48,457 nucleotides of DNA from a virus. Position 1 is the stretch's first letter, and each line of letters opens with the position of its first letter. The notes under the pieces are model-generated. The model made no database searches and had not been told where the DNA came from. It worked only from the letters and a program-made list of their open reading frames with translations. Position numbers and translations under genes: made by a program. The DNA lies in the IMG/VR virus record IMGVR_UViG_3300027969_000007, positions 1 to 48,457 of that record. One strand, 5' to 3'. Below, in pieces: positions 1 through 48,457 of the stretch.

Positions 1-127
1 ACTTAAAAGATATCTATCCATTAAATTTTTCCCTTAAAAAAGAAACGGCAAGACCACCTAAAAGACCAAAAACCAATGGAGCAATAATTAATTCAATCAC
101 TTATTTTTCCTTTCAATCAGTACAATG
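1..127. repeat. Terminal direct repeat, copy 1 (circular assembly overlap)
   Basis: Bases 1-127 are identical to bases 48331-48457. The length of exactly 127 matches a common maximal assembler k-mer, so this is best read as the overlap left when a circular molecule is written as a line, not as a biological terminal repeat. Removing one copy gives a 48,330-bp circle. The repeat holds the 28-codon membrane peptide gene and the start of the gene annotated at 48040-48351. Confidence 0.97.
14..100 (-). CDS. Tiny membrane peptide, 28 aa
   Basis: GTG start at 100, preceded on the minus strand by GAAAGGAAAAATAA, a good ribosome site. The product begins MIELIIAPLVFGLLGG, continues hydrophobic, and ends in a charged SFLREKFNG tail, so it looks like a single-pass membrane peptide. 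It lies between the PP-loop enzyme gene (ends 113) and the gene that starts at base 21 (48351 in the other copy), and its stop overlaps that start. The same gene reads as 48344-48430 in the repeat. Function is unknown; a holin- or spanin-like role cannot be told from the sequence. Confidence 0.55.
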   Translation of the reverse strand: MIELIIAPLVFGLLGGLAVSFLREKFNG

Positions 128-958
128 ACAAGAAACAGTATCATCAAAATCTGGAAACATTGGAAGTTGCATTCTAGATTGTTTCATTACATTTTCATAG
201 CTTGGTCGATCTTTTCGGAATGTATGCTGCCTAGCTACAGCACTACCAATCATTTTTTTCTCTTGTTCGATCCACCAATCCAAAGCTTCGGGAGTTTCTT
301 TTGCAACCAAATCCAATCGATATCGAGACTTCAAAAAACAACCCTGACAATTGCCTTGATGTTGAGGAATATCTAAATCAAAAGATTGTTTACCCCAGAA
401 ACTCATAACATCTGGCAATGTATGTCGAGCATCAAACATAGGTGTTAACGCTGGATTTCTCCTAGTGTTTTTTTTTATGTTTGCCACCCTTCTTGGCTCA
501 TCGTATCGCAATCCAATAAGTTGATTATGCTTATGAAAAAGTTTGCCGTAAACATCTTTCATATATCGATCCAGCAATCTTATTTTTAATTCGACTGTGC
601 AAAACCTGGCAACAGGATTAGGAAGATACTGTCGCTCATCAATAAGAATCCCAAATGGTTCTCCGTTTCTTGAAGCATCTTTATGATTAGTTATTTTGTA
701 TCTTGGGTCTAATTTTCTACCAACATATTCCAACCAAACTATATCTATCTTCCATTCTTCAGAACACTTTTGAACAAAATCCAAAGTCTTTGGATGTTCC
801 AAACCTGTGTTACAAAAAACAACTTTAATATGCTCTGGAAGCACACCTTCATGTGCCTCCAGAACTTTAGCCAACATGAATCCAGATGTCCTACCACCGC
901 TAAAAGAAATTACAGATGGATCTTTCAAAAAATACTTGTTATCCATTTGATTCAGCAT
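113..958 (-). CDS. PAPS-reductase-like PP-loop ATPase/sulfurtransferase
   Basis: The product starts near MLNQMDNKYF and carries the PP-loop signature SFSGGRTSG at about residues 18-26, which binds ATP in the adenosine phosphosulfate reductase/adenylyltransferase superfamily. Further marks of the family are FCNTGLEHPKT, FCTVELKIRLLD and a CQGC pair in the C-terminal half that could hold a metal or cluster. Phage members of this superfamily are common but their substrate is usually unknown; nucleic-acid or nucleotide modification (DndC-like, tRNA thiolation-like) is possible. I prefer the ATG at 958 over an upstream GTG at 967 because GGAAGG lies 8 nt before it. The gene overlaps the end of the upstream gene by 20 nt, which suggests coupling. 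Confidence 0.8.
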   Translation of the reverse strand: MLNQMDNKYFLKDPSVISFSGGRTSGFMLAKVLEAHEGVLPEHIKVVFCNTGLEHPKTLDFVQKCSEEWKIDIVWLEYVGRKLDPRYKITNHKDASRNGEPFGILIDERQYLPNPVARFCTVELKIRLLDRYMKDVYGKLFHKHNQLIGLRYDEPRRVANIKKNTRRNPALTPMFDARHTLPDVMSFWGKQSFDLDIPQHQGNCQGCFLKSRYRLDLVAKETPEALDWWIEQEKKMIGSAVARQHTFRKDRPSYENVMKQSRMQLPMFPDFDDTVSCHCTD

Positions 959-1376
959 TAGAAACACCTTCCATTTCTCTTCTCATGTTAATCTGCTCTA
1001 AGACAGCTTCCTTAACCTTTTCATCAATCAACTGTCTTTCTTTAGCTTTCTCTTCTCTCTTTAACGCAACAGCAATTCTTTTTTCTTTTGCTGTTATTTT
1101 TCTTGTTTCCCTTCGCATCATCTTAGCTAATACGGAAGACATGGGTACGAGAAAATGACTCTTGCTTTTTTTATGAAACTTCTCCAGTTCAACTGGATCG
1201 ATTTCAATTCCAACAAGCTTGATCGCATCCATAAGAGGCTTTTGATCACTCATATCAATCACCCCACGGAATTCATTTCGGTAGAAATAATGAGCAATCA
1301 ATCCAGCTTTAACACCCATAACCAACTGGGCTTCTGGGCTAGTCAAATACAATTCATCCCCGATATATACTGGCAT
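939..1376 (-). CDS. Hypothetical protein with Lys/Glu-rich helical tail, 145 aa
   Basis: No family recognised. The first half (MPVYIGDELYLTSPEAQLVM...) looks globular. From about residue 85 the protein is a highly charged, probably helical or coiled-coil segment rich in Lys, Arg and Glu. The start has AAAGGGGA a few bases upstream. It lies in the minus-strand cluster between a 197-aa unknown gene and the PP-loop enzyme, overlapping the latter by 20 nt, so all three are likely co-translated. Confidence 0.75.
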   Translation of the reverse strand: MPVYIGDELYLTSPEAQLVMGVKAGLIAHYFYRNEFRGVIDMSDQKPLMDAIKLVGIEIDPVELEKFHKKSKSHFLVPMSSVLAKMMRRETRKITAKEKRIAVALKREEKAKERQLIDEKVKEAVLEQINMRREMEGVSNAESNG

Positions 1377-1378
1377 AA

Positions 1379-1972
1379 CTATTCCCCTTTCTTTCTAACT
1401 AATTCTTCTGCAATTTCCAAAAGTTTAGAACTATTTGCGGATTGGAATTTTAGTATAGGATACAAACTCATAAGTATAACAATTCGCTCATTTAACTTCT
1501 GAGTCCATCTCCAACCACTTGCCTCAATTCCATTGACTGTCACACTCACACCATCATAGATAGCCTGTTCACATCCTTTGGATGCCATCAACCCAGGAAA
1601 CAAACCATCTACAATTTCTGCAACCTCTTCAAGAAGTTCAGCAATACGCTTTTTATTAAGCTCGTAAGGCTCGTTACTGTCAACCTTCCTGACAGACTTA
1701 GACCATTCGCAGCAAGCCATACAAGCAGCGAAATTAATGTAGGAATCTGGCTTGCGTTTAGCTACTTCGGAATCTTCCCAAAGCACCGATAAATTAGCCA
1801 AAGCTTCGGAGGCAGCAGCAAACATCTCGTCAGGCATTATTTCAAGACCTGTAAGTTCCCTTGCAATAAAGCAAGCTCTTCTAGCACAGGTTTGAACTGC
1901 TGCAACTTTCGATATTTTTGCCATTTTGTTATCCTCTGGGCTTCCATTCCCCAAATCTTTATTAACGGACAT
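1379..1972 (-). CDS. Hypothetical protein, 197 aa
   Basis: Start MSVNKDLGNG is preceded by GGAAAGGG. The protein is mostly helical, with several Cys in its middle (ACMACCEW near residues 83-90) and no motif I can assign. It follows the RusA-like gene by 14 nt and stops 2 nt before the next gene, so it is part of a tight operon that contains recombination nucleases. A role in DNA metabolism is only a guess from context. Confidence 0.75.
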   Translation of the reverse strand: MSVNKDLGNGSPEDNKMAKISKVAAVQTCARRACFIARELTGLEIMPDEMFAAASEALANLSVLWEDSEVAKRKPDSYINFAACMACCEWSKSVRKVDSNEPYELNKKRIAELLEEVAEIVDGLFPGLMASKGCEQAIYDGVSVTVNGIEASGWRWTQKLNERIVILMSLYPILKFQSANSSKLLEIAEELVRKKGE

Positions 1973-1986
1973 TATACCCTTTCCTT

Positions 1987-2358
1987 TCAGTTTTTGGTAA
2001 GCTCAATTGCCACATAAGAATCATCGTCATTTTTAAGCTTTTGGCCTAGTTTAATAGTGATGGATTTAACACAATCAGTATCATCACCAAGCAAATACCC
2101 GCAATGTTGAAGCTGATCTAATATCGGCTTAATGCGGTTATCCAGATCAGATTTTCTCCAATTTTTTCCAGGGTACACCATAATTAGTACATCGACTGGA
2201 AACAAACAGGCTTCTATCTTATTTCGATCATCGACATGATGAAGGTTTTCTTCACGCCATTGGCGATACTTTTCACTAAGGATAACCCTGCCTTTAAAAT
2301 TCCTCCAACAGGCGTTAGCTGATGGAGGAAGGGTAAACAATATAGGATCTACTGGCAT
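1987..2358 (-). CDS. rusA: RusA-like Holliday junction resolvase
   Basis: The 123-aa product has the RusA family core: DLDNRIKPILDQL at residues 71-83, with the Asp residues that bind metal and a lysine, then GYLLGDD with paired Asp at 92-93. RusA-type dimers cut four-way junctions made during phage recombination and replication. The ATG at 2358 is chosen because GGAGA precedes it and because an upstream in-frame start would run back into the exonuclease gene, which stops at 2360. Length matches the usual 115-140 aa. The neighbouring exonuclease and the Sak4-like ATPase on the other strand make a complete recombination set. Confidence 0.88.
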   Translation of the reverse strand: MPVDPILFTLPPSANACWRNFKGRVILSEKYRQWREENLHHVDDRNKIEACLFPVDVLIMVYPGKNWRKSDLDNRIKPILDQLQHCGYLLGDDTDCVKSITIKLGQKLKNDDDSYVAIELTKN

Positions 2359-2359
2359 A

Positions 2360-3145
2360 TTATCTCCATGACCAAGCGGGTGCAGTAATCTTTGGCACAA
2401 TGCCATAATACTCAGGCACGAATACACCAGTCTGATGGGCAGCGAGGTACTTACGAATCGCTTCAAAAACTTGGTTCTCTGCCCGATCCAAATCACTCGA
2501 ATCAAACTGGCAGATCATGCAAGAAGGATACTCATTTTTATCAACGATGATATGGTAAACATCGTTAATTGGGATGTGCATTGATCTCAGGCAGAATCGA
2601 TACAAAGCCATCTGGCGAAGGTATCCGTTAAATACACATTCCTTTGCCCAATCCATTGGATCATAAGAACCAACTGTTTTTAGATCAACAAGAAGTCCAC
2701 GCTCTGGGCAATACATATCAGGAATAAATTTGATTTGCAATGGTTGCCCATCAAATTCAATCGTTGTCAGGATTTCGCTTTCACGAATAATTGATGGCGA
2801 ATTAAAATACTGTGATGCAGAATTTTCTGCAATTGCAGCAATCATTTTATTAGCTTGCTCGACATCATCATGGGTTATGATTTCAACCCCATCTGCTAAA
2901 GATGTTTTGAAGTTATCCCAAGTCTCTTTACCAATCTTAGTCCTTTTATCGCAGACAGGAGCAACCGCAAAGCGTTCACTAACTGTAGCTGGTTCAAGCA
3001 ACATTGCATGAACTAAAGATCCAAGGATCATTGCTGGAGAAGGATCACGAACCACAACCTTGTCTATATAAGTCTTCTTATACAGAACAGGTGATTTTCT
3101 AAACAATTCGAGGCGGGAGTGAGACACATATTCGATAGGAAACAT
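2360..3145 (-). CDS. PDDEXK exonuclease, RecE/exodeoxyribonuclease VIII-like
   Basis: The 261-aa product resembles the phage RecE-type/DUF3799 nuclease fold: YVSHSRLELFRKSP at the N-terminus, GSLVHAML at residues 42-49, then IPDMY (Asp 143) and LLVDLKTV with Asp 154 and Lys 156 forming the PD-(D/E)xK site, followed by RQMALYRF. Such enzymes resect double-stranded ends to single strands for an annealing protein; the Sak4-like gene at 4488 is the likely partner. Its ATG shares one base with the stop of the upstream regulator (TAATG), and its stop is 1 nt before rusA, so expression is coupled. Confidence 0.85.
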   Translation of the reverse strand: MFPIEYVSHSRLELFRKSPVLYKKTYIDKVVVRDPSPAMILGSLVHAMLLEPATVSERFAVAPVCDKRTKIGKETWDNFKTSLADGVEIITHDDVEQANKMIAAIAENSASQYFNSPSIIRESEILTTIEFDGQPLQIKFIPDMYCPERGLLVDLKTVGSYDPMDWAKECVFNGYLRQMALYRFCLRSMHIPINDVYHIIVDKNEYPSCMICQFDSSDLDRAENQVFEAIRKYLAAHQTGVFVPEYYGIVPKITAPAWSWR

Positions 3146-3315
3146 TAGATTGCTCTTTCTTTAAAAAATTTCTCAAGGATATCCAGAACTTGACCATTCA
3201 TAGTTCTGTTTTGGCTAAGTGCCAAGTAATTTAGCTGCTCTTTTAAATCAGAATTAGGTCGAAAAACTACCGTGAGTTTTTGCCTGTCTTTCTTAGACCC
3301 GTGTTTTTTTGGCAT
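3145..3315 (-). CDS. Ribbon-helix-helix (Arc/CopG-like) DNA-binding protein, 56 aa
   Basis: A short gene starting with a Lys-rich MPKKHGSKKDRQ, then a beta strand KLTVVFRP, a helix SDLKEQLNYLALSQ and a second helix ending ILEKFFKERAI. This order is that of Arc/CopG ribbon-helix-helix repressors, which bind DNA as dimers with the paired strand. GGAGAAGG lies just upstream of the ATG at 3315. Its stop overlaps the exonuclease start as TAATG, and it overlaps the previous gene by 23 nt. A small regulator at the head of the nuclease operon, next to the divergent promoter region 3488-3673, is a good candidate autoregulator. Confidence 0.7.
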   Translation of the reverse strand: MPKKHGSKKDRQKLTVVFRPNSDLKEQLNYLALSQNRTMNGQVLDILEKFFKERAI

Positions 3316-3487
3316 TTTCCTTCTCCTTTATTAGTGATGCTTGATAAGCATTCCATTCAGCATCATATTTCCAAGGCTTTTCAAAATAATAAATCAAATT
3401 GCCAACACCTCCAGCACCATCCCATTGACCTTCTTCCTTTAGCCAACGAGCTAGAGCGAGAAGATTATCGTGGATTGCGTACCACAT
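3293..3487 (-). CDS. Hypothetical small protein, 64 aa
   Basis: First gene of the minus-strand cluster. GAAAGGGG lies 6 nt before the ATG. The product MWYAIHDNLLALARWLKEEG... is Trp- and Gly-containing, ends in a charged tail, and has no recognised family. It faces the plus-strand replication operon across a 186-nt divergent gap and overlaps the ribbon-helix-helix gene by 23 nt. Confidence 0.65.
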   Translation of the reverse strand: MWYAIHDNLLALARWLKEEGQWDGAGGVGNLIYYFEKPWKYDAEWNAYQASLIKEKENAKKTRV

Positions 3488-3602
3488 AAAACACCCCTTT
3501 CAAAAGGTTAAAGTTTCCAACATTGTTATCCTATCACAAATATTATTAATTACCATAGATTCTTTTATTTTCTTTTATTTTCTGTTTTTTTCTGTTTTTG
3601 GT

Positions 3603-3631
3603 TTGACTTTTAATTTAACGGATCGTAGGAT
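3603..3631 (+). promoter_or_regulatory. Sigma70-like promoter of the replication operon
   Basis: TTGACT (3603-3608) and TAGGAT (3626-3631) are separated by 17 nt, a near-ideal spacing, and lie about 45 nt before the ATG at 3674. On the other strand the same divergent gap holds another TAGGAT (3533-3528) that could serve the minus-strand cluster, but its -35 box is poor. T-rich tracts (TTTTATTTTCTTTTATTTTC) lie between the two. Confidence 0.55.
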
Positions 3632-3673
3632 AGACGATGTGGTGGGAGTGGAACTGAGTTTGGAGTTGGCACG

Positions 3674-3916
3674 ATGCCTAAGAAGCAGAAACATAAATTG
3701 CTATCCTATGACGAAGCTGCAAGCTTTTGTCCACATCCCCCTGGAAGCACAGAAAAAATAATTGTCTTGGAAGCTAGATTGTATTACGGAATTGATCTTT
3801 ATCACTCAGGTGATAATACGATCCCAATAATTCCAAGAGACAAAAAAAATGCTGCCAAGGCAGAAACCGAATCTTGTTCAGATGGTGAGATACATCTGGA
3901 TGATGATGATTACTAG
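3674..3916 (+). CDS. Hypothetical acidic-tailed protein, 80 aa
   Basis: First gene after the TTGACT/TAGGAT promoter; GGAG lies 8 nt before the ATG. The product begins MPKKQKHKLLSYDEAA and ends in a strongly acidic EIHLDDDDY tail. No family recognised. Its stop codon lies inside the left arm of a 10-bp inverted repeat (see 3912-4018), so termination of translation and folding of that RNA may interact. Confidence 0.65.
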   Translation: MPKKQKHKLLSYDEAASFCPHPPGSTEKIIVLEARLYYGIDLYHSGDNTIPIIPRDKKNAAKAETESCSDGEIHLDDDDY

Positions 3917-4018
3917 CGGTGGTCATATGGGTAAGCTTGTTGTGAACCCTAAAAAGACATTGGTTCTTACCGAGGCCAATTAGTAACACACACCGCTAGT
4001 TATTTTTTACTTTTTTTT
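3912..4018 (+). ncRNA. Candidate structured RNA/attenuator with terminator-like end
   Basis: ACTAGCGGTG (3912-3921) pairs perfectly with CACCGCTAGT (3991-4000), followed by TATTTTTTAC and a run of eight T. Inside, GGTAA (3930-3934) and GAACC (3944-3948) pair with the adjacent GGTTC and TTACC (3962-3971), giving a 10-bp helix with a 9-nt bulge on one side. An 18-codon ORF, MGKLVVNPKKTLVLTEAN (3927-3983), lies wholly inside the loop. It could be an intrinsic terminator with a large folded loop, an attenuator with a leader peptide, or a small RNA. It does not fit a tRNA cloverleaf. Confidence 0.5.
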
Positions 4019-4033
4019 AGAAAGGGGAATGTC

Positions 4034-4486
4034 ATGGAAGATGAAATTACCATGATTGATCGAGAGTTGATGAAGATAGTTGCTCCGAGTTTTTCGCCAC
4101 CATGCAATCTTAATGACGATGCATCTGTGGAACCGCTAACCATAACAGGTGTTGTTAACGCTGATGAGCAACTTTTAAAGTTTCTTTTGTTTAACGGCAT
4201 TAGCACCCATGCTATTGGCCAAAATAAGATGATGAGCATTATTTCAATAGATGATATTACATCAGGAAGAGGGTCATATTCTGACACTATTCTAAAGGTG
4301 CGAATGAAAATGGGCGATTTAAACACAGTTGTTTCTATTGAATTATCAAATGAGCAGCTTGAAGAAATTGTAAGGATTGGACTACGCACCCAATTTGGTG
4401 CAAATGTTGAATCAGTCAAAGTGATATCGTTGTATCACGGACTCAAAAAGTATGAGCTTGAAGTTACTTTTAAAGGAAGGGGTTAA
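4034..4486 (+). CDS. Hypothetical protein, 150 aa
   Basis: AGAAAGGGG lies 7 nt before the ATG. The product MEDEITMIDRELMKIVAPSF... has mixed alpha/beta character and no recognised motif. It lies just after the structured leader at 3912-4018 and directly before the Sak4-like ATPase (next ATG 1 nt after this stop), so it probably belongs to the recombination/replication operon. Confidence 0.75.
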   Translation: MEDEITMIDRELMKIVAPSFSPPCNLNDDASVEPLTITGVVNADEQLLKFLLFNGISTHAIGQNKMMSIISIDDITSGRGSYSDTILKVRMKMGDLNTVVSIELSNEQLEEIVRIGLRTQFGANVESVKVISLYHGLKKYELEVTFKGRG

Positions 4487-4487
4487 C

Positions 4488-5225
4488 ATGAAGATTGGGA
4501 AGCCTGTTGGTTTTGGCCAGCTTAACAAACCGAAAGCAGTTGTTTTCGGGGCTGAAGGTTCGGGTAAATCTACGATGGGCAGTAAGCTTACAAAAGCTTT
4601 GTTTATCGATGTCGAGGGTGGCATCTCAGGCATAGACATTGATTGCGTGGCAATCAAAACATGGGCAGAATTTGTAGCTACGGTCAAAGAGATCGTAACA
4701 TCTCCAGACTTTGCTTATGAAAACATTGTCATCGATTCTCTTACTGCTTTGGAAAGATTGTTGCATCAGCACATCTGCCAAACCTCTGGAGCATCATCAA
4801 TCGTGCTAGCTTGCGGTGGGTATGGTAAAGGCTTAGTAGAGTCTGTTACTCAGATGTCTCTACTGATTAATAGCTTAAATGCTAAGAAGGATTTAGGTGT
4901 TTACTTCTTGTGTCACAGTACTGTTAAATCAGTTAATGATCCAACAAGAGGTGAATACGCTAGCTTCGGAGTTCGGGCTGATAAAGCCATGTCTGAATGG
5001 GTTACTTCTTGGGCTGATCTAATTGGATTTATTGAAATCGACCTAATGGTGGGTGACGATGGTAAACCGATTATTAAGAAAGATGGTAATGAGGTTCGCA
5101 GAACCATTACTGTTACACCAAGGGGCGGGTTAACTGCGAAATCACGGATTCCAGGCGTAACTGGAACCATGACTGTTGATAGTTTTGTTACTAAGATCAA
5201 TGAAATTTTCAAGAAAGGGAAGTAG
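4488..5225 (+). CDS. Sak4-like RecA-fold ATPase (single-strand annealing recombinase)
   Basis: The 245-aa product has a Walker A loop GAEGSGKST at residues 21-29, ALFIDVEGGISGID just after, NIVIDSLTALERL as the Walker B region and a YFLCHSTVKS sensor-like strand. This is the pattern of phage AAA_24/Sak4 nucleotide-binding proteins, RecA-core ATPases that promote single-strand annealing, often with an SSB-like partner. The start is placed at 4488 because AAGGAAGGGG lies 5 nt upstream and upstream in-frame codons lie in the preceding gene. The DUF669-like gene follows after 2 nt, consistent with a recombinase and ssDNA-binding pair. Confidence 0.85.
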   Translation: MKIGKPVGFGQLNKPKAVVFGAEGSGKSTMGSKLTKALFIDVEGGISGIDIDCVAIKTWAEFVATVKEIVTSPDFAYENIVIDSLTALERLLHQHICQTSGASSIVLACGGYGKGLVESVTQMSLLINSLNAKKDLGVYFLCHSTVKSVNDPTRGEYASFGVRADKAMSEWVTSWADLIGFIEIDLMVGDDGKPIIKKDGNEVRRTITVTPRGGLTAKSRIPGVTGTMTVDSFVTKINEIFKKGK

Positions 5226-5227
5226 TT

Positions 5228-5629
5228 ATGAGCTTATCAGATGACTTTGAAATCTTTGGGGTTGATGAAGCGAAAGAACTTCAGAAATCCGATATCCTCC
5301 CCGCTGGGGAATATCCAGTAACAATCACTAGGGCTGAAGTCCGCACCAAAGATGACAAGAAATGGTTGTCTCTTGGTTGTCAGATCGATGCTCCGCATGA
5401 TATGCAGGGGCGATTTAAAACCTTTACCTTGTACATCAAGGATGGTCATCCTAACCCACAGGTTTGCAATATTCATGCAAAACTCAGGCAGAGTCTTGAT
5501 GCTGCCTTGGGCCTTGATCGGATGACCCTGACCAATATCATTGGTCAGTCCTGTGTAGTTAAAATCAAGAATAGCGAAAAAAACGGAAATACATATGAAA
5601 ATGTAGAAAAGTTTTTGAAAGCTATCTAA
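5228..5629 (+). CDS. DUF669-like protein (ssDNA-binding type), copy 1
   Basis: The 133-aa product contains DILPAGEYPVTITRAEVRTKDDKKWLSLGCQI and ends in VVKIKNSEKNGNTYENVEKF, the layout of phage DUF669 proteins, which usually sit beside Sak4-type recombinases and are thought to be OB-fold, SSB-like proteins. A second, divergent copy lies at 6318-6695. AAAGGGAAG precedes the ATG. Spacing of 2 nt from the ATPase gene shows co-expression. Confidence 0.75.
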   Translation: MSLSDDFEIFGVDEAKELQKSDILPAGEYPVTITRAEVRTKDDKKWLSLGCQIDAPHDMQGRFKTFTLYIKDGHPNPQVCNIHAKLRQSLDAALGLDRMTLTNIIGQSCVVKIKNSEKNGNTYENVEKFLKAI

Positions 5630-5633
5630 TCTT

Positions 5634-5691
5634 TGCTCATGTTGCATCTGGAAGCAACCGATAAGAAAGGTAAGGAGGTGCAGCATGAGCA
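5634..5691 (+). promoter_or_regulatory. Switch-like hairpin over the start codon of the lipoprotein gene
   Basis: TGCTCATGTTGCA (5634-5646) pairs with TGCAGCATGAGCA (5679-5691) over 13 bp with one G-U pair. The second arm contains the ATG at 5685-5687, while AAGGAGG (5672-5678) lies in the 32-nt loop. A competing hairpin, GTTGC (5641-5645) with GCAAC (5654-5658), uses part of the first arm and would free the start codon. This gives two mutually exclusive folds controlling translation of the downstream small gene. Confidence 0.5.
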
Positions 5692-5837
5692 GACTTTTAA
5701 TTTTGTTAGTGTGTTTTTTGGTTGGATGCCAAGGAACTAGAAATTCGATTGAAACAGGATTGTCAACACAGTTGATGTCTGACAGTCCTGTGATCGAAAA
5801 AATGGATGTAAGTTTAAAATTTAAAAGGGAGTGGTAG
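5685..5837 (+). CDS. Small lipoprotein, 50 aa
   Basis: A perfect ribosome site (AAGGAGGTG) lies 5 nt before the ATG. The product MSRLLILLVCFLVGCQG... is a classic lipoprotein signal with lipobox LVGC (Cys 15), leaving a mature peptide of about 36 residues. It would be lipidated and placed in the cell membrane or outer membrane. Its place in the early/replication operon argues against an Rz1-type spanin; superinfection exclusion or host-envelope alteration is possible but unproven. The stop codon overlaps the ribosome site of the next gene. Confidence 0.7.
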   Translation: MSRLLILLVCFLVGCQGTRNSIETGLSTQLMSDSPVIEKMDVSLKFKREW

Positions 5838-5839
5838 AC

Positions 5840-6316
5840 ATGGAAGTTATTGCCAATATTTTTGAGTTGCGAGCAGCGGTTACGAATGCCTTTGGTGAAA
5901 AAAGTTTTATTGAAACTTTGGAACGCAGGGGAATGTATCGCTCACGAATTGCAAGCGTTGTAGACACAGACTGGTCTACTGAAGATGGTCAATTAATAGC
6001 ACATCATTGGACAGTTGACCCAGAACCTATTGTTGAAAAATTCAATTTCCCGCCCAGTTGGTCTAATAAAGAATCTTGGAAAAACACCTTTGAGTCTGAT
6101 TACCCAGAATGTTTAGAAGATGCTCTTGATATAGCTCTTTGGACTCCAAGAACCCCATCTAGGTTGATTATCGAGGATGATAATGGCATTCGGGTTCTTA
6201 AATCAATTGAGACAGATCCTGTTCAGCGGGTGGAAGAACGAAAAATCAAACCTGTCAGCTTCCCGATTAAGAGGAAGAAATTTGTAGACAATTCCCCAAC
6301 TCTATTTGGAGCTTAA
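5840..6316 (+). CDS. Hypothetical protein, 158 aa
   Basis: The ATG at 5840 is preferred over an in-frame GTG at 5831 because AGGGAG is correctly spaced (8 nt) for the ATG. The product MEVIANIFELRAAV... is rich in Trp and acidic residues, with a basic segment (PIKRKKF) near the end. No family recognised. It lies between the lipoprotein gene and the second DUF669-like gene. Confidence 0.7.
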   Translation: MEVIANIFELRAAVTNAFGEKSFIETLERRGMYRSRIASVVDTDWSTEDGQLIAHHWTVDPEPIVEKFNFPPSWSNKESWKNTFESDYPECLEDALDIALWTPRTPSRLIIEDDNGIRVLKSIETDPVQRVEERKIKPVSFPIKRKKFVDNSPTLFGA

Positions 6317-6317
6317 C

Positions 6318-6695
6318 ATGAGTGACGAACCTTTATTTGATCCAGAAGAAACCAAACCGATTCCCGCTGGAACTTACTCTGCTCGCATCATGCGAGCGGA
6401 GATTAAGACCAGCAGGGCGGGAAACAAGTACCTTGCTTGCGATATGCAAATCATTCAAGGATCACAGCAGGGCAGAGCATTAGATGCAAACTTTCACATC
6501 TTTTCGACTGACACAAAGTTCAGAGCAGACTCAAGAAGGAAGCTAGCTCGACTGGCTTCCTCATGCGGTATTACTACTGTGATGAAACCCGAAGAACTTG
6601 TAGACAAACCTTTTCTAGTCGAAATAGGCGAAACCACCGATAACTATGGGGCAACGAATTTGATTCTTGGTTATTCCAAGTTAGGGAGAAGTTAA
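6318..6695 (+). CDS. DUF669-like protein, copy 2
   Basis: The 125-aa product has KPIPAGTYSARIMRAEIKTS and NKYLACDMQIIQGSQQGR, matching the start of the copy at 5228-5629 (LPAGEYPVTITRAEVRT), and ends VEIGETTDNYGATNLILGY. The pair are paralogues with the same fold but low identity. The ATG at 6318 follows TTGGAG by 5 nt and lies 1 nt after the previous stop. The stop overlaps the next ATG as TAATG. The probable role is ssDNA binding in replication or recombination. Confidence 0.7.
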   Translation: MSDEPLFDPEETKPIPAGTYSARIMRAEIKTSRAGNKYLACDMQIIQGSQQGRALDANFHIFSTDTKFRADSRRKLARLASSCGITTVMKPEELVDKPFLVEIGETTDNYGATNLILGYSKLGRS

Positions 6696-7258
6696 TGAAT
6701 GCAATTAAAGAAAGAATTACATCGATAAGTGGAATCCCTTTAGAACATATACAATCGGTATTAAAAATAGATCCAAGTAGCCCATCGGGTTTATCTTGGT
6801 TACCTAGAAATAAAAAAAGTAATGCACAAAAAGATAGTAAATGTGGGTATGTTAGCATTGATAAAAAAAGTGGATACAAAACTTTGAAGGTATCTGTTGT
6901 AGTTAATAAAAAAATAATTACTATGAGATGCAGTAGAATAATATTACTTTTAGCTAACAGTTATCTTACGATAGGAAAACGAATTGATCATATAGATGGA
7001 AATTCTTTAAATAATAATTTAGAAAACTTAAGAGAGGTTACTATTTTTCAAAATGGACACAACAGCAAAATTTCAAAAAATAATAAATCGGGTTACAAGG
7101 GAATTAGTTGGAATAAAAAAAGCAAGAAATGGAGAGTGCAAATAGCTGCAAATGGTAAATATCATTATTTTGGCCTTTATGAAAATAAAGAAGATGCAAT
7201 TAAGGTTGCTATAGAAGCAAGAAAAAAACTTCATGGTGAATTTGGGAGAGATAAATAA
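6695..7258 (+). CDS. HNH homing endonuclease with AP2-type DNA-binding domain
   Basis: The 187-aa product has an HNH core, RIDHIDGNSLNNNLENLREVT followed by QNGHN (His 99, Asn 108-111, His 122), and a C-terminal AP2/ERF-like domain from about residue 130 (SGYKGISWNKKSKKWRVQI ... HYFGLYENKEDA). This architecture is typical of free-standing phage homing endonucleases, which cut an allele lacking the gene. It is visibly richer in A, T and Lys codons than its neighbours. It fits between two genes with TAATG overlaps at both ends, so its insertion left translation coupling of the operon intact. Confidence 0.9.
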   Translation: MNAIKERITSISGIPLEHIQSVLKIDPSSPSGLSWLPRNKKSNAQKDSKCGYVSIDKKSGYKTLKVSVVVNKKIITMRCSRIILLLANSYLTIGKRIDHIDGNSLNNNLENLREVTIFQNGHNSKISKNNKSGYKGISWNKKSKKWRVQIAANGKYHYFGLYENKEDAIKVAIEARKKLHGEFGRDK

Positions 7259-8922
7259 TGTTAAGAAAATACCAACAAGATGCCGTGGATTCTCTGTTCC
7301 AGTTTCAAAATGATCGCCCTGGGCATTCATCTGTAATAGTAATCCCAACTGGTGGCGGGAAAACGAGAGTGATGGCTGAAATAATCAGACGATCATTCGA
7401 GGCGAACCCAAATTGCAGGGGAATGATTCTTAGCCATGTAAAAGAATTGCTTGAGCAATCATCAAAAACTTGTACACACTATGCAACTACTACTGGCCTA
7501 CCTGTTGAGTCAATCGGGGTTTACTCCGCTGCATTAAAACGAAGGGAAGTAAAACCTTTAACGATTGCAGGGATTCAAAGTGTGTACAGAAAGGGTGCTG
7601 ACTTTGGTTATCTGGATTTTATTATGATTGATGAATGTCATCTGATTTCCCAGAACAAAGAAACCATGTATCGAAAGTTTCTGTCTCAGGCAAAGATTTC
7701 AAACTCTAGAGTTAAAGTGGTTGGCTTAACTGCAACCCCATATCGACTTCAGAGCGGAATTATATTTGGACACAAAGAAAAGACTTTTGATAATTGCTGC
7801 TACGCAATCGGGGTGCGAGATTTGATTGATGAAGGTTTTCTTTCACCATTAGTTACGATGGGTACAAGTGATTCTCCTGACCTAAAGAATGTTAGAATAA
7901 GAGCGGGTGAATACTTTTCAAAGGATCTTGATGCGATTCTTGAAAATGCTGATCTTGTTCAATCCAGCGTTAAAGAAGCAATCGCAAAAACATCTGAAAG
8001 GAAATCTGTATTAGTGTTTGCTTCATCGATTAAACACGCTGAAATGATTCTTAATGAATTAAAGAAGCAGGGGCAAAGTTGCAGTTTAATCACAGGCGAA
8101 ACACATCCGTATATTAGGGATTTTACGATTGCAAAATTTCGTTCAAAATTCAAGGAAGACCGAATCAAATGGCTTGTGAATGTAGCTGTTCTCACCACAG
8201 GTTTTGATGCCCCAATGATTGATTGCGTTGTGGTGATGAGGCCAACGATGTCAAAGGGTCTTTGGTATCAGATGGTTGGCAGGGGATTTCGCCTTGCTCC
8301 AGATAAAGAGAACTGCTTAATTCTTGATTTCGGTGACAATGCTCTTAGGCATGGTTGTATCGATCAGATTGTAGTTGATGCCCAAGGCATAGAACTTCCA
8401 GCAGCTAAAGTAAAGCGTTGCCCTTCATGTAATCTCATACACAGGATTGGCAATATCATTTGCCCTTCTTGCGGATACTTTAAGCCAAAGGAAGAAGAAT
8501 CTTTATTCCCAGAAAAACTTTCTGCGAGTCAAACTAATGGCGAAATCCTTGCGGGAAGACAACCCAAGCAGTATGAGATTGTTGCTACTGGATATACGAT
8601 TTATCGTAAAACTCCAGCATCAGATCCTTGTATACTCGAAACACACGAAACGCTTGAAGGGAAGCTAATCAGATGCTATCACTCATTGAAACATGGATTA
8701 GAATTTATAGTTTGGAAATGGCTTAAGTCTATTGGTGCAAAAGGTTTACCAGACAAGCATTGGAATATGAATAAAGAAGGCTTGCAATCTCAAGAGTGGT
8801 TGGATACGATCCCGAAACCAATTGCTATTAAAGCACACATAAATGAAAAGGGGTACTATCACATCGATAGTTATTCCTTTCAGAGTAATCGAGTAATAAG
8901 TGGGGAGATGGCGAAAGGGTGA
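7258..8922 (+). CDS. Superfamily 2 DNA/RNA helicase (DEAD/DEAH type)
   Basis: The 554-aa product has helicase motif I PTGGGKT (30-36), motif II DECH (125-128), motif III LTATPYR (158-163), motif V TTGFDAP (about 313-319) and motif VI QMVGRGFR (338-345). A four-Cys zinc ribbon, CPSC (388-391) and CPSC (402-405), follows the helicase core. The last 150 residues are family-specific. Such proteins unwind DNA in phage replication or recombination. The ATG overlaps the stop of the homing endonuclease gene. Confidence 0.92.
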   Translation: MLRKYQQDAVDSLFQFQNDRPGHSSVIVIPTGGGKTRVMAEIIRRSFEANPNCRGMILSHVKELLEQSSKTCTHYATTTGLPVESIGVYSAALKRREVKPLTIAGIQSVYRKGADFGYLDFIMIDECHLISQNKETMYRKFLSQAKISNSRVKVVGLTATPYRLQSGIIFGHKEKTFDNCCYAIGVRDLIDEGFLSPLVTMGTSDSPDLKNVRIRAGEYFSKDLDAILENADLVQSSVKEAIAKTSERKSVLVFASSIKHAEMILNELKKQGQSCSLITGETHPYIRDFTIAKFRSKFKEDRIKWLVNVAVLTTGFDAPMIDCVVVMRPTMSKGLWYQMVGRGFRLAPDKENCLILDFGDNALRHGCIDQIVVDAQGIELPAAKVKRCPSCNLIHRIGNIICPSCGYFKPKEEESLFPEKLSASQTNGEILAGRQPKQYEIVATGYTIYRKTPASDPCILETHETLEGKLIRCYHSLKHGLEFIVWKWLKSIGAKGLPDKHWNMNKEGLQSQEWLDTIPKPIAIKAHINEKGYYHIDSYSFQSNRVISGEMAKG

Positions 8923-8960
8923 AACCACCTCCCCTGTGCTGGGAGGAAGCAGACCCAGCA
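8902..8960 (+). promoter_or_regulatory. Set of mutually exclusive hairpins before the primase gene
   Basis: Three pairings compete: GGGGAG (8902-8907) with CTCCCC (8929-8934); CCTCCC (8928-8933) with GGGAGG (8941-8946); and TGCTGGG (8937-8943) with CCCAGCA (8954-8960). They span the helicase stop (8922) and the 86-nt gap before the primase. No T-run follows, so a simple terminator is unlikely; a translational or attenuation control is possible. Confidence 0.3.
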
Positions 8961-9008
8961 TCATTATCTTAACTAATTTAACAACAAAATCAAAGGAATA
9001 GGTGTGCC

Positions 9009-11486
9009 TTGGAAGAAATAAAAAAACAGGCTTTGCGTGTTCGTGGACAGGGTTTATCGGTGTTCTCTACAAAGGTAGATAAAACCCCAGTAATTAAGCG
9101 AACTAACCGCATAGTTGAGCTTAGAGCTAACCCACTATCAGACCTTGAAATTGAGATAGATTTCAGCCATGCAAATGTAGCAGGGATCGCCATCAACTGT
9201 GGCCCAGTTGTGGGTAAAAATAAGGACTTGGAATGCCTTGATATCGACTGTCCAAAGGTAGCACTTGACTTTCTTCCTGACTTGGAAGCATCAAGCAAAG
9301 AACTACACGATAAGCTTTGTGGATGCGTGGAAACAACCCCATCTGAAGGTTTGCACATTTTCTACTACTTGCCATTAGGTAAATCAAAATGCCGTGAATT
9401 GGCGGTAATGTCTACAGAAAATGGCAAGAGATGGCTAGCCGAAGCTAAAGCTAAAGGATCGACTAAAAAGATTGCTCCACCATTGATTGAAACAAGGGGT
9501 GCGGGTGGATATGTGGTTGGATTCTATTCTCAGGCAGTCTCAAAAATTGATGGATTAGTTAAGCCATATAAAATGATTCATGGTGATGTGGCAACTATTC
9601 CAACCCTGACTGCGGATGAGCATGAATTTCTAATGTCATTTGCCCAATCTTACGATCAAAAAGCAGCAAAGAGGTTCATCGAGTTAAATAAAGAACCTTA
9701 CCAGTACAAAGAAATAGGAAAGAAAACTGCGTTAGATCAATGGAGAGCGGAAACTTCATGGCCCGAAATTCTTCCAGATTCCTATCGGGTTGTTGAAGTC
9801 AGGCATGATTACTTTTTAGTTTGGCATCCCGATTCGTCAGGAAGAGAACCTAACGCAATTGCAGGGTGCAAAAATGGTGGCATGGATCGCTATTGGAATT
9901 TTAGTCCATTAGACTGGAGATTGAGTCCAAACATACCGCTAACCAAAGATTATGTTTACTGCATGAGTAGAGGTTGGCAGCCTGGAAGTAGAGAGTGGAA
10001 AACATTTTACGCACAGGTGTTTGCAAAGTATTCAATAGACAAAATTGAAGACGAACCTGTGAATGAATCGAGGTGGGATTTCCTTGAAACAACAAAGTCA
10101 GGTAAAGTTAAACAAATTAGAACTGTAGACATTGTGCCTGACGATGCCATTTCTTTTCCAGGCTGGATCGACACATACATTGACTACTGTATGCGAAACG
10201 CACTATATCCAGAGAAGAGAATCGCTGCTGCATCTGCATTAGGTATGTTCTCCGCTTTAGTGGGAAGATCCATCATGGGGCCAAATGAACTAAAGCTTAA
10301 CCTATACATTGTTGTTCTTGGTTTGACAGCTTCGGGCAAAGATTTTCCACGAAAATTGAACGCTAGAATATGTATGGAAATTGACAACGCTAGCCTCTTG
10401 ATGACGAAGGTAGGTTCAAGAGAAGGTCTTGAAGAAAAGGTAATTCAAGGCCCAAAATTTTTGATGGCTGATGAAGGTGCATTTGATCTTGAGAAAGCTA
10501 AATCGGGTGACACAAGGTTCAATGATGTTATGGGAACAATGCTAGAACTGTTTACATCTAACTACATTAAGAGGCGAGCTAAAGCGGGTGATGCGGATTC
10601 AGAAAATTTTATTCGCTATCCATTCCTTTCCATTATGACTTCATCGACCCCCGAAGAGTATTTCAAAGCTTTATCGCCTAAGATGCTTCGGTCAGGTTTT
10701 TACAATAGATTGTTGATTCTACAATCTGCAATTCGAGGCAGAATGAATCTTCGGGGTATGTCAGTATCAGAACCTATTCCAGAATATTTGGTAGAGGTTG
10801 CTGCACGATTGATTGCCATGAATGAGAATCTTGTTCCTGGGGTTATCAAAGAATTTATGCAAGATACTAAGCTTGATGCACTTGGAAATGCACCACTAAA
10901 CCAGATTGAAAAGGATTCAAAGGTTCTTTTACTTGATGAAGATGCGTTGGAATTCTTTCAAACTCAAGTATGGGAAAATGATGATTTGTATTCCAAGTAT
11001 CAGAAGAACAGCGAAGAAGAAAAAGCTTCTTCATGTGCTAGACTTCCTGAGTTGGCCTTGAAAATAGCTTGCCTGTGGGAATTAAGCCAAGACATAAACG
11101 CTGACACAATTTCTCTAGCTGGAGTTACTTCTGGATTTAGATTCGTGCGTGAAGTGAATAAGAGACAGACCGCAAATACAGTTATGGTATCTGATACTAA
11201 GTTTGGTGAAATCACGGACAAGCTACTAAACATGATCAAGGATTCACTAAACGAAATCGAACCAGATGTGTATGGTGTAAAAATGATTGATGCTAAGAGG
11301 CATCTTAGGAAGATCGTACACAGCGGGCAATCGGTTGACGATGCAATTCGATACCTTCAAGATTGCGGTGAGATTTCAATCAGAAAAAGCAGGGATAAAA
11401 ATGGTGCTGGATCAATGTACATCGTTATAAATGACCAATCACCTTCTCGATCCCAATCCGAGGGATCGACATCAGAGCTAGGTTAA
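9009..11486 (+). CDS. Prim-pol/DUF3987-type primase-helicase
   Basis: The 825-aa product joins an N-terminal primase-polymerase domain with a C-terminal ATPase. Prim-pol marks are AGIAINCGP (58-66), LECLDID with catalytic acids (74-80), TPSEGLHIFYY (110-120) and ETRGAGGYVVG (161-171). The ATPase part has a Walker A-like loop GLTASGKD (438-445) and Walker B FLMADEG (484-490), as in DUF3987 proteins, and a C-terminal region that may be a winged helix. It likely primes and unwinds at the origin. No other polymerase is visible. Translation appears to begin at TTG (9009) after GGAATAGG. Its 3' end overlaps the convergent terminase gene by 62 nt. Confidence 0.85.
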   Translation: MEEIKKQALRVRGQGLSVFSTKVDKTPVIKRTNRIVELRANPLSDLEIEIDFSHANVAGIAINCGPVVGKNKDLECLDIDCPKVALDFLPDLEASSKELHDKLCGCVETTPSEGLHIFYYLPLGKSKCRELAVMSTENGKRWLAEAKAKGSTKKIAPPLIETRGAGGYVVGFYSQAVSKIDGLVKPYKMIHGDVATIPTLTADEHEFLMSFAQSYDQKAAKRFIELNKEPYQYKEIGKKTALDQWRAETSWPEILPDSYRVVEVRHDYFLVWHPDSSGREPNAIAGCKNGGMDRYWNFSPLDWRLSPNIPLTKDYVYCMSRGWQPGSREWKTFYAQVFAKYSIDKIEDEPVNESRWDFLETTKSGKVKQIRTVDIVPDDAISFPGWIDTYIDYCMRNALYPEKRIAAASALGMFSALVGRSIMGPNELKLNLYIVVLGLTASGKDFPRKLNARICMEIDNASLLMTKVGSREGLEEKVIQGPKFLMADEGAFDLEKAKSGDTRFNDVMGTMLELFTSNYIKRRAKAGDADSENFIRYPFLSIMTSSTPEEYFKALSPKMLRSGFYNRLLILQSAIRGRMNLRGMSVSEPIPEYLVEVAARLIAMNENLVPGVIKEFMQDTKLDALGNAPLNQIEKDSKVLLLDEDALEFFQTQVWENDDLYSKYQKNSEEEKASSCARLPELALKIACLWELSQDINADTISLAGVTSGFRFVREVNKRQTANTVMVSDTKFGEITDKLLNMIKDSLNEIEPDVYGVKMIDAKRHLRKIVHSGQSVDDAIRYLQDCGEISIRKSRDKNGAGSMYIVINDQSPSRSQSEGSTSELG

Positions 11487-12981
11487 ACGCATCTGCAAGG
11501 TCAGGAGAGTGCTTGAGTCGTCTTTTCATCATGTCCTTAGATTCAACCACTCTTCTTCCGTTTGTATCCACAATGTATACTGGTGTGCGTAACTCTTCCA
11601 TCATTCTTTCACGCATATGCAACGGAAGATGCCCGATAGATACTTTACCCTCCATAGCAAGTTCTGCTGCCTCAAACCAAAGAGCGGATCTCATGTTCGG
11701 GAACTCCCGCCACCTTGGTGCTTCACCAGATGAATTAATGCCGTAAAACATATAATCACCCTTGTTATCGACCACACCACCACCAACACCACCCTCATCA
11801 ATAAGCACAGGGATCTTGTATTGCGATTGCCTTGGGTTCTCATATTTTTGGCAATACTCTTTAATCTTTTCCGAGAACTCTTTCGTAGACAATCCACGGT
11901 ACTCCTTTGCATCTATGATGCAACATCCATGCCTGACAACCAAACAGGATCTATCGTCACCGAACCTTGCAGGGTCAGCACCGATTTGAACCACCCAATC
12001 TTTGTTAAGCTGAATCGGATCAAGGATCTGTTTAAGTGCCAACGCACCCCATACCGAGTTGATAGCTTTACTAGGGTATCTTCCAAGAACTTGAATGTCA
12101 AAAAGCGGATCTTCAACCATGTAGTTTTTATCATTGAAGGTAAAGAACCCTGGTTCCAACTCTTCGCCTTCTCTAGCGGATCTACATTCGTTTTTAATGC
12201 GGTTCTCTACATACTCATAGTTAATAGCACCTGGAACAAGATCGGCCTTAAAAGCCACATTAGGATGGTCTAAAGCAGATAGGTGAAACACTTTCCAGTC
12301 AGGTGAATTCTCAGCAAAATAAGCAGGGGATGAGGCATCGTATGGATTGAAAATACAGAACCATAAACAGTTTTCTTTGCTTGCTGAAAGCATCGACTCT
12401 GCTCTTTCCCAGAATGTGGGTTCAATACCAGATGCTTCGTCAAACAGGATGCACAAACCACCAGCGGAATGTCTACCTTGGAAAGCATCAGCTTTTTGAG
12501 CGGTTAAACCTTGAATGTAATGCGAGGGATTCTTTTCAAGACGATTAGCCTTGGGCATCCAGTTTGGATCTCTTGGTCTAACCCTGCGTAGTTCTTTGAA
12601 CACACCATCTTTGATCTGCTGGGCAACAGGTGCTGAAATCAAAACTTCGGATGGAGTAAAGTGATCGTGAAACCATGAAGCAATAACAGCACACAAAAAA
12701 GTTTTGCCTTGATTGTGTGCGGATCTAACTAGAACTTTTCTTGCACCATTGGCAACCGAATCAAATATTTCCATCTGCTGGGGGGTCAGGGATATTCCGA
12801 GGTATTCGCAATACTCCCCTGGGTTTTTCGGTATCACTATAGTCTTCTGCTTCTCCCGATTCACCCTCTTGACCTCTTGGATTTCCGAGAGTTTCCCCTG
12901 CAATACTGGACTCGATAAGACCCTTTGCCATTTCTTTTGCAAGTTGTTTGTTGAGGAGTTTTTGGAGTTCTTGCTCATCAT
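11425..12981 (-). CDS. terL: Terminase large subunit
   Basis: The motor ATPase and nuclease that packages DNA. It has Walker A RSAHNQGKT (near residue 90), Walker B ILFDEASGI, then a nuclease domain with IGADPARFGDDRS, VLIDEGGVGGG and HSPDLADAFNLALM at the C-terminus. I place the start at ATG 12981 (or the adjacent ATG 12978) because AAGGA lies just upstream; a TTG at 13005 is possible. The start lies deep inside the terS-like gene, giving a 221-nt out-of-frame overlap. The 3' end overlaps the oppositely oriented primase gene by 62 nt. Confidence 0.93.
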   Translation of the reverse strand: MMSKNSKNSSTNNLQKKWQRVLSSPVLQGKLSEIQEVKRVNREKQKTIVIPKNPGEYCEYLGISLTPQQMEIFDSVANGARKVLVRSAHNQGKTFLCAVIASWFHDHFTPSEVLISAPVAQQIKDGVFKELRRVRPRDPNWMPKANRLEKNPSHYIQGLTAQKADAFQGRHSAGGLCILFDEASGIEPTFWERAESMLSASKENCLWFCIFNPYDASSPAYFAENSPDWKVFHLSALDHPNVAFKADLVPGAINYEYVENRIKNECRSAREGEELEPGFFTFNDKNYMVEDPLFDIQVLGRYPSKAINSVWGALALKQILDPIQLNKDWVVQIGADPARFGDDRSCLVVRHGCCIIDAKEYRGLSTKEFSEKIKEYCQKYENPRQSQYKIPVLIDEGGVGGGVVDNKGDYMFYGINSSGEAPRWREFPNMRSALWFEAAELAMEGKVSIGHLPLHMRERMMEELRTPVYIVDTNGRRVVESKDMMKRRLKHSPDLADAFNLALMSIPRIGIEKVIGHL

Positions 12982-13219
12982 CTCGTTCCTTATTATTGCG
13001 TTCAATTATCCATTGCATGGCTCGCCAGTCTTCACTCCCATGTTCATGGATAACCTGTTGCATGGCAATGGTTGCCTGTGCTTTGGCTTTGACCATCTCC
13101 TTCTTGTGCCAAGGTTCAAGATCCCTTCTAGAGATGCCAAAAGCTTTCATTGCTAGTTTAAAGTCGATCCCACGCTGGATATTTTCCAGCATTTCATAGA
13201 AACTATCGGAGTCGATCAT
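12761..13219 (-). CDS. terS: Probable terminase small subunit
   Basis: The 152-aa product has an N-terminal helix-turn-helix-like segment (DFKLAMKAFGISRRDLEPW), a helical middle with WRAMQWIIERNNKE, often seen in small terminases, and a loose Gly/Pro-rich tail. It would recognise the packaging site and load TerL. The ATG overlaps the stop of the 63-aa gene upstream as ATGA. Its last 73 codons overlap the start of terL in a different frame. Assignment rests on helical pattern and position directly before terL. Confidence 0.7.
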   Translation of the reverse strand: MIDSDSFYEMLENIQRGIDFKLAMKAFGISRRDLEPWHKKEMVKAKAQATIAMQQVIHEHGSEDWRAMQWIIERNNKERDDEQELQKLLNKQLAKEMAKGLIESSIAGETLGNPRGQEGESGEAEDYSDTEKPRGVLRIPRNIPDPPADGNI

Positions 13220-13407
13220 GATTTTGGAAACTCCTTGCCCCCTGGGAATTCAACATTTTCGGGTGTTTCTGGGTCGATCAACATTCTCATAAGCTCAAGT
13301 GTCTCAGAGATATAGATCAAACTCGCTGCTATTGACTGAGAAGGTTTTCCTTTTTCATAGGCAGCAATGGCTTCTACCATCCAGTCTGCCCCAGCTTTAT
13401 TTAACAT
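13216..13407 (-). CDS. Hypothetical protein, 63 aa
   Basis: A small helical protein (MLNKAGADWMVEAIAAYEKG...) with a GAAAGGATGC ribosome site upstream and an ATGA overlap into the terS-like gene. No family recognised. As first gene of the terminase operon it faces a divergent 67-nt gap (13408-13474) where AT-rich boxes such as TAGAAT on this strand and TAAAAT on the other could act as -10 elements; I could not match convincing -35 boxes. Confidence 0.65.
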   Translation of the reverse strand: MLNKAGADWMVEAIAAYEKGKPSQSIAASLIYISETLELMRMLIDPETPENVEFPGGKEFPKS

Positions 13408-13474
13408 ATTGCATCCTTTCTAAAACAAGGTAAAATAGGTAACAGTATTCTAGCAAAAAGCAAGAGGAATTTCG

Positions 13475-13990
13475 ATGGCAGATTTAGTAGGAGCTATAGA
13501 AAAACTGAAGAAACTTTTAGAAGACCGAGCCAAGCGGGTTGGCAGGGCTACGAATACTAGTCCAGCACCTGATCCAGATATTACCGCTACTAGCCAGTCA
13601 ATAATATATAAACCGCCATCTGCTTGGATGAAGTCTCTTGAATACTTCCCTATGGCAAAGGCTCAGTCAGGTTCGGTTGTAATGAGGGCTAGAGGCCCAA
13701 ATATCGGTTATATTTACCCAAGGGTAGGTAAGGCCACTTTTAATAAATGGGTGGCAAATAACTGGAGAGGTGGCTTCATATACTGGTATGGATCGCCTAG
13801 CCTAAAGGACTACTCAATCATTGCTAGAAAAGCTCGACCATTCAGAAGAGGCGGGTCAGGTAGACTTGGAATTGTAGCAGTAAGAAACAGGAAAGTTCGA
13901 GGAACGATGTATAACTCCATACCAAAAAATGTAAGGGATAGGGGTAGAGCTTCTGCAAGAATTTCTAAGAAAAACAACTGGAGGTTATAA
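13475..13990 (+). CDS. Basic protein with KTSC-like segment, 171 aa
   Basis: The middle of the product (NIGYIYPRVGKATFNKWV ... GGFIYWY) resembles the short KTSC fold found in phage and bacterial proteins of unclear role. The C-terminal third is very basic (FRRGGSGRLGIVAVRNRKVRG, ISKKNNWRL), so nucleic-acid binding is plausible. AAGAGGAAT precedes the ATG. It forms a two-gene plus-strand island between the terminase genes and the structural genes, and its stop overlaps the next ATG as TAATG. Confidence 0.6.
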   Translation: MADLVGAIEKLKKLLEDRAKRVGRATNTSPAPDPDITATSQSIIYKPPSAWMKSLEYFPMAKAQSGSVVMRARGPNIGYIYPRVGKATFNKWVANNWRGGFIYWYGSPSLKDYSIIARKARPFRRGGSGRLGIVAVRNRKVRGTMYNSIPKNVRDRGRASARISKKNNWRL

Positions 13991-14295
13991 TGTACTTAAA
14001 TCCATACTATCGACACATTCAAGAAATGAAACGATTCTATGTCGAATCCATTACCAAGGAAGACATGGCTATCGTAAAGAGTTGCCTAGTAAGAAAAATT
14101 CGGGGTGGCAACATGAAAGCGGTAGAACTGTTTATGAAGTTCACCGAGTGGCAGAAAGAACTGGATGCTGCTAGTGATGCTAGACATGAACTTCAAACCA
14201 TCATGGGTTCACCTACGGACGGGTTGATGAAATCGCTTCGCCCTGGTTCAATAAATATTTCTGTTGAAAAGCTTGAAGATAAGAAACAGGCTTGA
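13990..14295 (+). CDS. Small terminase-like or regulatory helical protein, 101 aa
   Basis: The product contains ITKEDMAIVKSCLVRKIRGGNMKAVELFMKFTE, a pattern common in short phage and bacterial proteins related to small terminase helices (a 'teed..aiv..li..a..Gd.kA...l' repeat). It might be an accessory packaging protein; the 12761-13219 gene is the better terS by position. Translation is coupled to the upstream basic protein by a TAATG overlap. Downstream, after 11 nt, comes the folded element at 14307-14400. Confidence 0.6.
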   Translation: MYLNPYYRHIQEMKRFYVESITKEDMAIVKSCLVRKIRGGNMKAVELFMKFTEWQKELDAASDARHELQTIMGSPTDGLMKSLRPGSINISVEKLEDKKQA

Positions 14296-14306
14296 TATAT
14301 TAACAT

Positions 14307-14400
14307 TGTCCGAATGGAGCTAGGGCTTGTTTTCACAATTTCCTGAGACTCATCTCAACCGAAGTAGAATTGTGTCAGGTTGAGAGGTTTCATTCGGACA
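14307..14400. other. Folded palindromic element with pseudoknot potential
   Basis: TGTCCGAATG (14307-14316) pairs perfectly with CATTCGGACA (14391-14400) and can be extended by five more pairs including G-U. Inside, CACAATT (14334-14340) pairs with AATTGTG (14368-14374), and TCTCAACC (14353-14360) pairs with GGTTGAGA (14378-14385). The order is crossed (a-b-a'-b'), the arrangement of an H-type pseudoknot. A nested alternative is the hairpin TGAGA (14344-14348) with TCTCA (14353-14357). It fills the gap between two convergent genes and has no T-run on either strand, so it is not an ordinary terminator. It could be a structured RNA, an unusual bidirectional terminator, or a DNA site for packaging or recombination. 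Confidence 0.55.
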
Positions 14401-14402
14401 TC

Positions 14403-15317
14403 TTAAATAGGTTCAGGCTCAACAATATTTAAAGTAAAAACTACTGATGCTTCTGATGTAGTTCCTTCTGGAATATAACCAGAATTAAAACTAAAAACCA
14501 CCAGATGATTCACCTTAATATTTACTGATCCATAAACAGTACCTGTGAATCTGTTTCCACCTTTTTGCTGATAACCATTAATCAACATAGATGCTGTTGC
14601 TTCGGTTTTCTTGAAATCAGAAACCTTGTATTTATAATAAAGAATTCCATTTCTTTCCGCTCTAAAATCCATGTATTTAGTTGTGCCGTCACTAAGCATA
14701 GTAACTTGCAATGGTGGAGTTTCTTTAACCCCATTACCAGTATAAGTTCCAGTATAATCACCTGTTCCTGTTTGGTCTAAAAAAGTAAAGCCATACGGAA
14801 ATGTTGGGGCTGGAGTTGGGGGCGGGGTTGGTGGAGGGGTTAAAGAATTTCCAATTGTATCTACCATTATCGCTGGTATAAGTTGATCTGGATCAAAATC
14901 AACAAAAAAACTTTCTCCAGAAGCTAATTCTTTTACTTCCGTGTAATCATAATATCCAATCAATCTATCATTGATGGTATGATTGTAAATTATCAAGTAT
15001 CTAAAAGGCCCAAAAAACTGACCTTCTGGGCAAGTGAAATCAAGGTTTTTTAAAAACAATGTGTATACACCTTCTGATTCCTTGTATTTTGTTTTTTCTA
15101 AAACATAACCACCATCTGGATATGAAAGACTACCAAAAAGTTCTGGAAAGTCCGTACTGTTCCAATTTGTTTTATTCATGGGGAGTGGCAAATATATCTG
15201 TTCGATAGGGTCGTACTCTCCAGCAGATAAAGCCATTTTTAAAACATCCACATTTAATAGATGCTGTCCAGCTTCAAAATCTGTTGCAAAGCAAGGAAAC
15301 GGAATTAATGTTGCCAT
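14403..15317 (-). CDS. Virion-type protein with Pro-rich linker and Ig-like C-terminal domain
   Basis: The 304-aa product has an N-terminal domain containing YLIIYNHTINDRLIGYYDY and LASGESFFVDFDP, a pattern frequent in phage fibre or baseplate-associated proteins, then a linker of PPPTPPPTPAPT (about residues 160-175) and a beta-rich C-terminal part. The ATG at 15317 follows AAAGGG by 8 nt and is preferred to a TTG at 15323. It is the last gene of the late block; its stop is 3 nt from the folded element at 14307-14400. Probably exposed on the particle; function unproven. Confidence 0.65.
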   Translation of the reverse strand: MATLIPFPCFATDFEAGQHLLNVDVLKMALSAGEYDPIEQIYLPLPMNKTNWNSTDFPELFGSLSYPDGGYVLEKTKYKESEGVYTLFLKNLDFTCPEGQFFGPFRYLIIYNHTINDRLIGYYDYTEVKELASGESFFVDFDPDQLIPAIMVDTIGNSLTPPPTPPPTPAPTFPYGFTFLDQTGTGDYTGTYTGNGVKETPPLQVTMLSDGTTKYMDFRAERNGILYYKYKVSDFKKTEATASMLINGYQQKGGNRFTGTVYGSVNIKVNHLVVFSFNSGYIPEGTTSEASVVFTLNIVEPEPI

Positions 15318-15332
15318 AAACAATACCCTTTA

Positions 15333-16811
15333 TTATTCGCCAGAATAGTCAGAACATTTCCAACATAATTGAACTTTTTCGTCATTTCCAGATTGCCTAC
15401 AGGTTTTATAAATTTTACATTCGTGAAGGACACTTCCACCGCACCCGCACGAAGCAACTTCTTCTAAAGCCATACCTAAACTTACGCATGGCTTGTTCTT
15501 TACTTGGAAAATCCTTTTCACCATTTCTCTAGCTTTATTCATAGACTCTTCTGTTGCCGAACTTTCTTTACTATTGTTTTCAATAAGTTTTGTTTTAAAT
15601 TCTTCTGGCGTTTCAGAATATGCTGAATCTTGAATAGGATTCACTTGGCAATCTTCTACTGTTGCAGTTGGGAATTCCATTCCATAAAATTGAAATACTG
15701 GATCTCCAGCAAGAAGTCCAGTAAAGTCCGCTTGCATTATAAAAGGACTTGTGTATTTTAAAACGGTTAATGACCCTATGACCCAAGGCCCAGCAGTTAT
15801 TCCAAAGACTCTAACAGCAACACAAATTGAACCTATCCCGATTGTTTTTAAAATTATTTCGTATTTACCCATACCAGAAACACCAATTTGACCACATTGA
15901 ATTCTTTGTATTTTGTTAAAAGGCAATTCATTAGGACAACCAACATTTAATAATTCATTTGGAAATTCTCTATGAGGAAACATTTGAATCCCATCATAAT
16001 AATAACAACCGCAATTATCATTTTGACCGCAATTTTCACCATTAACACCTAATTGGGAAACTCTAGGCAACCAAGATGTTTTATCTTTTGGAGTTGCTAA
16101 AGCAACTAGACAAGAATATTCACGAATAAAACCTCCCCTTCTTGATCTTAAATTGCATTTTGGTGATGCTTCTTGATATGCTAAAGAACAACCAAAATGA
16201 TAGCTAATAAGAGCAACTTCTGCCATTACATATTTAACTTCACCACCACATTCATTATCGTTAAATGATGTTGCTACTAATGGTGATCTAAAATTTCTTC
16301 CATATTCTCCATCAGATCCAGTAATTTCTGTTAATTCAAAACCTACAGAATTGCACCCAACATACTGCAAACTTCCTGGCATTAATCTTGAAGTAGAAAC
16401 ACTTAGGTTAAGATTGCCAGAAGGCAATGCTGCCATTACTGCCTCCATTTTTAATCTATATCCAGCGGGTTCACCTAGATTATCAACCCCCTGAGAAGTA
16501 GTATGACTAGCTGTTCCTGTCCATACATTATTCATTACGCTGTCTTCATTGTAATCAGAAGGACATCCTATAAGAATCATAAAGAAGTTGGGTGCATATA
16601 ATCTCGTTCCAACCAATTGATTGTTGCAATCCTCCCTATAGGTGTAAAATGTAACCACACCAGAAATGTAAGGTTGTTTTAAATAACAAACTAATGAGCA
16701 GTTTACATCAAAACTTTTAGATTCAACAGCATCAGGATCGCATAAGCTATATCCTATTTTTGCAACATGAGTTTTGTGTAAATTAGCTGTGCCACCTATA
16801 ACATATGCCAT
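15333..16811 (-). CDS. Cys-rich virion-type protein, 492 aa
   Basis: No family recognised. The protein is beta-rich with many Cys. The last 45 residues hold paired Cys (CGCGG, LHECKIYKTC, LCWKC), like a metal-binding or disulfide-linked knob. Its ATG shares one base with the stop of the gene before (TAATG). The 178- and 391-codon neighbours are similar in style, so the four genes 14403-18435 probably encode parts of one surface structure, perhaps receptor-binding. Confidence 0.65.
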   Translation of the reverse strand: MAYVIGGTANLHKTHVAKIGYSLCDPDAVESKSFDVNCSLVCYLKQPYISGVVTFYTYREDCNNQLVGTRLYAPNFFMILIGCPSDYNEDSVMNNVWTGTASHTTSQGVDNLGEPAGYRLKMEAVMAALPSGNLNLSVSTSRLMPGSLQYVGCNSVGFELTEITGSDGEYGRNFRSPLVATSFNDNECGGEVKYVMAEVALISYHFGCSLAYQEASPKCNLRSRRGGFIREYSCLVALATPKDKTSWLPRVSQLGVNGENCGQNDNCGCYYYDGIQMFPHREFPNELLNVGCPNELPFNKIQRIQCGQIGVSGMGKYEIILKTIGIGSICVAVRVFGITAGPWVIGSLTVLKYTSPFIMQADFTGLLAGDPVFQFYGMEFPTATVEDCQVNPIQDSAYSETPEEFKTKLIENNSKESSATEESMNKAREMVKRIFQVKNKPCVSLGMALEEVASCGCGGSVLHECKIYKTCRQSGNDEKVQLCWKCSDYSGE

Positions 16812-17950
16812 TACGCACCAACCATTATTTTTAGATTGCTTAAAGTAAGATTCACGATTTTTACTGTATCATCACCATCATTTAATTGAGATGGTCTAAC
16901 CTTAAGGTTCAAAGGCATTGAGAGATTTCCACTACTGTAACCATTCTTCATAAAAAAAGTTGTGAAGTAATTTAGTTCTGGATCGTTTACAATGCCTGGG
17001 TAAATCTGTTTGTTTTGCATATACCATCTTATTCTTCCTACTCTTGGGCTTAAAATATTTTTTCCAGTAAGAAATATATTTGCTTCTAACCCGAATGTTT
17101 GTTTTAGAGGATCCACATTATCGATCAAGCCGTTATATTCTGGCAAATCTCTAAATGGCAATTTTAATGCCATTTCCCCAAAAAACAGAACAAAAGAAAA
17201 CCCATCAAATTCACCAATCATTTTTTCTTTAAGATCAAAAACTCTAATCGGATTTACAAATGGCAAAAAGTTTAGTTGGGTTGTATCAGCGGTAGACCTA
17301 TCAACTTTTCCTTTTCCACCTTCATAATTTATTTCTGTGTAATATGGTTCTGGAACATTTTTGTTTGAGTACATCCAGCCAGCGGGTTTTCTAACTGTTT
17401 CAGAATCTTCTGGGCTATAAGGATAAACACCCACGAATTCAAAGGGATCAGTCATGGTTGTTCCAAATACATCAGATGTACCAGCATCTAAAAAGTTGTA
17501 TGACAACCTACCGTTTTTTAATTTAGATATGGGCTTTATCTTATGCTTTGACAGAGGGATTACTGTAAAGGTGTTTTTAAACTTTGGCCCATAAAATTCG
17601 TAAGAAAATGGGGGAGGATCACCACCAAAAAAAACACTTCTTGTTCCCCATGCGTTTATGTCGGCAATATCAAAATAGTAGTTTTCAAAGAATGTGTTTT
17701 GAGTGTATCTTTCATTGTAAGAAAAACCAGTCAAATGTTTATCATAGTCCGGTTCTGGAAGAAGTGCTGTGTTTTCTCTCCATTGCGAACCAGCTTGCAA
17801 TTCTGTTACAGAACTATCTGTTTCATTAACAGCAATGTTAGTTACCGTGTTATCGAAAGTAATATATGCAGTCATGTCATCTAATGGCAAAAGCCTTCTA
17901 GCTGACCCGTAGCAATTTCCACTTATTTTTATGCCATATCCATGTTTCAA
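16811..17950 (-). CDS. Virion-type protein, 379 aa
   Basis: The product is beta-rich with many aromatic residues and no recognised family. Start choice is difficult: TTG at 17950 overlaps the upstream stop (TTGA) and has AGGAA about 7 nt before it; a more distant TTG at 17986 and an internal ATG (MTAYITFDN) are alternatives. The stop overlaps the next ATG as TAATG. By position and style it belongs with the Cys-rich surface proteins around it. Confidence 0.6.
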   Translation of the reverse strand: MKHGYGIKISGNCYGSARRLLPLDDMTAYITFDNTVTNIAVNETDSSVTELQAGSQWRENTALLPEPDYDKHLTGFSYNERYTQNTFFENYYFDIADINAWGTRSVFFGGDPPPFSYEFYGPKFKNTFTVIPLSKHKIKPISKLKNGRLSYNFLDAGTSDVFGTTMTDPFEFVGVYPYSPEDSETVRKPAGWMYSNKNVPEPYYTEINYEGGKGKVDRSTADTTQLNFLPFVNPIRVFDLKEKMIGEFDGFSFVLFFGEMALKLPFRDLPEYNGLIDNVDPLKQTFGLEANIFLTGKNILSPRVGRIRWYMQNKQIYPGIVNDPELNYFTTFFMKNGYSSGNLSMPLNLKVRPSQLNDGDDTVKIVNLTLSNLKIMVGA

Positions 17951-18435
17951 AATGATATTCCTGTGATGTCGATGTGAAAACTGCAAGGGTTATTTTCGTT
18001 AGAAGTCTGACTCATTGTAAAAGTTGTCGCACTACAGCTTAAATTAGTTGTTACCCCACCAGCATTAGGAGGAAGAGCAGCAAGAAACGCATATGATGCT
18101 TGTTGAGAATTTGTAGAATCTTCTGGAACTAAAGGATCGTAGATATATATTGCGTAAGGAACAGATGGCAAAGGGGATCTACTAGGGGCAACATAAAAAG
18201 CTTGTTGTTCACAATCTTTGTTGCTTCTAGTGAATACTACTGCTGTTGGTGTTATTGGATAATCTAAACATGGTTCGTTATCTGTTCCAATTTTGTACCA
18301 TGTTCCATAAAATGCTTTAGGAAGTTTCCCTTTCCAATCACACATAAAGACCTTGTAATGCAAAGGAGGTGTATCACCAGTATTGTTATTTTGAGGGTTG
18401 TAGCAATTAAAATCTTCGCTCACTTCTTCTGCCAT
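17947..18435 (-). CDS. Virion-type protein, 162 aa
   Basis: Start MAEEVSEDFNCYNP is placed at 18435, where CGGAG precedes the ATG; the previous gene stops at 18441. Several Cys are present and the middle (YKVFMCDWKGKLPKAF) resembles a small beta domain. Unknown function. The end overlaps the TTG start of the next gene. Confidence 0.6.
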   Translation of the reverse strand: MAEEVSEDFNCYNPQNNNTGDTPPLHYKVFMCDWKGKLPKAFYGTWYKIGTDNEPCLDYPITPTAVVFTRSNKDCEQQAFYVAPSRSPLPSVPYAIYIYDPLVPEDSTNSQQASYAFLAALPPNAGGVTTNLSCSATTFTMSQTSNENNPCSFHIDITGISF

Positions 18436-18440
18436 GATTA

Positions 18441-18911
18441 TTACTCCGCTGCATAGGTTACTCTCAGAACATTTCCAACACATTGAACATTTGTTACAGA
18501 TCCAGTAGGAGAACTTGCCCCAAGGAATTCGTAAAGTTCTCTTCCGTCAGATTTGTCAACGCCCCTTGATCTTGCAAGATATACTAAACCACCACCTGTG
18601 TAATTTCGCCTGTTAAACGAATCGTCTAAACTATAAGGAATAGCAATCATTTTAACACAAGTAAACCTTGTGTCATAATCAGCATATAATCCACCAACAA
18701 CTTTTTCAAAGGTTTTTCCATTCCAACTAGCTTCATAAAATTCATGATAATTATGATATCCAGAAGAAGCAGCGTTTACATCTACCGATATTCTTGCATT
18801 TATGATTGCGTAAATAAAAGGAGTATTGCCCTCATTGCCAATTGAAATGCTACCAGATGCAGCATCAAAACCAACATTCATCCCAGAACCCTGTACTGGT
18901 TGTATACGCAT
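18441..18911 (-). CDS. Virion-type protein, 156 aa
   Basis: Starts MRIQPVQGSGMNVGF with AGAGGTAG upstream. The product is beta-rich with an aromatic, Gly-rich middle; no family recognised. An intrinsic terminator sits only 11 nt upstream of its start on this strand, so either read-through or a local promoter must drive this gene and those below it. Confidence 0.65.
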   Translation of the reverse strand: MRIQPVQGSGMNVGFDAASGSISIGNEGNTPFIYAIINARISVDVNAASSGYHNYHEFYEASWNGKTFEKVVGGLYADYDTRFTCVKMIAIPYSLDDSFNRRNYTGGGLVYLARSRGVDKSDGRELYEFLGASSPTGSVTNVQCVGNVLRVTYAAE

Positions 18912-18921
18912 AGCTACCTCT

Positions 18922-18955
18922 AAAAAAACAGGACACAGTTTTAATTGTGTCCTGT
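18922..18955 (-). terminator. Rho-independent terminator
   Basis: Read on the minus strand, ACAGGACACA...TGTGTCCTGT forms a 10-bp stem (18955-18946 with 18937-18928) over an 8-nt loop and is followed by seven T (18928-18922). It would end transcription of the gene at 18981-19193, and its T-run touches the ribosome site of the next gene. Confidence 0.85.
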
Positions 18956-18980
18956 GGTTATCTATATATCTTAGCGAAGA

Positions 18981-19193
18981 CTATCGACCACAGCAACTCG
19001 ATCCACGAAGGCTAAAGCGAAGTTTGCCTCCACGAAAGACCTTTGTATCGATCTTTACTGTCTCGATCTTAATGGTTTTTTCAACCTTTTTTTCGATCTG
19101 TACTGCTGGTGCAGAACATTGACCATTCGCACATGAACTCTTGCGAATAGGCAGATCAATTACCATTCCAACCGCCAACACTAAACTAAACAT
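18981..19193 (-). CDS. Small secreted or membrane-anchored Cys-rich protein, 70 aa
   Basis: GGAGGAAGC lies just before the ATG at 19193. The N-terminus MFSLVLAVGMVIDLP is hydrophobic, followed by SSCANGQCSAP, then a basic beta-like stretch and a final GSSCCGR. The Cys motifs suggest disulfides outside the cytoplasm. 'CANGQCSAP'-like strings remind me of Planctomycetota proteins, which is only a weak hint. It is followed at once by a strong terminator. Confidence 0.6.
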   Translation of the reverse strand: MFSLVLAVGMVIDLPIRKSSCANGQCSAPAVQIEKKVEKTIKIETVKIDTKVFRGGKLRFSLRGSSCCGR

Positions 19194-19230
19194 AATGCTT
19201 CCTCCTAAAGAAAAAAAGTAACCAAGCACA

Positions 19231-20247
19231 TTATATCGACCAGTCGATAGTTCGTGCAGGGTATCCATCAAAATTCGAGAAAGAAAACACTTCCTCTAAA
19301 CAGATTCTATCCATATCTCTCGCTCGAATCCAGTAAGAACCTTTAGGTTCACCAAAATTTCCTGGTGGTGTTCCGTGAGCATTACCCCAAGAATTTTGAA
19401 TCAAAAATATTAATCCAAATTCTGGATGAGTAGTAAAGCCCAAGCATGATTGCTGATGCCCCCATGTTTGATTTCTAGATGCTAATTGAATAGCAGGGGT
19501 TCCAGATGGTTTGATTTTAATATCGCTAAACCCCCACCATCCAGAAGCAATGGTGACAGGGTATCCATGAGACAAAGCCTGTTTAACCTCGTCACTATTT
19601 TTAAGCTTCGAGGTGCTTTGAACTTTGAATTTATTTGCTGAAGCATCAATGTCAATAGGTGGTTTGTCACCATTCGACCAAGCAGTTTCTGCTGATGCAC
19701 CAAAAGTCCAAGAACCATCTTGTTCTTTAATCGGTTGCGGGTAACTAGGATCTAGTGGGGGGCAACCATCTTGGTTAAGAGATTCTGCCATAGAACTACC
19801 AAAAGAACCTTCTCCGATTCCATGCAGACCGCCTCTGATTCTAGATTGACCATAATTGTAAAGAATAAATGGAACCCTCCATTCTTCAAAAGTCTGCCTT
19901 TGAGTAACTATTTCAACTGCTTGTAATGTAGCCATCATAGCTAAAGCACCATGACCTACACATGATCCAGTTTTTTGATCCCAAGGAAAAAATTCGTAAC
20001 CAGCAGCTTGATTAACCACCTTATACAAAAGTGATTCTTTCAAGTCTAATGGAGGCCCAGCGATTTGAAAAGGAATAAGCTTTGCATTGAACTTATCTTG
20101 AAGTTCTTTAGGTTGCAAAACAATTGGCAACCAACCAAACTTATTGCGTGGTATTGGTGTTTCTACTTGTACTGGTACTGCAACCTCTACTGGTTTTTTG
20201 GGTTCTTTAGGTCTTCTTCTTTCCCCAAAATTTAATGCTCCATCCAT
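19231..20247 (-). CDS. Papain-like (C1 family) cysteine peptidase
   Basis: The 338-aa product has the papain catalytic set in order: Gln 91 and Cys 96 in QKTGSCVGHGA, His 264 in WGHQQSCLGF, Asn 285 in IQNSWGNAHG. The first 40 residues are Pro/Arg-rich and there is no signal peptide. It may be carried in the virion or act in lysis or entry by cutting host surface proteins. It lies beside an exported Ig-like protein and membrane proteins, which could be a lysis or envelope-directed cassette. The ATG overlaps the upstream stop (TAATG). Confidence 0.85.
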   Translation of the reverse strand: MDGALNFGERRRPKEPKKPVEVAVPVQVETPIPRNKFGWLPIVLQPKELQDKFNAKLIPFQIAGPPLDLKESLLYKVVNQAAGYEFFPWDQKTGSCVGHGALAMMATLQAVEIVTQRQTFEEWRVPFILYNYGQSRIRGGLHGIGEGSFGSSMAESLNQDGCPPLDPSYPQPIKEQDGSWTFGASAETAWSNGDKPPIDIDASANKFKVQSTSKLKNSDEVKQALSHGYPVTIASGWWGFSDIKIKPSGTPAIQLASRNQTWGHQQSCLGFTTHPEFGLIFLIQNSWGNAHGTPPGNFGEPKGSYWIRARDMDRICLEEVFSFSNFDGYPARTIDWSI

Positions 20248-20882
20248 TATTTTAATTCCTTTGCTATTTGGTTAAATTCGTTAGTAAGAAGATCCCTGAG
20301 TTTTTGATCAAGCTTAAGCGTTCCATCTTTAGGAAGTCTTTGGTTCAATCTCTTGCCAATAACATCCCTGAGATTAGAAAGCTCATTTTCCATGAATTGC
20401 TTATTGATTGTTGCCTTGGCAGCTTTAAAAATATCTGTAAGAAATTCATAGTCGTTTTTCTGACATTCTTTTGCCAATTCATCGTAAAACATAGCCAACC
20501 ACTTGACTTGGTCTTTGTCTTCTTTTGCTGCTGCTGCTTTGATATCACCATCAGGATTTACTGGTGGAGTAGGTGGAGCGGGAGCGGGTTCGTCACCGAT
20601 CACAACAGATGTAAACGCTGGATCAGATGGGCCAGATTCGTTTCCAACATAAGCAAACAATCTGTACACACCTTGAGTTTGCGAAGTCACCACCAAGGTT
20701 TTAGAATCTTTCAAAAGATCCACAGGGAAAATGTTTAACCCTTTGTCAATCGAAACCCATTTTACAAACTTAGATTCTGTCTTTGCTGGAACGCTTATAA
20801 ATGCCCCAGGTTGACCAGAAATCCTTGCTGGTAGCTCTATGGTGGGAACTTGAAGAAACAATAAAAACAAGATGTTTATCAT
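20247..20882 (-). CDS. Exported protein with Ig-like domain and helical C-terminus, 211 aa
   Basis: The N-terminus MINILFLLFLQVPT is a short hydrophobic signal-like segment. Residues about 20-98 form a beta domain (GQPGAFISVPAKTESKFVKWV ... GVYRLFAYVG), then a Pro-rich hinge (PAPAPPTPPVNP) and a helical tail. This suggests an exported adaptor or cell-surface protein. It is coupled to the HNH reading frame upstream by ATGA and to the peptidase downstream by TAATG. Confidence 0.65.
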   Translation of the reverse strand: MINILFLLFLQVPTIELPARISGQPGAFISVPAKTESKFVKWVSIDKGLNIFPVDLLKDSKTLVVTSQTQGVYRLFAYVGNESGPSDPAFTSVVIGDEPAPAPPTPPVNPDGDIKAAAAKEDKDQVKWLAMFYDELAKECQKNDYEFLTDIFKAAKATINKQFMENELSNLRDVIGKRLNQRLPKDGTLKLDQKLRDLLTNEFNQIAKELK

Positions 20883-21115
20883 GGTCGATTCCTTATTTTT
20901 TCAGCAATTACCTTACAGTCTAATAAACAAGTGTGGTTATATGACCGCCAATTTTTTAAATGGCCCAAAAGAAAATGGCAAACTCTACACAATGTTGCCA
21001 TGTTTTTTCTGTCATATTCTCCTTCTGGATATCTTGAATATGGCATTAGATGATGCACTTGTAGTTTTTGGGGATCGTCTTCAAGGCAAGCTATACAGCA
21101 GGGGTTATCTGCAAT
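20879..21115 (-). CDS. HNH-domain protein without a canonical start (frameshifted partner of 21153-21473)
   Basis: This frame encodes CIAC, VHHLMPYSRYP, NMATLCRVCHFLLGHLKNW and a helical end: an HNH/zinc-Cys nuclease fold of a type common in phages. No ATG, GTG or TTG exists between the upstream in-frame TGA (21172-21170) and the domain; an ATT at 21115 after AGAGAGG is the only spaced candidate. Conserved-looking residues (RGSNWGKERNEY) lie upstream of that ATT, and the frame is open back to a run of seven T (21163-21157) where the 106-aa gene upstream runs out in another frame. A +1 shift, RNA polymerase slippage, or one miscalled T would fuse the two. The end overlaps the next ATG (ATGA). 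Confidence 0.55.
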   Translation of the reverse strand: MADNPCCIACLEDDPQKLQVHHLMPYSRYPEGEYDRKNMATLCRVCHFLLGHLKNWRSYNHTCLLDCKVIAEKIRNRP

Positions 21116-21152
21116 ATATTCATTCCTCTCTTTGCCCCAGTTCGATCCCCGA

Positions 21153-21473
21153 TTATAAAAAAACGGAGATCAATAGCTTTAGTGCAGTCTTCAAAACGAT
21201 TGCCCAAGGAATTATTCCAATCGTAACTGGGTTTCCGTGAAAATCGCCTTGAGGAATTGCTTGTTCAAGAATTGCTGCAAAATCTTCGAGGGAAACTTCA
21301 GTTTCTTGAAAGATTTGCTTATCGTCAGGAACAACCTGGTCAGCAGCATAACCAACAATGTTCCAAAGTGCATTGCAAAATTCTTTATTACCTACATCTG
21401 GACTCTTTCCACGGAGTCTGTTTACAACGAGCATCATGGCATCTGTAGGCATACTTTTTGGAAAATCGATCAT
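21153..21473 (-). CDS. Hypothetical protein, 106 aa, possibly N-terminal part of an HNH fusion
   Basis: AAGGAAGTG precedes the ATG, which overlaps the upstream stop as ATGA. The product MIDFPKSMPTDAMM... is helical and ends in a hydrophobic segment (IGIIPWAIVLKTALKLLISVF). Removal of one T from the T7 run at 21163-21157 would join it in frame to the HNH domain downstream. Taken alone it is of unknown function, with a possible C-terminal membrane segment. Confidence 0.6.
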   Translation of the reverse strand: MIDFPKSMPTDAMMLVVNRLRGKSPDVGNKEFCNALWNIVGYAADQVVPDDKQIFQETEVSLEDFAAILEQAIPQGDFHGNPVTIGIIPWAIVLKTALKLLISVFL

Positions 21474-21739
21474 TGCTTCACTTCCTTTTTTAAAGTCCTA
21501 GTATAATTCAAAACTTCAGTCAAAATTCTCAAGCTTTCCGCTTGAGCCTTGGCTACCTCGCCAATAGAGTTCTCCAACCTATCTATAAACAACATATGTC
21601 TTTGATGTAAGGGTAATAAGATATTACTTCCCAGCCATCCAAAACCTTTATAAGTTGTCCAAAGCATAAAAATCAGAAAACTTAAAGAAACCCCGAAACG
21701 CTCAAATATGTCGATGATATTAATTTCTGCGAACATCAT
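21470..21739 (-). CDS. Single-pass membrane protein with coiled coil, holin-like
   Basis: The 89-aa product has one membrane span (VSLSFLIFMLWTTYKGFGWL) followed by a charged helical region (RLENSIGEVAKAQAESLRILTEVL), the plan of some small phage holins. GGAGGCG lies 6 nt before the tandem ATG ATG (21739). It precedes the 106-aa, HNH, Ig-like and peptidase genes, which could form a lysis or cell-surface cassette. A holin role is inferred from layout only. Confidence 0.55.
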   Translation of the reverse strand: MMFAEINIIDIFERFGVSLSFLIFMLWTTYKGFGWLGSNILLPLHQRHMLFIDRLENSIGEVAKAQAESLRILTEVLNYTRTLKKEVKQ

Positions 21740-21807
21740 TTGAATCGCCTCCAATAAATAAGCATTTTATCACCTAAGGCCCAAAATTGGAACAGCTTTT
21801 TGACCTT

Positions 21808-22470
21808 TTAAACAGAAATATAGATCGATGTTATAGTCATGTAAGTCATACCTGGATACCCGCTAGCAATGTTGAAAAATATTTCTAATGACTGGCCAGA
21901 AGAAATTCCTGTGGTTCCTGTTAAACTCATCCCATTGGAAGTAAGAACAGTACCTTCTATGTAACTTCCATTTAAACTTACATAAGCAATTGCCCCGCTT
22001 GACATCATGTCATAAAGACTAAAATTATAGTTAAGAGTTCCGCTAACAGATGCCTGATAAGTAATCATTAATGTATCGTTTACATAACCATTTAAAGGCA
22101 ACATCATCGAGCCTTCACCAGTAACTGTATGACTACTACTAGTTTCTGAAATTTTAACTAAATTTGGTGTAGGAGTAGGAGTAGGTGTAGGAGTAGGAGT
22201 AGGGCTAGGTGTTGGTGTTGGAGTCGGAGTAGGAGTAGGTGTAGGTGTAGGTGTAGGAGTAGGGCTAGGAGTAGGAGTAGGAGTTGGTGTAGGAGTCGGT
22301 GTGGGTGTGGGTGTCGGGCTAGGGGATGGAGTGGGTGTAGGAGTGGGGGTAGGAGTAGGAGTAGGACTAGGAGTTGGAGTAGGTGTAGGAGTAGGACTTG
22401 GACTAGGGGTAGGTGTAGGTGCAACATTTTTTATATTTACCACTCTGTTTGTAAAATTAGTTACTGTCAT
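21808..22470 (-). CDS. Fibre-type protein with long Pro-Thr repeat stalk
   Basis: The product starts [15 protein letters not shown] (ATG 22470, GGAG upstream), then has about 85 residues of PT/PS dipeptides, then a beta-rich C-terminal domain (about 110 residues) with [20 protein letters not shown]. The stalk would be rigid and extended, holding the end domain away from the particle. It follows a small tail-associated gene by one base. Likely a tail-tip or fibre component. Confidence 0.65.
22165..22420 (-). repeat. Hexanucleotide-like repeat encoding (Pro-Thr/Ser)n
   Basis: About 256 bp built on CCTACN/CCAACN units on the minus strand, imperfectly repeated, encoding the Pro-Thr/Ser stalk of the 21808-22470 protein. 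The repeat is a multiple of 6 nt, so gain or loss of units keeps the frame. Such tracts are prone to length change and to assembly collapse. Confidence 0.85.
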
Positions 22471-22471
22471 G

Positions 22472-22801
22472 TTATGAAATCTCCGCACCGAATAAAGAAA
22501 ATCCAACAGAACCAGCAGTAGATTGTACGGCAATGACATCTGTTGCAGAAAGAGTTATTCCTATTGTAAGAAAGATTGAATCAGATGCTGCAATCGGTGC
22601 ATCATAAGCAATATACATTTCATCTGAAATCGATACACCCAACTTTTTTACAGCTATTCTAAAAGTTCTTGCTGATGCAGTTTGATTGCAAATAACTAAG
22701 GTAGAAACAATAGTGCTTGTTGCTGCTGGAACTGTATACAAGTTGGTCAAGCTTGATGGTGAAGGTATAACCTGACCTAAAACCTTATGGACTTGTGGCA
22801 T
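22472..22801 (-). CDS. Small tail/fibre-associated protein, 109 aa
   Basis: The product contains [36 protein letters not shown] and ends [10 protein letters not shown], a layout seen in many roughly 100-aa proteins encoded among phage tail-fibre genes ('LyTVPa.tsaviStivicN...'). Its ATG overlaps the stop of the upstream gene (TAATG). Probably a particle-surface beta-sandwich; partner unknown. Confidence 0.65.
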
Positions 22802-23490
22802 TACATACCCCCGAATAAAAATGGATGAAATATGTCTTTTGCAAAGTTTGGAATTGCAACAGTTGTTGCTTCAGTTATCTGACCTTTAGAACTTACTGTC
22901 AAAACAGGAATTGCTGATACTGAACCATATTTTCCAGATACAACACCAGTATTTGCAATAGCCAGAGTTATTGTTCCAGAATCAGTTATAGGAGAATCAT
23001 AAACCATAAGATCCGTAGAATCTATTGCTACCGAACTTACGCTTCCAATAATTCCACCAGTAAGAATTTGCAAAGGTGATGATGGTGTTCCATCTCCAGT
23101 AAGACTTGCATCGTGACTAACCGCTGTAAGATATATGTCAGACAAATCTGGAATATCATCAGAAACTAATTCACGAAAAGAAGGTTCACCAGTAGCATTT
23201 GTTTTACCACACAAAACCGTATTCTTTGCGACATTTTCAAAAGCTATGTCTATAACACCGCTGGAAACAATCGGACTTCCAGAAACAGAAAAAATAGAAG
23301 GTGCTGTAATTCCCAAAGAACTTGTTGAAGGAGTAGTGCTTTCATATCGGAACACAGCAACATATGTGTCATCTACAGTCACAACTTTAGACACAGGGTC
23401 TGAAGAAGTTACAACAACTTTTACATTGTCAACAGAAACCTTAAAAGGTTCTTCTTGAACAGTCACATTTGCAAAAATATCTGTTGGCAT
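22801..23490 (-). CDS. Tail fibre/baseplate-type protein, 229 aa
   Basis: The N-terminal 55 residues (MPTDIFANVTVQEEPFKVSV...VSKVV) closely match the start of the 28010-28495 protein (MPSPIFAKVVVQEDPFKVSV...VSRVV), so the two share a duplicated attachment or assembly domain. The rest is beta-rich with SVSGSPI, DIPDLS and TLAIANTGV strings like those of the long fibre proteins. Likely a minor fibre. Confidence 0.65.
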   Translation of the reverse strand: MPTDIFANVTVQEEPFKVSVDNVKVVVTSSDPVSKVVTVDDTYVAVFRYESTTPSTSSLGITAPSIFSVSGSPIVSSGVIDIAFENVAKNTVLCGKTNATGEPSFRELVSDDIPDLSDIYLTAVSHDASLTGDGTPSSPLQILTGGIIGSVSSVAIDSTDLMVYDSPITDSGTITLAIANTGVVSGKYGSVSAIPVLTVSSKGQITEATTVAIPNFAKDIFHPFLFGGM

Positions 23491-23503
23491 TTTGTTCTCG
23501 TTA

Positions 23504-24001
23504 TTAAATTAATTCCACTTCTTCAACAGTTGTTGCCGATTCAACTGCTCTTCGTTTTGCTGCAAAATCTTCTGACAATTGTGATCTTTCTGCACCATAT
23601 CTAAGAAGCAAAATAGTCATTTCAGATATGGTTTCAAAATTAACAACAGAATTATTCATGGCTATGATTGATGGTACAGAAAGGCCCATTACTGCTGCTT
23701 CTTTTGCTAATGAAAAAACACCTACTAAAAGAGCAACATCAGATGCAGTAATGCCAAGATTAAAACCTTGGCCCGAATCCCAGCCTGTTTTTTCTAGTGC
23801 TACCCACTCAGTATCGATTACTTTAAGCCGTTCAGTTTTCGCAATCTGCAAGGGATAATCAGCAATCGCAAGATCGACTAAAGCTAGCTGTTCTTCCGTA
23901 GGCTCAGATAGGTAATCGACCCTATAGGTTCCGTCTCCGTTGTCGGAGATTCCTTGAATTGGGGTGATTGAATTAATTTTTTCGTGAAGCTTACTAAGCA
24001 T
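23504..24001 (-). CDS. Tail fibre assembly-like protein (DUF4376-type segment), 165 aa
   Basis: After a short N-terminal beta part (ISDNGDGTYRVDYLSEPT) the helical segment GWDSGQGFNLGITASDVALLVGVFSLAKEAAVMGL resembles the DUF4376-type C-terminal domain found in proteins next to fibre genes. It is placed directly downstream of the large fibre gene, where fibre-assembly chaperones usually sit. Confidence 0.55.
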   Translation of the reverse strand: MLSKLHEKINSITPIQGISDNGDGTYRVDYLSEPTEEQLALVDLAIADYPLQIAKTERLKVIDTEWVALEKTGWDSGQGFNLGITASDVALLVGVFSLAKEAAVMGLSVPSIIAMNNSVVNFETISEMTILLLRYGAERSQLSEDFAAKRRAVESATTVEEVELI

Positions 24002-24010
24002 AAAGTTCCT

Positions 24011-26980
24011 TTAACATAAAAGCATACCGCCACCAAAAACATCCATAAATTGTGTAACACCAGAGGACTCTGTGCTTTGGATTGCTGTGAGATAATGAAA
24101 ACCCGCATTGACCTGAGCATTTACGGTCATCGGTCTCCTTGAAAATCCAGCAAAACGGATATCGGAAGTTCCCATTCCGAAAGCTCCTATTGTTGAATCA
24201 ACAGCGTAGTTGCAATTACCCGGTATATTAAGCGTATTTATTATTGCGAACTGCCCACTGGCCGTAAATGTCTCGCCATGAATACCCGTTATAAAGTACA
24301 TTCTTATCACACCTATTCCATTATTCCACTCTCTAGTACCACCATTATAAGTGTGTGATCCAGAGTATATAATTTGAGACATCGACCTTAAAACTTTATT
24401 ATTAAAGTTCCAAACCATTCTGTTTAAAAGGGAGTCTGTAAACTGAATTGAAGCGTTGCTTCTTACTGTTCCTATGTATCTTCGTGTGTTATTGATACTC
24501 TTAACATAAACTCCGTTTAATAAAGACAAATCATTAGCCCTAGTAGTGTCGTTAGTCCACGCAGCACCGTACTCTAGCGTAACTGTAGATCCACTTACAT
24601 AGGCAAATATATCGTAATTTGCATTAGCTGATAGACCTGAAGTAGTTAATGATAATTGGGAAAAACTATAAGATCCCCAACTTGTTCCACTGTAGAGGCT
24701 AATAACATTTCCATTGTATGGCGTAAAGTAAAGAGTTGTTTTCGATGTCTGATCTGTAGTGGAAACAGGAACGCCACTTTCGAGCGTCAATCTCCCAGAC
24801 GAAAATATTCCTTGTGTTTCCCAAGTTGGTGCTGATGTTCCGTTTGATCTTAAAAGTTGACCCGCTGTTCCCGCTGCAAGAAAACTTGTTGCACCAGATC
24901 CAGTATTGTAAGGAATTTGCCCTGCACCACCGCCAGCAAGATTAGTTGCAGTTGATGCTGTTCCAGTCAATGCTGCTGTAATTGTACCAGCGGAAAAATT
25001 TCCAGAAGCATCCCTTTGAACCACATAAGAAGCAGTATTTGCACTTGCTGCGTTAATACCAATCGTACCTGTTGAAGTTATCGTTCCACCAGTAATTGGT
25101 GATGTGGTTGCAATTGATGTTACTGTTCCAGAAGCCGAAGAAGTACCAGCACCTATTGCAGTTCTAAAGGTTGCAGCATCTAAAGCAGAAGCAGTATTAT
25201 CAGCGTTAAATCTAGGAAATGTAATTGCAGTAGGATTAGTAAGAGTAAACAAGTTTGCACCAACAGTAGTTGCACCTAAACTTGTTCTTCCTGTTGCTGC
25301 TACAAGGTTAGTAGATCCACCATCCCATTGCAATCTTTGAGTGTATGCCGAATCCCAGTTTGTTTGAGAAGATGTTGTTGGGATTGAATAACCTGAAGTT
25401 AATGTTACTGCTAAAGTTCCTGTTGTGGTAACAGGTGTACCGCTTACCGATAACCCTGTTGGAACAGTCATTGCGACAGAAGTAACAGTTCCCATTGCTT
25501 TATAATCTGAAATAAGAACAGGGTTTTTACTGGAATCGCCTATCCATACTTTCTTATCGACAATATTTGCAGCTAGTTCGCCTTCTAAAAGCGAAACAGG
25601 GGAAGCAGAAGTTGTGCTGTTTCTTTTAATTCTTATGGTGTTTGTAGGAGTCGTATAGGTAAATAAAGTGTTAGCAACATTAGTTCCAATAGAAGTGGTA
25701 ACTAAAACGCTTGCAGTACCTACAGTTCCAGAGGGTGTAGTAGCAGTAATAGTGGTTGAATTTACAACTGTTACGCTAGTTGCTGCAACACCCCCAATTG
25801 TAACACCTGTTGCTCCTGTTAAATTAGCACCTGTGATTGTTACGCTAGTTCCCCCTTTTGCTGTTCCAGTAGACGGAGAAACGCTAGACACAGTAGGAGG
25901 TGACGAACCTGTGTACTCAAACGCACCAATTGTGGGTGTAGATGCTGATCTTGCTGTACCTCTTTGATCTAGTCCACTCACAGGTGATGCGTTAGTTGCT
26001 GCTGCATTACCAGCACCAATCGCTGAACTCCCTGCGGGAATCGCCATTGTTAAAGTTGTGCCACCATTGTTAGCCAGCGAGCCAAGTGTGCCTAATGATG
26101 CAGCAGATACATCGCCAGACCAGTTGTAAGCACTACCCACAATGTTAGCCACTTTAGCCACTGGAATACTTGAACTGTTGTATCCACCTACATCTGCATA
26201 AACTCCAGTATTACCAGAAATAATTGAATTTTTAATTGTTAGTGAGCAATACTCACTATGATAAATTCCACCCCCAGCAGGGCGAAGACCAGAGGGGTCG
26301 GTTGCAGTATTACCAGAAATAGTGCTTGACAAAATAGCAGACGACACGGATCCGCCTGTGCTTATAGCCCCAGATTTAAGTCCAGTATTTCCATTAAATG
26401 TGCAGTTATAAATTGTAAAGGAAATATTACCGCTATAAGCCGTACCAGTGTTTCCAGAAAATGTGCAATTACCAACAGTTGCAGTGCTTGATCCAGTTGC
26501 CCAAATCCCACTACCACCTGACAATGCTGTATTAGATGCAAATGTGCAATTAGTTACTGAAAATTGGCCTCCAGAATAAATTGCTCCACCTACATTTGTT
26601 GCATAACATCCATTAAATGTGCAATTACTAACTGTGAGTGTAGATCCTGAGTTAAAAATACCAGCACCAATAGTTGCAGGATATGTTCCTGTTGCTCGAC
26701 CATTAGCAATTGTTAATCCACTTATAGAAAAAGTTAAGCTAGCATTAAGATTAAACACCCTATAAAGATTATTTCCGCTAATAGTTAAAGAGCTTAATCC
26801 AGGCCCTGTGATCGTCATGCTTTTGGTAAGTGCTGGCAATGCTGATGCAAGTGTAATCGTACCTGTTAGTCCAGTAAAAGTAATCGTGTGACTACCAGTT
26901 AATGCGTTAAGGTCTGTAATCGCTTGTCTAAGCGTTCCAGCACCCGAATCGGCAGTAGAAGTTACATTGATCGTTGCCAC
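24011..26980 (-). CDS. Large tail fibre protein with beta-helix and IPT/TIG domain, 989 aa
   Basis: GTG start at 26980 with GGAGGTACA upstream; it overlaps the previous stop (TAGTG). Order of parts: a right-handed parallel beta-helix of the outer-membrane 'anchor Q' kind (TSTADSGAGTLRQAI..., repeated TVSNCTF/TVGNCTF rungs, to about 360); an IPT/TIG Ig-like domain (PPTVSSVSPSTGTAKGGTSVTITG, about 361-440); an IRIKRNS...GELAANIVDKKVWIGD fibre head motif (about 447-490) also seen at the start of the next fibre; then Gly/Ser/Thr-rich fibre repeats and a C-terminal domain. Likely binds the host surface. Confidence 0.8.
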   Translation of the reverse strand: MATINVTSTADSGAGTLRQAITDLNALTGSHTITFTGLTGTITLASALPALTKSMTITGPGLSSLTISGNNLYRVFNLNASLTFSISGLTIANGRATGTYPATIGAGIFNSGSTLTVSNCTFNGCYATNVGGAIYSGGQFSVTNCTFASNTALSGGSGIWATGSSTATVGNCTFSGNTGTAYSGNISFTIYNCTFNGNTGLKSGAISTGGSVSSAILSSTISGNTATDPSGLRPAGGGIYHSEYCSLTIKNSIISGNTGVYADVGGYNSSSIPVAKVANIVGSAYNWSGDVSAASLGTLGSLANNGGTTLTMAIPAGSSAIGAGNAAATNASPVSGLDQRGTARSASTPTIGAFEYTGSSPPTVSSVSPSTGTAKGGTSVTITGANLTGATGVTIGGVAATSVTVVNSTTITATTPSGTVGTASVLVTTSIGTNVANTLFTYTTPTNTIRIKRNSTTSASPVSLLEGELAANIVDKKVWIGDSSKNPVLISDYKAMGTVTSVAMTVPTGLSVSGTPVTTTGTLAVTLTSGYSIPTTSSQTNWDSAYTQRLQWDGGSTNLVAATGRTSLGATTVGANLFTLTNPTAITFPRFNADNTASALDAATFRTAIGAGTSSASGTVTSIATTSPITGGTITSTGTIGINAASANTASYVVQRDASGNFSAGTITAALTGTASTATNLAGGGAGQIPYNTGSGATSFLAAGTAGQLLRSNGTSAPTWETQGIFSSGRLTLESGVPVSTTDQTSKTTLYFTPYNGNVISLYSGTSWGSYSFSQLSLTTSGLSANANYDIFAYVSGSTVTLEYGAAWTNDTTRANDLSLLNGVYVKSINNTRRYIGTVRSNASIQFTDSLLNRMVWNFNNKVLRSMSQIIYSGSHTYNGGTREWNNGIGVIRMYFITGIHGETFTASGQFAIINTLNIPGNCNYAVDSTIGAFGMGTSDIRFAGFSRRPMTVNAQVNAGFHYLTAIQSTESSGVTQFMDVFGGGMLLC

Positions 26981-27999
26981 TAAAATGTACCTCCGTTGAT
27001 GTCAACTCCATCTAACGAAGTAGCTGATAAAACAGTAGTTCCATTAATCTTAAGTGCCTTCCCACTAGCTAAATTAAGATGCTCAGAAAAATCCCAAGAA
27101 GTTGTAGCAGAAGTATACAAAATCGTATGGTCAACAACTGACTTCAAAGTTATACCACCCTGATCGCAGGTGCTTTCGCTTGGTGTAGCAACCTTCCCAA
27201 GCTCAATGTTCTTATCTGAGACAGTTAAAGTAGTAGATGAAATTGTTGTTATGCTACCTTGAACTTCCAAAGTTCCAGTAACCGTAACATTTCCAGAAAC
27301 TGTTCCACCAGATGTAGACAAATAACTGAGTGCTGGAATATCAGCAGCAACTAATGCACGAAAAGTTGGTGTTGATGCAGCACCAGTTGTTGGGCCTGAC
27401 CATACATAATTTGCAGTTTGCGTTGCTAATGAAAGAGCAAGCGTACCGCTCGTTGTAACAGGAGATCCAGAAACAGAAAGAATTGAAGTCGGAACTGTTG
27501 CTGCAACCGAAGTTACTGTTCCTGTTCCGTATGCAGTAGTGTCTAATGACCATGTATTTGCAGCGGTCTTTTTAAGAAGTCCAGTAGTTCCAGCAATTGC
27601 AGCGATAGCATCAAGATCAGCATCCCAAGCTTGTACATTAGTTCCGATTGCTAAACCTAAAGCGGTTCTTGCATCTGAAGCATTTGCACTACCTGTACCA
27701 CCCCTATTAACAGGCAATTCAAATCCACTAGGGAAAGTAACAGAAGTATTTGTAAAACTTACTGTGCTAGAAAATGTTTTTGCACCAGAAATAGTTTGTG
27801 TAGTTCCAAGTGTTACAAATCCACCTGTTCCAGCAATCGCAGTAATAGAAGAAGCAACACCAGATCCAGCATCACCATAACCATAGTAAAGCGTATTGTC
27901 ATTTTCGTTATACAATAGCTCCCCATTGTATGCGGTTATACCGCTTACACCCGCTGCACCTGACGAACTTCTGCGTTTGATTCTAATCGTATTAGCCAT
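26980..27999 (-). CDS. Tail fibre protein, 339 aa
   Basis: The N-terminus MANTIRIKRRSSSGAAGVSG...NGELLYNENDNTLYYGYG is the beta-rich head domain found in many phage fibres (major tropism determinant/hyaluronidase-like N-terminal type), and recurs inside the 989-aa fibre. The rest holds typical fibre strings (NRGGTGSANASDARTALGL, LSVSGSPVTTSGTLALSLA). It ends abruptly with GGTF at TAGTG, translationally coupled to the 989-aa gene, so the two may assemble together. Confidence 0.75.
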   Translation of the reverse strand: MANTIRIKRRSSSGAAGVSGITAYNGELLYNENDNTLYYGYGDAGSGVASSITAIAGTGGFVTLGTTQTISGAKTFSSTVSFTNTSVTFPSGFELPVNRGGTGSANASDARTALGLAIGTNVQAWDADLDAIAAIAGTTGLLKKTAANTWSLDTTAYGTGTVTSVAATVPTSILSVSGSPVTTSGTLALSLATQTANYVWSGPTTGAASTPTFRALVAADIPALSYLSTSGGTVSGNVTVTGTLEVQGSITTISSTTLTVSDKNIELGKVATPSESTCDQGGITLKSVVDHTILYTSATTSWDFSEHLNLASGKALKINGTTVLSATSLDGVDINGGTF

Positions 28000-28009
28000 T
28001 TAAAAACTC

Positions 28010-28495
28010 CTAAAAAGAACCGCCATCGACCATGTTTTGGTTAACAAATTTACTCGTTCCTAATGACCATTTGATAATATCGTCATTAGCTACGCTCGTA
28101 ATAGCCACATCTGAAAGGCCAGCTAGGGTTCCAGAACCACTAGTTCCATTTGCTGCTGCTGTAACTCTTCCCCTGCTATCTACAGTTATATTTGCTGCCG
28201 TATAACTTCCAGAAGTAACACCAGTCGTAGAAAGACTTAAATCAATTGTTCCTGAGTCAGTTATAGGGGAACCAGAAACTTCTAAATCTTCGTTATCTGA
28301 TGTCACCGCAACATAAGTGACTCTTTCAAATGCTCCAGAAGTTGTTTCGTATCTAAAAACAGCAACAGCATTTTCTTTAGTAACAACAACTCTAGAAACA
28401 GGATCACTAGCAGTTACAGCAATTCTTGATTGATTTACCGAAACCTTAAATGGATCTTCTTGGACAACAACTTTTGCGAAAATCGGTGATGGCAT
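28010..28495 (-). CDS. Fibre/baseplate-type protein, 161 aa, paralogous to 22801-23490 N-terminus
   Basis: Starts MPSPIFAKVVVQEDPFKVSV with AGGAGC upstream. The first 55 residues match the N-terminal domain of the 229-aa protein at 22801. It ends like the 339-aa fibre (NMVDGGSF beside DINGGTF), pointing to shared module boundaries. Beta-rich; probable fibre or connector. Confidence 0.65.
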   Translation of the reverse strand: MPSPIFAKVVVQEDPFKVSVNQSRIAVTASDPVSRVVVTKENAVAVFRYETTSGAFERVTYVAVTSDNEDLEVSGSPITDSGTIDLSLSTTGVTSGSYTAANITVDSRGRVTAAANGTSGSGTLAGLSDVAITSVANDDIIKWSLGTSKFVNQNMVDGGSF

Positions 28496-28506
28496 AATTG
28501 CTCCTA

Positions 28507-28854
28507 TTATGCTGGCCTAGTTACTTCTGGACTAACCCTAAAAGAACCTTGAACTAAACGAATAACCTCGACTCCTGTTTGTATCTCAAGATCGTATTTA
28601 TAAGAACCAACAGGCAATGCTGCCGTATCTGCTGCCGTAATTGCCAATGTAAGCGTATTGTCTACAAGGGTTATGCCACTATTTTCGGTTGTCAATTCGA
28701 GGACAACTGTAGCAGATTCAACTGAAGGTCTTGCTTGCATTCTTGCTGTGCTTCCCGAATAATCTGGAAGAGAATCATCAGAATTAACAACCGAAATAAT
28801 TCTTCGGAAAGTTGCACCCTGCTCACAGATCATGTCGTAAGTTCCAGCTAGCAT
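28507..28854 (-). CDS. BppU-like baseplate/fibre N-terminal type protein, 115 aa
   Basis: The product has the pattern of small baseplate proteins and N-domains: EQGATFRRIISV, STARMQARPS, GITLVDNTLTLAITA, SYKYDLEIQTG and VIRLVQGSFRVSPEVTR. Such proteins attach receptor-binding parts to the baseplate. AAGGAG precedes the ATG. It lies between the 436-aa structural gene and the fibre genes. Confidence 0.7.
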   Translation of the reverse strand: MLAGTYDMICEQGATFRRIISVVNSDDSLPDYSGSTARMQARPSVESATVVLELTTENSGITLVDNTLTLAITAADTAALPVGSYKYDLEIQTGVEVIRLVQGSFRVSPEVTRPA

Positions 28855-28863
28855 ATCGACTCC

Positions 28864-30174
28864 TTACTGTTGTGATTCTAGTGCCATTCTATACGGTTTT
28901 CCGTTAAACATCAATTCAAAAGGGTACGAACCATAGATAGGTTTTTTCTTTAAATTATTAGGGGTTACTGGCGTTGTAACATCAGCGGAAACAACAGGAT
29001 AATACCTCTTATTTACCTGTGTTTGAGCCAAATTGTGACCAGCATTTATATAACTTAGATTATTTGGATTAATTACACCTTGGGGTTTATGAACACCAGC
29101 AACATTTGGGTATAAATAACCATTAGTTGCATAAGAATAAACAGGTATGTAAAGGAAATTAAAAGTTATATCTGTGTACAAAACTTCGTTTATTTTTGGA
29201 AGATCCTTTACTTTATCAAGCGAATAATCAAAAATCTCAAACTGGTTTTTGCATTTCTGGGTATTAGTAAATCCAGTAAAAAGAAGTTCTCCTGGAGCAT
29301 AACCAAAAAACCAGTTTTGATTAACTCTACCTAAAGCTTGAAATATATTAGTTGATTCGTCTTTATTAGGATCAACAAAAGCATAAGGAACTATATTCCA
29401 TACCATTTTTAAAACAACTTTTGGAATCAATGTTTTTCCAAAAAACCCTGGTATTGATTGCTTTTGAACTTCAGCAACATCTGATTCAAAAGTAAAAGCA
29501 CCACCCTTCATTGTTAAAAATTCAGCAGATGTTTCAGTTGTATATGTGACAAATCTCATATATTCACGATAAGGGTTTCCTGTGATATTAACTTGTTCGC
29601 CTTTATCGTTATAATATTTTGCCCACAATCCGCTAATTTTATAGTTGTCAACATCTGTTTCTGCCAACTTATCCATAGTCTCATCGTTTACAGCTAAATA
29701 GTTTTTTGCTGCAAATTCAACTGTAACTTCGTATTTGTCGTAAACAAGATAACTGGGTTGTATTACTTGCCAAGAAATTCCACCAAAGGTTTCTCCTATT
29801 AACAAATCAGAATTAGGGTCTTCTGGCACTTTTCTAACTATACCAATACCTTTAATGCTTGTTATTTTATCAGCATAAAGCCAACGGAATTGCGGGTGAG
29901 TCATTGGTGCCCAGCGGTTTAAAGACCCATTGGTGATGTTGCCAGCAGCATCTTTGTCTAATTCTACATACCCTAAAACTTGTTGACAAAAAGCTACAAG
30001 TGGATTTGTTGCATCAATAGGGTTTTGTCCTGGCCCAGATACAATATAGACCATCGTAGCTCTAGAATCACCATCTAGAGATATTGATGCAGAATTAGGA
30101 GAAGAACCAGCAATTCTTTCTGCAAGCTCTCCTGTCTGCCACCAAGTTTCATGTCCAATTGGAATTATCGGCAT
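28864..30174 (-). CDS. Tail structural protein, 436 aa
   Basis: MPIIPIGHETWWQTGELAERI... is a soluble beta-rich protein with no clear match. Its position directly after the tape-measure gene and before the baseplate/fibre genes is that of a distal tail or tail-hub protein, but its size and sequence do not allow a firm choice. GAGGAT lies before the ATG. Confidence 0.65.
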   Translation of the reverse strand: MPIIPIGHETWWQTGELAERIAGSSPNSASISLDGDSRATMVYIVSGPGQNPIDATNPLVAFCQQVLGYVELDKDAAGNITNGSLNRWAPMTHPQFRWLYADKITSIKGIGIVRKVPEDPNSDLLIGETFGGISWQVIQPSYLVYDKYEVTVEFAAKNYLAVNDETMDKLAETDVDNYKISGLWAKYYNDKGEQVNITGNPYREYMRFVTYTTETSAEFLTMKGGAFTFESDVAEVQKQSIPGFFGKTLIPKVVLKMVWNIVPYAFVDPNKDESTNIFQALGRVNQNWFFGYAPGELLFTGFTNTQKCKNQFEIFDYSLDKVKDLPKINEVLYTDITFNFLYIPVYSYATNGYLYPNVAGVHKPQGVINPNNLSYINAGHNLAQTQVNKRYYPVVSADVTTPVTPNNLKKKPIYGSYPFELMFNGKPYRMALESQQ

Positions 30175-30186
30175 CTTAAATCCTCG

Positions 30187-33100
30187 TTATACTGGAGCCA
30201 TTAAGTTTTTTTCTATTTTTCTAAGAGGGTTATTTCCACCAACAATTGGAGGGCCACCTTTGTTGTCAGCATTGGCAGCTATAACCCCTGCTTTAACAGC
30301 ATCTGCAAGATTCTGTTTTCCCAATCCCTTTGCAATTTCTGCCAAAGATTCTTCTTGGCTTTTAGCACCTGTTGCTGCCATCAAAGCTTGCTTTCTAATT
30401 TCATCGCCAACTCCAGATATAGAGGTTGATTGTGCCTCTCTTACAGAAGCACCTACTGATGATCCTTTTTTCATTCCAACGCCTGTCACATCACCTGGCT
30501 TATATCTAGTGTTATCTTTCATCTTGTAATTAGGGTCTGTAAATTTACCAATTATGTTTTCACCACCTTCTTTTATTTTTGCAAGTCCACGATCTCTTTG
30601 GTCTTCGCCTTTCTTTTGAAGGTCTTCACCACTCTTTACAATAGACTTACCACCAGCAGCAACAGATGTTCCAGCATCGGTTAATATAGCACCAAGAGTT
30701 CCCATACCTGGTATATAAGAAACAAGTTTACCTACACCTTGTATTAACATCCCAAAACCTTGAACAAGGTATCCAGCTAGCTGCAAAATGACTCCCATAC
30801 CACTCATAAACAAGCCTAACACTCCAACTATAGCACCAACAAGCATTTTTACCATTTGACCTAAAACTTCAAATCCGTCACGCATAAATTTTGTAATTGG
30901 AATACCCCCTAAAAAACTGTCCAAAAGTTGAGTGAATGACTCTACAACTTCAGATACGAGTTGTATTACTGGATCAAGCATGATTCCAAAACCTTCAACA
31001 GCAACACCAATTATTTCAAATGCTGGAGCTAAAAACTGTGCAATAACTGATTCTAATTCTATCAATGGCATTGCCAAAGTTTTAAAAGCACTAACTAATG
31101 GATTTATTGCTGGCATCAGCATTTTCATAGTAAAATCAAGCCCATCACCCATATAGCGAAGAACCGGCAAAAGAGCTTGAACTGCTGGAACTAAAGCTCT
31201 ACCTATAGCACCCTGCAAATCATTCATTGCAAGGTTGACTTGCTCCATAACTGCTGGATTGTTTTTAGCAACAAAACTTCCAAACATAGCTATGGCATCA
31301 GATGCTGCTTTAACACTACCAGTAAGCATTGAGAACGCAGCACCAACTGGCCCAAGAGCTAACGAAGCTAAACCTCCAACCAAACCACCACCACCCCCTG
31401 GAGTTCCACCAGCAAAGTATCCAACCTTTCCACCAGAAGACTTGTTCATTGCATCAATAACTTTTTTATTCTCAGGTTTTTTAGCAGCAGATGCCTTTAC
31501 TACTTCTTCTCCTTTAGTAAGCATAGCGGGAACAGTATCGGTTCCCTTTGGCTTAAAAATAGAACTAAAATCACCTTCGTCATTGTTAAGAAGAGATTTC
31601 TTCTTCTTTTTCTTTCCACTTAATACGCTTCCTATACCTTCAAATATTCCACCAACATTGCTATTTGATTTAGTTCCTTTATCAAAGTATCCAACTGTAC
31701 CACCAGAAGATAATGTTTGTGGTTTTGAAGTTTCAGCATTCTTGTTAACAGAAGCAAATCCAAACATTGACTTGACAGTATCTAATATTGGGCTTTTGTC
31801 AGAAAAAGATTGATTGATTCCAGAAATCGCTGTAGCAATAACATTTTCTACAGATTTTCCCATTTTTCCAAACATACTTTCAAACAAGCTACTGAAATTG
31901 CTAACACCTTGCCTTATAGAAGCATCTTCCGCTTTAATTTGATTTTCTCTGTCTTCTCTTCGTTTTTTAGCATCGTAATCTTCTTCACCTTCTTGAGTTG
32001 GGCCAGTAGGTTGAGTTGGGCCAGTAAAATTCTCTGCAACAGACTGGTCTTTTACTTGATCCATAACTTCGATAAGTCTTGACATACTTGATGTTGCAAA
32101 ATTAAGAACATCTGAAAAACCAGCAATATTTGTATCGCCAGAATGAATACCTTCCATTAACAAACCGAATGATATTGATAAATCTGTTGCTTCTTTAGAA
32201 AGTTGATCTACAAAAGGATTAGAAACTGGGCCAAATTTTCCAGAAGAAGTTCCCGCTTTTTTATTTAAAATATTTCTAAATGTATCGCCAATGATGTTTG
32301 CAGCATCTTGAGAACCTTCTAAAATACCTTCTGCTATATCGCTTTCAAGACCAGCAGCATTTGTAAGGTTAAGTACCGAACCAATCAAAGCTTTTATAGA
32401 GCTTTCAGCAAGTTTATTAGAATTAGATAGGTCAACCACACTTTCATTAAAACCTGGATCTATTTCAATATTATTGAACATATTTCCAAGATCGTTAAAC
32501 AACTGTTCAAACTCATTAACATCTGGGGGAACCAAACTATCGAGTGCATCTTTTGCTTGTTGAAAAGTTGTTCTTGGATCTAATGCAGCTTGCATTTCTA
32601 AACTTAAAACTTGTGCCTGATCCGTTGCGTCACCAAGCATCGAATTTATATCATTCATTAAAGAAGAAATATCTGCTTGATTAGCACGATACTTATCTGT
32701 TTGAACTGTTATTTCGTCAAATACATTTTTCCAAGCACTAGAAGCATCAGAAGCACCAATGATAAATGATTTTGGAAGATCAACCCCTGGCCCTGCTGGT
32801 TTGCTTGCAGTTGCCAAAGCTCCCATATCCATATTAAATGGCTTTTCTTTTTTTCCCTTTTTCCCGCTGGTACGCATTCCAGCCATCTGCTCTTTTGTTA
32901 CAGCAAATACTTCTCCAAAACCATTTCCAACATTTTTGAAAACATCTTCTATAGATTGCTGTTGAGTATCAGCATCAGTTTTTTTTCTTCTAGTAGTTTT
33001 TGCTTCGTTTGCACTTTCTATCTGACTCTGAAGCTTTTTTGCATTAAAGATCGCTCTTTCTTGTGCGGTCTTGATGTTAAGTGCCTTGGTTTCTGCTTTT

Positions 33101-33399
33101 GCTTTTTTATCGTCTTCTTTTTGTTTTGCAACCGCTGGATCTTGTGCGGAAGGGGATCTTCCCTGAGATGCTCTAGGTGCTGCACTAGAACTAACTGGGG
33201 CAGAATTGTTTGCGGAAGATTTTAAAGAATTGATAGATTCTATTAAAGACGATTTTAAGCCATCAATAGCTTTTGAAAGAAGTCCTATACTATCAGAAAA
33301 TTCAGAAGAACCTAACTTGACATTTGCTGCGATATTCTCAACAGCTTTGACCATATCGGAAGTAAATTCTGACTCTGATTGCAATGGAATATCTGGCAT
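30187..33399 (-). CDS. Tail tape measure protein
   Basis: The 1070-aa product is the longest here, with long helical N-terminal parts, two Gly-rich SSGGTVGYFDKGT/SSGGKVGYFAGGT segments around TDTVPAMLTKGEEVVKASAAKKP (a common tape-measure motif), and hydrophobic spans (LVGGLASLALGPVGAAFSML; MLVGAIVGVLGLFMSGMGVIL). It sets tail length and enters the host membrane. The ATG at 33399 overlaps the stop of the chaperone frame (TAATG) and has AAGGAAAATAT before it; an in-frame GAG-to-TTG extension to 33438 is less likely. Confidence 0.9.
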   Translation of the reverse strand: MPDIPLQSESEFTSDMVKAVENIAANVKLGSSEFSDSIGLLSKAIDGLKSSLIESINSLKSSANNSAPVSSSAAPRASQGRSPSAQDPAVAKQKEDDKKAKAETKALNIKTAQERAIFNAKKLQSQIESANEAKTTRRKKTDADTQQQSIEDVFKNVGNGFGEVFAVTKEQMAGMRTSGKKGKKEKPFNMDMGALATASKPAGPGVDLPKSFIIGASDASSAWKNVFDEITVQTDKYRANQADISSLMNDINSMLGDATDQAQVLSLEMQAALDPRTTFQQAKDALDSLVPPDVNEFEQLFNDLGNMFNNIEIDPGFNESVVDLSNSNKLAESSIKALIGSVLNLTNAAGLESDIAEGILEGSQDAANIIGDTFRNILNKKAGTSSGKFGPVSNPFVDQLSKEATDLSISFGLLMEGIHSGDTNIAGFSDVLNFATSSMSRLIEVMDQVKDQSVAENFTGPTQPTGPTQEGEEDYDAKKRREDRENQIKAEDASIRQGVSNFSSLFESMFGKMGKSVENVIATAISGINQSFSDKSPILDTVKSMFGFASVNKNAETSKPQTLSSGGTVGYFDKGTKSNSNVGGIFEGIGSVLSGKKKKKKSLLNNDEGDFSSIFKPKGTDTVPAMLTKGEEVVKASAAKKPENKKVIDAMNKSSGGKVGYFAGGTPGGGGGLVGGLASLALGPVGAAFSMLTGSVKAASDAIAMFGSFVAKNNPAVMEQVNLAMNDLQGAIGRALVPAVQALLPVLRYMGDGLDFTMKMLMPAINPLVSAFKTLAMPLIELESVIAQFLAPAFEIIGVAVEGFGIMLDPVIQLVSEVVESFTQLLDSFLGGIPITKFMRDGFEVLGQMVKMLVGAIVGVLGLFMSGMGVILQLAGYLVQGFGMLIQGVGKLVSYIPGMGTLGAILTDAGTSVAAGGKSIVKSGEDLQKKGEDQRDRGLAKIKEGGENIIGKFTDPNYKMKDNTRYKPGDVTGVGMKKGSSVGASVREAQSTSISGVGDEIRKQALMAATGAKSQEESLAEIAKGLGKQNLADAVKAGVIAANADNKGGPPIVGGNNPLRKIEKNLMAPV

Positions 33400-34165
33400 T
33401 ATATTTTCCTTGGAACTTCGCCATACTTTTGCTTCCAAGATTCAATCATCTGATTACTACTAGCACCCATCATAGAACCCATTTTCATAAAACTATTAAA
33501 TCTATTCAACATTAATTCTTGATGACTTATTGGTTTTCTCCTTTTATTCCATTCATGACTTTCGTCAGGTATGGCTAAAGGAACTCCCTTGTCATCTCTT
33601 GGTCTGTAATACAATTCAACAATCTGCTTATCCGTCAAACGCTCTATTTCCCAAGGGCGAAGAAGATAAGGCTTGTCCATTAAATTGACATAATAGTTTT
33701 TTAAGTTAGGTGGAGGTATTGGCTCGTTTGTCGATTCACCAGTTACCCCCTCTTTGCGTTTGGGAAACTCTTCTCCCTGACTATCTCCATTACAGCTTCA
33801 AATCTTTCCTTCTCAGACATCATCAGAGATTGGATTTCATTCTCTGGTGAGTTAAATAGTGCTGCTGCTAATGCAATTGCACCAGCGGGAGTAGACATTG
33901 ATGCTATAGATAGATCGCTACCAAAAGAATATGCTCCAGAAGCAATATCTCTTGTTACAGAAGATATCGCTTCACGGAATTCAACAGGTTCAAGATAATT
34001 TTTGAGAGAAAATACAGCATCAAGTGCCTTCTTTTCCATCCTCTTCTCGAAGTCTGCTTTAACTTTTTGAGTAATGAGTCCAGCGGTATATTTCTTACCA
34101 TTGAAATCAATCGTCAAAGAACCTTCACCCTCTGTGTTAAGCAGATTGTTTACTGTATCTGACAT
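33399..34165 (-). CDS. Tail assembly chaperone, frameshifted long form (gpGT-like)
   Basis: The gpG-like frame ends AAG AGG GGG TAA at 33743. In the -1 frame the sequence stays open from that point (VTGESTNEPIPPPNLKNYYVNL) straight into MDKPYLLRPWEIERLTDKQIVELYYRPRD and stops at 33399. A -1 slip of the Gly codon on the G5 run (33750-33746), with the stop codon in the A site, would give a 255-aa protein. The ATG at 33680 has no ribosome site, which supports expression by frameshift. Long and short chaperones of this kind guide tail-tube assembly around the tape measure in siphoviruses. Confidence 0.75.
33743..34165 (-). CDS. Tail assembly chaperone, short form (gpG-like)
   Basis: The 140-aa product starts MSDTVNNLLNTEGEGSLTIDFNGKKY and is a small alpha/beta-then-helical protein. 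It lies between tail-tube and tape-measure genes, the invariant place of gpG-like chaperones, and carries a slippery G5 sequence at its stop codon. Helical content (STPAGAIALAAALFNSP, EKERFEAVMEIVREK) agrees with the family. Confidence 0.75.
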   Translation of the reverse strand: MSDTVNNLLNTEGEGSLTIDFNGKKYTAGLITQKVKADFEKRMEKKALDAVFSLKNYLEPVEFREAISSVTRDIASGAYSFGSDLSIASMSTPAGAIALAAALFNSPENEIQSLMMSEKERFEAVMEIVREKSFPNAKRG

Positions 34166-34185
34166 ATGCTTCCTTTCAAAAACTT

Positions 34186-34578
34186 CTAATCGTTGTTAAT
34201 AACAAAAGTAAACTGACCATAAGTTGCAAAAGTAAGGCTCATCTTTTGGATGTCTTTTACTGCTGCATCATAATTAATCGAAGTCAATACGCAGTTGGTT
34301 ATCGAATAATTCAAAGCACCAGTTTCAGCAACATCATCATCTTTAATTTGAATTGTTCCGATTGCTCCAACTTGCAACCCATATCCAGAAGCAACTGCAA
34401 GTATATCGCAAGTTATTTCTGCCGAATACAACCCAATAACATGGGAATCATATCCCTTGTTAGTGTAATTTGTTGAATCGACAGTTTCTGCCTTTGAATT
34501 CACAGAAACATTTGTTGCTGGAATACCTACTAACGCACCAATTGTCAACTTTCCATTTCTTCCTGATAAAATAGCCAT
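34186..34578 (-). CDS. Tail tube protein paralogue, 130 aa
   Basis: MAILSGRNGKLTIGALVG... resembles phage tail-tube proteins; NYSITNCVLTSINYDAAVKDIQKMSLTF matches the C-terminal strand pattern of the next gene (FRFQNCTVTQVTYDVPVKDVQKVKLTL). The ATG at 34578 follows AAGGAG by 9 nt. Which of the two forms the main tube cannot be decided from sequence. Confidence 0.7.
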   Translation of the reverse strand: MAILSGRNGKLTIGALVGIPATNVSVNSKAETVDSTNYTNKGYDSHVIGLYSAEITCDILAVASGYGLQVGAIGTIQIKDDDVAETGALNYSITNCVLTSINYDAAVKDIQKMSLTFATYGQFTFVINND

Positions 34579-34594
34579 TATCAAAACTCCTTAA

Positions 34595-35188
34595 TTAGAA
34601 TGCAACTAAGCTAAAGTTTGGTTCATCTGTACCAGGGGTAAGAACTACGCCAGCGGAAGGAATCAAAGTTAATTTAACCTTCTGAACATCTTTAACTGGA
34701 ACATCGTAAGTAACCTGAGTTACTGTACAATTTTGAAATCTAAATGTCATTGGATCAGAATCGGCATTTACAGCAGTATATTCAACATACTCATATACTG
34801 ATAAGCCATTTGCTGATTCTTGGTTTGTTGGGCCTTGAGCAAGAAAATCTGTTCTGCTTCCAGCGGGTTGAAGCTCAACATCTGCTTTCATACCAGCAAA
34901 AATCAAAGGCATTGCAGTCTTATCGTAAAGAATTTCTAAAGTGATTTCTGCACTTTTAATTCCTTGGGAAAGACCAACAAAACCAAGAGTTGCATAACTT
35001 GAAGCATCTGGAGTATCCATTTTAGTGGATATGGTTGCAGTAGTAACCGGAAGAATTGGAGTAGCACCATTGACCACAGGTACTACTAAACCATCTTGTC
35101 TTGTAAAATGCAATAAAGCTATTTTTCCAGTCAAAAAAGTACTGGTAAATGGTGTTGCATTTAATGCAGTTGGTGATTGTTGAGCCAT
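34595..35188 (-). CDS. Major tail (tube) protein, 197 aa
   Basis: The 197-aa product has the tail-tube style beta barrel (SAEITLEILYDKTAMPLIFAG, then FQNCTVTQVTYDVPVKDVQKVKLTL) and shares its last third with the 130-aa protein downstream. Placement before the chaperones and after the tail-completion gene is that of the major tail protein. AAGGAGTTC precedes the ATG. Confidence 0.75.
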   Translation of the reverse strand: MAQQSPTALNATPFTSTFLTGKIALLHFTRQDGLVVPVVNGATPILPVTTATISTKMDTPDASSYATLGFVGLSQGIKSAEITLEILYDKTAMPLIFAGMKADVELQPAGSRTDFLAQGPTNQESANGLSVYEYVEYTAVNADSDPMTFRFQNCTVTQVTYDVPVKDVQKVKLTLIPSAGVVLTPGTDEPNFSLVAF

Positions 35189-35203
35189 TTTGAACTCCTT
35201 AAA

Positions 35204-35683
35204 TTAAATTAAACCTTGCTCCATGAACCCATATGATACACGAAAACCAGTCACATTGTAAACTGTATTCGGGTTACTATTTACCGAAAAAGGTTGAATT
35301 CCTTTTACCATCACTCTTGATGGACTAAGGGTACTTCCAAACTGACTTATCTGAAATATTTCTTTTCTTATTTTGTATCTGTCATCAAGATCGGTATAAG
35401 TCAAATCTCTAGCGTACTCTTGAATGTAATAAACCCTGACAGAATATATGTATTCAGATACCCCGCCAAGGGCTTCTATTCCTAGTTCTTCACCCTCTTC
35501 TGAAGGTGCTATTACTACACATGGAAACACATCGGTTTCCCTAATAACCGCACCCTTACGCTTATATACCGTGTAAGTTAAAGCGGTCAAAGTAACGCCA
35601 AGAGTGTCTATAATCGTAGTGTACCGATCTGCTACATTAGCAGTCATTATCGGTCTGGATTTACTAAAAACTCTTTTCGCCAT
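35204..35683 (-). CDS. Tail completion/terminator-like protein, 159 aa
   Basis: The ATG at 35683 lies just after the previous stop (CAG AGC TAA AC ATG). The product MAKRVFSKSRPIMTANVADRY... has an alpha/beta layout with YIYSVRVYYIQEYARDLTYTDLDDR, consistent with tail terminator or minor-tail proteins encoded between head-tail connectors and the tail tube. Assigned mainly by synteny. Confidence 0.6.
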   Translation of the reverse strand: MAKRVFSKSRPIMTANVADRYTTIIDTLGVTLTALTYTVYKRKGAVIRETDVFPCVVIAPSEEGEELGIEALGGVSEYIYSVRVYYIQEYARDLTYTDLDDRYKIRKEIFQISQFGSTLSPSRVMVKGIQPFSVNSNPNTVYNVTGFRVSYGFMEQGLI

Positions 35684-35685
35684 GT

Positions 35686-36006
35686 TTAGCTCTGTTGGGT
35701 ACAGTCGAGTCCGTAATACTCTCTGTTTCCAGAGTTGTCTACGCTGTTGACATAATACTTTACTGAACCAGCATCTGTTATTTCGCAATCAACCATTGGT
35801 TTAAATCCACCAAGGTTTGCTTTCCATACTAAAAATCTTGTAATGTTTTCAATCTTAGCTACACCACTTTGATCAGTATAAGCAAGTGTCATTGCTCTTC
35901 TAAATCCGTAATTTGTTGTGACAGTAGCGTTATCTACATTCTTAAGAATAAGCACTTCTGGATTATCAAAAACATGAAATTCCTGAGACAGATTTAGCGT
36001 AGGCAT
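35686..36006 (-). CDS. Head-tail connector-type protein, 106 aa
   Basis: The ATG at 36006 (AGAGGTG 5 nt before it) is preferred to an in-frame GTG at 36012. Product MPTLNLSQEFHVFDNPEVLIL... is beta-rich. Placed between capsid and tail-tube genes, as head-closure (stopper) proteins are. No direct motif. Confidence 0.6.
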   Translation of the reverse strand: MPTLNLSQEFHVFDNPEVLILKNVDNATVTTNYGFRRAMTLAYTDQSGVAKIENITRFLVWKANLGGFKPMVDCEITDAGSVKYYVNSVDNSGNREYYGLDCTQQS

Positions 36007-36015
36007 ACACACCTC

Positions 36016-36228
36016 TTACATGAATTGCGTTTTAAATATCTGAGGATTCACATAAGTTAACAGCTTATTTACTTGTGTAATATGCTGCAAGGTTTGCTGT
36101 CTCCATTCTGTCCTAGAAACAGCAACACCTTCCCATGAATAAGAAGGTTGGGGGTTGGCAGAATCATCCACCAATGCGTTTATATAGTTGTTTCGTATGG
36201 TCAGGAGGTTTTCGGCTGGAGTTGGCAT
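36016..36228 (-). CDS. Small head-tail connector-region protein, 70 aa
   Basis: GAGGTGATT precedes the ATG at 36228. The product MPTPAENLLTIRNNYINALVD... YSWEGVAVSRTEWRQQTLQHI is helical and of the size of minor adaptor proteins seen after major capsid genes. It is the first gene after the capsid terminator. Function by position only. Confidence 0.6.
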   Translation of the reverse strand: MPTPAENLLTIRNNYINALVDDSANPQPSYSWEGVAVSRTEWRQQTLQHITQVNKLLTYVNPQIFKTQFM

Positions 36229-36240
36229 AATCACCTCTTA

Positions 36241-36271
36241 AAAAGAAAGTCAGGGGTCAAGAACTGACCCC
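36241..36271 (-). terminator. Terminator after the major capsid gene
   Basis: On the minus strand GGGGTCA (36271-36265) and TGACCCC (36259-36253) form a 7-bp G/C-rich stem over GTTCT, followed by TGACTTTCTTTTT. It lies 21 nt after the capsid stop (36292). A terminator here gives the capsid more transcript than the downstream connector and tail genes. Confidence 0.75.
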
Positions 36272-36291
36272 CAACTTTAGGGTAGGTAGGA

Positions 36292-37509
36292 CTAAGCGGG
36301 AAGACCTTGAACCACATAGCGTGGATCCATAACACCAGCGGAACCCCACCAAGAAGCTTTAATCGCAACAGCGATATCTTGGTTGAATTCTGCCCAATTA
36401 TTGGCTGGTGCTTGAACAACTTCCATAGGCTTGGCTTCTCGCCATACAAAAGCCTTTTTGAAGTTGCCAAGGTAAACATACTTGTCTGCGGTGGAAGCAG
36501 CAATACCGCTGGTTACCAACAGGTTTCTCGCATGGGAAGATGTGAGAAGACCATAGTTGTTATCCAATGGGTTAGGACTTTCCAACTGCTCGACTTCGCC
36601 AGAAGTGGCATAAGCCCCATTCTTGCTAATGGTTTGAGGATTGAGAATCCTACTTGCAGTATATTTCTGGAAAGGCATAACAAGCATTTGCATACCAGGG
36701 CCAAAGATGTCGATTGGCTTGCCAGTATTTGGATCCTTCATTTGGTAAAACAACTGTTCTAGCGTATTGATGCTAGCGAAGTTGCTCAACGCATAAGAAG
36801 TTACCTTGTTGACATAGCCAAAGGACATACCAGCTTGGGCAGTTGCTGAATAGGTATTCAAGGTTACTTCTGCACCAGTTGCAGTTCCGTAAACATGACT
36901 ACCTGTGAGGCCGAGAACTGTGTTAAGAATTCTCTCTTCACGCACTAGACCGCAATAAGTACCCACAGATTCAGCAGATGCTAAAGCTTGGGAAGTCTTA
37001 TCCGAATAAATCATTTCAGCGGTAATCGCACAAATCCTACCAACCTTTTCAATGGCTGGAAGACGGATATAATTACCAGAGAACTGGGTCTGTGGATAAG
37101 GCATACCAGGTTGAACAACCTCTGGCGAAGGACTGATGTCGCTCAACCAAGGGATGATCTCGCTAGCAAGGTTTTGTCCAGCAGGGATGTTGCTTACAAG
37201 TTGATCACCAATGAATGATGCCAATTTGTATTTTTCTTGAACAGTAGTGATAAGAATCTGACCAGTAATGGCAGCAAAGTTAGAAGCATCAACTGCTTCG
37301 GTTGCTTCCATAAAGGTTCGCTCAGGCCCATTGAAACGATTAAGCTGTTCGGCCCAATCATCACCCATGATACCTTCGGCAAGACCTCTAAGGGAAATGC
37401 GGTTTACCGCAATATCGCCTTTGCTGATAGATTCCGAAAAGAACGCTTTGGTTTTTGCCAAACCATTTTGTTGGCCAAATTCCTTCAGCTTTTTACCTAA
37501 ACTCTTCAT
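36292..37509 (-). CDS. Major capsid protein, HK97-like fold
   Basis: The 405-aa product MKSLGKKLKEFGQQNG... shows capsid traits: a long N-arm, SDISPSPEVVQPGMPYPQTQFSGNYIRLPAIEKVGRICAIT, LVREERILNTVLGLTG, and the C-terminal KKAFVWREAKPMEVVQ ... FNQDIAVAIKASWWGSAGVMDPRYVV. It follows the decoration and scaffold genes and is followed by a terminator. GGAG precedes the ATG. Confidence 0.88.
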   Translation of the reverse strand: MKSLGKKLKEFGQQNGLAKTKAFFSESISKGDIAVNRISLRGLAEGIMGDDWAEQLNRFNGPERTFMEATEAVDASNFAAITGQILITTVQEKYKLASFIGDQLVSNIPAGQNLASEIIPWLSDISPSPEVVQPGMPYPQTQFSGNYIRLPAIEKVGRICAITAEMIYSDKTSQALASAESVGTYCGLVREERILNTVLGLTGSHVYGTATGAEVTLNTYSATAQAGMSFGYVNKVTSYALSNFASINTLEQLFYQMKDPNTGKPIDIFGPGMQMLVMPFQKYTASRILNPQTISKNGAYATSGEVEQLESPNPLDNNYGLLTSSHARNLLVTSGIAASTADKYVYLGNFKKAFVWREAKPMEVVQAPANNWAEFNQDIAVAIKASWWGSAGVMDPRYVVQGLPA

Positions 37510-37533
37510 GCTATTCTCCTAAAAAAGTTGTGG

Positions 37534-38004
37534 TTACTTAGCCACAGGGTTTTGACCAGACAACAATTGGAATTTAACAGTACCTGTACCAGCAAGTGCT
37601 TCAACAACTCGACCAATAGCCAAAGCAGCGGAAGCAACTTTAACCAAAGATTGGGGCTGAAGAACGCTAGATACTGCTGTTGGGCCTACAAAATCCCCAA
37701 CGAGAAGGGCAGAACCAGTATAATCGCCTTGGAAGATACCAGAGCAATCTACACGGATCTGATTGGCTACAGAATTGCCGTATACAAGTGCTGTATTCGC
37801 AATCTTAGCTTGACCAGAAACACCTAACAAAGCACTTGCAAACGCAGTTTGCGTAGTAGCCAAGTTGGTATCCCAAGTGAAATCAAGAGCGGAAATAGCA
37901 CTACCCGAAGATAAAGCTACTAGATCGCCAACTGCAATCGCTTTAGCGGTGGCAACTGGAGCCACCACAGGATTAGTCGCATTGAAACTGTAAGTAATCG
38001 CCAT
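37534..38004 (-). CDS. Capsid decoration/cement-type protein, 156 aa
   Basis: MAITYSFNATNPVVAPVATAKAIAVGDLVALSSG... is a small beta-rich protein located between scaffold/protease and major capsid genes, where decoration (cement, DUF2190-like) proteins are found. Two ATGs occur (38010, 38004); AAGGAG is better spaced (9 nt) for the second. Confidence 0.7.
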   Translation of the reverse strand: MAITYSFNATNPVVAPVATAKAIAVGDLVALSSGSAISALDFTWDTNLATTQTAFASALLGVSGQAKIANTALVYGNSVANQIRVDCSGIFQGDYTGSALLVGDFVGPTAVSSVLQPQSLVKVASAALAIGRVVEALAGTGTVKFQLLSGQNPVAK

Positions 38005-38028
38005 AGTCATAGACTCCTTAATGATGGC

Positions 38029-38640
38029 CTACTTGCCAAGGACATTTTCACGGAACTGTTGATAATTCGACTCGCCTTGGATTGGAGTCGAACTAACTGG
38101 CTTAACACTAGCTCTAACAAGAGCAACCTTTTTCCTGTCTTCAATCGCTTCTGCCCACATCGTTTCACCGATAGCGGAAAGTTGCTTTACAAAAACAGGG
38201 GTTGCCTCTAAATTACTCTCCTTAAGCAAAGAGAATATTTTTTCTTCATTAATTTTTTCAGATTTCCACTTGCGAAGGTCTTCAAGTTCTTTCAAAGACT
38301 CTTCAAGTTCATCTTTATCGCCTTCATCATCATCACCAAGATTAGCTTGTGCGGGTGTTCCCGTAGTTTTGCTCATTCCTGTTACATCTGTGGTTTCAGC
38401 AGCAACATCACCACCACCGAGGCCAGTTGCAGCAGCAATAAGGTCAAGAATCATCTTGCCTTTTGACGAACCTTCACCTGGGCCAACGCAAATTTCCATA
38501 ATCTTCTTGAGCATATCAGAAGACGGTTCTTCCGAAGTCGGTTCAGCAGTTGGTTCTTGTGCGGGTGCAGCATCTGGAACCTCTTCTTTATACATTTCTT
38601 TCACAGGGTTTTCTTCGGTCATCATTTTGTCATTTTTCAT
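38029..38640 (-). CDS. Nested scaffolding protein (internal start in the protease gene)
   Basis: Within the protease/scaffold gene the Met at residue 157 (MKNDKMMTEENPV) is preceded by AAGGAGACTGCA, a strong ribosome site correctly spaced in frame. It would give a 203-aa free scaffold made in excess over the protease, the same arrangement as lambda Nu3 within C. The sequence is acidic and helical, as scaffolds are. Confidence 0.7.
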   Translation of the reverse strand: MKNDKMMTEENPVKEMYKEEVPDAAPAQEPTAEPTSEEPSSDMLKKIMEICVGPGEGSSKGKMILDLIAAATGLGGGDVAAETTDVTGMSKTTGTPAQANLGDDDEGDKDELEESLKELEDLRKWKSEKINEEKIFSLLKESNLEATPVFVKQLSAIGETMWAEAIEDRKKVALVRASVKPVSSTPIQGESNYQQFRENVLGK

Positions 38641-39108
38641 TGCAGTCTCCTTGGATTCAAAAATGGTGGTGGTAGTTGCAGGGTTAGCAACTAGATCCAC
38701 CGATCTTACTCTGTCGATTCGGACAACTCTTTCTGTACCATCTTGATCGGGAATTGATTTTCCACTAACAAGATGTGAAAAGCCTACATCACCGAGGCCA
38801 TTATTTTCAGCAAACCACAAAAACGAATCAATCCCATCAGCATGGGGGTTGTATCTGAAGTCCGCATATAAACCTTCTGAGGTAAAGCGAACATTTTGAA
38901 GCCATCCTAGCCGATCAGAAAACAAAGGTGCTTCGGTTTTGTGGTCTTTATTTACTGGAGCGTTTTCGTAAAGCGGAACTGCATCACGAATCGCTTTAGG
39001 ATCGTAGATTCTGCCATTCATTGAACTAAATCCAAGCACTTTTACACCATAAACAATACACTTGTTTCGGTCAACTACACCTGGTTTATTTTCGATGACG
39101 GCATTCAT
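38029..39108 (-). CDS. Prohead protease with C-terminal scaffold domain
   Basis: The 359-aa product has an N-terminal protease (VYGVKVLGFSSMNGRIY; His 56 in NKDHKTEA; Ser 111 in VGFSH) of the prohead serine protease type, followed by an acidic, Pro/Glu-rich scaffold region (about 157-359) with helical DELEESLKELEDLRKWKSEK. The fusion resembles lambda C/Nu3. There is no ribosome site at ATG 39108, but a TTGACA/TAATAT promoter lies so close that the transcript would start at or next to the A of this ATG. A nested start at 38640 makes the scaffold alone. Confidence 0.85.
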   Translation of the reverse strand: MNAVIENKPGVVDRNKCIVYGVKVLGFSSMNGRIYDPKAIRDAVPLYENAPVNKDHKTEAPLFSDRLGWLQNVRFTSEGLYADFRYNPHADGIDSFLWFAENNGLGDVGFSHLVSGKSIPDQDGTERVVRIDRVRSVDLVANPATTTTIFESKETAMKNDKMMTEENPVKEMYKEEVPDAAPAQEPTAEPTSEEPSSDMLKKIMEICVGPGEGSSKGKMILDLIAAATGLGGGDVAAETTDVTGMSKTTGTPAQANLGDDDEGDKDELEESLKELEDLRKWKSEKINEEKIFSLLKESNLEATPVFVKQLSAIGETMWAEAIEDRKKVALVRASVKPVSSTPIQGESNYQQFRENVLGK

Positions 39109-39114
39109 AATACG

Positions 39115-39144
39115 ATATTACATCCAATCGTCTAGTGTTGTCAA
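39115..39144 (-). promoter_or_regulatory. Sigma70-like promoter for the protease/scaffold/capsid genes
   Basis: On the minus strand TTGACA (39144-39139) and TAATAT (39120-39115) are separated by 18 nt. The start point predicted 6-7 nt below the -10 box falls on or beside the ATG at 39108, so transcripts from here would be leaderless for the protease. The promoter would boost head genes over the portal. Confidence 0.55.
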
Positions 39145-39147
39145 CAA

Positions 39148-41031
39148 TTATCCTGTTACAGTCGATGTTTTTGGTGATTTTGCAGCGGGTAGGTTTGGTG
39201 GCGGTTCAGTTGAGTCAAGTTTTTCTGCTGAAGAACTTGACACAGGTTGAACTGGTTCGGGTATTTTAACCACTACATCTCTGAACATGAGATCGATGAT
39301 CTGTGGTGTGATGGCAGGGAAGGATGCTCTCGCAATCGCCTTGCCACTTTCCATTGGAATCTCACCGATAGAGCATCGATGAATAATATCGACAAGGTTA
39401 GCGATCTGTGCCCCATTAAGAGCGGAGTCTTGAACTTGTTCGCCACCACCAATGCCTTGGGTAGCACTTCCAGATTCTACTCTTGATGAAGGATTCATCG
39501 GATCAGTATCAGTTGCACTAGCTTTTTCGTTTACAATTGGCTTGATGAAGTTTGATGCTTCTGTATCGTTATCAAGACCTAATTCGGCTCGAATCGTCTG
39601 AATAGACTTAACACCCATCGAATGATAGATGTTGTTCATTTCAGCTTCCTTCTGATGCTCTCTTGATTGAAGAGAATACGCTTCGCAAGTAATCTTGATG
39701 TTCTTAAGAATTTCTTTTGGGATGATTCCGTGTTCGGATGCAAGGTGAATCTGTGACCAAGCTAGAGACTTGTTTGGCTCGAAGCGACATTCGGCCAAGG
39801 ATCTTCCAACAATCCCTTGCCATCGCTCAAATGTTCTTCGTGCTGGTGCTTCTGCAATAAGTGCCGAAGAGTAGTTATTGTTACTTGCATCTCCTGACAT
39901 GAGGGTTTCGCTGATTCCAAAGCGTGTTGCAAGTGATCTAAGGTTTGCTTGGAGAACTTGGATAAGTCCAGCAGCGTCAACATTCGCCCCAGGGAATTCG
40001 TAGTCGATGTTCGCTGGTGCTGTGATGATTGATCCATAGCCAAACCTCTCCAATCCAATATTCTCTGTTGCACCCATATTATTGCTGCCACCAAGGGTAG
40101 CATCAATCTGTGAGTCAACAAGGCTCGCCATCGAGTCAGGAGCAACATTGTTTACTTTTCTAATCATCGCAATTTTAGCTCTAGCCTTCGCCATCGTGAC
40201 TGTAGAGGCTAAAATATCTTCGCAATTAGTCAAATTCTGGAACACAGGATAGAAGGTGGTCAATCCACGCTTTGCGTTAGAATTAGTGCCAATCTTGATG
40301 TGTATGATCTCATCAGCAGGGATGAAGGTAGGTTCTCTAGATACACTAGGCTTTAGAATCACTTGATAACCAAGAACAGAGTTAATATCGTCTTCTTCGC
40401 ACACGATGCCAAATGAGTCTTTTGGCGAACCAATGTCGGTTGCATACCCTCTGACTAATTCTGGCTCAATAAAGCGAATTACGAGCATTCCATTGGCTTG
40501 TGGGAACTTTCGTAAGAATACCTCTCCATCGACATGAAGTCGGTACACAATTTCATTCTCGACATCTACCATACTGTTGTATTCACGAAAAATGTCTAGT
40601 GATGCCTGACATCTCTTCAATAGATCCTCTGGAACTGGGTTCTTTAGATCGATTGAAGCAACCCGCCATTTAAATCCGGCAGACCCAACAACAAATGATT
40701 GAAAGCATTGAACTAACCCATGAGCAAACTCATTGGTAGCAAATACGAATCTAGCTCTATCTCTGATGCTTTTAAGCTGCCACCAAGACAGATAGATCGG
40801 AAGTTGCTCACCTGACAGGTAATTGTCTCTAACCGCTAATTGAGCGGGATTGACCCAACCACCCATTCCAGCATTAGGAAACTGAAACGCACCATATTCA
40901 GACGGATCGTTCCAAAATGGTCCCCATCCAGTCTGATAACTTCCTGTGTCATACGAAATAGACTCCGTGATCGATTTTTTCGACCTTGGAGTTCTATGGG
41001 TTGATTTCGGTGCTGGTTTTTTCTTTGCCAT
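39148..41031 (-). CDS. Portal protein
   Basis: The 627-aa product has the lambda-family portal layout: SWWQLKSIRDRARFVFATNEFAHGLVQCF, a wing/stem region with RLHVDGEVFLRKF and IRFIEPELVRGYATDIG, and LQANLRSLATRFGISETLMSGDASNNNYSSALIAEAPARRTFERWQ near the middle, followed by a disordered Pro/Ser-rich end. The portal forms the DNA entry ring of the head. It heads the head-gene order (portal, protease/scaffold, decoration, capsid). Confidence 0.88.
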   Translation of the reverse strand: MAKKKPAPKSTHRTPRSKKSITESISYDTGSYQTGWGPFWNDPSEYGAFQFPNAGMGGWVNPAQLAVRDNYLSGEQLPIYLSWWQLKSIRDRARFVFATNEFAHGLVQCFQSFVVGSAGFKWRVASIDLKNPVPEDLLKRCQASLDIFREYNSMVDVENEIVYRLHVDGEVFLRKFPQANGMLVIRFIEPELVRGYATDIGSPKDSFGIVCEEDDINSVLGYQVILKPSVSREPTFIPADEIIHIKIGTNSNAKRGLTTFYPVFQNLTNCEDILASTVTMAKARAKIAMIRKVNNVAPDSMASLVDSQIDATLGGSNNMGATENIGLERFGYGSIITAPANIDYEFPGANVDAAGLIQVLQANLRSLATRFGISETLMSGDASNNNYSSALIAEAPARRTFERWQGIVGRSLAECRFEPNKSLAWSQIHLASEHGIIPKEILKNIKITCEAYSLQSREHQKEAEMNNIYHSMGVKSIQTIRAELGLDNDTEASNFIKPIVNEKASATDTDPMNPSSRVESGSATQGIGGGEQVQDSALNGAQIANLVDIIHRCSIGEIPMESGKAIARASFPAITPQIIDLMFRDVVVKIPEPVQPVSSSSAEKLDSTEPPPNLPAAKSPKTSTVTG

Positions 41032-41049
41032 TTTTTAGTGACCTAATGG

Positions 41050-41349
41050 TTAACTGTTTAAGGTCACAAATCCGCTTAGAGTTCCAGATGTGTTTCCAGA
41101 TACTGTCAATTTTATCCCTGCGGTACTTATCAACATACCATTTCCTTGTATAGCACAATAAAGTTGCTCATACATTGGAATATGAATTTTTCCAGACATT
41201 GCAGTTGTTCCATCAGCTTTAAAAAACTGAATAGTGCAATCACAATCCGGCTGCAACATAAATCCATGAATGTGACCAGCACCACTAGCAATGATTGTTG
41301 TTGTGCCTGGAATGGTTTGCGAAATCGGCATAGAACTGTCTGCTGGCAT
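41050..41349 (-). CDS. Small beta-rich virion-type protein, 99 aa
   Basis: The product MPADSSMPISQTIPG...GHIHGFMLQPDCDCTIQFFKADGTTAMSGKIHIP is a small all-beta protein at the very head of the late operon. CGGAGG lies 5 nt before the ATG. No family recognised; the size and fold type suggest a capsid decoration or head-tail joining protein. Confidence 0.65.
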   Translation of the reverse strand: MPADSSMPISQTIPGTTTIIASGAGHIHGFMLQPDCDCTIQFFKADGTTAMSGKIHIPMYEQLYCAIQGNGMLISTAGIKLTVSGNTSGTLSGFVTLNS

Positions 41350-41374
41350 ATAAACCTCCGGTTAAGATTTACAC

Positions 41375-41402
41375 ATTGTATTGGTTTTTATACGAATTGC
41401 AA
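41375..41402 (-). promoter_or_regulatory. Candidate promoter of the late operon
   Basis: On the minus strand TTGCAA (41402-41397) and TACAAT (41380-41375) are spaced by 16 nt and lie 26 nt before the first late gene. The -10 box matches 5 of 6 consensus bases and the -35 box 4 of 6. Confidence 0.45.
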
Positions 41403-42103
41403 GAGAAAATCATTTTGACGATTTGGGAAAAATAGAAAAATTTTTTGGATGCACTTTTGAATTTGACAAAATGAAACTTGACGGATTCAAAAAAAAGTCT
41501 CTGAGTTTAGGGTGGGGTGGGGGGTGTAAAATCCAACTCCAAATATTAATAGGGTAAACAAGTTTTGGATATCAATATATTATTATCATTCTATCATATT
41601 AGTATACATTAGGATTTTTGAATATAACAAATAAAATTAGAATCTTGATTCTATTATAGAAGTAGTAGAGAATGTACTAAATTGGATATGAATATATTAT
41701 TATATAATAATATATATATAAATATATATATATATATTGATATATTGATATATATCTATCTGTAAGCATACAACACCCCCATTATCTACCATCCTAATCA
41801 TCACACCTGGAATGGTACAAAATACCAATAATAGCATGATAGATACGATGGAATCGTGATTATTTTTTACAACCTATACTCCAAAATAGACTTAAATAGC
41901 AATTATTTTAAAAATAGTTTTATAGTCATAAAGCTATATATTGCAATGGTTTACGAAATTCTATCATGCTAAAATAGTTAGTATTTTGTAATATTTATTA
42001 AACTGGTATGTACAAATAAACCGATTCTTACTAACATATGAATATGAAGTTAACCAAGTGAGTTAACTAGACAAGTGTATCAGAATAATAAGGGGTTTAT
42101 ATC
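41403..42103. other. AT-rich non-coding region, candidate origin/control region
   Basis: About 700 bp with no credible gene, between the divergent late operon and right arm. It holds a G-rich tract GGGTGGGGTGGGGGG (41510-41524), a long TA-alternating stretch (about 41690-41760), a 12-bp inverted repeat TAGCATGATAGA (41832-41843)/TCTATCATGCTA (41960-41971), a small hairpin ACGAT-gga-ATCGT (41845-41857) and a direct repeat AGTTAAC spaced by 6 nt near 42052-42071. Low-melting DNA with repeats and divergent transcription fits a replication origin or control region, but no initiator gene lies beside it. Confidence 0.45.
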
Positions 42104-42289
42104 ATGATCGTAATTAAGGTATTAGCATTATTAACTATGTTTGGTTCTGCATTAGGTGCAATTATCGTTTCTTCGGTATTGCTTGCATTCTCTACTAATA
42201 ATCTACCACTTACATTATTTGTAATGGGAATTGAGATTATTGCTTTTTTTGCATTAGTAGCAAAAATAGATATCGAATTAAATAGGTAA
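42104..42289 (+). CDS. Two-span membrane protein, 61 aa
   Basis: MIVIKVLALLTMFGSALGAIIVSSVLLAF...LTLFVMGIEIIAFFALVAKIDIELNR has two hydrophobic spans and short charged ends. AAGGGG lies 8-9 nt upstream. It is the first gene of the right arm. A holin-like or host-membrane role is possible; nothing decides. Confidence 0.6.
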   Translation: MIVIKVLALLTMFGSALGAIIVSSVLLAFSTNNLPLTLFVMGIEIIAFFALVAKIDIELNR

Positions 42290-42297
42290 TAATCACA

Positions 42298-42363
42298 ATG
42301 TTTAATTATTCAATCGTCTTGTTTACAATCGTAGTTTTTTTACTAACAATCATAGGCAATTAA
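42298..42363 (+). CDS. Tiny membrane peptide, 21 aa
   Basis: ATG at 42298, nine bases after the previous stop, encodes MFNYSIVLFTIVVFLLTIIGN, almost all hydrophobic, so probably a single span. The ribosome site is weak (AGGTAAT). It may be a real micropeptide gene translated by coupling to the preceding gene, or chance. Confidence 0.35.
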   Translation: MFNYSIVLFTIVVFLLTIIGN

Positions 42364-42381
42364 TCGAACTGGAGACATAAA

Positions 42382-42573
42382 ATGTATATCACTAAATCGC
42401 AATGTTTTGGCAATTATATGGTTATCGGATGTGGATATCATACCGATGTTTTTGATATGAATACCGATAAAATGGTATTCGGTATTGACGCAATGGAAGC
42501 TAAAAATCATTGGGTAGCTTGTAAGAATAAATGCATAAAGCTAATCAAGGATAACGCAATAACAATTAACTAG
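42382..42573 (+). CDS. Hypothetical protein, 63 aa
   Basis: CTGGAGAC lies 5 nt before the ATG. Product MYITKSQCFGNYMVIGCGYH... has four Cys, including CKNKC near the end, which could bind metal. No family recognised. A hairpin TAACTAG/CTAGTTA (42567-42573/42583-42589) with a following TTTTT overlaps its stop and may be a weak terminator. Confidence 0.55.
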   Translation: MYITKSQCFGNYMVIGCGYHTDVFDMNTDKMVFGIDAMEAKNHWVACKNKCIKLIKDNAITIN

Positions 42574-42622
42574 TATTGTTTGCTAGTTATGGTTTTTCAC
42601 ACAATTTTTTAAGGATTATACT

Positions 42623-43423
42623 ATGAAGATTAGAAATATTACACCTAGTGTTTATTATCCCGAACTTGACAAGATTTTAAGGGTAAACAGTATTCTATCT
42701 TCCAATATGAAATTGGAAGTAGATAAGTTAAATGGATATGAAGTATTGGGTATACAAATTGCCCCTAGTAATATTGGTGGGTATGAAGTTTGTTCAATGA
42801 AGTCTAAACAATGCGACAAGCATTGTATCTATATCAGTGGTAGGGGGCGATTCCATGCTACTAAAATGGCAAGAGTAGCAAGAAAGCTATTATTCTTTCA
42901 AGATCGTCCATTGTTTATTAAAAAGCTTAAAATAGAGATATTTAAGGCTAATATTAAGGCAAAAAAAGAGGGTAAAAAATTAGCTGTTCGATTGAATGTT
43001 TTTTCTGATATTATTTGGGAAAAAATTGCTCCCGAATTGTTTGAACAATTCAATGATGTAATGTTTTATGATTATACAAAAATTCCATCAAGATTGGACA
43101 AAAATAGACTTCCAAAAAATTACCATTTAACTTTTAGCCGTTCTGAAAATACTAGCGATAGAATGGTTCAAAAAATTGTAAATAGTGGGTTTAATGTCGC
43201 TATACCATTTTTTGCAAAAAAGAACCAATTACCTAAAAGCTTTTTAGATATTCCCGTTATTGATGGAGATAATAGCGATATTCGTTTCCTAGACTCTATT
43301 GGTTCAATAGTTGGACTATCTGCGAAGGGGAGCGGGAAAAAAGACGATTCTAACGGCTTTATTGTCAATCCTAATATCCCTAGGGAATTACCTAGATTTT
43401 TAGATTCTTTACAGTTGGTTTAA
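42623..43423 (+). CDS. Conserved-looking phage protein with Cys cluster, 266 aa
   Basis: The product has GIQIAPSNIGGYEVCSMKSKQCDKHCIYISGRGRFH, with three or more Cys, then VRLNVFSDIIWEKIA, FYDYTKIPSRL, YHLTFSRSEN, VAIPFF and DGDNSDIRFLDSIGSIVGLSAKGSGKKDDSNGF. I recognise this as a pattern shared by proteins of unknown function in many phages, but cannot name the family with certainty. The Cys cluster suggests a metal or iron-sulfur site. AAGGATT precedes the ATG. Confidence 0.7.
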   Translation: MKIRNITPSVYYPELDKILRVNSILSSNMKLEVDKLNGYEVLGIQIAPSNIGGYEVCSMKSKQCDKHCIYISGRGRFHATKMARVARKLLFFQDRPLFIKKLKIEIFKANIKAKKEGKKLAVRLNVFSDIIWEKIAPELFEQFNDVMFYDYTKIPSRLDKNRLPKNYHLTFSRSENTSDRMVQKIVNSGFNVAIPFFAKKNQLPKSFLDIPVIDGDNSDIRFLDSIGSIVGLSAKGSGKKDDSNGFIVNPNIPRELPRFLDSLQLV

Positions 43424-43488
43424 TTGCCCCCAGTTTGTTTCTTTACTTGTTTTTTCTTGTTTCATTCTACCTATTTGGAGTTATTGCC

Positions 43489-43716
43489 ATGAATATTTTG
43501 AACAATGAATTTTTGTACCGATTTCAAATTAATGATATTGGTATTATTTTAGTTAAACTTGCAATGGATGACGATGAATCCAAAAAACAGTTTAAATTCT
43601 TTAATGGTATTGCGTCATATAAAGTTATTGATGAATTAAAGAAGTTTAAAACCTTACTTCAAGCCCAACCATATTTAGAATCATTGTTTACAGATTTTAA
43701 AGATACTAGCTATTAA
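43489..43716 (+). CDS. Hypothetical protein, 75 aa
   Basis: The ATG at 43489 follows TTTGGAG by 9 nt, a leader also seen before the gene at 43887 (ATTTGGAGTAT). An upstream in-frame ATG would add a hydrophobic stretch without a ribosome site. Product MNILNNEFLYRFQINDIGIILV... is small and acidic in the middle (AMDDDESKKQF). No family recognised. Confidence 0.55.
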   Translation: MNILNNEFLYRFQINDIGIILVKLAMDDDESKKQFKFFNGIASYKVIDELKKFKTLLQAQPYLESLFTDFKDTSY

Positions 43717-43728
43717 AATTAACACCCT

Positions 43729-43845
43729 TACCCTTATTTTCAATAGGGTATACCCTAAATTTCAAAGCTTAAAAATTTTACCTTATTGCCATGCTATCTT
43801 TTTAGATAGTGTGGCTTAAGGCAATAGACAAGGTATTTTTCCTTG
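43729..43845 (+). other. Structured intergenic leader before the 43887 gene
   Basis: Between stop (43716) and next start (43887) lie a perfect 14-bp palindrome TAGGGTATACCCTA (43744-43757) preceded by TACCCTTATTTTC, a 12-bp stem GCCATGCTATCT (43788-43799)/AGATAGTGTGGC (43804-43815) over TTTT, and flanking arms TACCTT-ATTGCC (43779-43790) matched by GGCAAT (43820-43825) and AAGGTA (43830-43835). A further CAAGG/CCTTG hairpin follows. The ATTGCC and GCCA pairings share bases, so two folds compete. Confidence 0.5.
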
Positions 43846-43886
43846 TCATTATCGGTATTACTTAACCTTATTTGGAGTATCTCACA

Positions 43887-44873
43887 ATGTCGAGTATTTA
43901 TGGCAAGCCTAAAACACTATCTGATTTTAAGGCAATCAAGGCAATGCATCGACAAGGTAAAAAGCCTAGTGAATTACTAGATTTACATAATTCTAGATCA
44001 TATTCACCACGAATAAAAACTTATTCACTAATGCGATTTATTGATTCTGATTACGATAATAATTTTAGGCCTAGAAATTGTATTACCATACCAATAGGGA
44101 CTAGGCGGTCTAGTTATATTTCAAGAATTTATGATCATAAAAAGAAAAATTATACTGATATTCAATCTTGTTTTAAGCCATCGCATTTAAAATCTAATAA
44201 TCATGGTAGATATTCAAGCCGATGCAAATATGATCGTTTTAGCTATACACCTATGATCCAATCATTTGGATATTTGATTAATAAAAGCACCATGTATTTT
44301 AGAACTGATACCGATGATGGCATTATTTCAAGAGTAATAAAAGCCCCCAGAGGATTTTATTTTGCCATTGATCACTTAGGGTTTAAAATCCAATCCAATA
44401 GCATTAAATCAATGGATTATCATTTTACTGCTCTAGACTTGTTACCATATGCGATTAAGAAAAACGATTACAAGAGCGGGCAATTAATGGTTGCTATAGC
44501 CAAGAGCAACCATAAGGCACGAAAACAAGTCGATCTAAAATCGGCTATCTTTTCAGATGATCCTAAAAAGGTAAACAAGGTTATTAAAGAAGCTGAACGG
44601 CTTCAAGTTCAAATATCTATTGTGGATAGTATCAGAGCGGGCAATTGTTTATCAGGCACACAAGTTTGGGCAATGCGTAATCATTTAAGCACTAGCAACC
44701 ATTATCAAATACAATCGATATTCGATAAACTTGATGATGCAAACAAGGATCGAGTTAAACTTGTTATCCTTAGAGCAATTGAACGAACTAAAAACGAACT
44801 GGATAAAGGTTATTCAATGTTGAGAGATCATTACCTTGAATACCAAACTAACATGGATAAATTCCATTTTTAG
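43887..44873 (+). CDS. Hypothetical protein, 328 aa
   Basis: Largest right-arm gene. The ATG at 43887 follows TTTGGAG by 9 nt. The product MSSIYGKPKTLSDFKAIKAMHRQGKKPSELLDLHNSRSY... is basic and rich in Arg, Ser and Tyr in its first half (RSSYISRIYDHKKKNY), suggesting RNA or DNA binding, with a helical second half. No family recognised. Codons are strongly A/T-biased compared with the late genes. Confidence 0.65.
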   Translation: MSSIYGKPKTLSDFKAIKAMHRQGKKPSELLDLHNSRSYSPRIKTYSLMRFIDSDYDNNFRPRNCITIPIGTRRSSYISRIYDHKKKNYTDIQSCFKPSHLKSNNHGRYSSRCKYDRFSYTPMIQSFGYLINKSTMYFRTDTDDGIISRVIKAPRGFYFAIDHLGFKIQSNSIKSMDYHFTALDLLPYAIKKNDYKSGQLMVAIAKSNHKARKQVDLKSAIFSDDPKKVNKVIKEAERLQVQISIVDSIRAGNCLSGTQVWAMRNHLSTSNHYQIQSIFDKLDDANKDRVKLVILRAIERTKNELDKGYSMLRDHYLEYQTNMDKFHF

Positions 44874-44931
44874 GGCAACCCCTATTTTCAATAACCTAGG
44901 GGGTAAAATTCCTAGGTCAAAAAATTTTTTT
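44871..44931 (+). other. Intergenic double hairpin with A/T tail (right-arm family)
   Basis: TAGGG (44871-44875, containing the stop) pairs with CCCTA (44880-44884) followed by TTTTC, then ACCTAGG (44894-44900) pairs with CCTAGGT (44911-44917) over GGGTAAAATT, followed by CAAAAAATTTTTTT. Reads like a pair of weak terminators or a processing site, and matches the pattern at 45195-45254. Confidence 0.5.
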
Positions 44932-45020
44932 GCCATCCAACCTGGAGAATCAGAAAAAAAAATTCGCTGGGTTCTTTTTGTGTGTTACGATTTTTATCAT
45001 TTTTTTTACGGATGTTTACA

Positions 45021-45188
45021 ATGAATAAGCTTAATACCAATTGTTTTTGCTGCAACAAAAAACAAACAAAAAACAATCCTTTGATTAAGGATATCGGTAG
45101 AATGGTATGCCAACCATGCCATAAAAACATAGTATCTGAGCGAAGATATTATGCATCAGCTTTATGGCATGGCAACCCAATAAAGTGA
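45021..45188 (+). CDS. Zinc-ribbon-like small protein, 55 aa
   Basis: MNKLNTNCFCCNKKQTKNNPLIKDIGRMVCQPCHKN places Cys 8 and 11 with Cys 30 and 33, a CxxC...CxxC zinc ribbon, followed by a short basic tail. Ribosome site is weak (GGATG). Small phage zinc ribbons often bind nucleic acid or host proteins. It lies between two intergenic hairpin units. Confidence 0.6.
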   Translation: MNKLNTNCFCCNKKQTKNNPLIKDIGRMVCQPCHKNIVSERRYYASALWHGNPIK

Positions 45189-45194
45189 CGAAAT

Positions 45195-45254
45195 AGGGCC
45201 AACCCTGTTTCCCAATGCTATAGGGGGCAAAACCTATAGCGTAAAAATTTTTGG
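45195..45254 (+). other. Intergenic double hairpin with A/T tail (right-arm family)
   Basis: AGGG (45195-45198) can pair with CCCT (45203-45206) followed by GTTTCCC. Then GCTATAGG (45217-45224) pairs with CCTATAGC (45233-45240) over GGGCAAAA, followed by GTAAAAATTTTTGG. Loop and tail closely mirror the 44871-44931 unit while the stem sequences differ, so the form is kept but not the letters. Confidence 0.5.
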
Positions 45255-45316
45255 TGTGTTCGCCTGGTAAATGTGTGTTTAAAATTTTATCATTTTTTTT
45301 TGAAAGGAATTGTATC

Positions 45317-45559
45317 ATGCTGCGAATAAATAAAGATAAGCCGATTGAATTGATGGAATGCGATAACGAGCGTGTAATCAAGCTGAAGGTTGGAAGCTTA
45401 CATTGTATGCTACCAAACCTTGCAATCATCCGTAAGCTTTGGAATAATCGGGTGAAATCAGCTTCCAAGGAATTGCGAAGAGGATGGATAAAATGTGTAC
45501 TGGAAACGCACCTGGCTAACCAAGATTTGTATATTCGTGTAATGAATGGACTGCTTTAA
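45317..45559 (+). CDS. Hypothetical protein, 80 aa
   Basis: The ATG at 45317 follows GAAAGGA. An upstream in-frame ATG (45251) lacks a ribosome site and lies in the hairpin unit. Product MLRINKDKPIELMECDNERVIKLKVGSLHC... has a short beta start and a helical basic end (RKLWNNRVKSASKELRRGW). No family recognised. Confidence 0.6.
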   Translation: MLRINKDKPIELMECDNERVIKLKVGSLHCMLPNLAIIRKLWNNRVKSASKELRRGWIKCVLETHLANQDLYIRVMNGLL

Positions 45560-45598
45560 ATATCATCAAACCCTGTTTTTTTACGAAAGGTTAGTTAA

Positions 45599-45955
45599 AT
45601 GAAGATCATTAAAAACACTCTGGAAGTAATCACATCAGTATGGGAAGATCCTGGCGATTACCCAAACGCATTAGCAAGAGGCCCGCTCCCTTCTCGCCTA
45701 TGCGTAGAAGACATCTCAGGTTACCTCTTGCTTCAGATTGAGAAACAAGATCAAGAGAACGAGGATTTCGAGGACTGCAAACCTGACGAAATAATGCAGT
45801 CCTTGATGGAAGATCACACCATTAGTGTTGATGGTGTAGTAATTACATCATGGCAGTTTTGTCCGAAAGAGCATCCAAATTCAAACGATGCTGCTGGGCT
45901 AGACCTTTGGAAGATCATCCCTTATAAATGGGATTCTGATAAGTTTGAATTGTAA
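45599..45955 (+). CDS. Hypothetical acidic protein, 118 aa
   Basis: GAAAGG precedes the ATG. Product MKIIKNTLEVITSVWEDPGDYP... is acidic (QDQENEDFEDCKPDE) with several Trp. No family recognised. The gap before it carries ACCCTGTTTTTTT without a hairpin, a partial copy of the right-arm intergenic motif. Confidence 0.65.
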   Translation: MKIIKNTLEVITSVWEDPGDYPNALARGPLPSRLCVEDISGYLLLQIEKQDQENEDFEDCKPDEIMQSLMEDHTISVDGVVITSWQFCPKEHPNSNDAAGLDLWKIIPYKWDSDKFEL

Positions 45956-45964
45956 TAGACCCTG

Positions 45965-46004
45965 TTTTGCTGGAAGCTACCCCCTAACTTTTAGGGAAGC
46001 AAAA
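45965..46004 (+). other. Intergenic hairpin (right-arm family)
   Basis: Just after ACCCTG, TTTTGCT (45965-45971) pairs with AGCAAAA (45998-46004), enclosing CCCTAA (45982-45987) paired with TTAGGG (45991-45996). It is followed by AGTTTTAATTCTTTTG. It sits between the 118-aa gene and the ribosome site of the next. Confidence 0.45.
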
Positions 46005-46034
46005 AGTTTTAATTCTTTTGAAAGGGAATTAACC

Positions 46035-46301
46035 ATGACTACTTCTTCTATTTTATCTTCTAAATTCGCTGACAAAGGCGAACCCAATTACGATCCTAAT
46101 CGCATCGTAACAATCAATTTAAAGGCATCAGAGGCTTATATTCTCAGGTTCATATCTGCTATCCTAGCTGATGAACGATGTACTGATGATGGTAGGACAT
46201 CCATTATTAGTGGATGCAATGCCACTACACAGGATATGGCAAAAATTCATGGTAAAATATATTGCGATATTATGGGATGGAATCATTCGTATTTAGATTA
46301 A
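46035..46301 (+). CDS. Hypothetical protein, 88 aa
   Basis: The ATG at 46035 has GAAAGGGAA 7 nt upstream; longer in-frame starts overlap the previous gene and the hairpin. Product MTTSSILSSKFADKGEPNYDPN...FISAILADERCTDDGRTSI has no recognised family. Confidence 0.6.
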   Translation: MTTSSILSSKFADKGEPNYDPNRIVTINLKASEAYILRFISAILADERCTDDGRTSIISGCNATTQDMAKIHGKIYCDIMGWNHSYLD

Positions 46302-46316
46302 TAGACCCTCTTTTTC

Positions 46317-46347
46317 TTCACCCTATAGACCAAACCTGTAGGGTGAA
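46317..46347 (+). other. Intergenic 12-bp hairpin (right-arm family)
   Basis: TTCACCCTATAG (46317-46328) pairs with CTGTAGGGTGAA (46336-46347) over a 7-nt loop ACCAAAC, with one G-U pair. It is preceded by AGACCCTCTTTT and followed by AATATTATT, then the ribosome site of the next gene. The tail is too A-rich for a strong terminator. Confidence 0.5.
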
Positions 46348-46367
46348 AATATTATTAAGGAAGCAAT

Positions 46368-46679
46368 ATGAAAAGACCTATTGAATGCTCTAAGTGCGGT
46401 AAGAAGATTGTAAAAATGTATGGCTATAAAGACCTATGCAACCTATGCCACACAAAGGGATTAAACCTGTCAGCAAGAGGTGCTGCGGAACTTAAAAGGC
46501 TAAACGATGAACTAAGAAAAGTTAAAGCCCAGCTAAAATCCTTGCGAACAACTTTAGCTAACACCAATCGTTCATTGAAAACCGCTGCAAAAGTTAATGA
46601 AAGGCTTAAGGCTGATCATCGTGCAAATTTCGAGTGGGATCTTGAAAGAATCAAACAATATAATAAGGAAGAATTATGA
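46368..46679 (+). CDS. Zinc-finger and coiled-coil protein, 103 aa
   Basis: The N-terminal ECSKCGKKI and LCNLCH place Cys 7, 10, 24 and 27 as a zinc ribbon; the rest is a long basic coiled coil (LKRLNDELRKVKAQLKSLRTTL...). Likely a small dimeric nucleic-acid- or protein-binding factor. The stop overlaps the next ATG as ATGA, so it is co-translated with the methyltransferase-like gene. Confidence 0.65.
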   Translation: MKRPIECSKCGKKIVKMYGYKDLCNLCHTKGLNLSARGAAELKRLNDELRKVKAQLKSLRTTLANTNRSLKTAAKVNERLKADHRANFEWDLERIKQYNKEEL

Positions 46680-47254
46680 AAGTATTAGTTGCTTGCGAGT
46701 ACAGCGGAACTGTCAGGGATGCGTTTAAAGCTAAAGGCCATGATGCTTGGTCATGCGATTTGCTTCCTACAGACAAACCAGGACAACACTACCAGGGTGA
46801 TGTGATAAACTTTATCAGGAACAATCTTGGATTTGATCTTATGATTGCTCACCCGCCCTGCACCTACCTTGCATCATCAGGCTTGCATTGGAACAAACGC
46901 ATTCCAGGTCGAGACAAACTTACCTTGGAATCATTAGAGTTTGTGACCCTCTTATTCAATGCACCTATACCCAAAATCGTACTAGAGAATCCTATTGGTA
47001 GAATCAATACAGCAATCAGGAAACCAGATCAAATTATTCAGCCTTGGATGTTTGGAGAAGATGCATCAAAGTCAACTTGTTTATGGCTTAAAGGTGTACC
47101 CAAGCTAGAACCAACTGACATCATAAAGAAAGACAGGTACGCAAATCAAACGCCATCAGGCCAGAACAACCTTGGCCCATCTAAGGATCGCTGGAAGCTA
47201 AGATCAACAACTTATCAGGGAATTGCAGATGCTATGGCAGCACAATGGGGATGA
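46676..47254 (+). CDS. C5-cytosine methyltransferase-like enzyme, short form
   Basis: The 192-aa product has motif I-like VLVACEYSGTVRDAF, a catalytic-type HPPCTYLA (Cys 62) and VLENP (104-106), the PC and ENV-like motifs of DNA cytosine-5 methyltransferases. It is about half the usual length and shows no target-recognition domain, like other short phage members of the fold. It may modify phage DNA or free nucleotides, or use another protein for targeting. The neighbouring zinc/coiled-coil protein is coupled to it. Confidence 0.7.
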   Translation: MKVLVACEYSGTVRDAFKAKGHDAWSCDLLPTDKPGQHYQGDVINFIRNNLGFDLMIAHPPCTYLASSGLHWNKRIPGRDKLTLESLEFVTLLFNAPIPKIVLENPIGRINTAIRKPDQIIQPWMFGEDASKSTCLWLKGVPKLEPTDIIKKDRYANQTPSGQNNLGPSKDRWKLRSTTYQGIADAMAAQWG

Positions 47255-47298
47255 TTAGACTAGTAAAAAGCACCATCAATCATGTATACTGTTAGCCT

Positions 47299-47328
47299 AA
47301 GAGGGTTCGTAAGACCCTCTTTCTTTTT
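47299..47328 (+). terminator. Rho-independent terminator
   Basis: AAGAGGGT (47299-47306) pairs with ACCCTCTT (47314-47321) over TCGTAAG and is followed by TTCTTTTT. It lies 45 nt after the methyltransferase stop and just before the T5orf172 gene, so it ends the main right-arm transcript. Its right half repeats the ACCCTnTTT motif of the other right-arm gaps. Confidence 0.85.
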
Positions 47329-47345
47329 GGCCCAAGGTATATATC

Positions 47346-47885
47346 ATGGATGACAAAAACTTTTGGTCGTTTACAGACATCTCTGCTGACCTTGACCTAG
47401 CTTATACAACCATCAGAAGAAACATTGAAACATTTATAAAACAAAAGAAGATGAAACCTCTTACTAGAATGAAAGCAGAGAAGGGCCACTACTGCTCTGT
47501 CATGGACAGCACCCAGTACAGTTTATTTCGTGAGCTAATGAAGGGCCGAGCATCAGTAAACAAAGAAGATGAAGCGGTTAACAACAAGATATCTGACGAT
47601 GGATTCTTCTACCTAATACTTCTTGTACCTGAGTTCTCGCAGGGAAGAATCAAGGCTGGATTTACATCAAGAATGGACTCCAGGTTCAACGAACATCTGA
47701 TGTCAGCACCCACAGCAAAATTAATATACTCAACACCATGTCTACGCTCATGGGAAACATTTCTGTTAGCTTATGTTCATTCACATGGGGAAAAAATTAG
47801 ATCGGAAGTGTTTGATGTTTTCAACACAAAGGATTTAATCAAAAACCTTAAGACCCTCTTTAAACAGGTGGGTAAACGAAAATGA
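47346..47885 (+). CDS. T5orf172/GIY-YIG-like protein with N-terminal helix-turn-helix
   Basis: The N-terminal 50 residues (FWSFTDISADLDLAYTTIRRNIETF) look like a helix-turn-helix. Residues 86-150 (GFFYLILLVPEFSQGRIKAGFTSRMDSRFNEH... SWETFLLAYVHS) fit the T5orf172 branch of the GIY-YIG nuclease fold. Phage proteins of this kind act as regulators or mobile nucleases. It follows a terminator, so it needs its own promoter or read-through; AAGG precedes the ATG. Confidence 0.7.
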   Translation: MDDKNFWSFTDISADLDLAYTTIRRNIETFIKQKKMKPLTRMKAEKGHYCSVMDSTQYSLFRELMKGRASVNKEDEAVNNKISDDGFFYLILLVPEFSQGRIKAGFTSRMDSRFNEHLMSAPTAKLIYSTPCLRSWETFLLAYVHSHGEKIRSEVFDVFNTKDLIKNLKTLFKQVGKRK

Positions 47886-47911
47886 ATCACGGCAAAACAT
47901 TCAGCAACATG

Positions 47912-48039
47912 AACTAAGGATTGCTCTTAGTTAAGGGAAACGCATTTGCGTGAACTAAGGAAAAATTTGATCCCGAAATCTGTTTCGTGATCATACGAAA
48001 ATGGTCATAAAACAAGGCATTCGCCATGCGGTATTAGGA
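47912..48039. other. Multi-hairpin region between convergent genes
   Basis: Contains AACTAAG (47912-47918)/CTTAGTT (47926-47932), ACGCA/TGCGT (47940-47951), and TGATCcCGAAA (47968-47978)/TTTCGtGATCA (47983-47993) with one mismatch. GAACTAAGGA occurs twice as a direct repeat (47911 and 47952). A GCAT/ATGC stem follows near 48017-48029. The gap separates the 47885 stop from the convergent 48040 stop, but no T-run is present. Could be a structured RNA or a bidirectional termination zone. Confidence 0.4.
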
Positions 48040-48351
48040 TCATAAATCGTGAAGTTTATTATCATCGGTTAAAGCTGAATCATCATCAGTACCTTTAAGA
48101 AGTTCTGCTAACGCAATGTAAGCAGCAGCATCTTCGAGGGTATCTTGATGATACCCCTGAGAAAGTCTGCAAAGCTTAAGCAGGGCCATCATTACTGCCA
48201 CCTCATATGCACTAACCTCACGCTTTAAGAAGTTAGTCCAAGCATCAGCAATACGCTTCAAATTAAGCTCTGGAGCATCGTATTGATTAGCTCTTTCAAC
48301 AATGTGTTCAGTACAGCGTGAGAAGAATTCACTTAAAAGATATCTATCCAT
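48040..48351 (-). CDS. DUF6378-like phage protein, 103 aa
   Basis: MDRYLLSEFFSRCTEHIVERANQYDAPELNLKRIADAWTNFLKREVSAYEVAVMMALLKLCRLSQGYHQDTLEDAAAYIALAELL has the pattern of DUF6378-like proteins seen in many phages (role unknown). AAGGGAAAAATTTA lies before the ATG at 48351. On the circle it is the last gene of the minus-strand cluster that begins at 3487, after the 28-aa membrane peptide. Confidence 0.65.
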   Translation of the reverse strand: MDRYLLSEFFSRCTEHIVERANQYDAPELNLKRIADAWTNFLKREVSAYEVAVMMALLKLCRLSQGYHQDTLEDAAAYIALAELLKGTDDDSALTDDNKLHDL

Positions 48352-48457
48352 TAAATTTTTCCCTTAAAAAAGAAACGGCAAGACCACCTAAAAGACCAAA
48401 AACCAATGGAGCAATAATTAATTCAATCACTTATTTTTCCTTTCAATCAGTACAATG
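48331..48457. repeat. Terminal direct repeat, copy 2 (circular assembly overlap)
   Basis: Identical to bases 1-127. Contains the start of the 48040-48351 gene and a second copy of the 28-aa membrane peptide gene (48344-48430). On the circle this copy and the first are the same DNA. Confidence 0.97.

Follow-up and report, generated by a model that had tools for sequence, protein, structure and literature searches.

A predicted kissing-loop RNA in freshwater phages, a candidate noncoding gene related to the CyVA-1 family

The window analysed here, a virus record of 48,457 bases, carries between two convergent genes a folded element that is best explained as a phage noncoding RNA gene of ∼93 nt on the + strand: a diverged homologue of CyVA-1 (RF02965) with a kissing-loop junction, which would have its own promoter and act in trans. 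We give this reading as a whole a probability of about two in three. Among its parts, common descent with accepted CyVA-1 members is established by comparison of sequences and covariance models, and the same comparisons show that several unrelated phage lineages carry a predicted CyVA-1-like RNA. A host-type RNA appears to have been taken up or kept repeatedly by phages.

The CyVA-1 family itself is known, as are structured RNAs common to cyanophages and bacteria (PMC10665884). As far as our tools show, three things are new: phages have a diverged branch of the family that scores under the Rfam cut-off, phages of other lineages hold Rfam-grade copies, and the kissing helix covaries strongly. 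In the searched literature, a single paper names CyVA-1, for cyanobacteria, with nothing for phages and no function; it recorded the RNA at low abundance in the metatranscriptome of halite cyanobacteria (PMC7002113).

Genomic setting

A stretch of ∼127 bases at the start of the window (1–127) is repeated at its end (48331–48457), which makes a complete genome likely, either circular or terminally repeated. The following features of the window surround the element or are mentioned with it:

13990–14295, + strand: upstream gene of 101 aa, with its stop at 14295
14273–14301, + strand: promoter-like box TTGAAG-17-TATATT with TG before the -10 (consensus match only), predicted start ∼14308
14403–15323, − strand: convergent downstream gene of 306 aa, with a weak phrog_644 match
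24011–26980, − strand: 989-aa protein with a TIG domain (PF01833), probably structural

As the sequence-only reading had described, the element occupies the gap between the stops at 14295 (+) and 14403 (−) and has no T-run; none follows the 3′ strand of its outer stem (14391–14400). The 101-aa protein is without PHROG or Pfam match, and from the style of its sequence it looks like a small terminase subunit. The large terminase subunit (TerL) of the window belongs to phrog_2. Among 50,697 named phage records we found no relative of the window by DNA, and the 101-aa protein likewise had no relative among named phages; TerL, helicase and portal gave only distant matches, none with a host. ARAGORN found no tRNA or tmRNA in the window.

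Structure of the element

The RNA fold of the 107-nt sequence has an energy of -35.2 kcal/mol, compared with -22.0 on average for shuffles (sd 2.9; z = -4.5), and none of 200 shuffles is as good. The outer stem of 10 bp (15 with G-U) and the two crossed pairings proposed earlier from the letters alone are all present where they had been placed. The parts of the element are as follows:

14307–14316 with 14391–14400, + strand: outer stem P1, 10 bp, extendable with G-U to 14321/14386 (15 bp)
14320–14321 with 14386–14387, + strand: inner P1 pairs, an invariant C-G and a U-A or U-G
14324–14328 with 14345–14349, + strand: strands of hairpin P2, paired at 14324 and 14326–14328 with 14345–14347 and 14349; the next-to-outermost position is purine-purine
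14329–14344, + strand: P2 loop (L2), GUUUUCACAAUUUCCU, 16 nt, holding the kissing strand CACAAUU at 14334–14340
14353–14360 with 14378–14385, + strand: stem P3, 8 bp, TCTCAACC with GGTTGAGA; two-sided compensatory changes in six of the eight pairs
14361–14377, + strand: P3 loop (L3), GAAGUAGAAUUGUGUCA, 17 nt, holding the kissing strand AAUUGUG at 14368–14374
14334–14340 with 14368–14374, + strand: crossed (kissing) helix, CACAATT with AATTGTG, of which 14335–14340/14368–14373 covaries in phages and bacteria

Since the crossed helix joins the P2 loop to the P3 loop, it amounts to a kissing contact between two hairpin loops of a three-way junction. The nested P2 is a third hairpin that was absent from the earlier description. 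That description had instead included a TGAGA/TCTCA hairpin competing with one crossed pairing, so that the element could switch fold. The window sequence allows this hairpin, but several relatives can make just three of its five pairs; with the competitor not conserved, the proposed switch is not supported.

Purine riboswitches are also three-way junctions in which two hairpin loops kiss. The likeness would be one of architecture only: the loops of the window RNA are far larger, it has neither a conserved junction core nor a same-strand gene downstream, and Rfam gives no match to the riboswitch.

Relatives and covariation in the phage group

When viral contigs were scanned by pattern and by protein, more than 20 related ones from fresh water proved to have the element at the same place between convergent gene blocks. 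It is ungapped (107 nt) in nearly all of them, at 79–100% identity, and one (L052) has an extra base. The RNA is often far better conserved than its flanks: 95% against 59% and 61% for L015 and L021, and 99% against 60% and 71% for the window and L022. This argues that the RNA is a unit of its own. The genes around it change. An additional 272-aa gene lies between the homologue of the 101-aa gene and the RNA in four relatives (L021, L022, L014 and L037), and the downstream place of the 306-aa gene is taken by a different gene in other members.

A separate observation concerns the block beyond the RNA (window 14403–15323; same side in L021, L024, L037 and L164), possibly of tail type, which is swapped among relatives. 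Because the block just past the RNA differs between them, the RNA lies at a boundary of gene exchange.

Pairing was assessed for 29 pairs in 17 distinct phage sequences, covering P1 (14308–14316/14391–14399), inner P1, P2, the crossed helix (14335–14340/14368–14373) and P3. All 493 cells hold standard pairs. Changes on both sides occur in nine pairs (two in P1, one in the crossed helix and six in P3), and covariation reaches 0.240, compared with 0.111 for shuffles (0/500 as high); sliding the partners by one column lowers pairing to about half. Compensatory changes in both crossed helices among homologues, which the sequence-only reading had named as the check for an RNA, are therefore present. 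P2 is paired throughout the phage relatives yet never varies, so covariation within this group neither supports nor refutes it, and its support comes from the place of the first hairpin in Rfam CyVA-1.

The purine-purine position of P2 (14325/14348; A2 columns 30/53) flips jointly, being mostly G/A and A/G in L009, L014 and L047/L059. It may be a covarying non-standard pair.

The kissing helix across the family

We then consider the kissing helix in a MAFFT alignment of 33 phage, Acidobacteria and cyanobacteria copies, which was not fitted to that helix. Here, 91.4% of cells are paired and covariation is 0.634 against 0.284 when shuffled (0/500), while slid versions pair in 22–57% of cells. 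Phages have six fully complementary versions (i.e. ACAATT/AATTGT, GCAATT/AATTGC, GCCGTT/AACGGC, GCTGTT/AACAGC, ACCGTT/AACGGT and ACTGTT/AACAGT). The cyanobacterial copies mostly have a shorter core of about four pairs, and some have none. These patterns show, at the level of sequence covariation, a predicted P1-closed three-way junction whose P2 and P3 loops (16 and 17 nt) dock by a kissing helix of 6–7 bp. The helix is common to the window group and the family, whereas the nested RF02965 structure lacks it, as models of this kind cannot hold pseudoknots.

Homology with CyVA-1

The window element has no Rfam match at gathering level. In a relaxed search of all 4,227 Rfam families, RF02965 was the best family for the window (23.1 bits, E 0.0059), L033 (22.3 bits) and L059 (21.2 bits), with 77/77 positions aligned in each and the window match ungapped. 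All three scores fall below the curated cut-off of 41.4 bits, so that the relaxed match by itself is only a lead. Other relaxed matches (mir-90, snoRNAs and, on the other strand, SAM-II) were set aside, being far under their cut-offs and inconsistent between relatives.

The gap is bridged by intermediates. Scanning bacterial genome contigs with the shared pattern gave 53 stretches, of which about 14 are real by inspection, all from Acidobacteria (Terriglobia); the others were judged chance. Where RF02965 detects a Terriglobia copy, the score is 38–63 bits. A scan of viral contigs added more than 20 further phage loci, and 11 of the 14 sources tested among these other viral contigs pass the RF02965 cut-off, at 42–55 bits. 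Scanning viral contigs with a 7-base spacing yielded one real new copy (L123), the remainder looking like coding sequence. In the opposite direction, R1, a covariance model trained solely on the phage group of the window, matches, among others, L161 (E 8e-14), L175 (2e-11), L174 and L123 (both 2e-10), L159 and L169 (both 6e-5), all six of which are above the Rfam cut-off, together with two Terriglobia copies, L079 (2e-7) and L095 (2e-5); the latter is the same copy as L114, which scores 62.9 bits with RF02965. Matches through intermediates in both directions establish the homology. Three candidates were rejected: L158 is a chance match inside a reading frame, and L182 and L183 (Pseudomonadota, sub-cut-off) lack the motif.

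The window element resembles CyVA-1 in the order P1-P2-P3, in the 8-bp P3, in the position of P2 along the model and in its loops, i.e. a 16-nt L2 starting with GUUUU and a 17-nt L3 with GAAGnAGA...CA, the CyVA-1 loop being GAAGGAGAaCGACGUCA. Both motifs are present in the window group, with a GUAG variant in some relatives. Alignment shows that these apparently unpaired bases (GUUUU in L2, GAAG-n-AGA plus CA in L3) are conserved across bacteria and phages, a few phages having variants like GUAG. The two also differ. Instead of the inner 6-bp P1 of the family (model 1–6/72–77), at whose positions the window, L033 and L059 have several non-standard pairs, there are 2 bp, an internal loop and a separate outer stem of 9–10 bp; an outer stem is thus present but shifted relative to the model. 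In addition, the window element has GAAGUAGA where GAAGGAGA is common. The low score (23 bits) and the missing inner P1 count against the best explanation, and for both reasons we call the element a diverged homologue rather than an Rfam-qualified member. The earlier suggestion of a new structured RNA is accordingly right about structure and about a functional crossed pairing, both strongly supported, while the RNA is not wholly new, being a diverged homologue from a known family.

Strand and expression signals

On the + strand, the paired cells include 26 U-G, one G-U and no A-C. The constant pair 14328/14345 supplies 17 of these 27, and the other ten are changes. A-C cells would be expected if the minus strand were the RNA; their absence beside the G-U pairs indicates that the RNA is the + strand, read rightward.

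The promoter-like box (14273–14301) ends 6 nt before P1. Its -10 (TATATT, TATAAT or TACAAT) is kept 6–7 nt before the stem in relatives with a different upstream gene (L021, L022 and others); in L021, TTGCCT-17-TATATT stands at the same place. Counted over the window region, promoter-like sites are no more numerous than in shuffles, so the argument for a promoter rests on this conserved position. Because the -10 box and the RNA are kept while flanking genes change, and the RNA far exceeds its flanks in identity, we take the gene to be independent. Two points weigh on the other side: the promoter is a consensus match, and no terminator-like site was found after the RNA. In other phages, a TATAAATA box lies directly before P1 in L161 and a CTAAATA box, whose frequency in the contig is not above chance, occurs in L123; both could be read as T4-type late promoters.

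Distribution and neighbourhoods

Above its cut-off, RF02965 was found in 12 of 146 sampled cyanobacteria and two of 149 Acidobacteriota. Under strict filters, which may lose weak matches, it was found in none of 398 Pseudomonadota; strict filters likewise gave none in 199 Planctomycetota and 198 Bacteroidota, two samples in which there was no control match either. The phage carriers are diverse. TerL is of the phrog_38 type in L159, L163, L165 and L166, versus phrog_2 in the window, and the contig of L123 encodes a gp32-type protein and is T4-like. The label T4-like is given to L161 and L174/L179, the last of them on a 145-kb contig, solely because their promoter box or neighbours look similar.

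Terminase genes (TerL or TerS) lie within ∼3 kb of the RNA in the window (11425–14400) and in L159, L163, L165 and L166; the copies in T4-like contigs and bacterial chromosomes are away from such genes. Overall, bacterial and phage copies adjoin varied genes, and this argues for action in trans. T4-like cyanophages encode the Rfam RNAs wcaG, manA, PhotoRC-II and glnA, described as cis-regulatory (PMC10665884). They are comparable in that they, too, are structured families common to phages and bacteria. By contrast, the window RNA precedes no gene in the same direction and is absent from that list.

Function and alternative readings

We propose that the element is most likely an independently transcribed, trans-acting RNA. 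Transcription would start from its predicted promoter, whose -10 box ends 6–7 nt before P1, and the product would act in trans. The kissing contact would fix the arrangement of the two loops, so that their invariant bases could bind a single protein or RNA partner of the host (or phage) during infection. More speculatively, and with a rather low chance of being right, unrelated phages may each carry their own version of a kissing-loop host RNA to take over one conserved host process. As several copies sit beside terminase genes, a step in the switch to late genes or packaging might be involved, and for a phage RNA such a role would be new.

Four alternatives were considered, in the order of a 3′-UTR element, a packaging RNA, a terminator and a DNA site. 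In the first, the element would be the structured 3′ end of the terminase-region mRNA, i.e. a cis-acting stability element or RNase-resistant end with no promoter of its own. It begins 12 bp past a + strand stop and before a convergent gene, has the right strand sense and is followed by no terminator, and in this phage group it always lies behind the small-terminase-like operon, all of which makes such a role possible. We nevertheless consider it unlikely: homologues in other phages and in bacteria adjoin unrelated genes, the -10 box stays when the upstream gene changes, and loop bases are conserved beyond the need of a simple exonuclease block.

The clustering of phage copies by terminase genes (the ∼3 kb neighbourhoods described above) could also point to a DNA-packaging RNA, similar in role to the phi29 pRNA. 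This is very improbable given the homologues remote from terminases in bacterial chromosomes and T4-like contigs, and no Rfam packaging-RNA family matches at either the gathering or the relaxed threshold. Nor do we expect, at comparably long odds, the unusual bidirectional terminator between convergent operons that had been suggested for this position. A convergent-gene setting and a strong stem would suit one, but both strands lack a T-run and a terminator-like site, a promoter-like box lies upstream, G-U pairs are confined to one strand, and termination needs neither a kissing helix nor conserved loop bases. Finally, a DNA site for recombination or packaging had also been suggested earlier. 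Such a signal, working as a folded single strand of DNA, would fit the border past which neighbouring genes differ, and several phage copies do lie within ∼3 kb of terminase genes; it is scarcely credible for an element with G-U and never A-C on the + strand, as for one RNA strand, and with homology to an RNA family whose bacterial copies lie on chromosomes away from phage genes.

For the trans-acting RNA that we favour, its presence in several unrelated phage lineages, as a small gene whose kissing-loop fold covaries, suggests a role important enough for phages to carry it. The phage copies make CyVA-1 function testable, because deletions in phages, pull-downs and transcriptomes of infection are less demanding than experiments with Acidobacteria. 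A family model rebuilt with the kissing helix and the phage sequences would also catch the diverged branch that the Rfam cut-off misses.

Some further observations concern the bacterial copies. In Terriglobia the RNA often follows an alpha/beta hydrolase gene or precedes OsmC-like or PA2169-like genes (by eye; L068, L072, L081, L088, L106, L112; L069, L095; L077, L117), a neighbourhood that is possibly stress-related. Cyanobacterial CyVA-1 copies are often in tandem (L149/L138, L144/L152, L146/L153 and L154/L155), and a second element with a larger loop and a start like GTGGAGTTTTTATCGCTTCCTCCAC lies directly 3′ of several of them.
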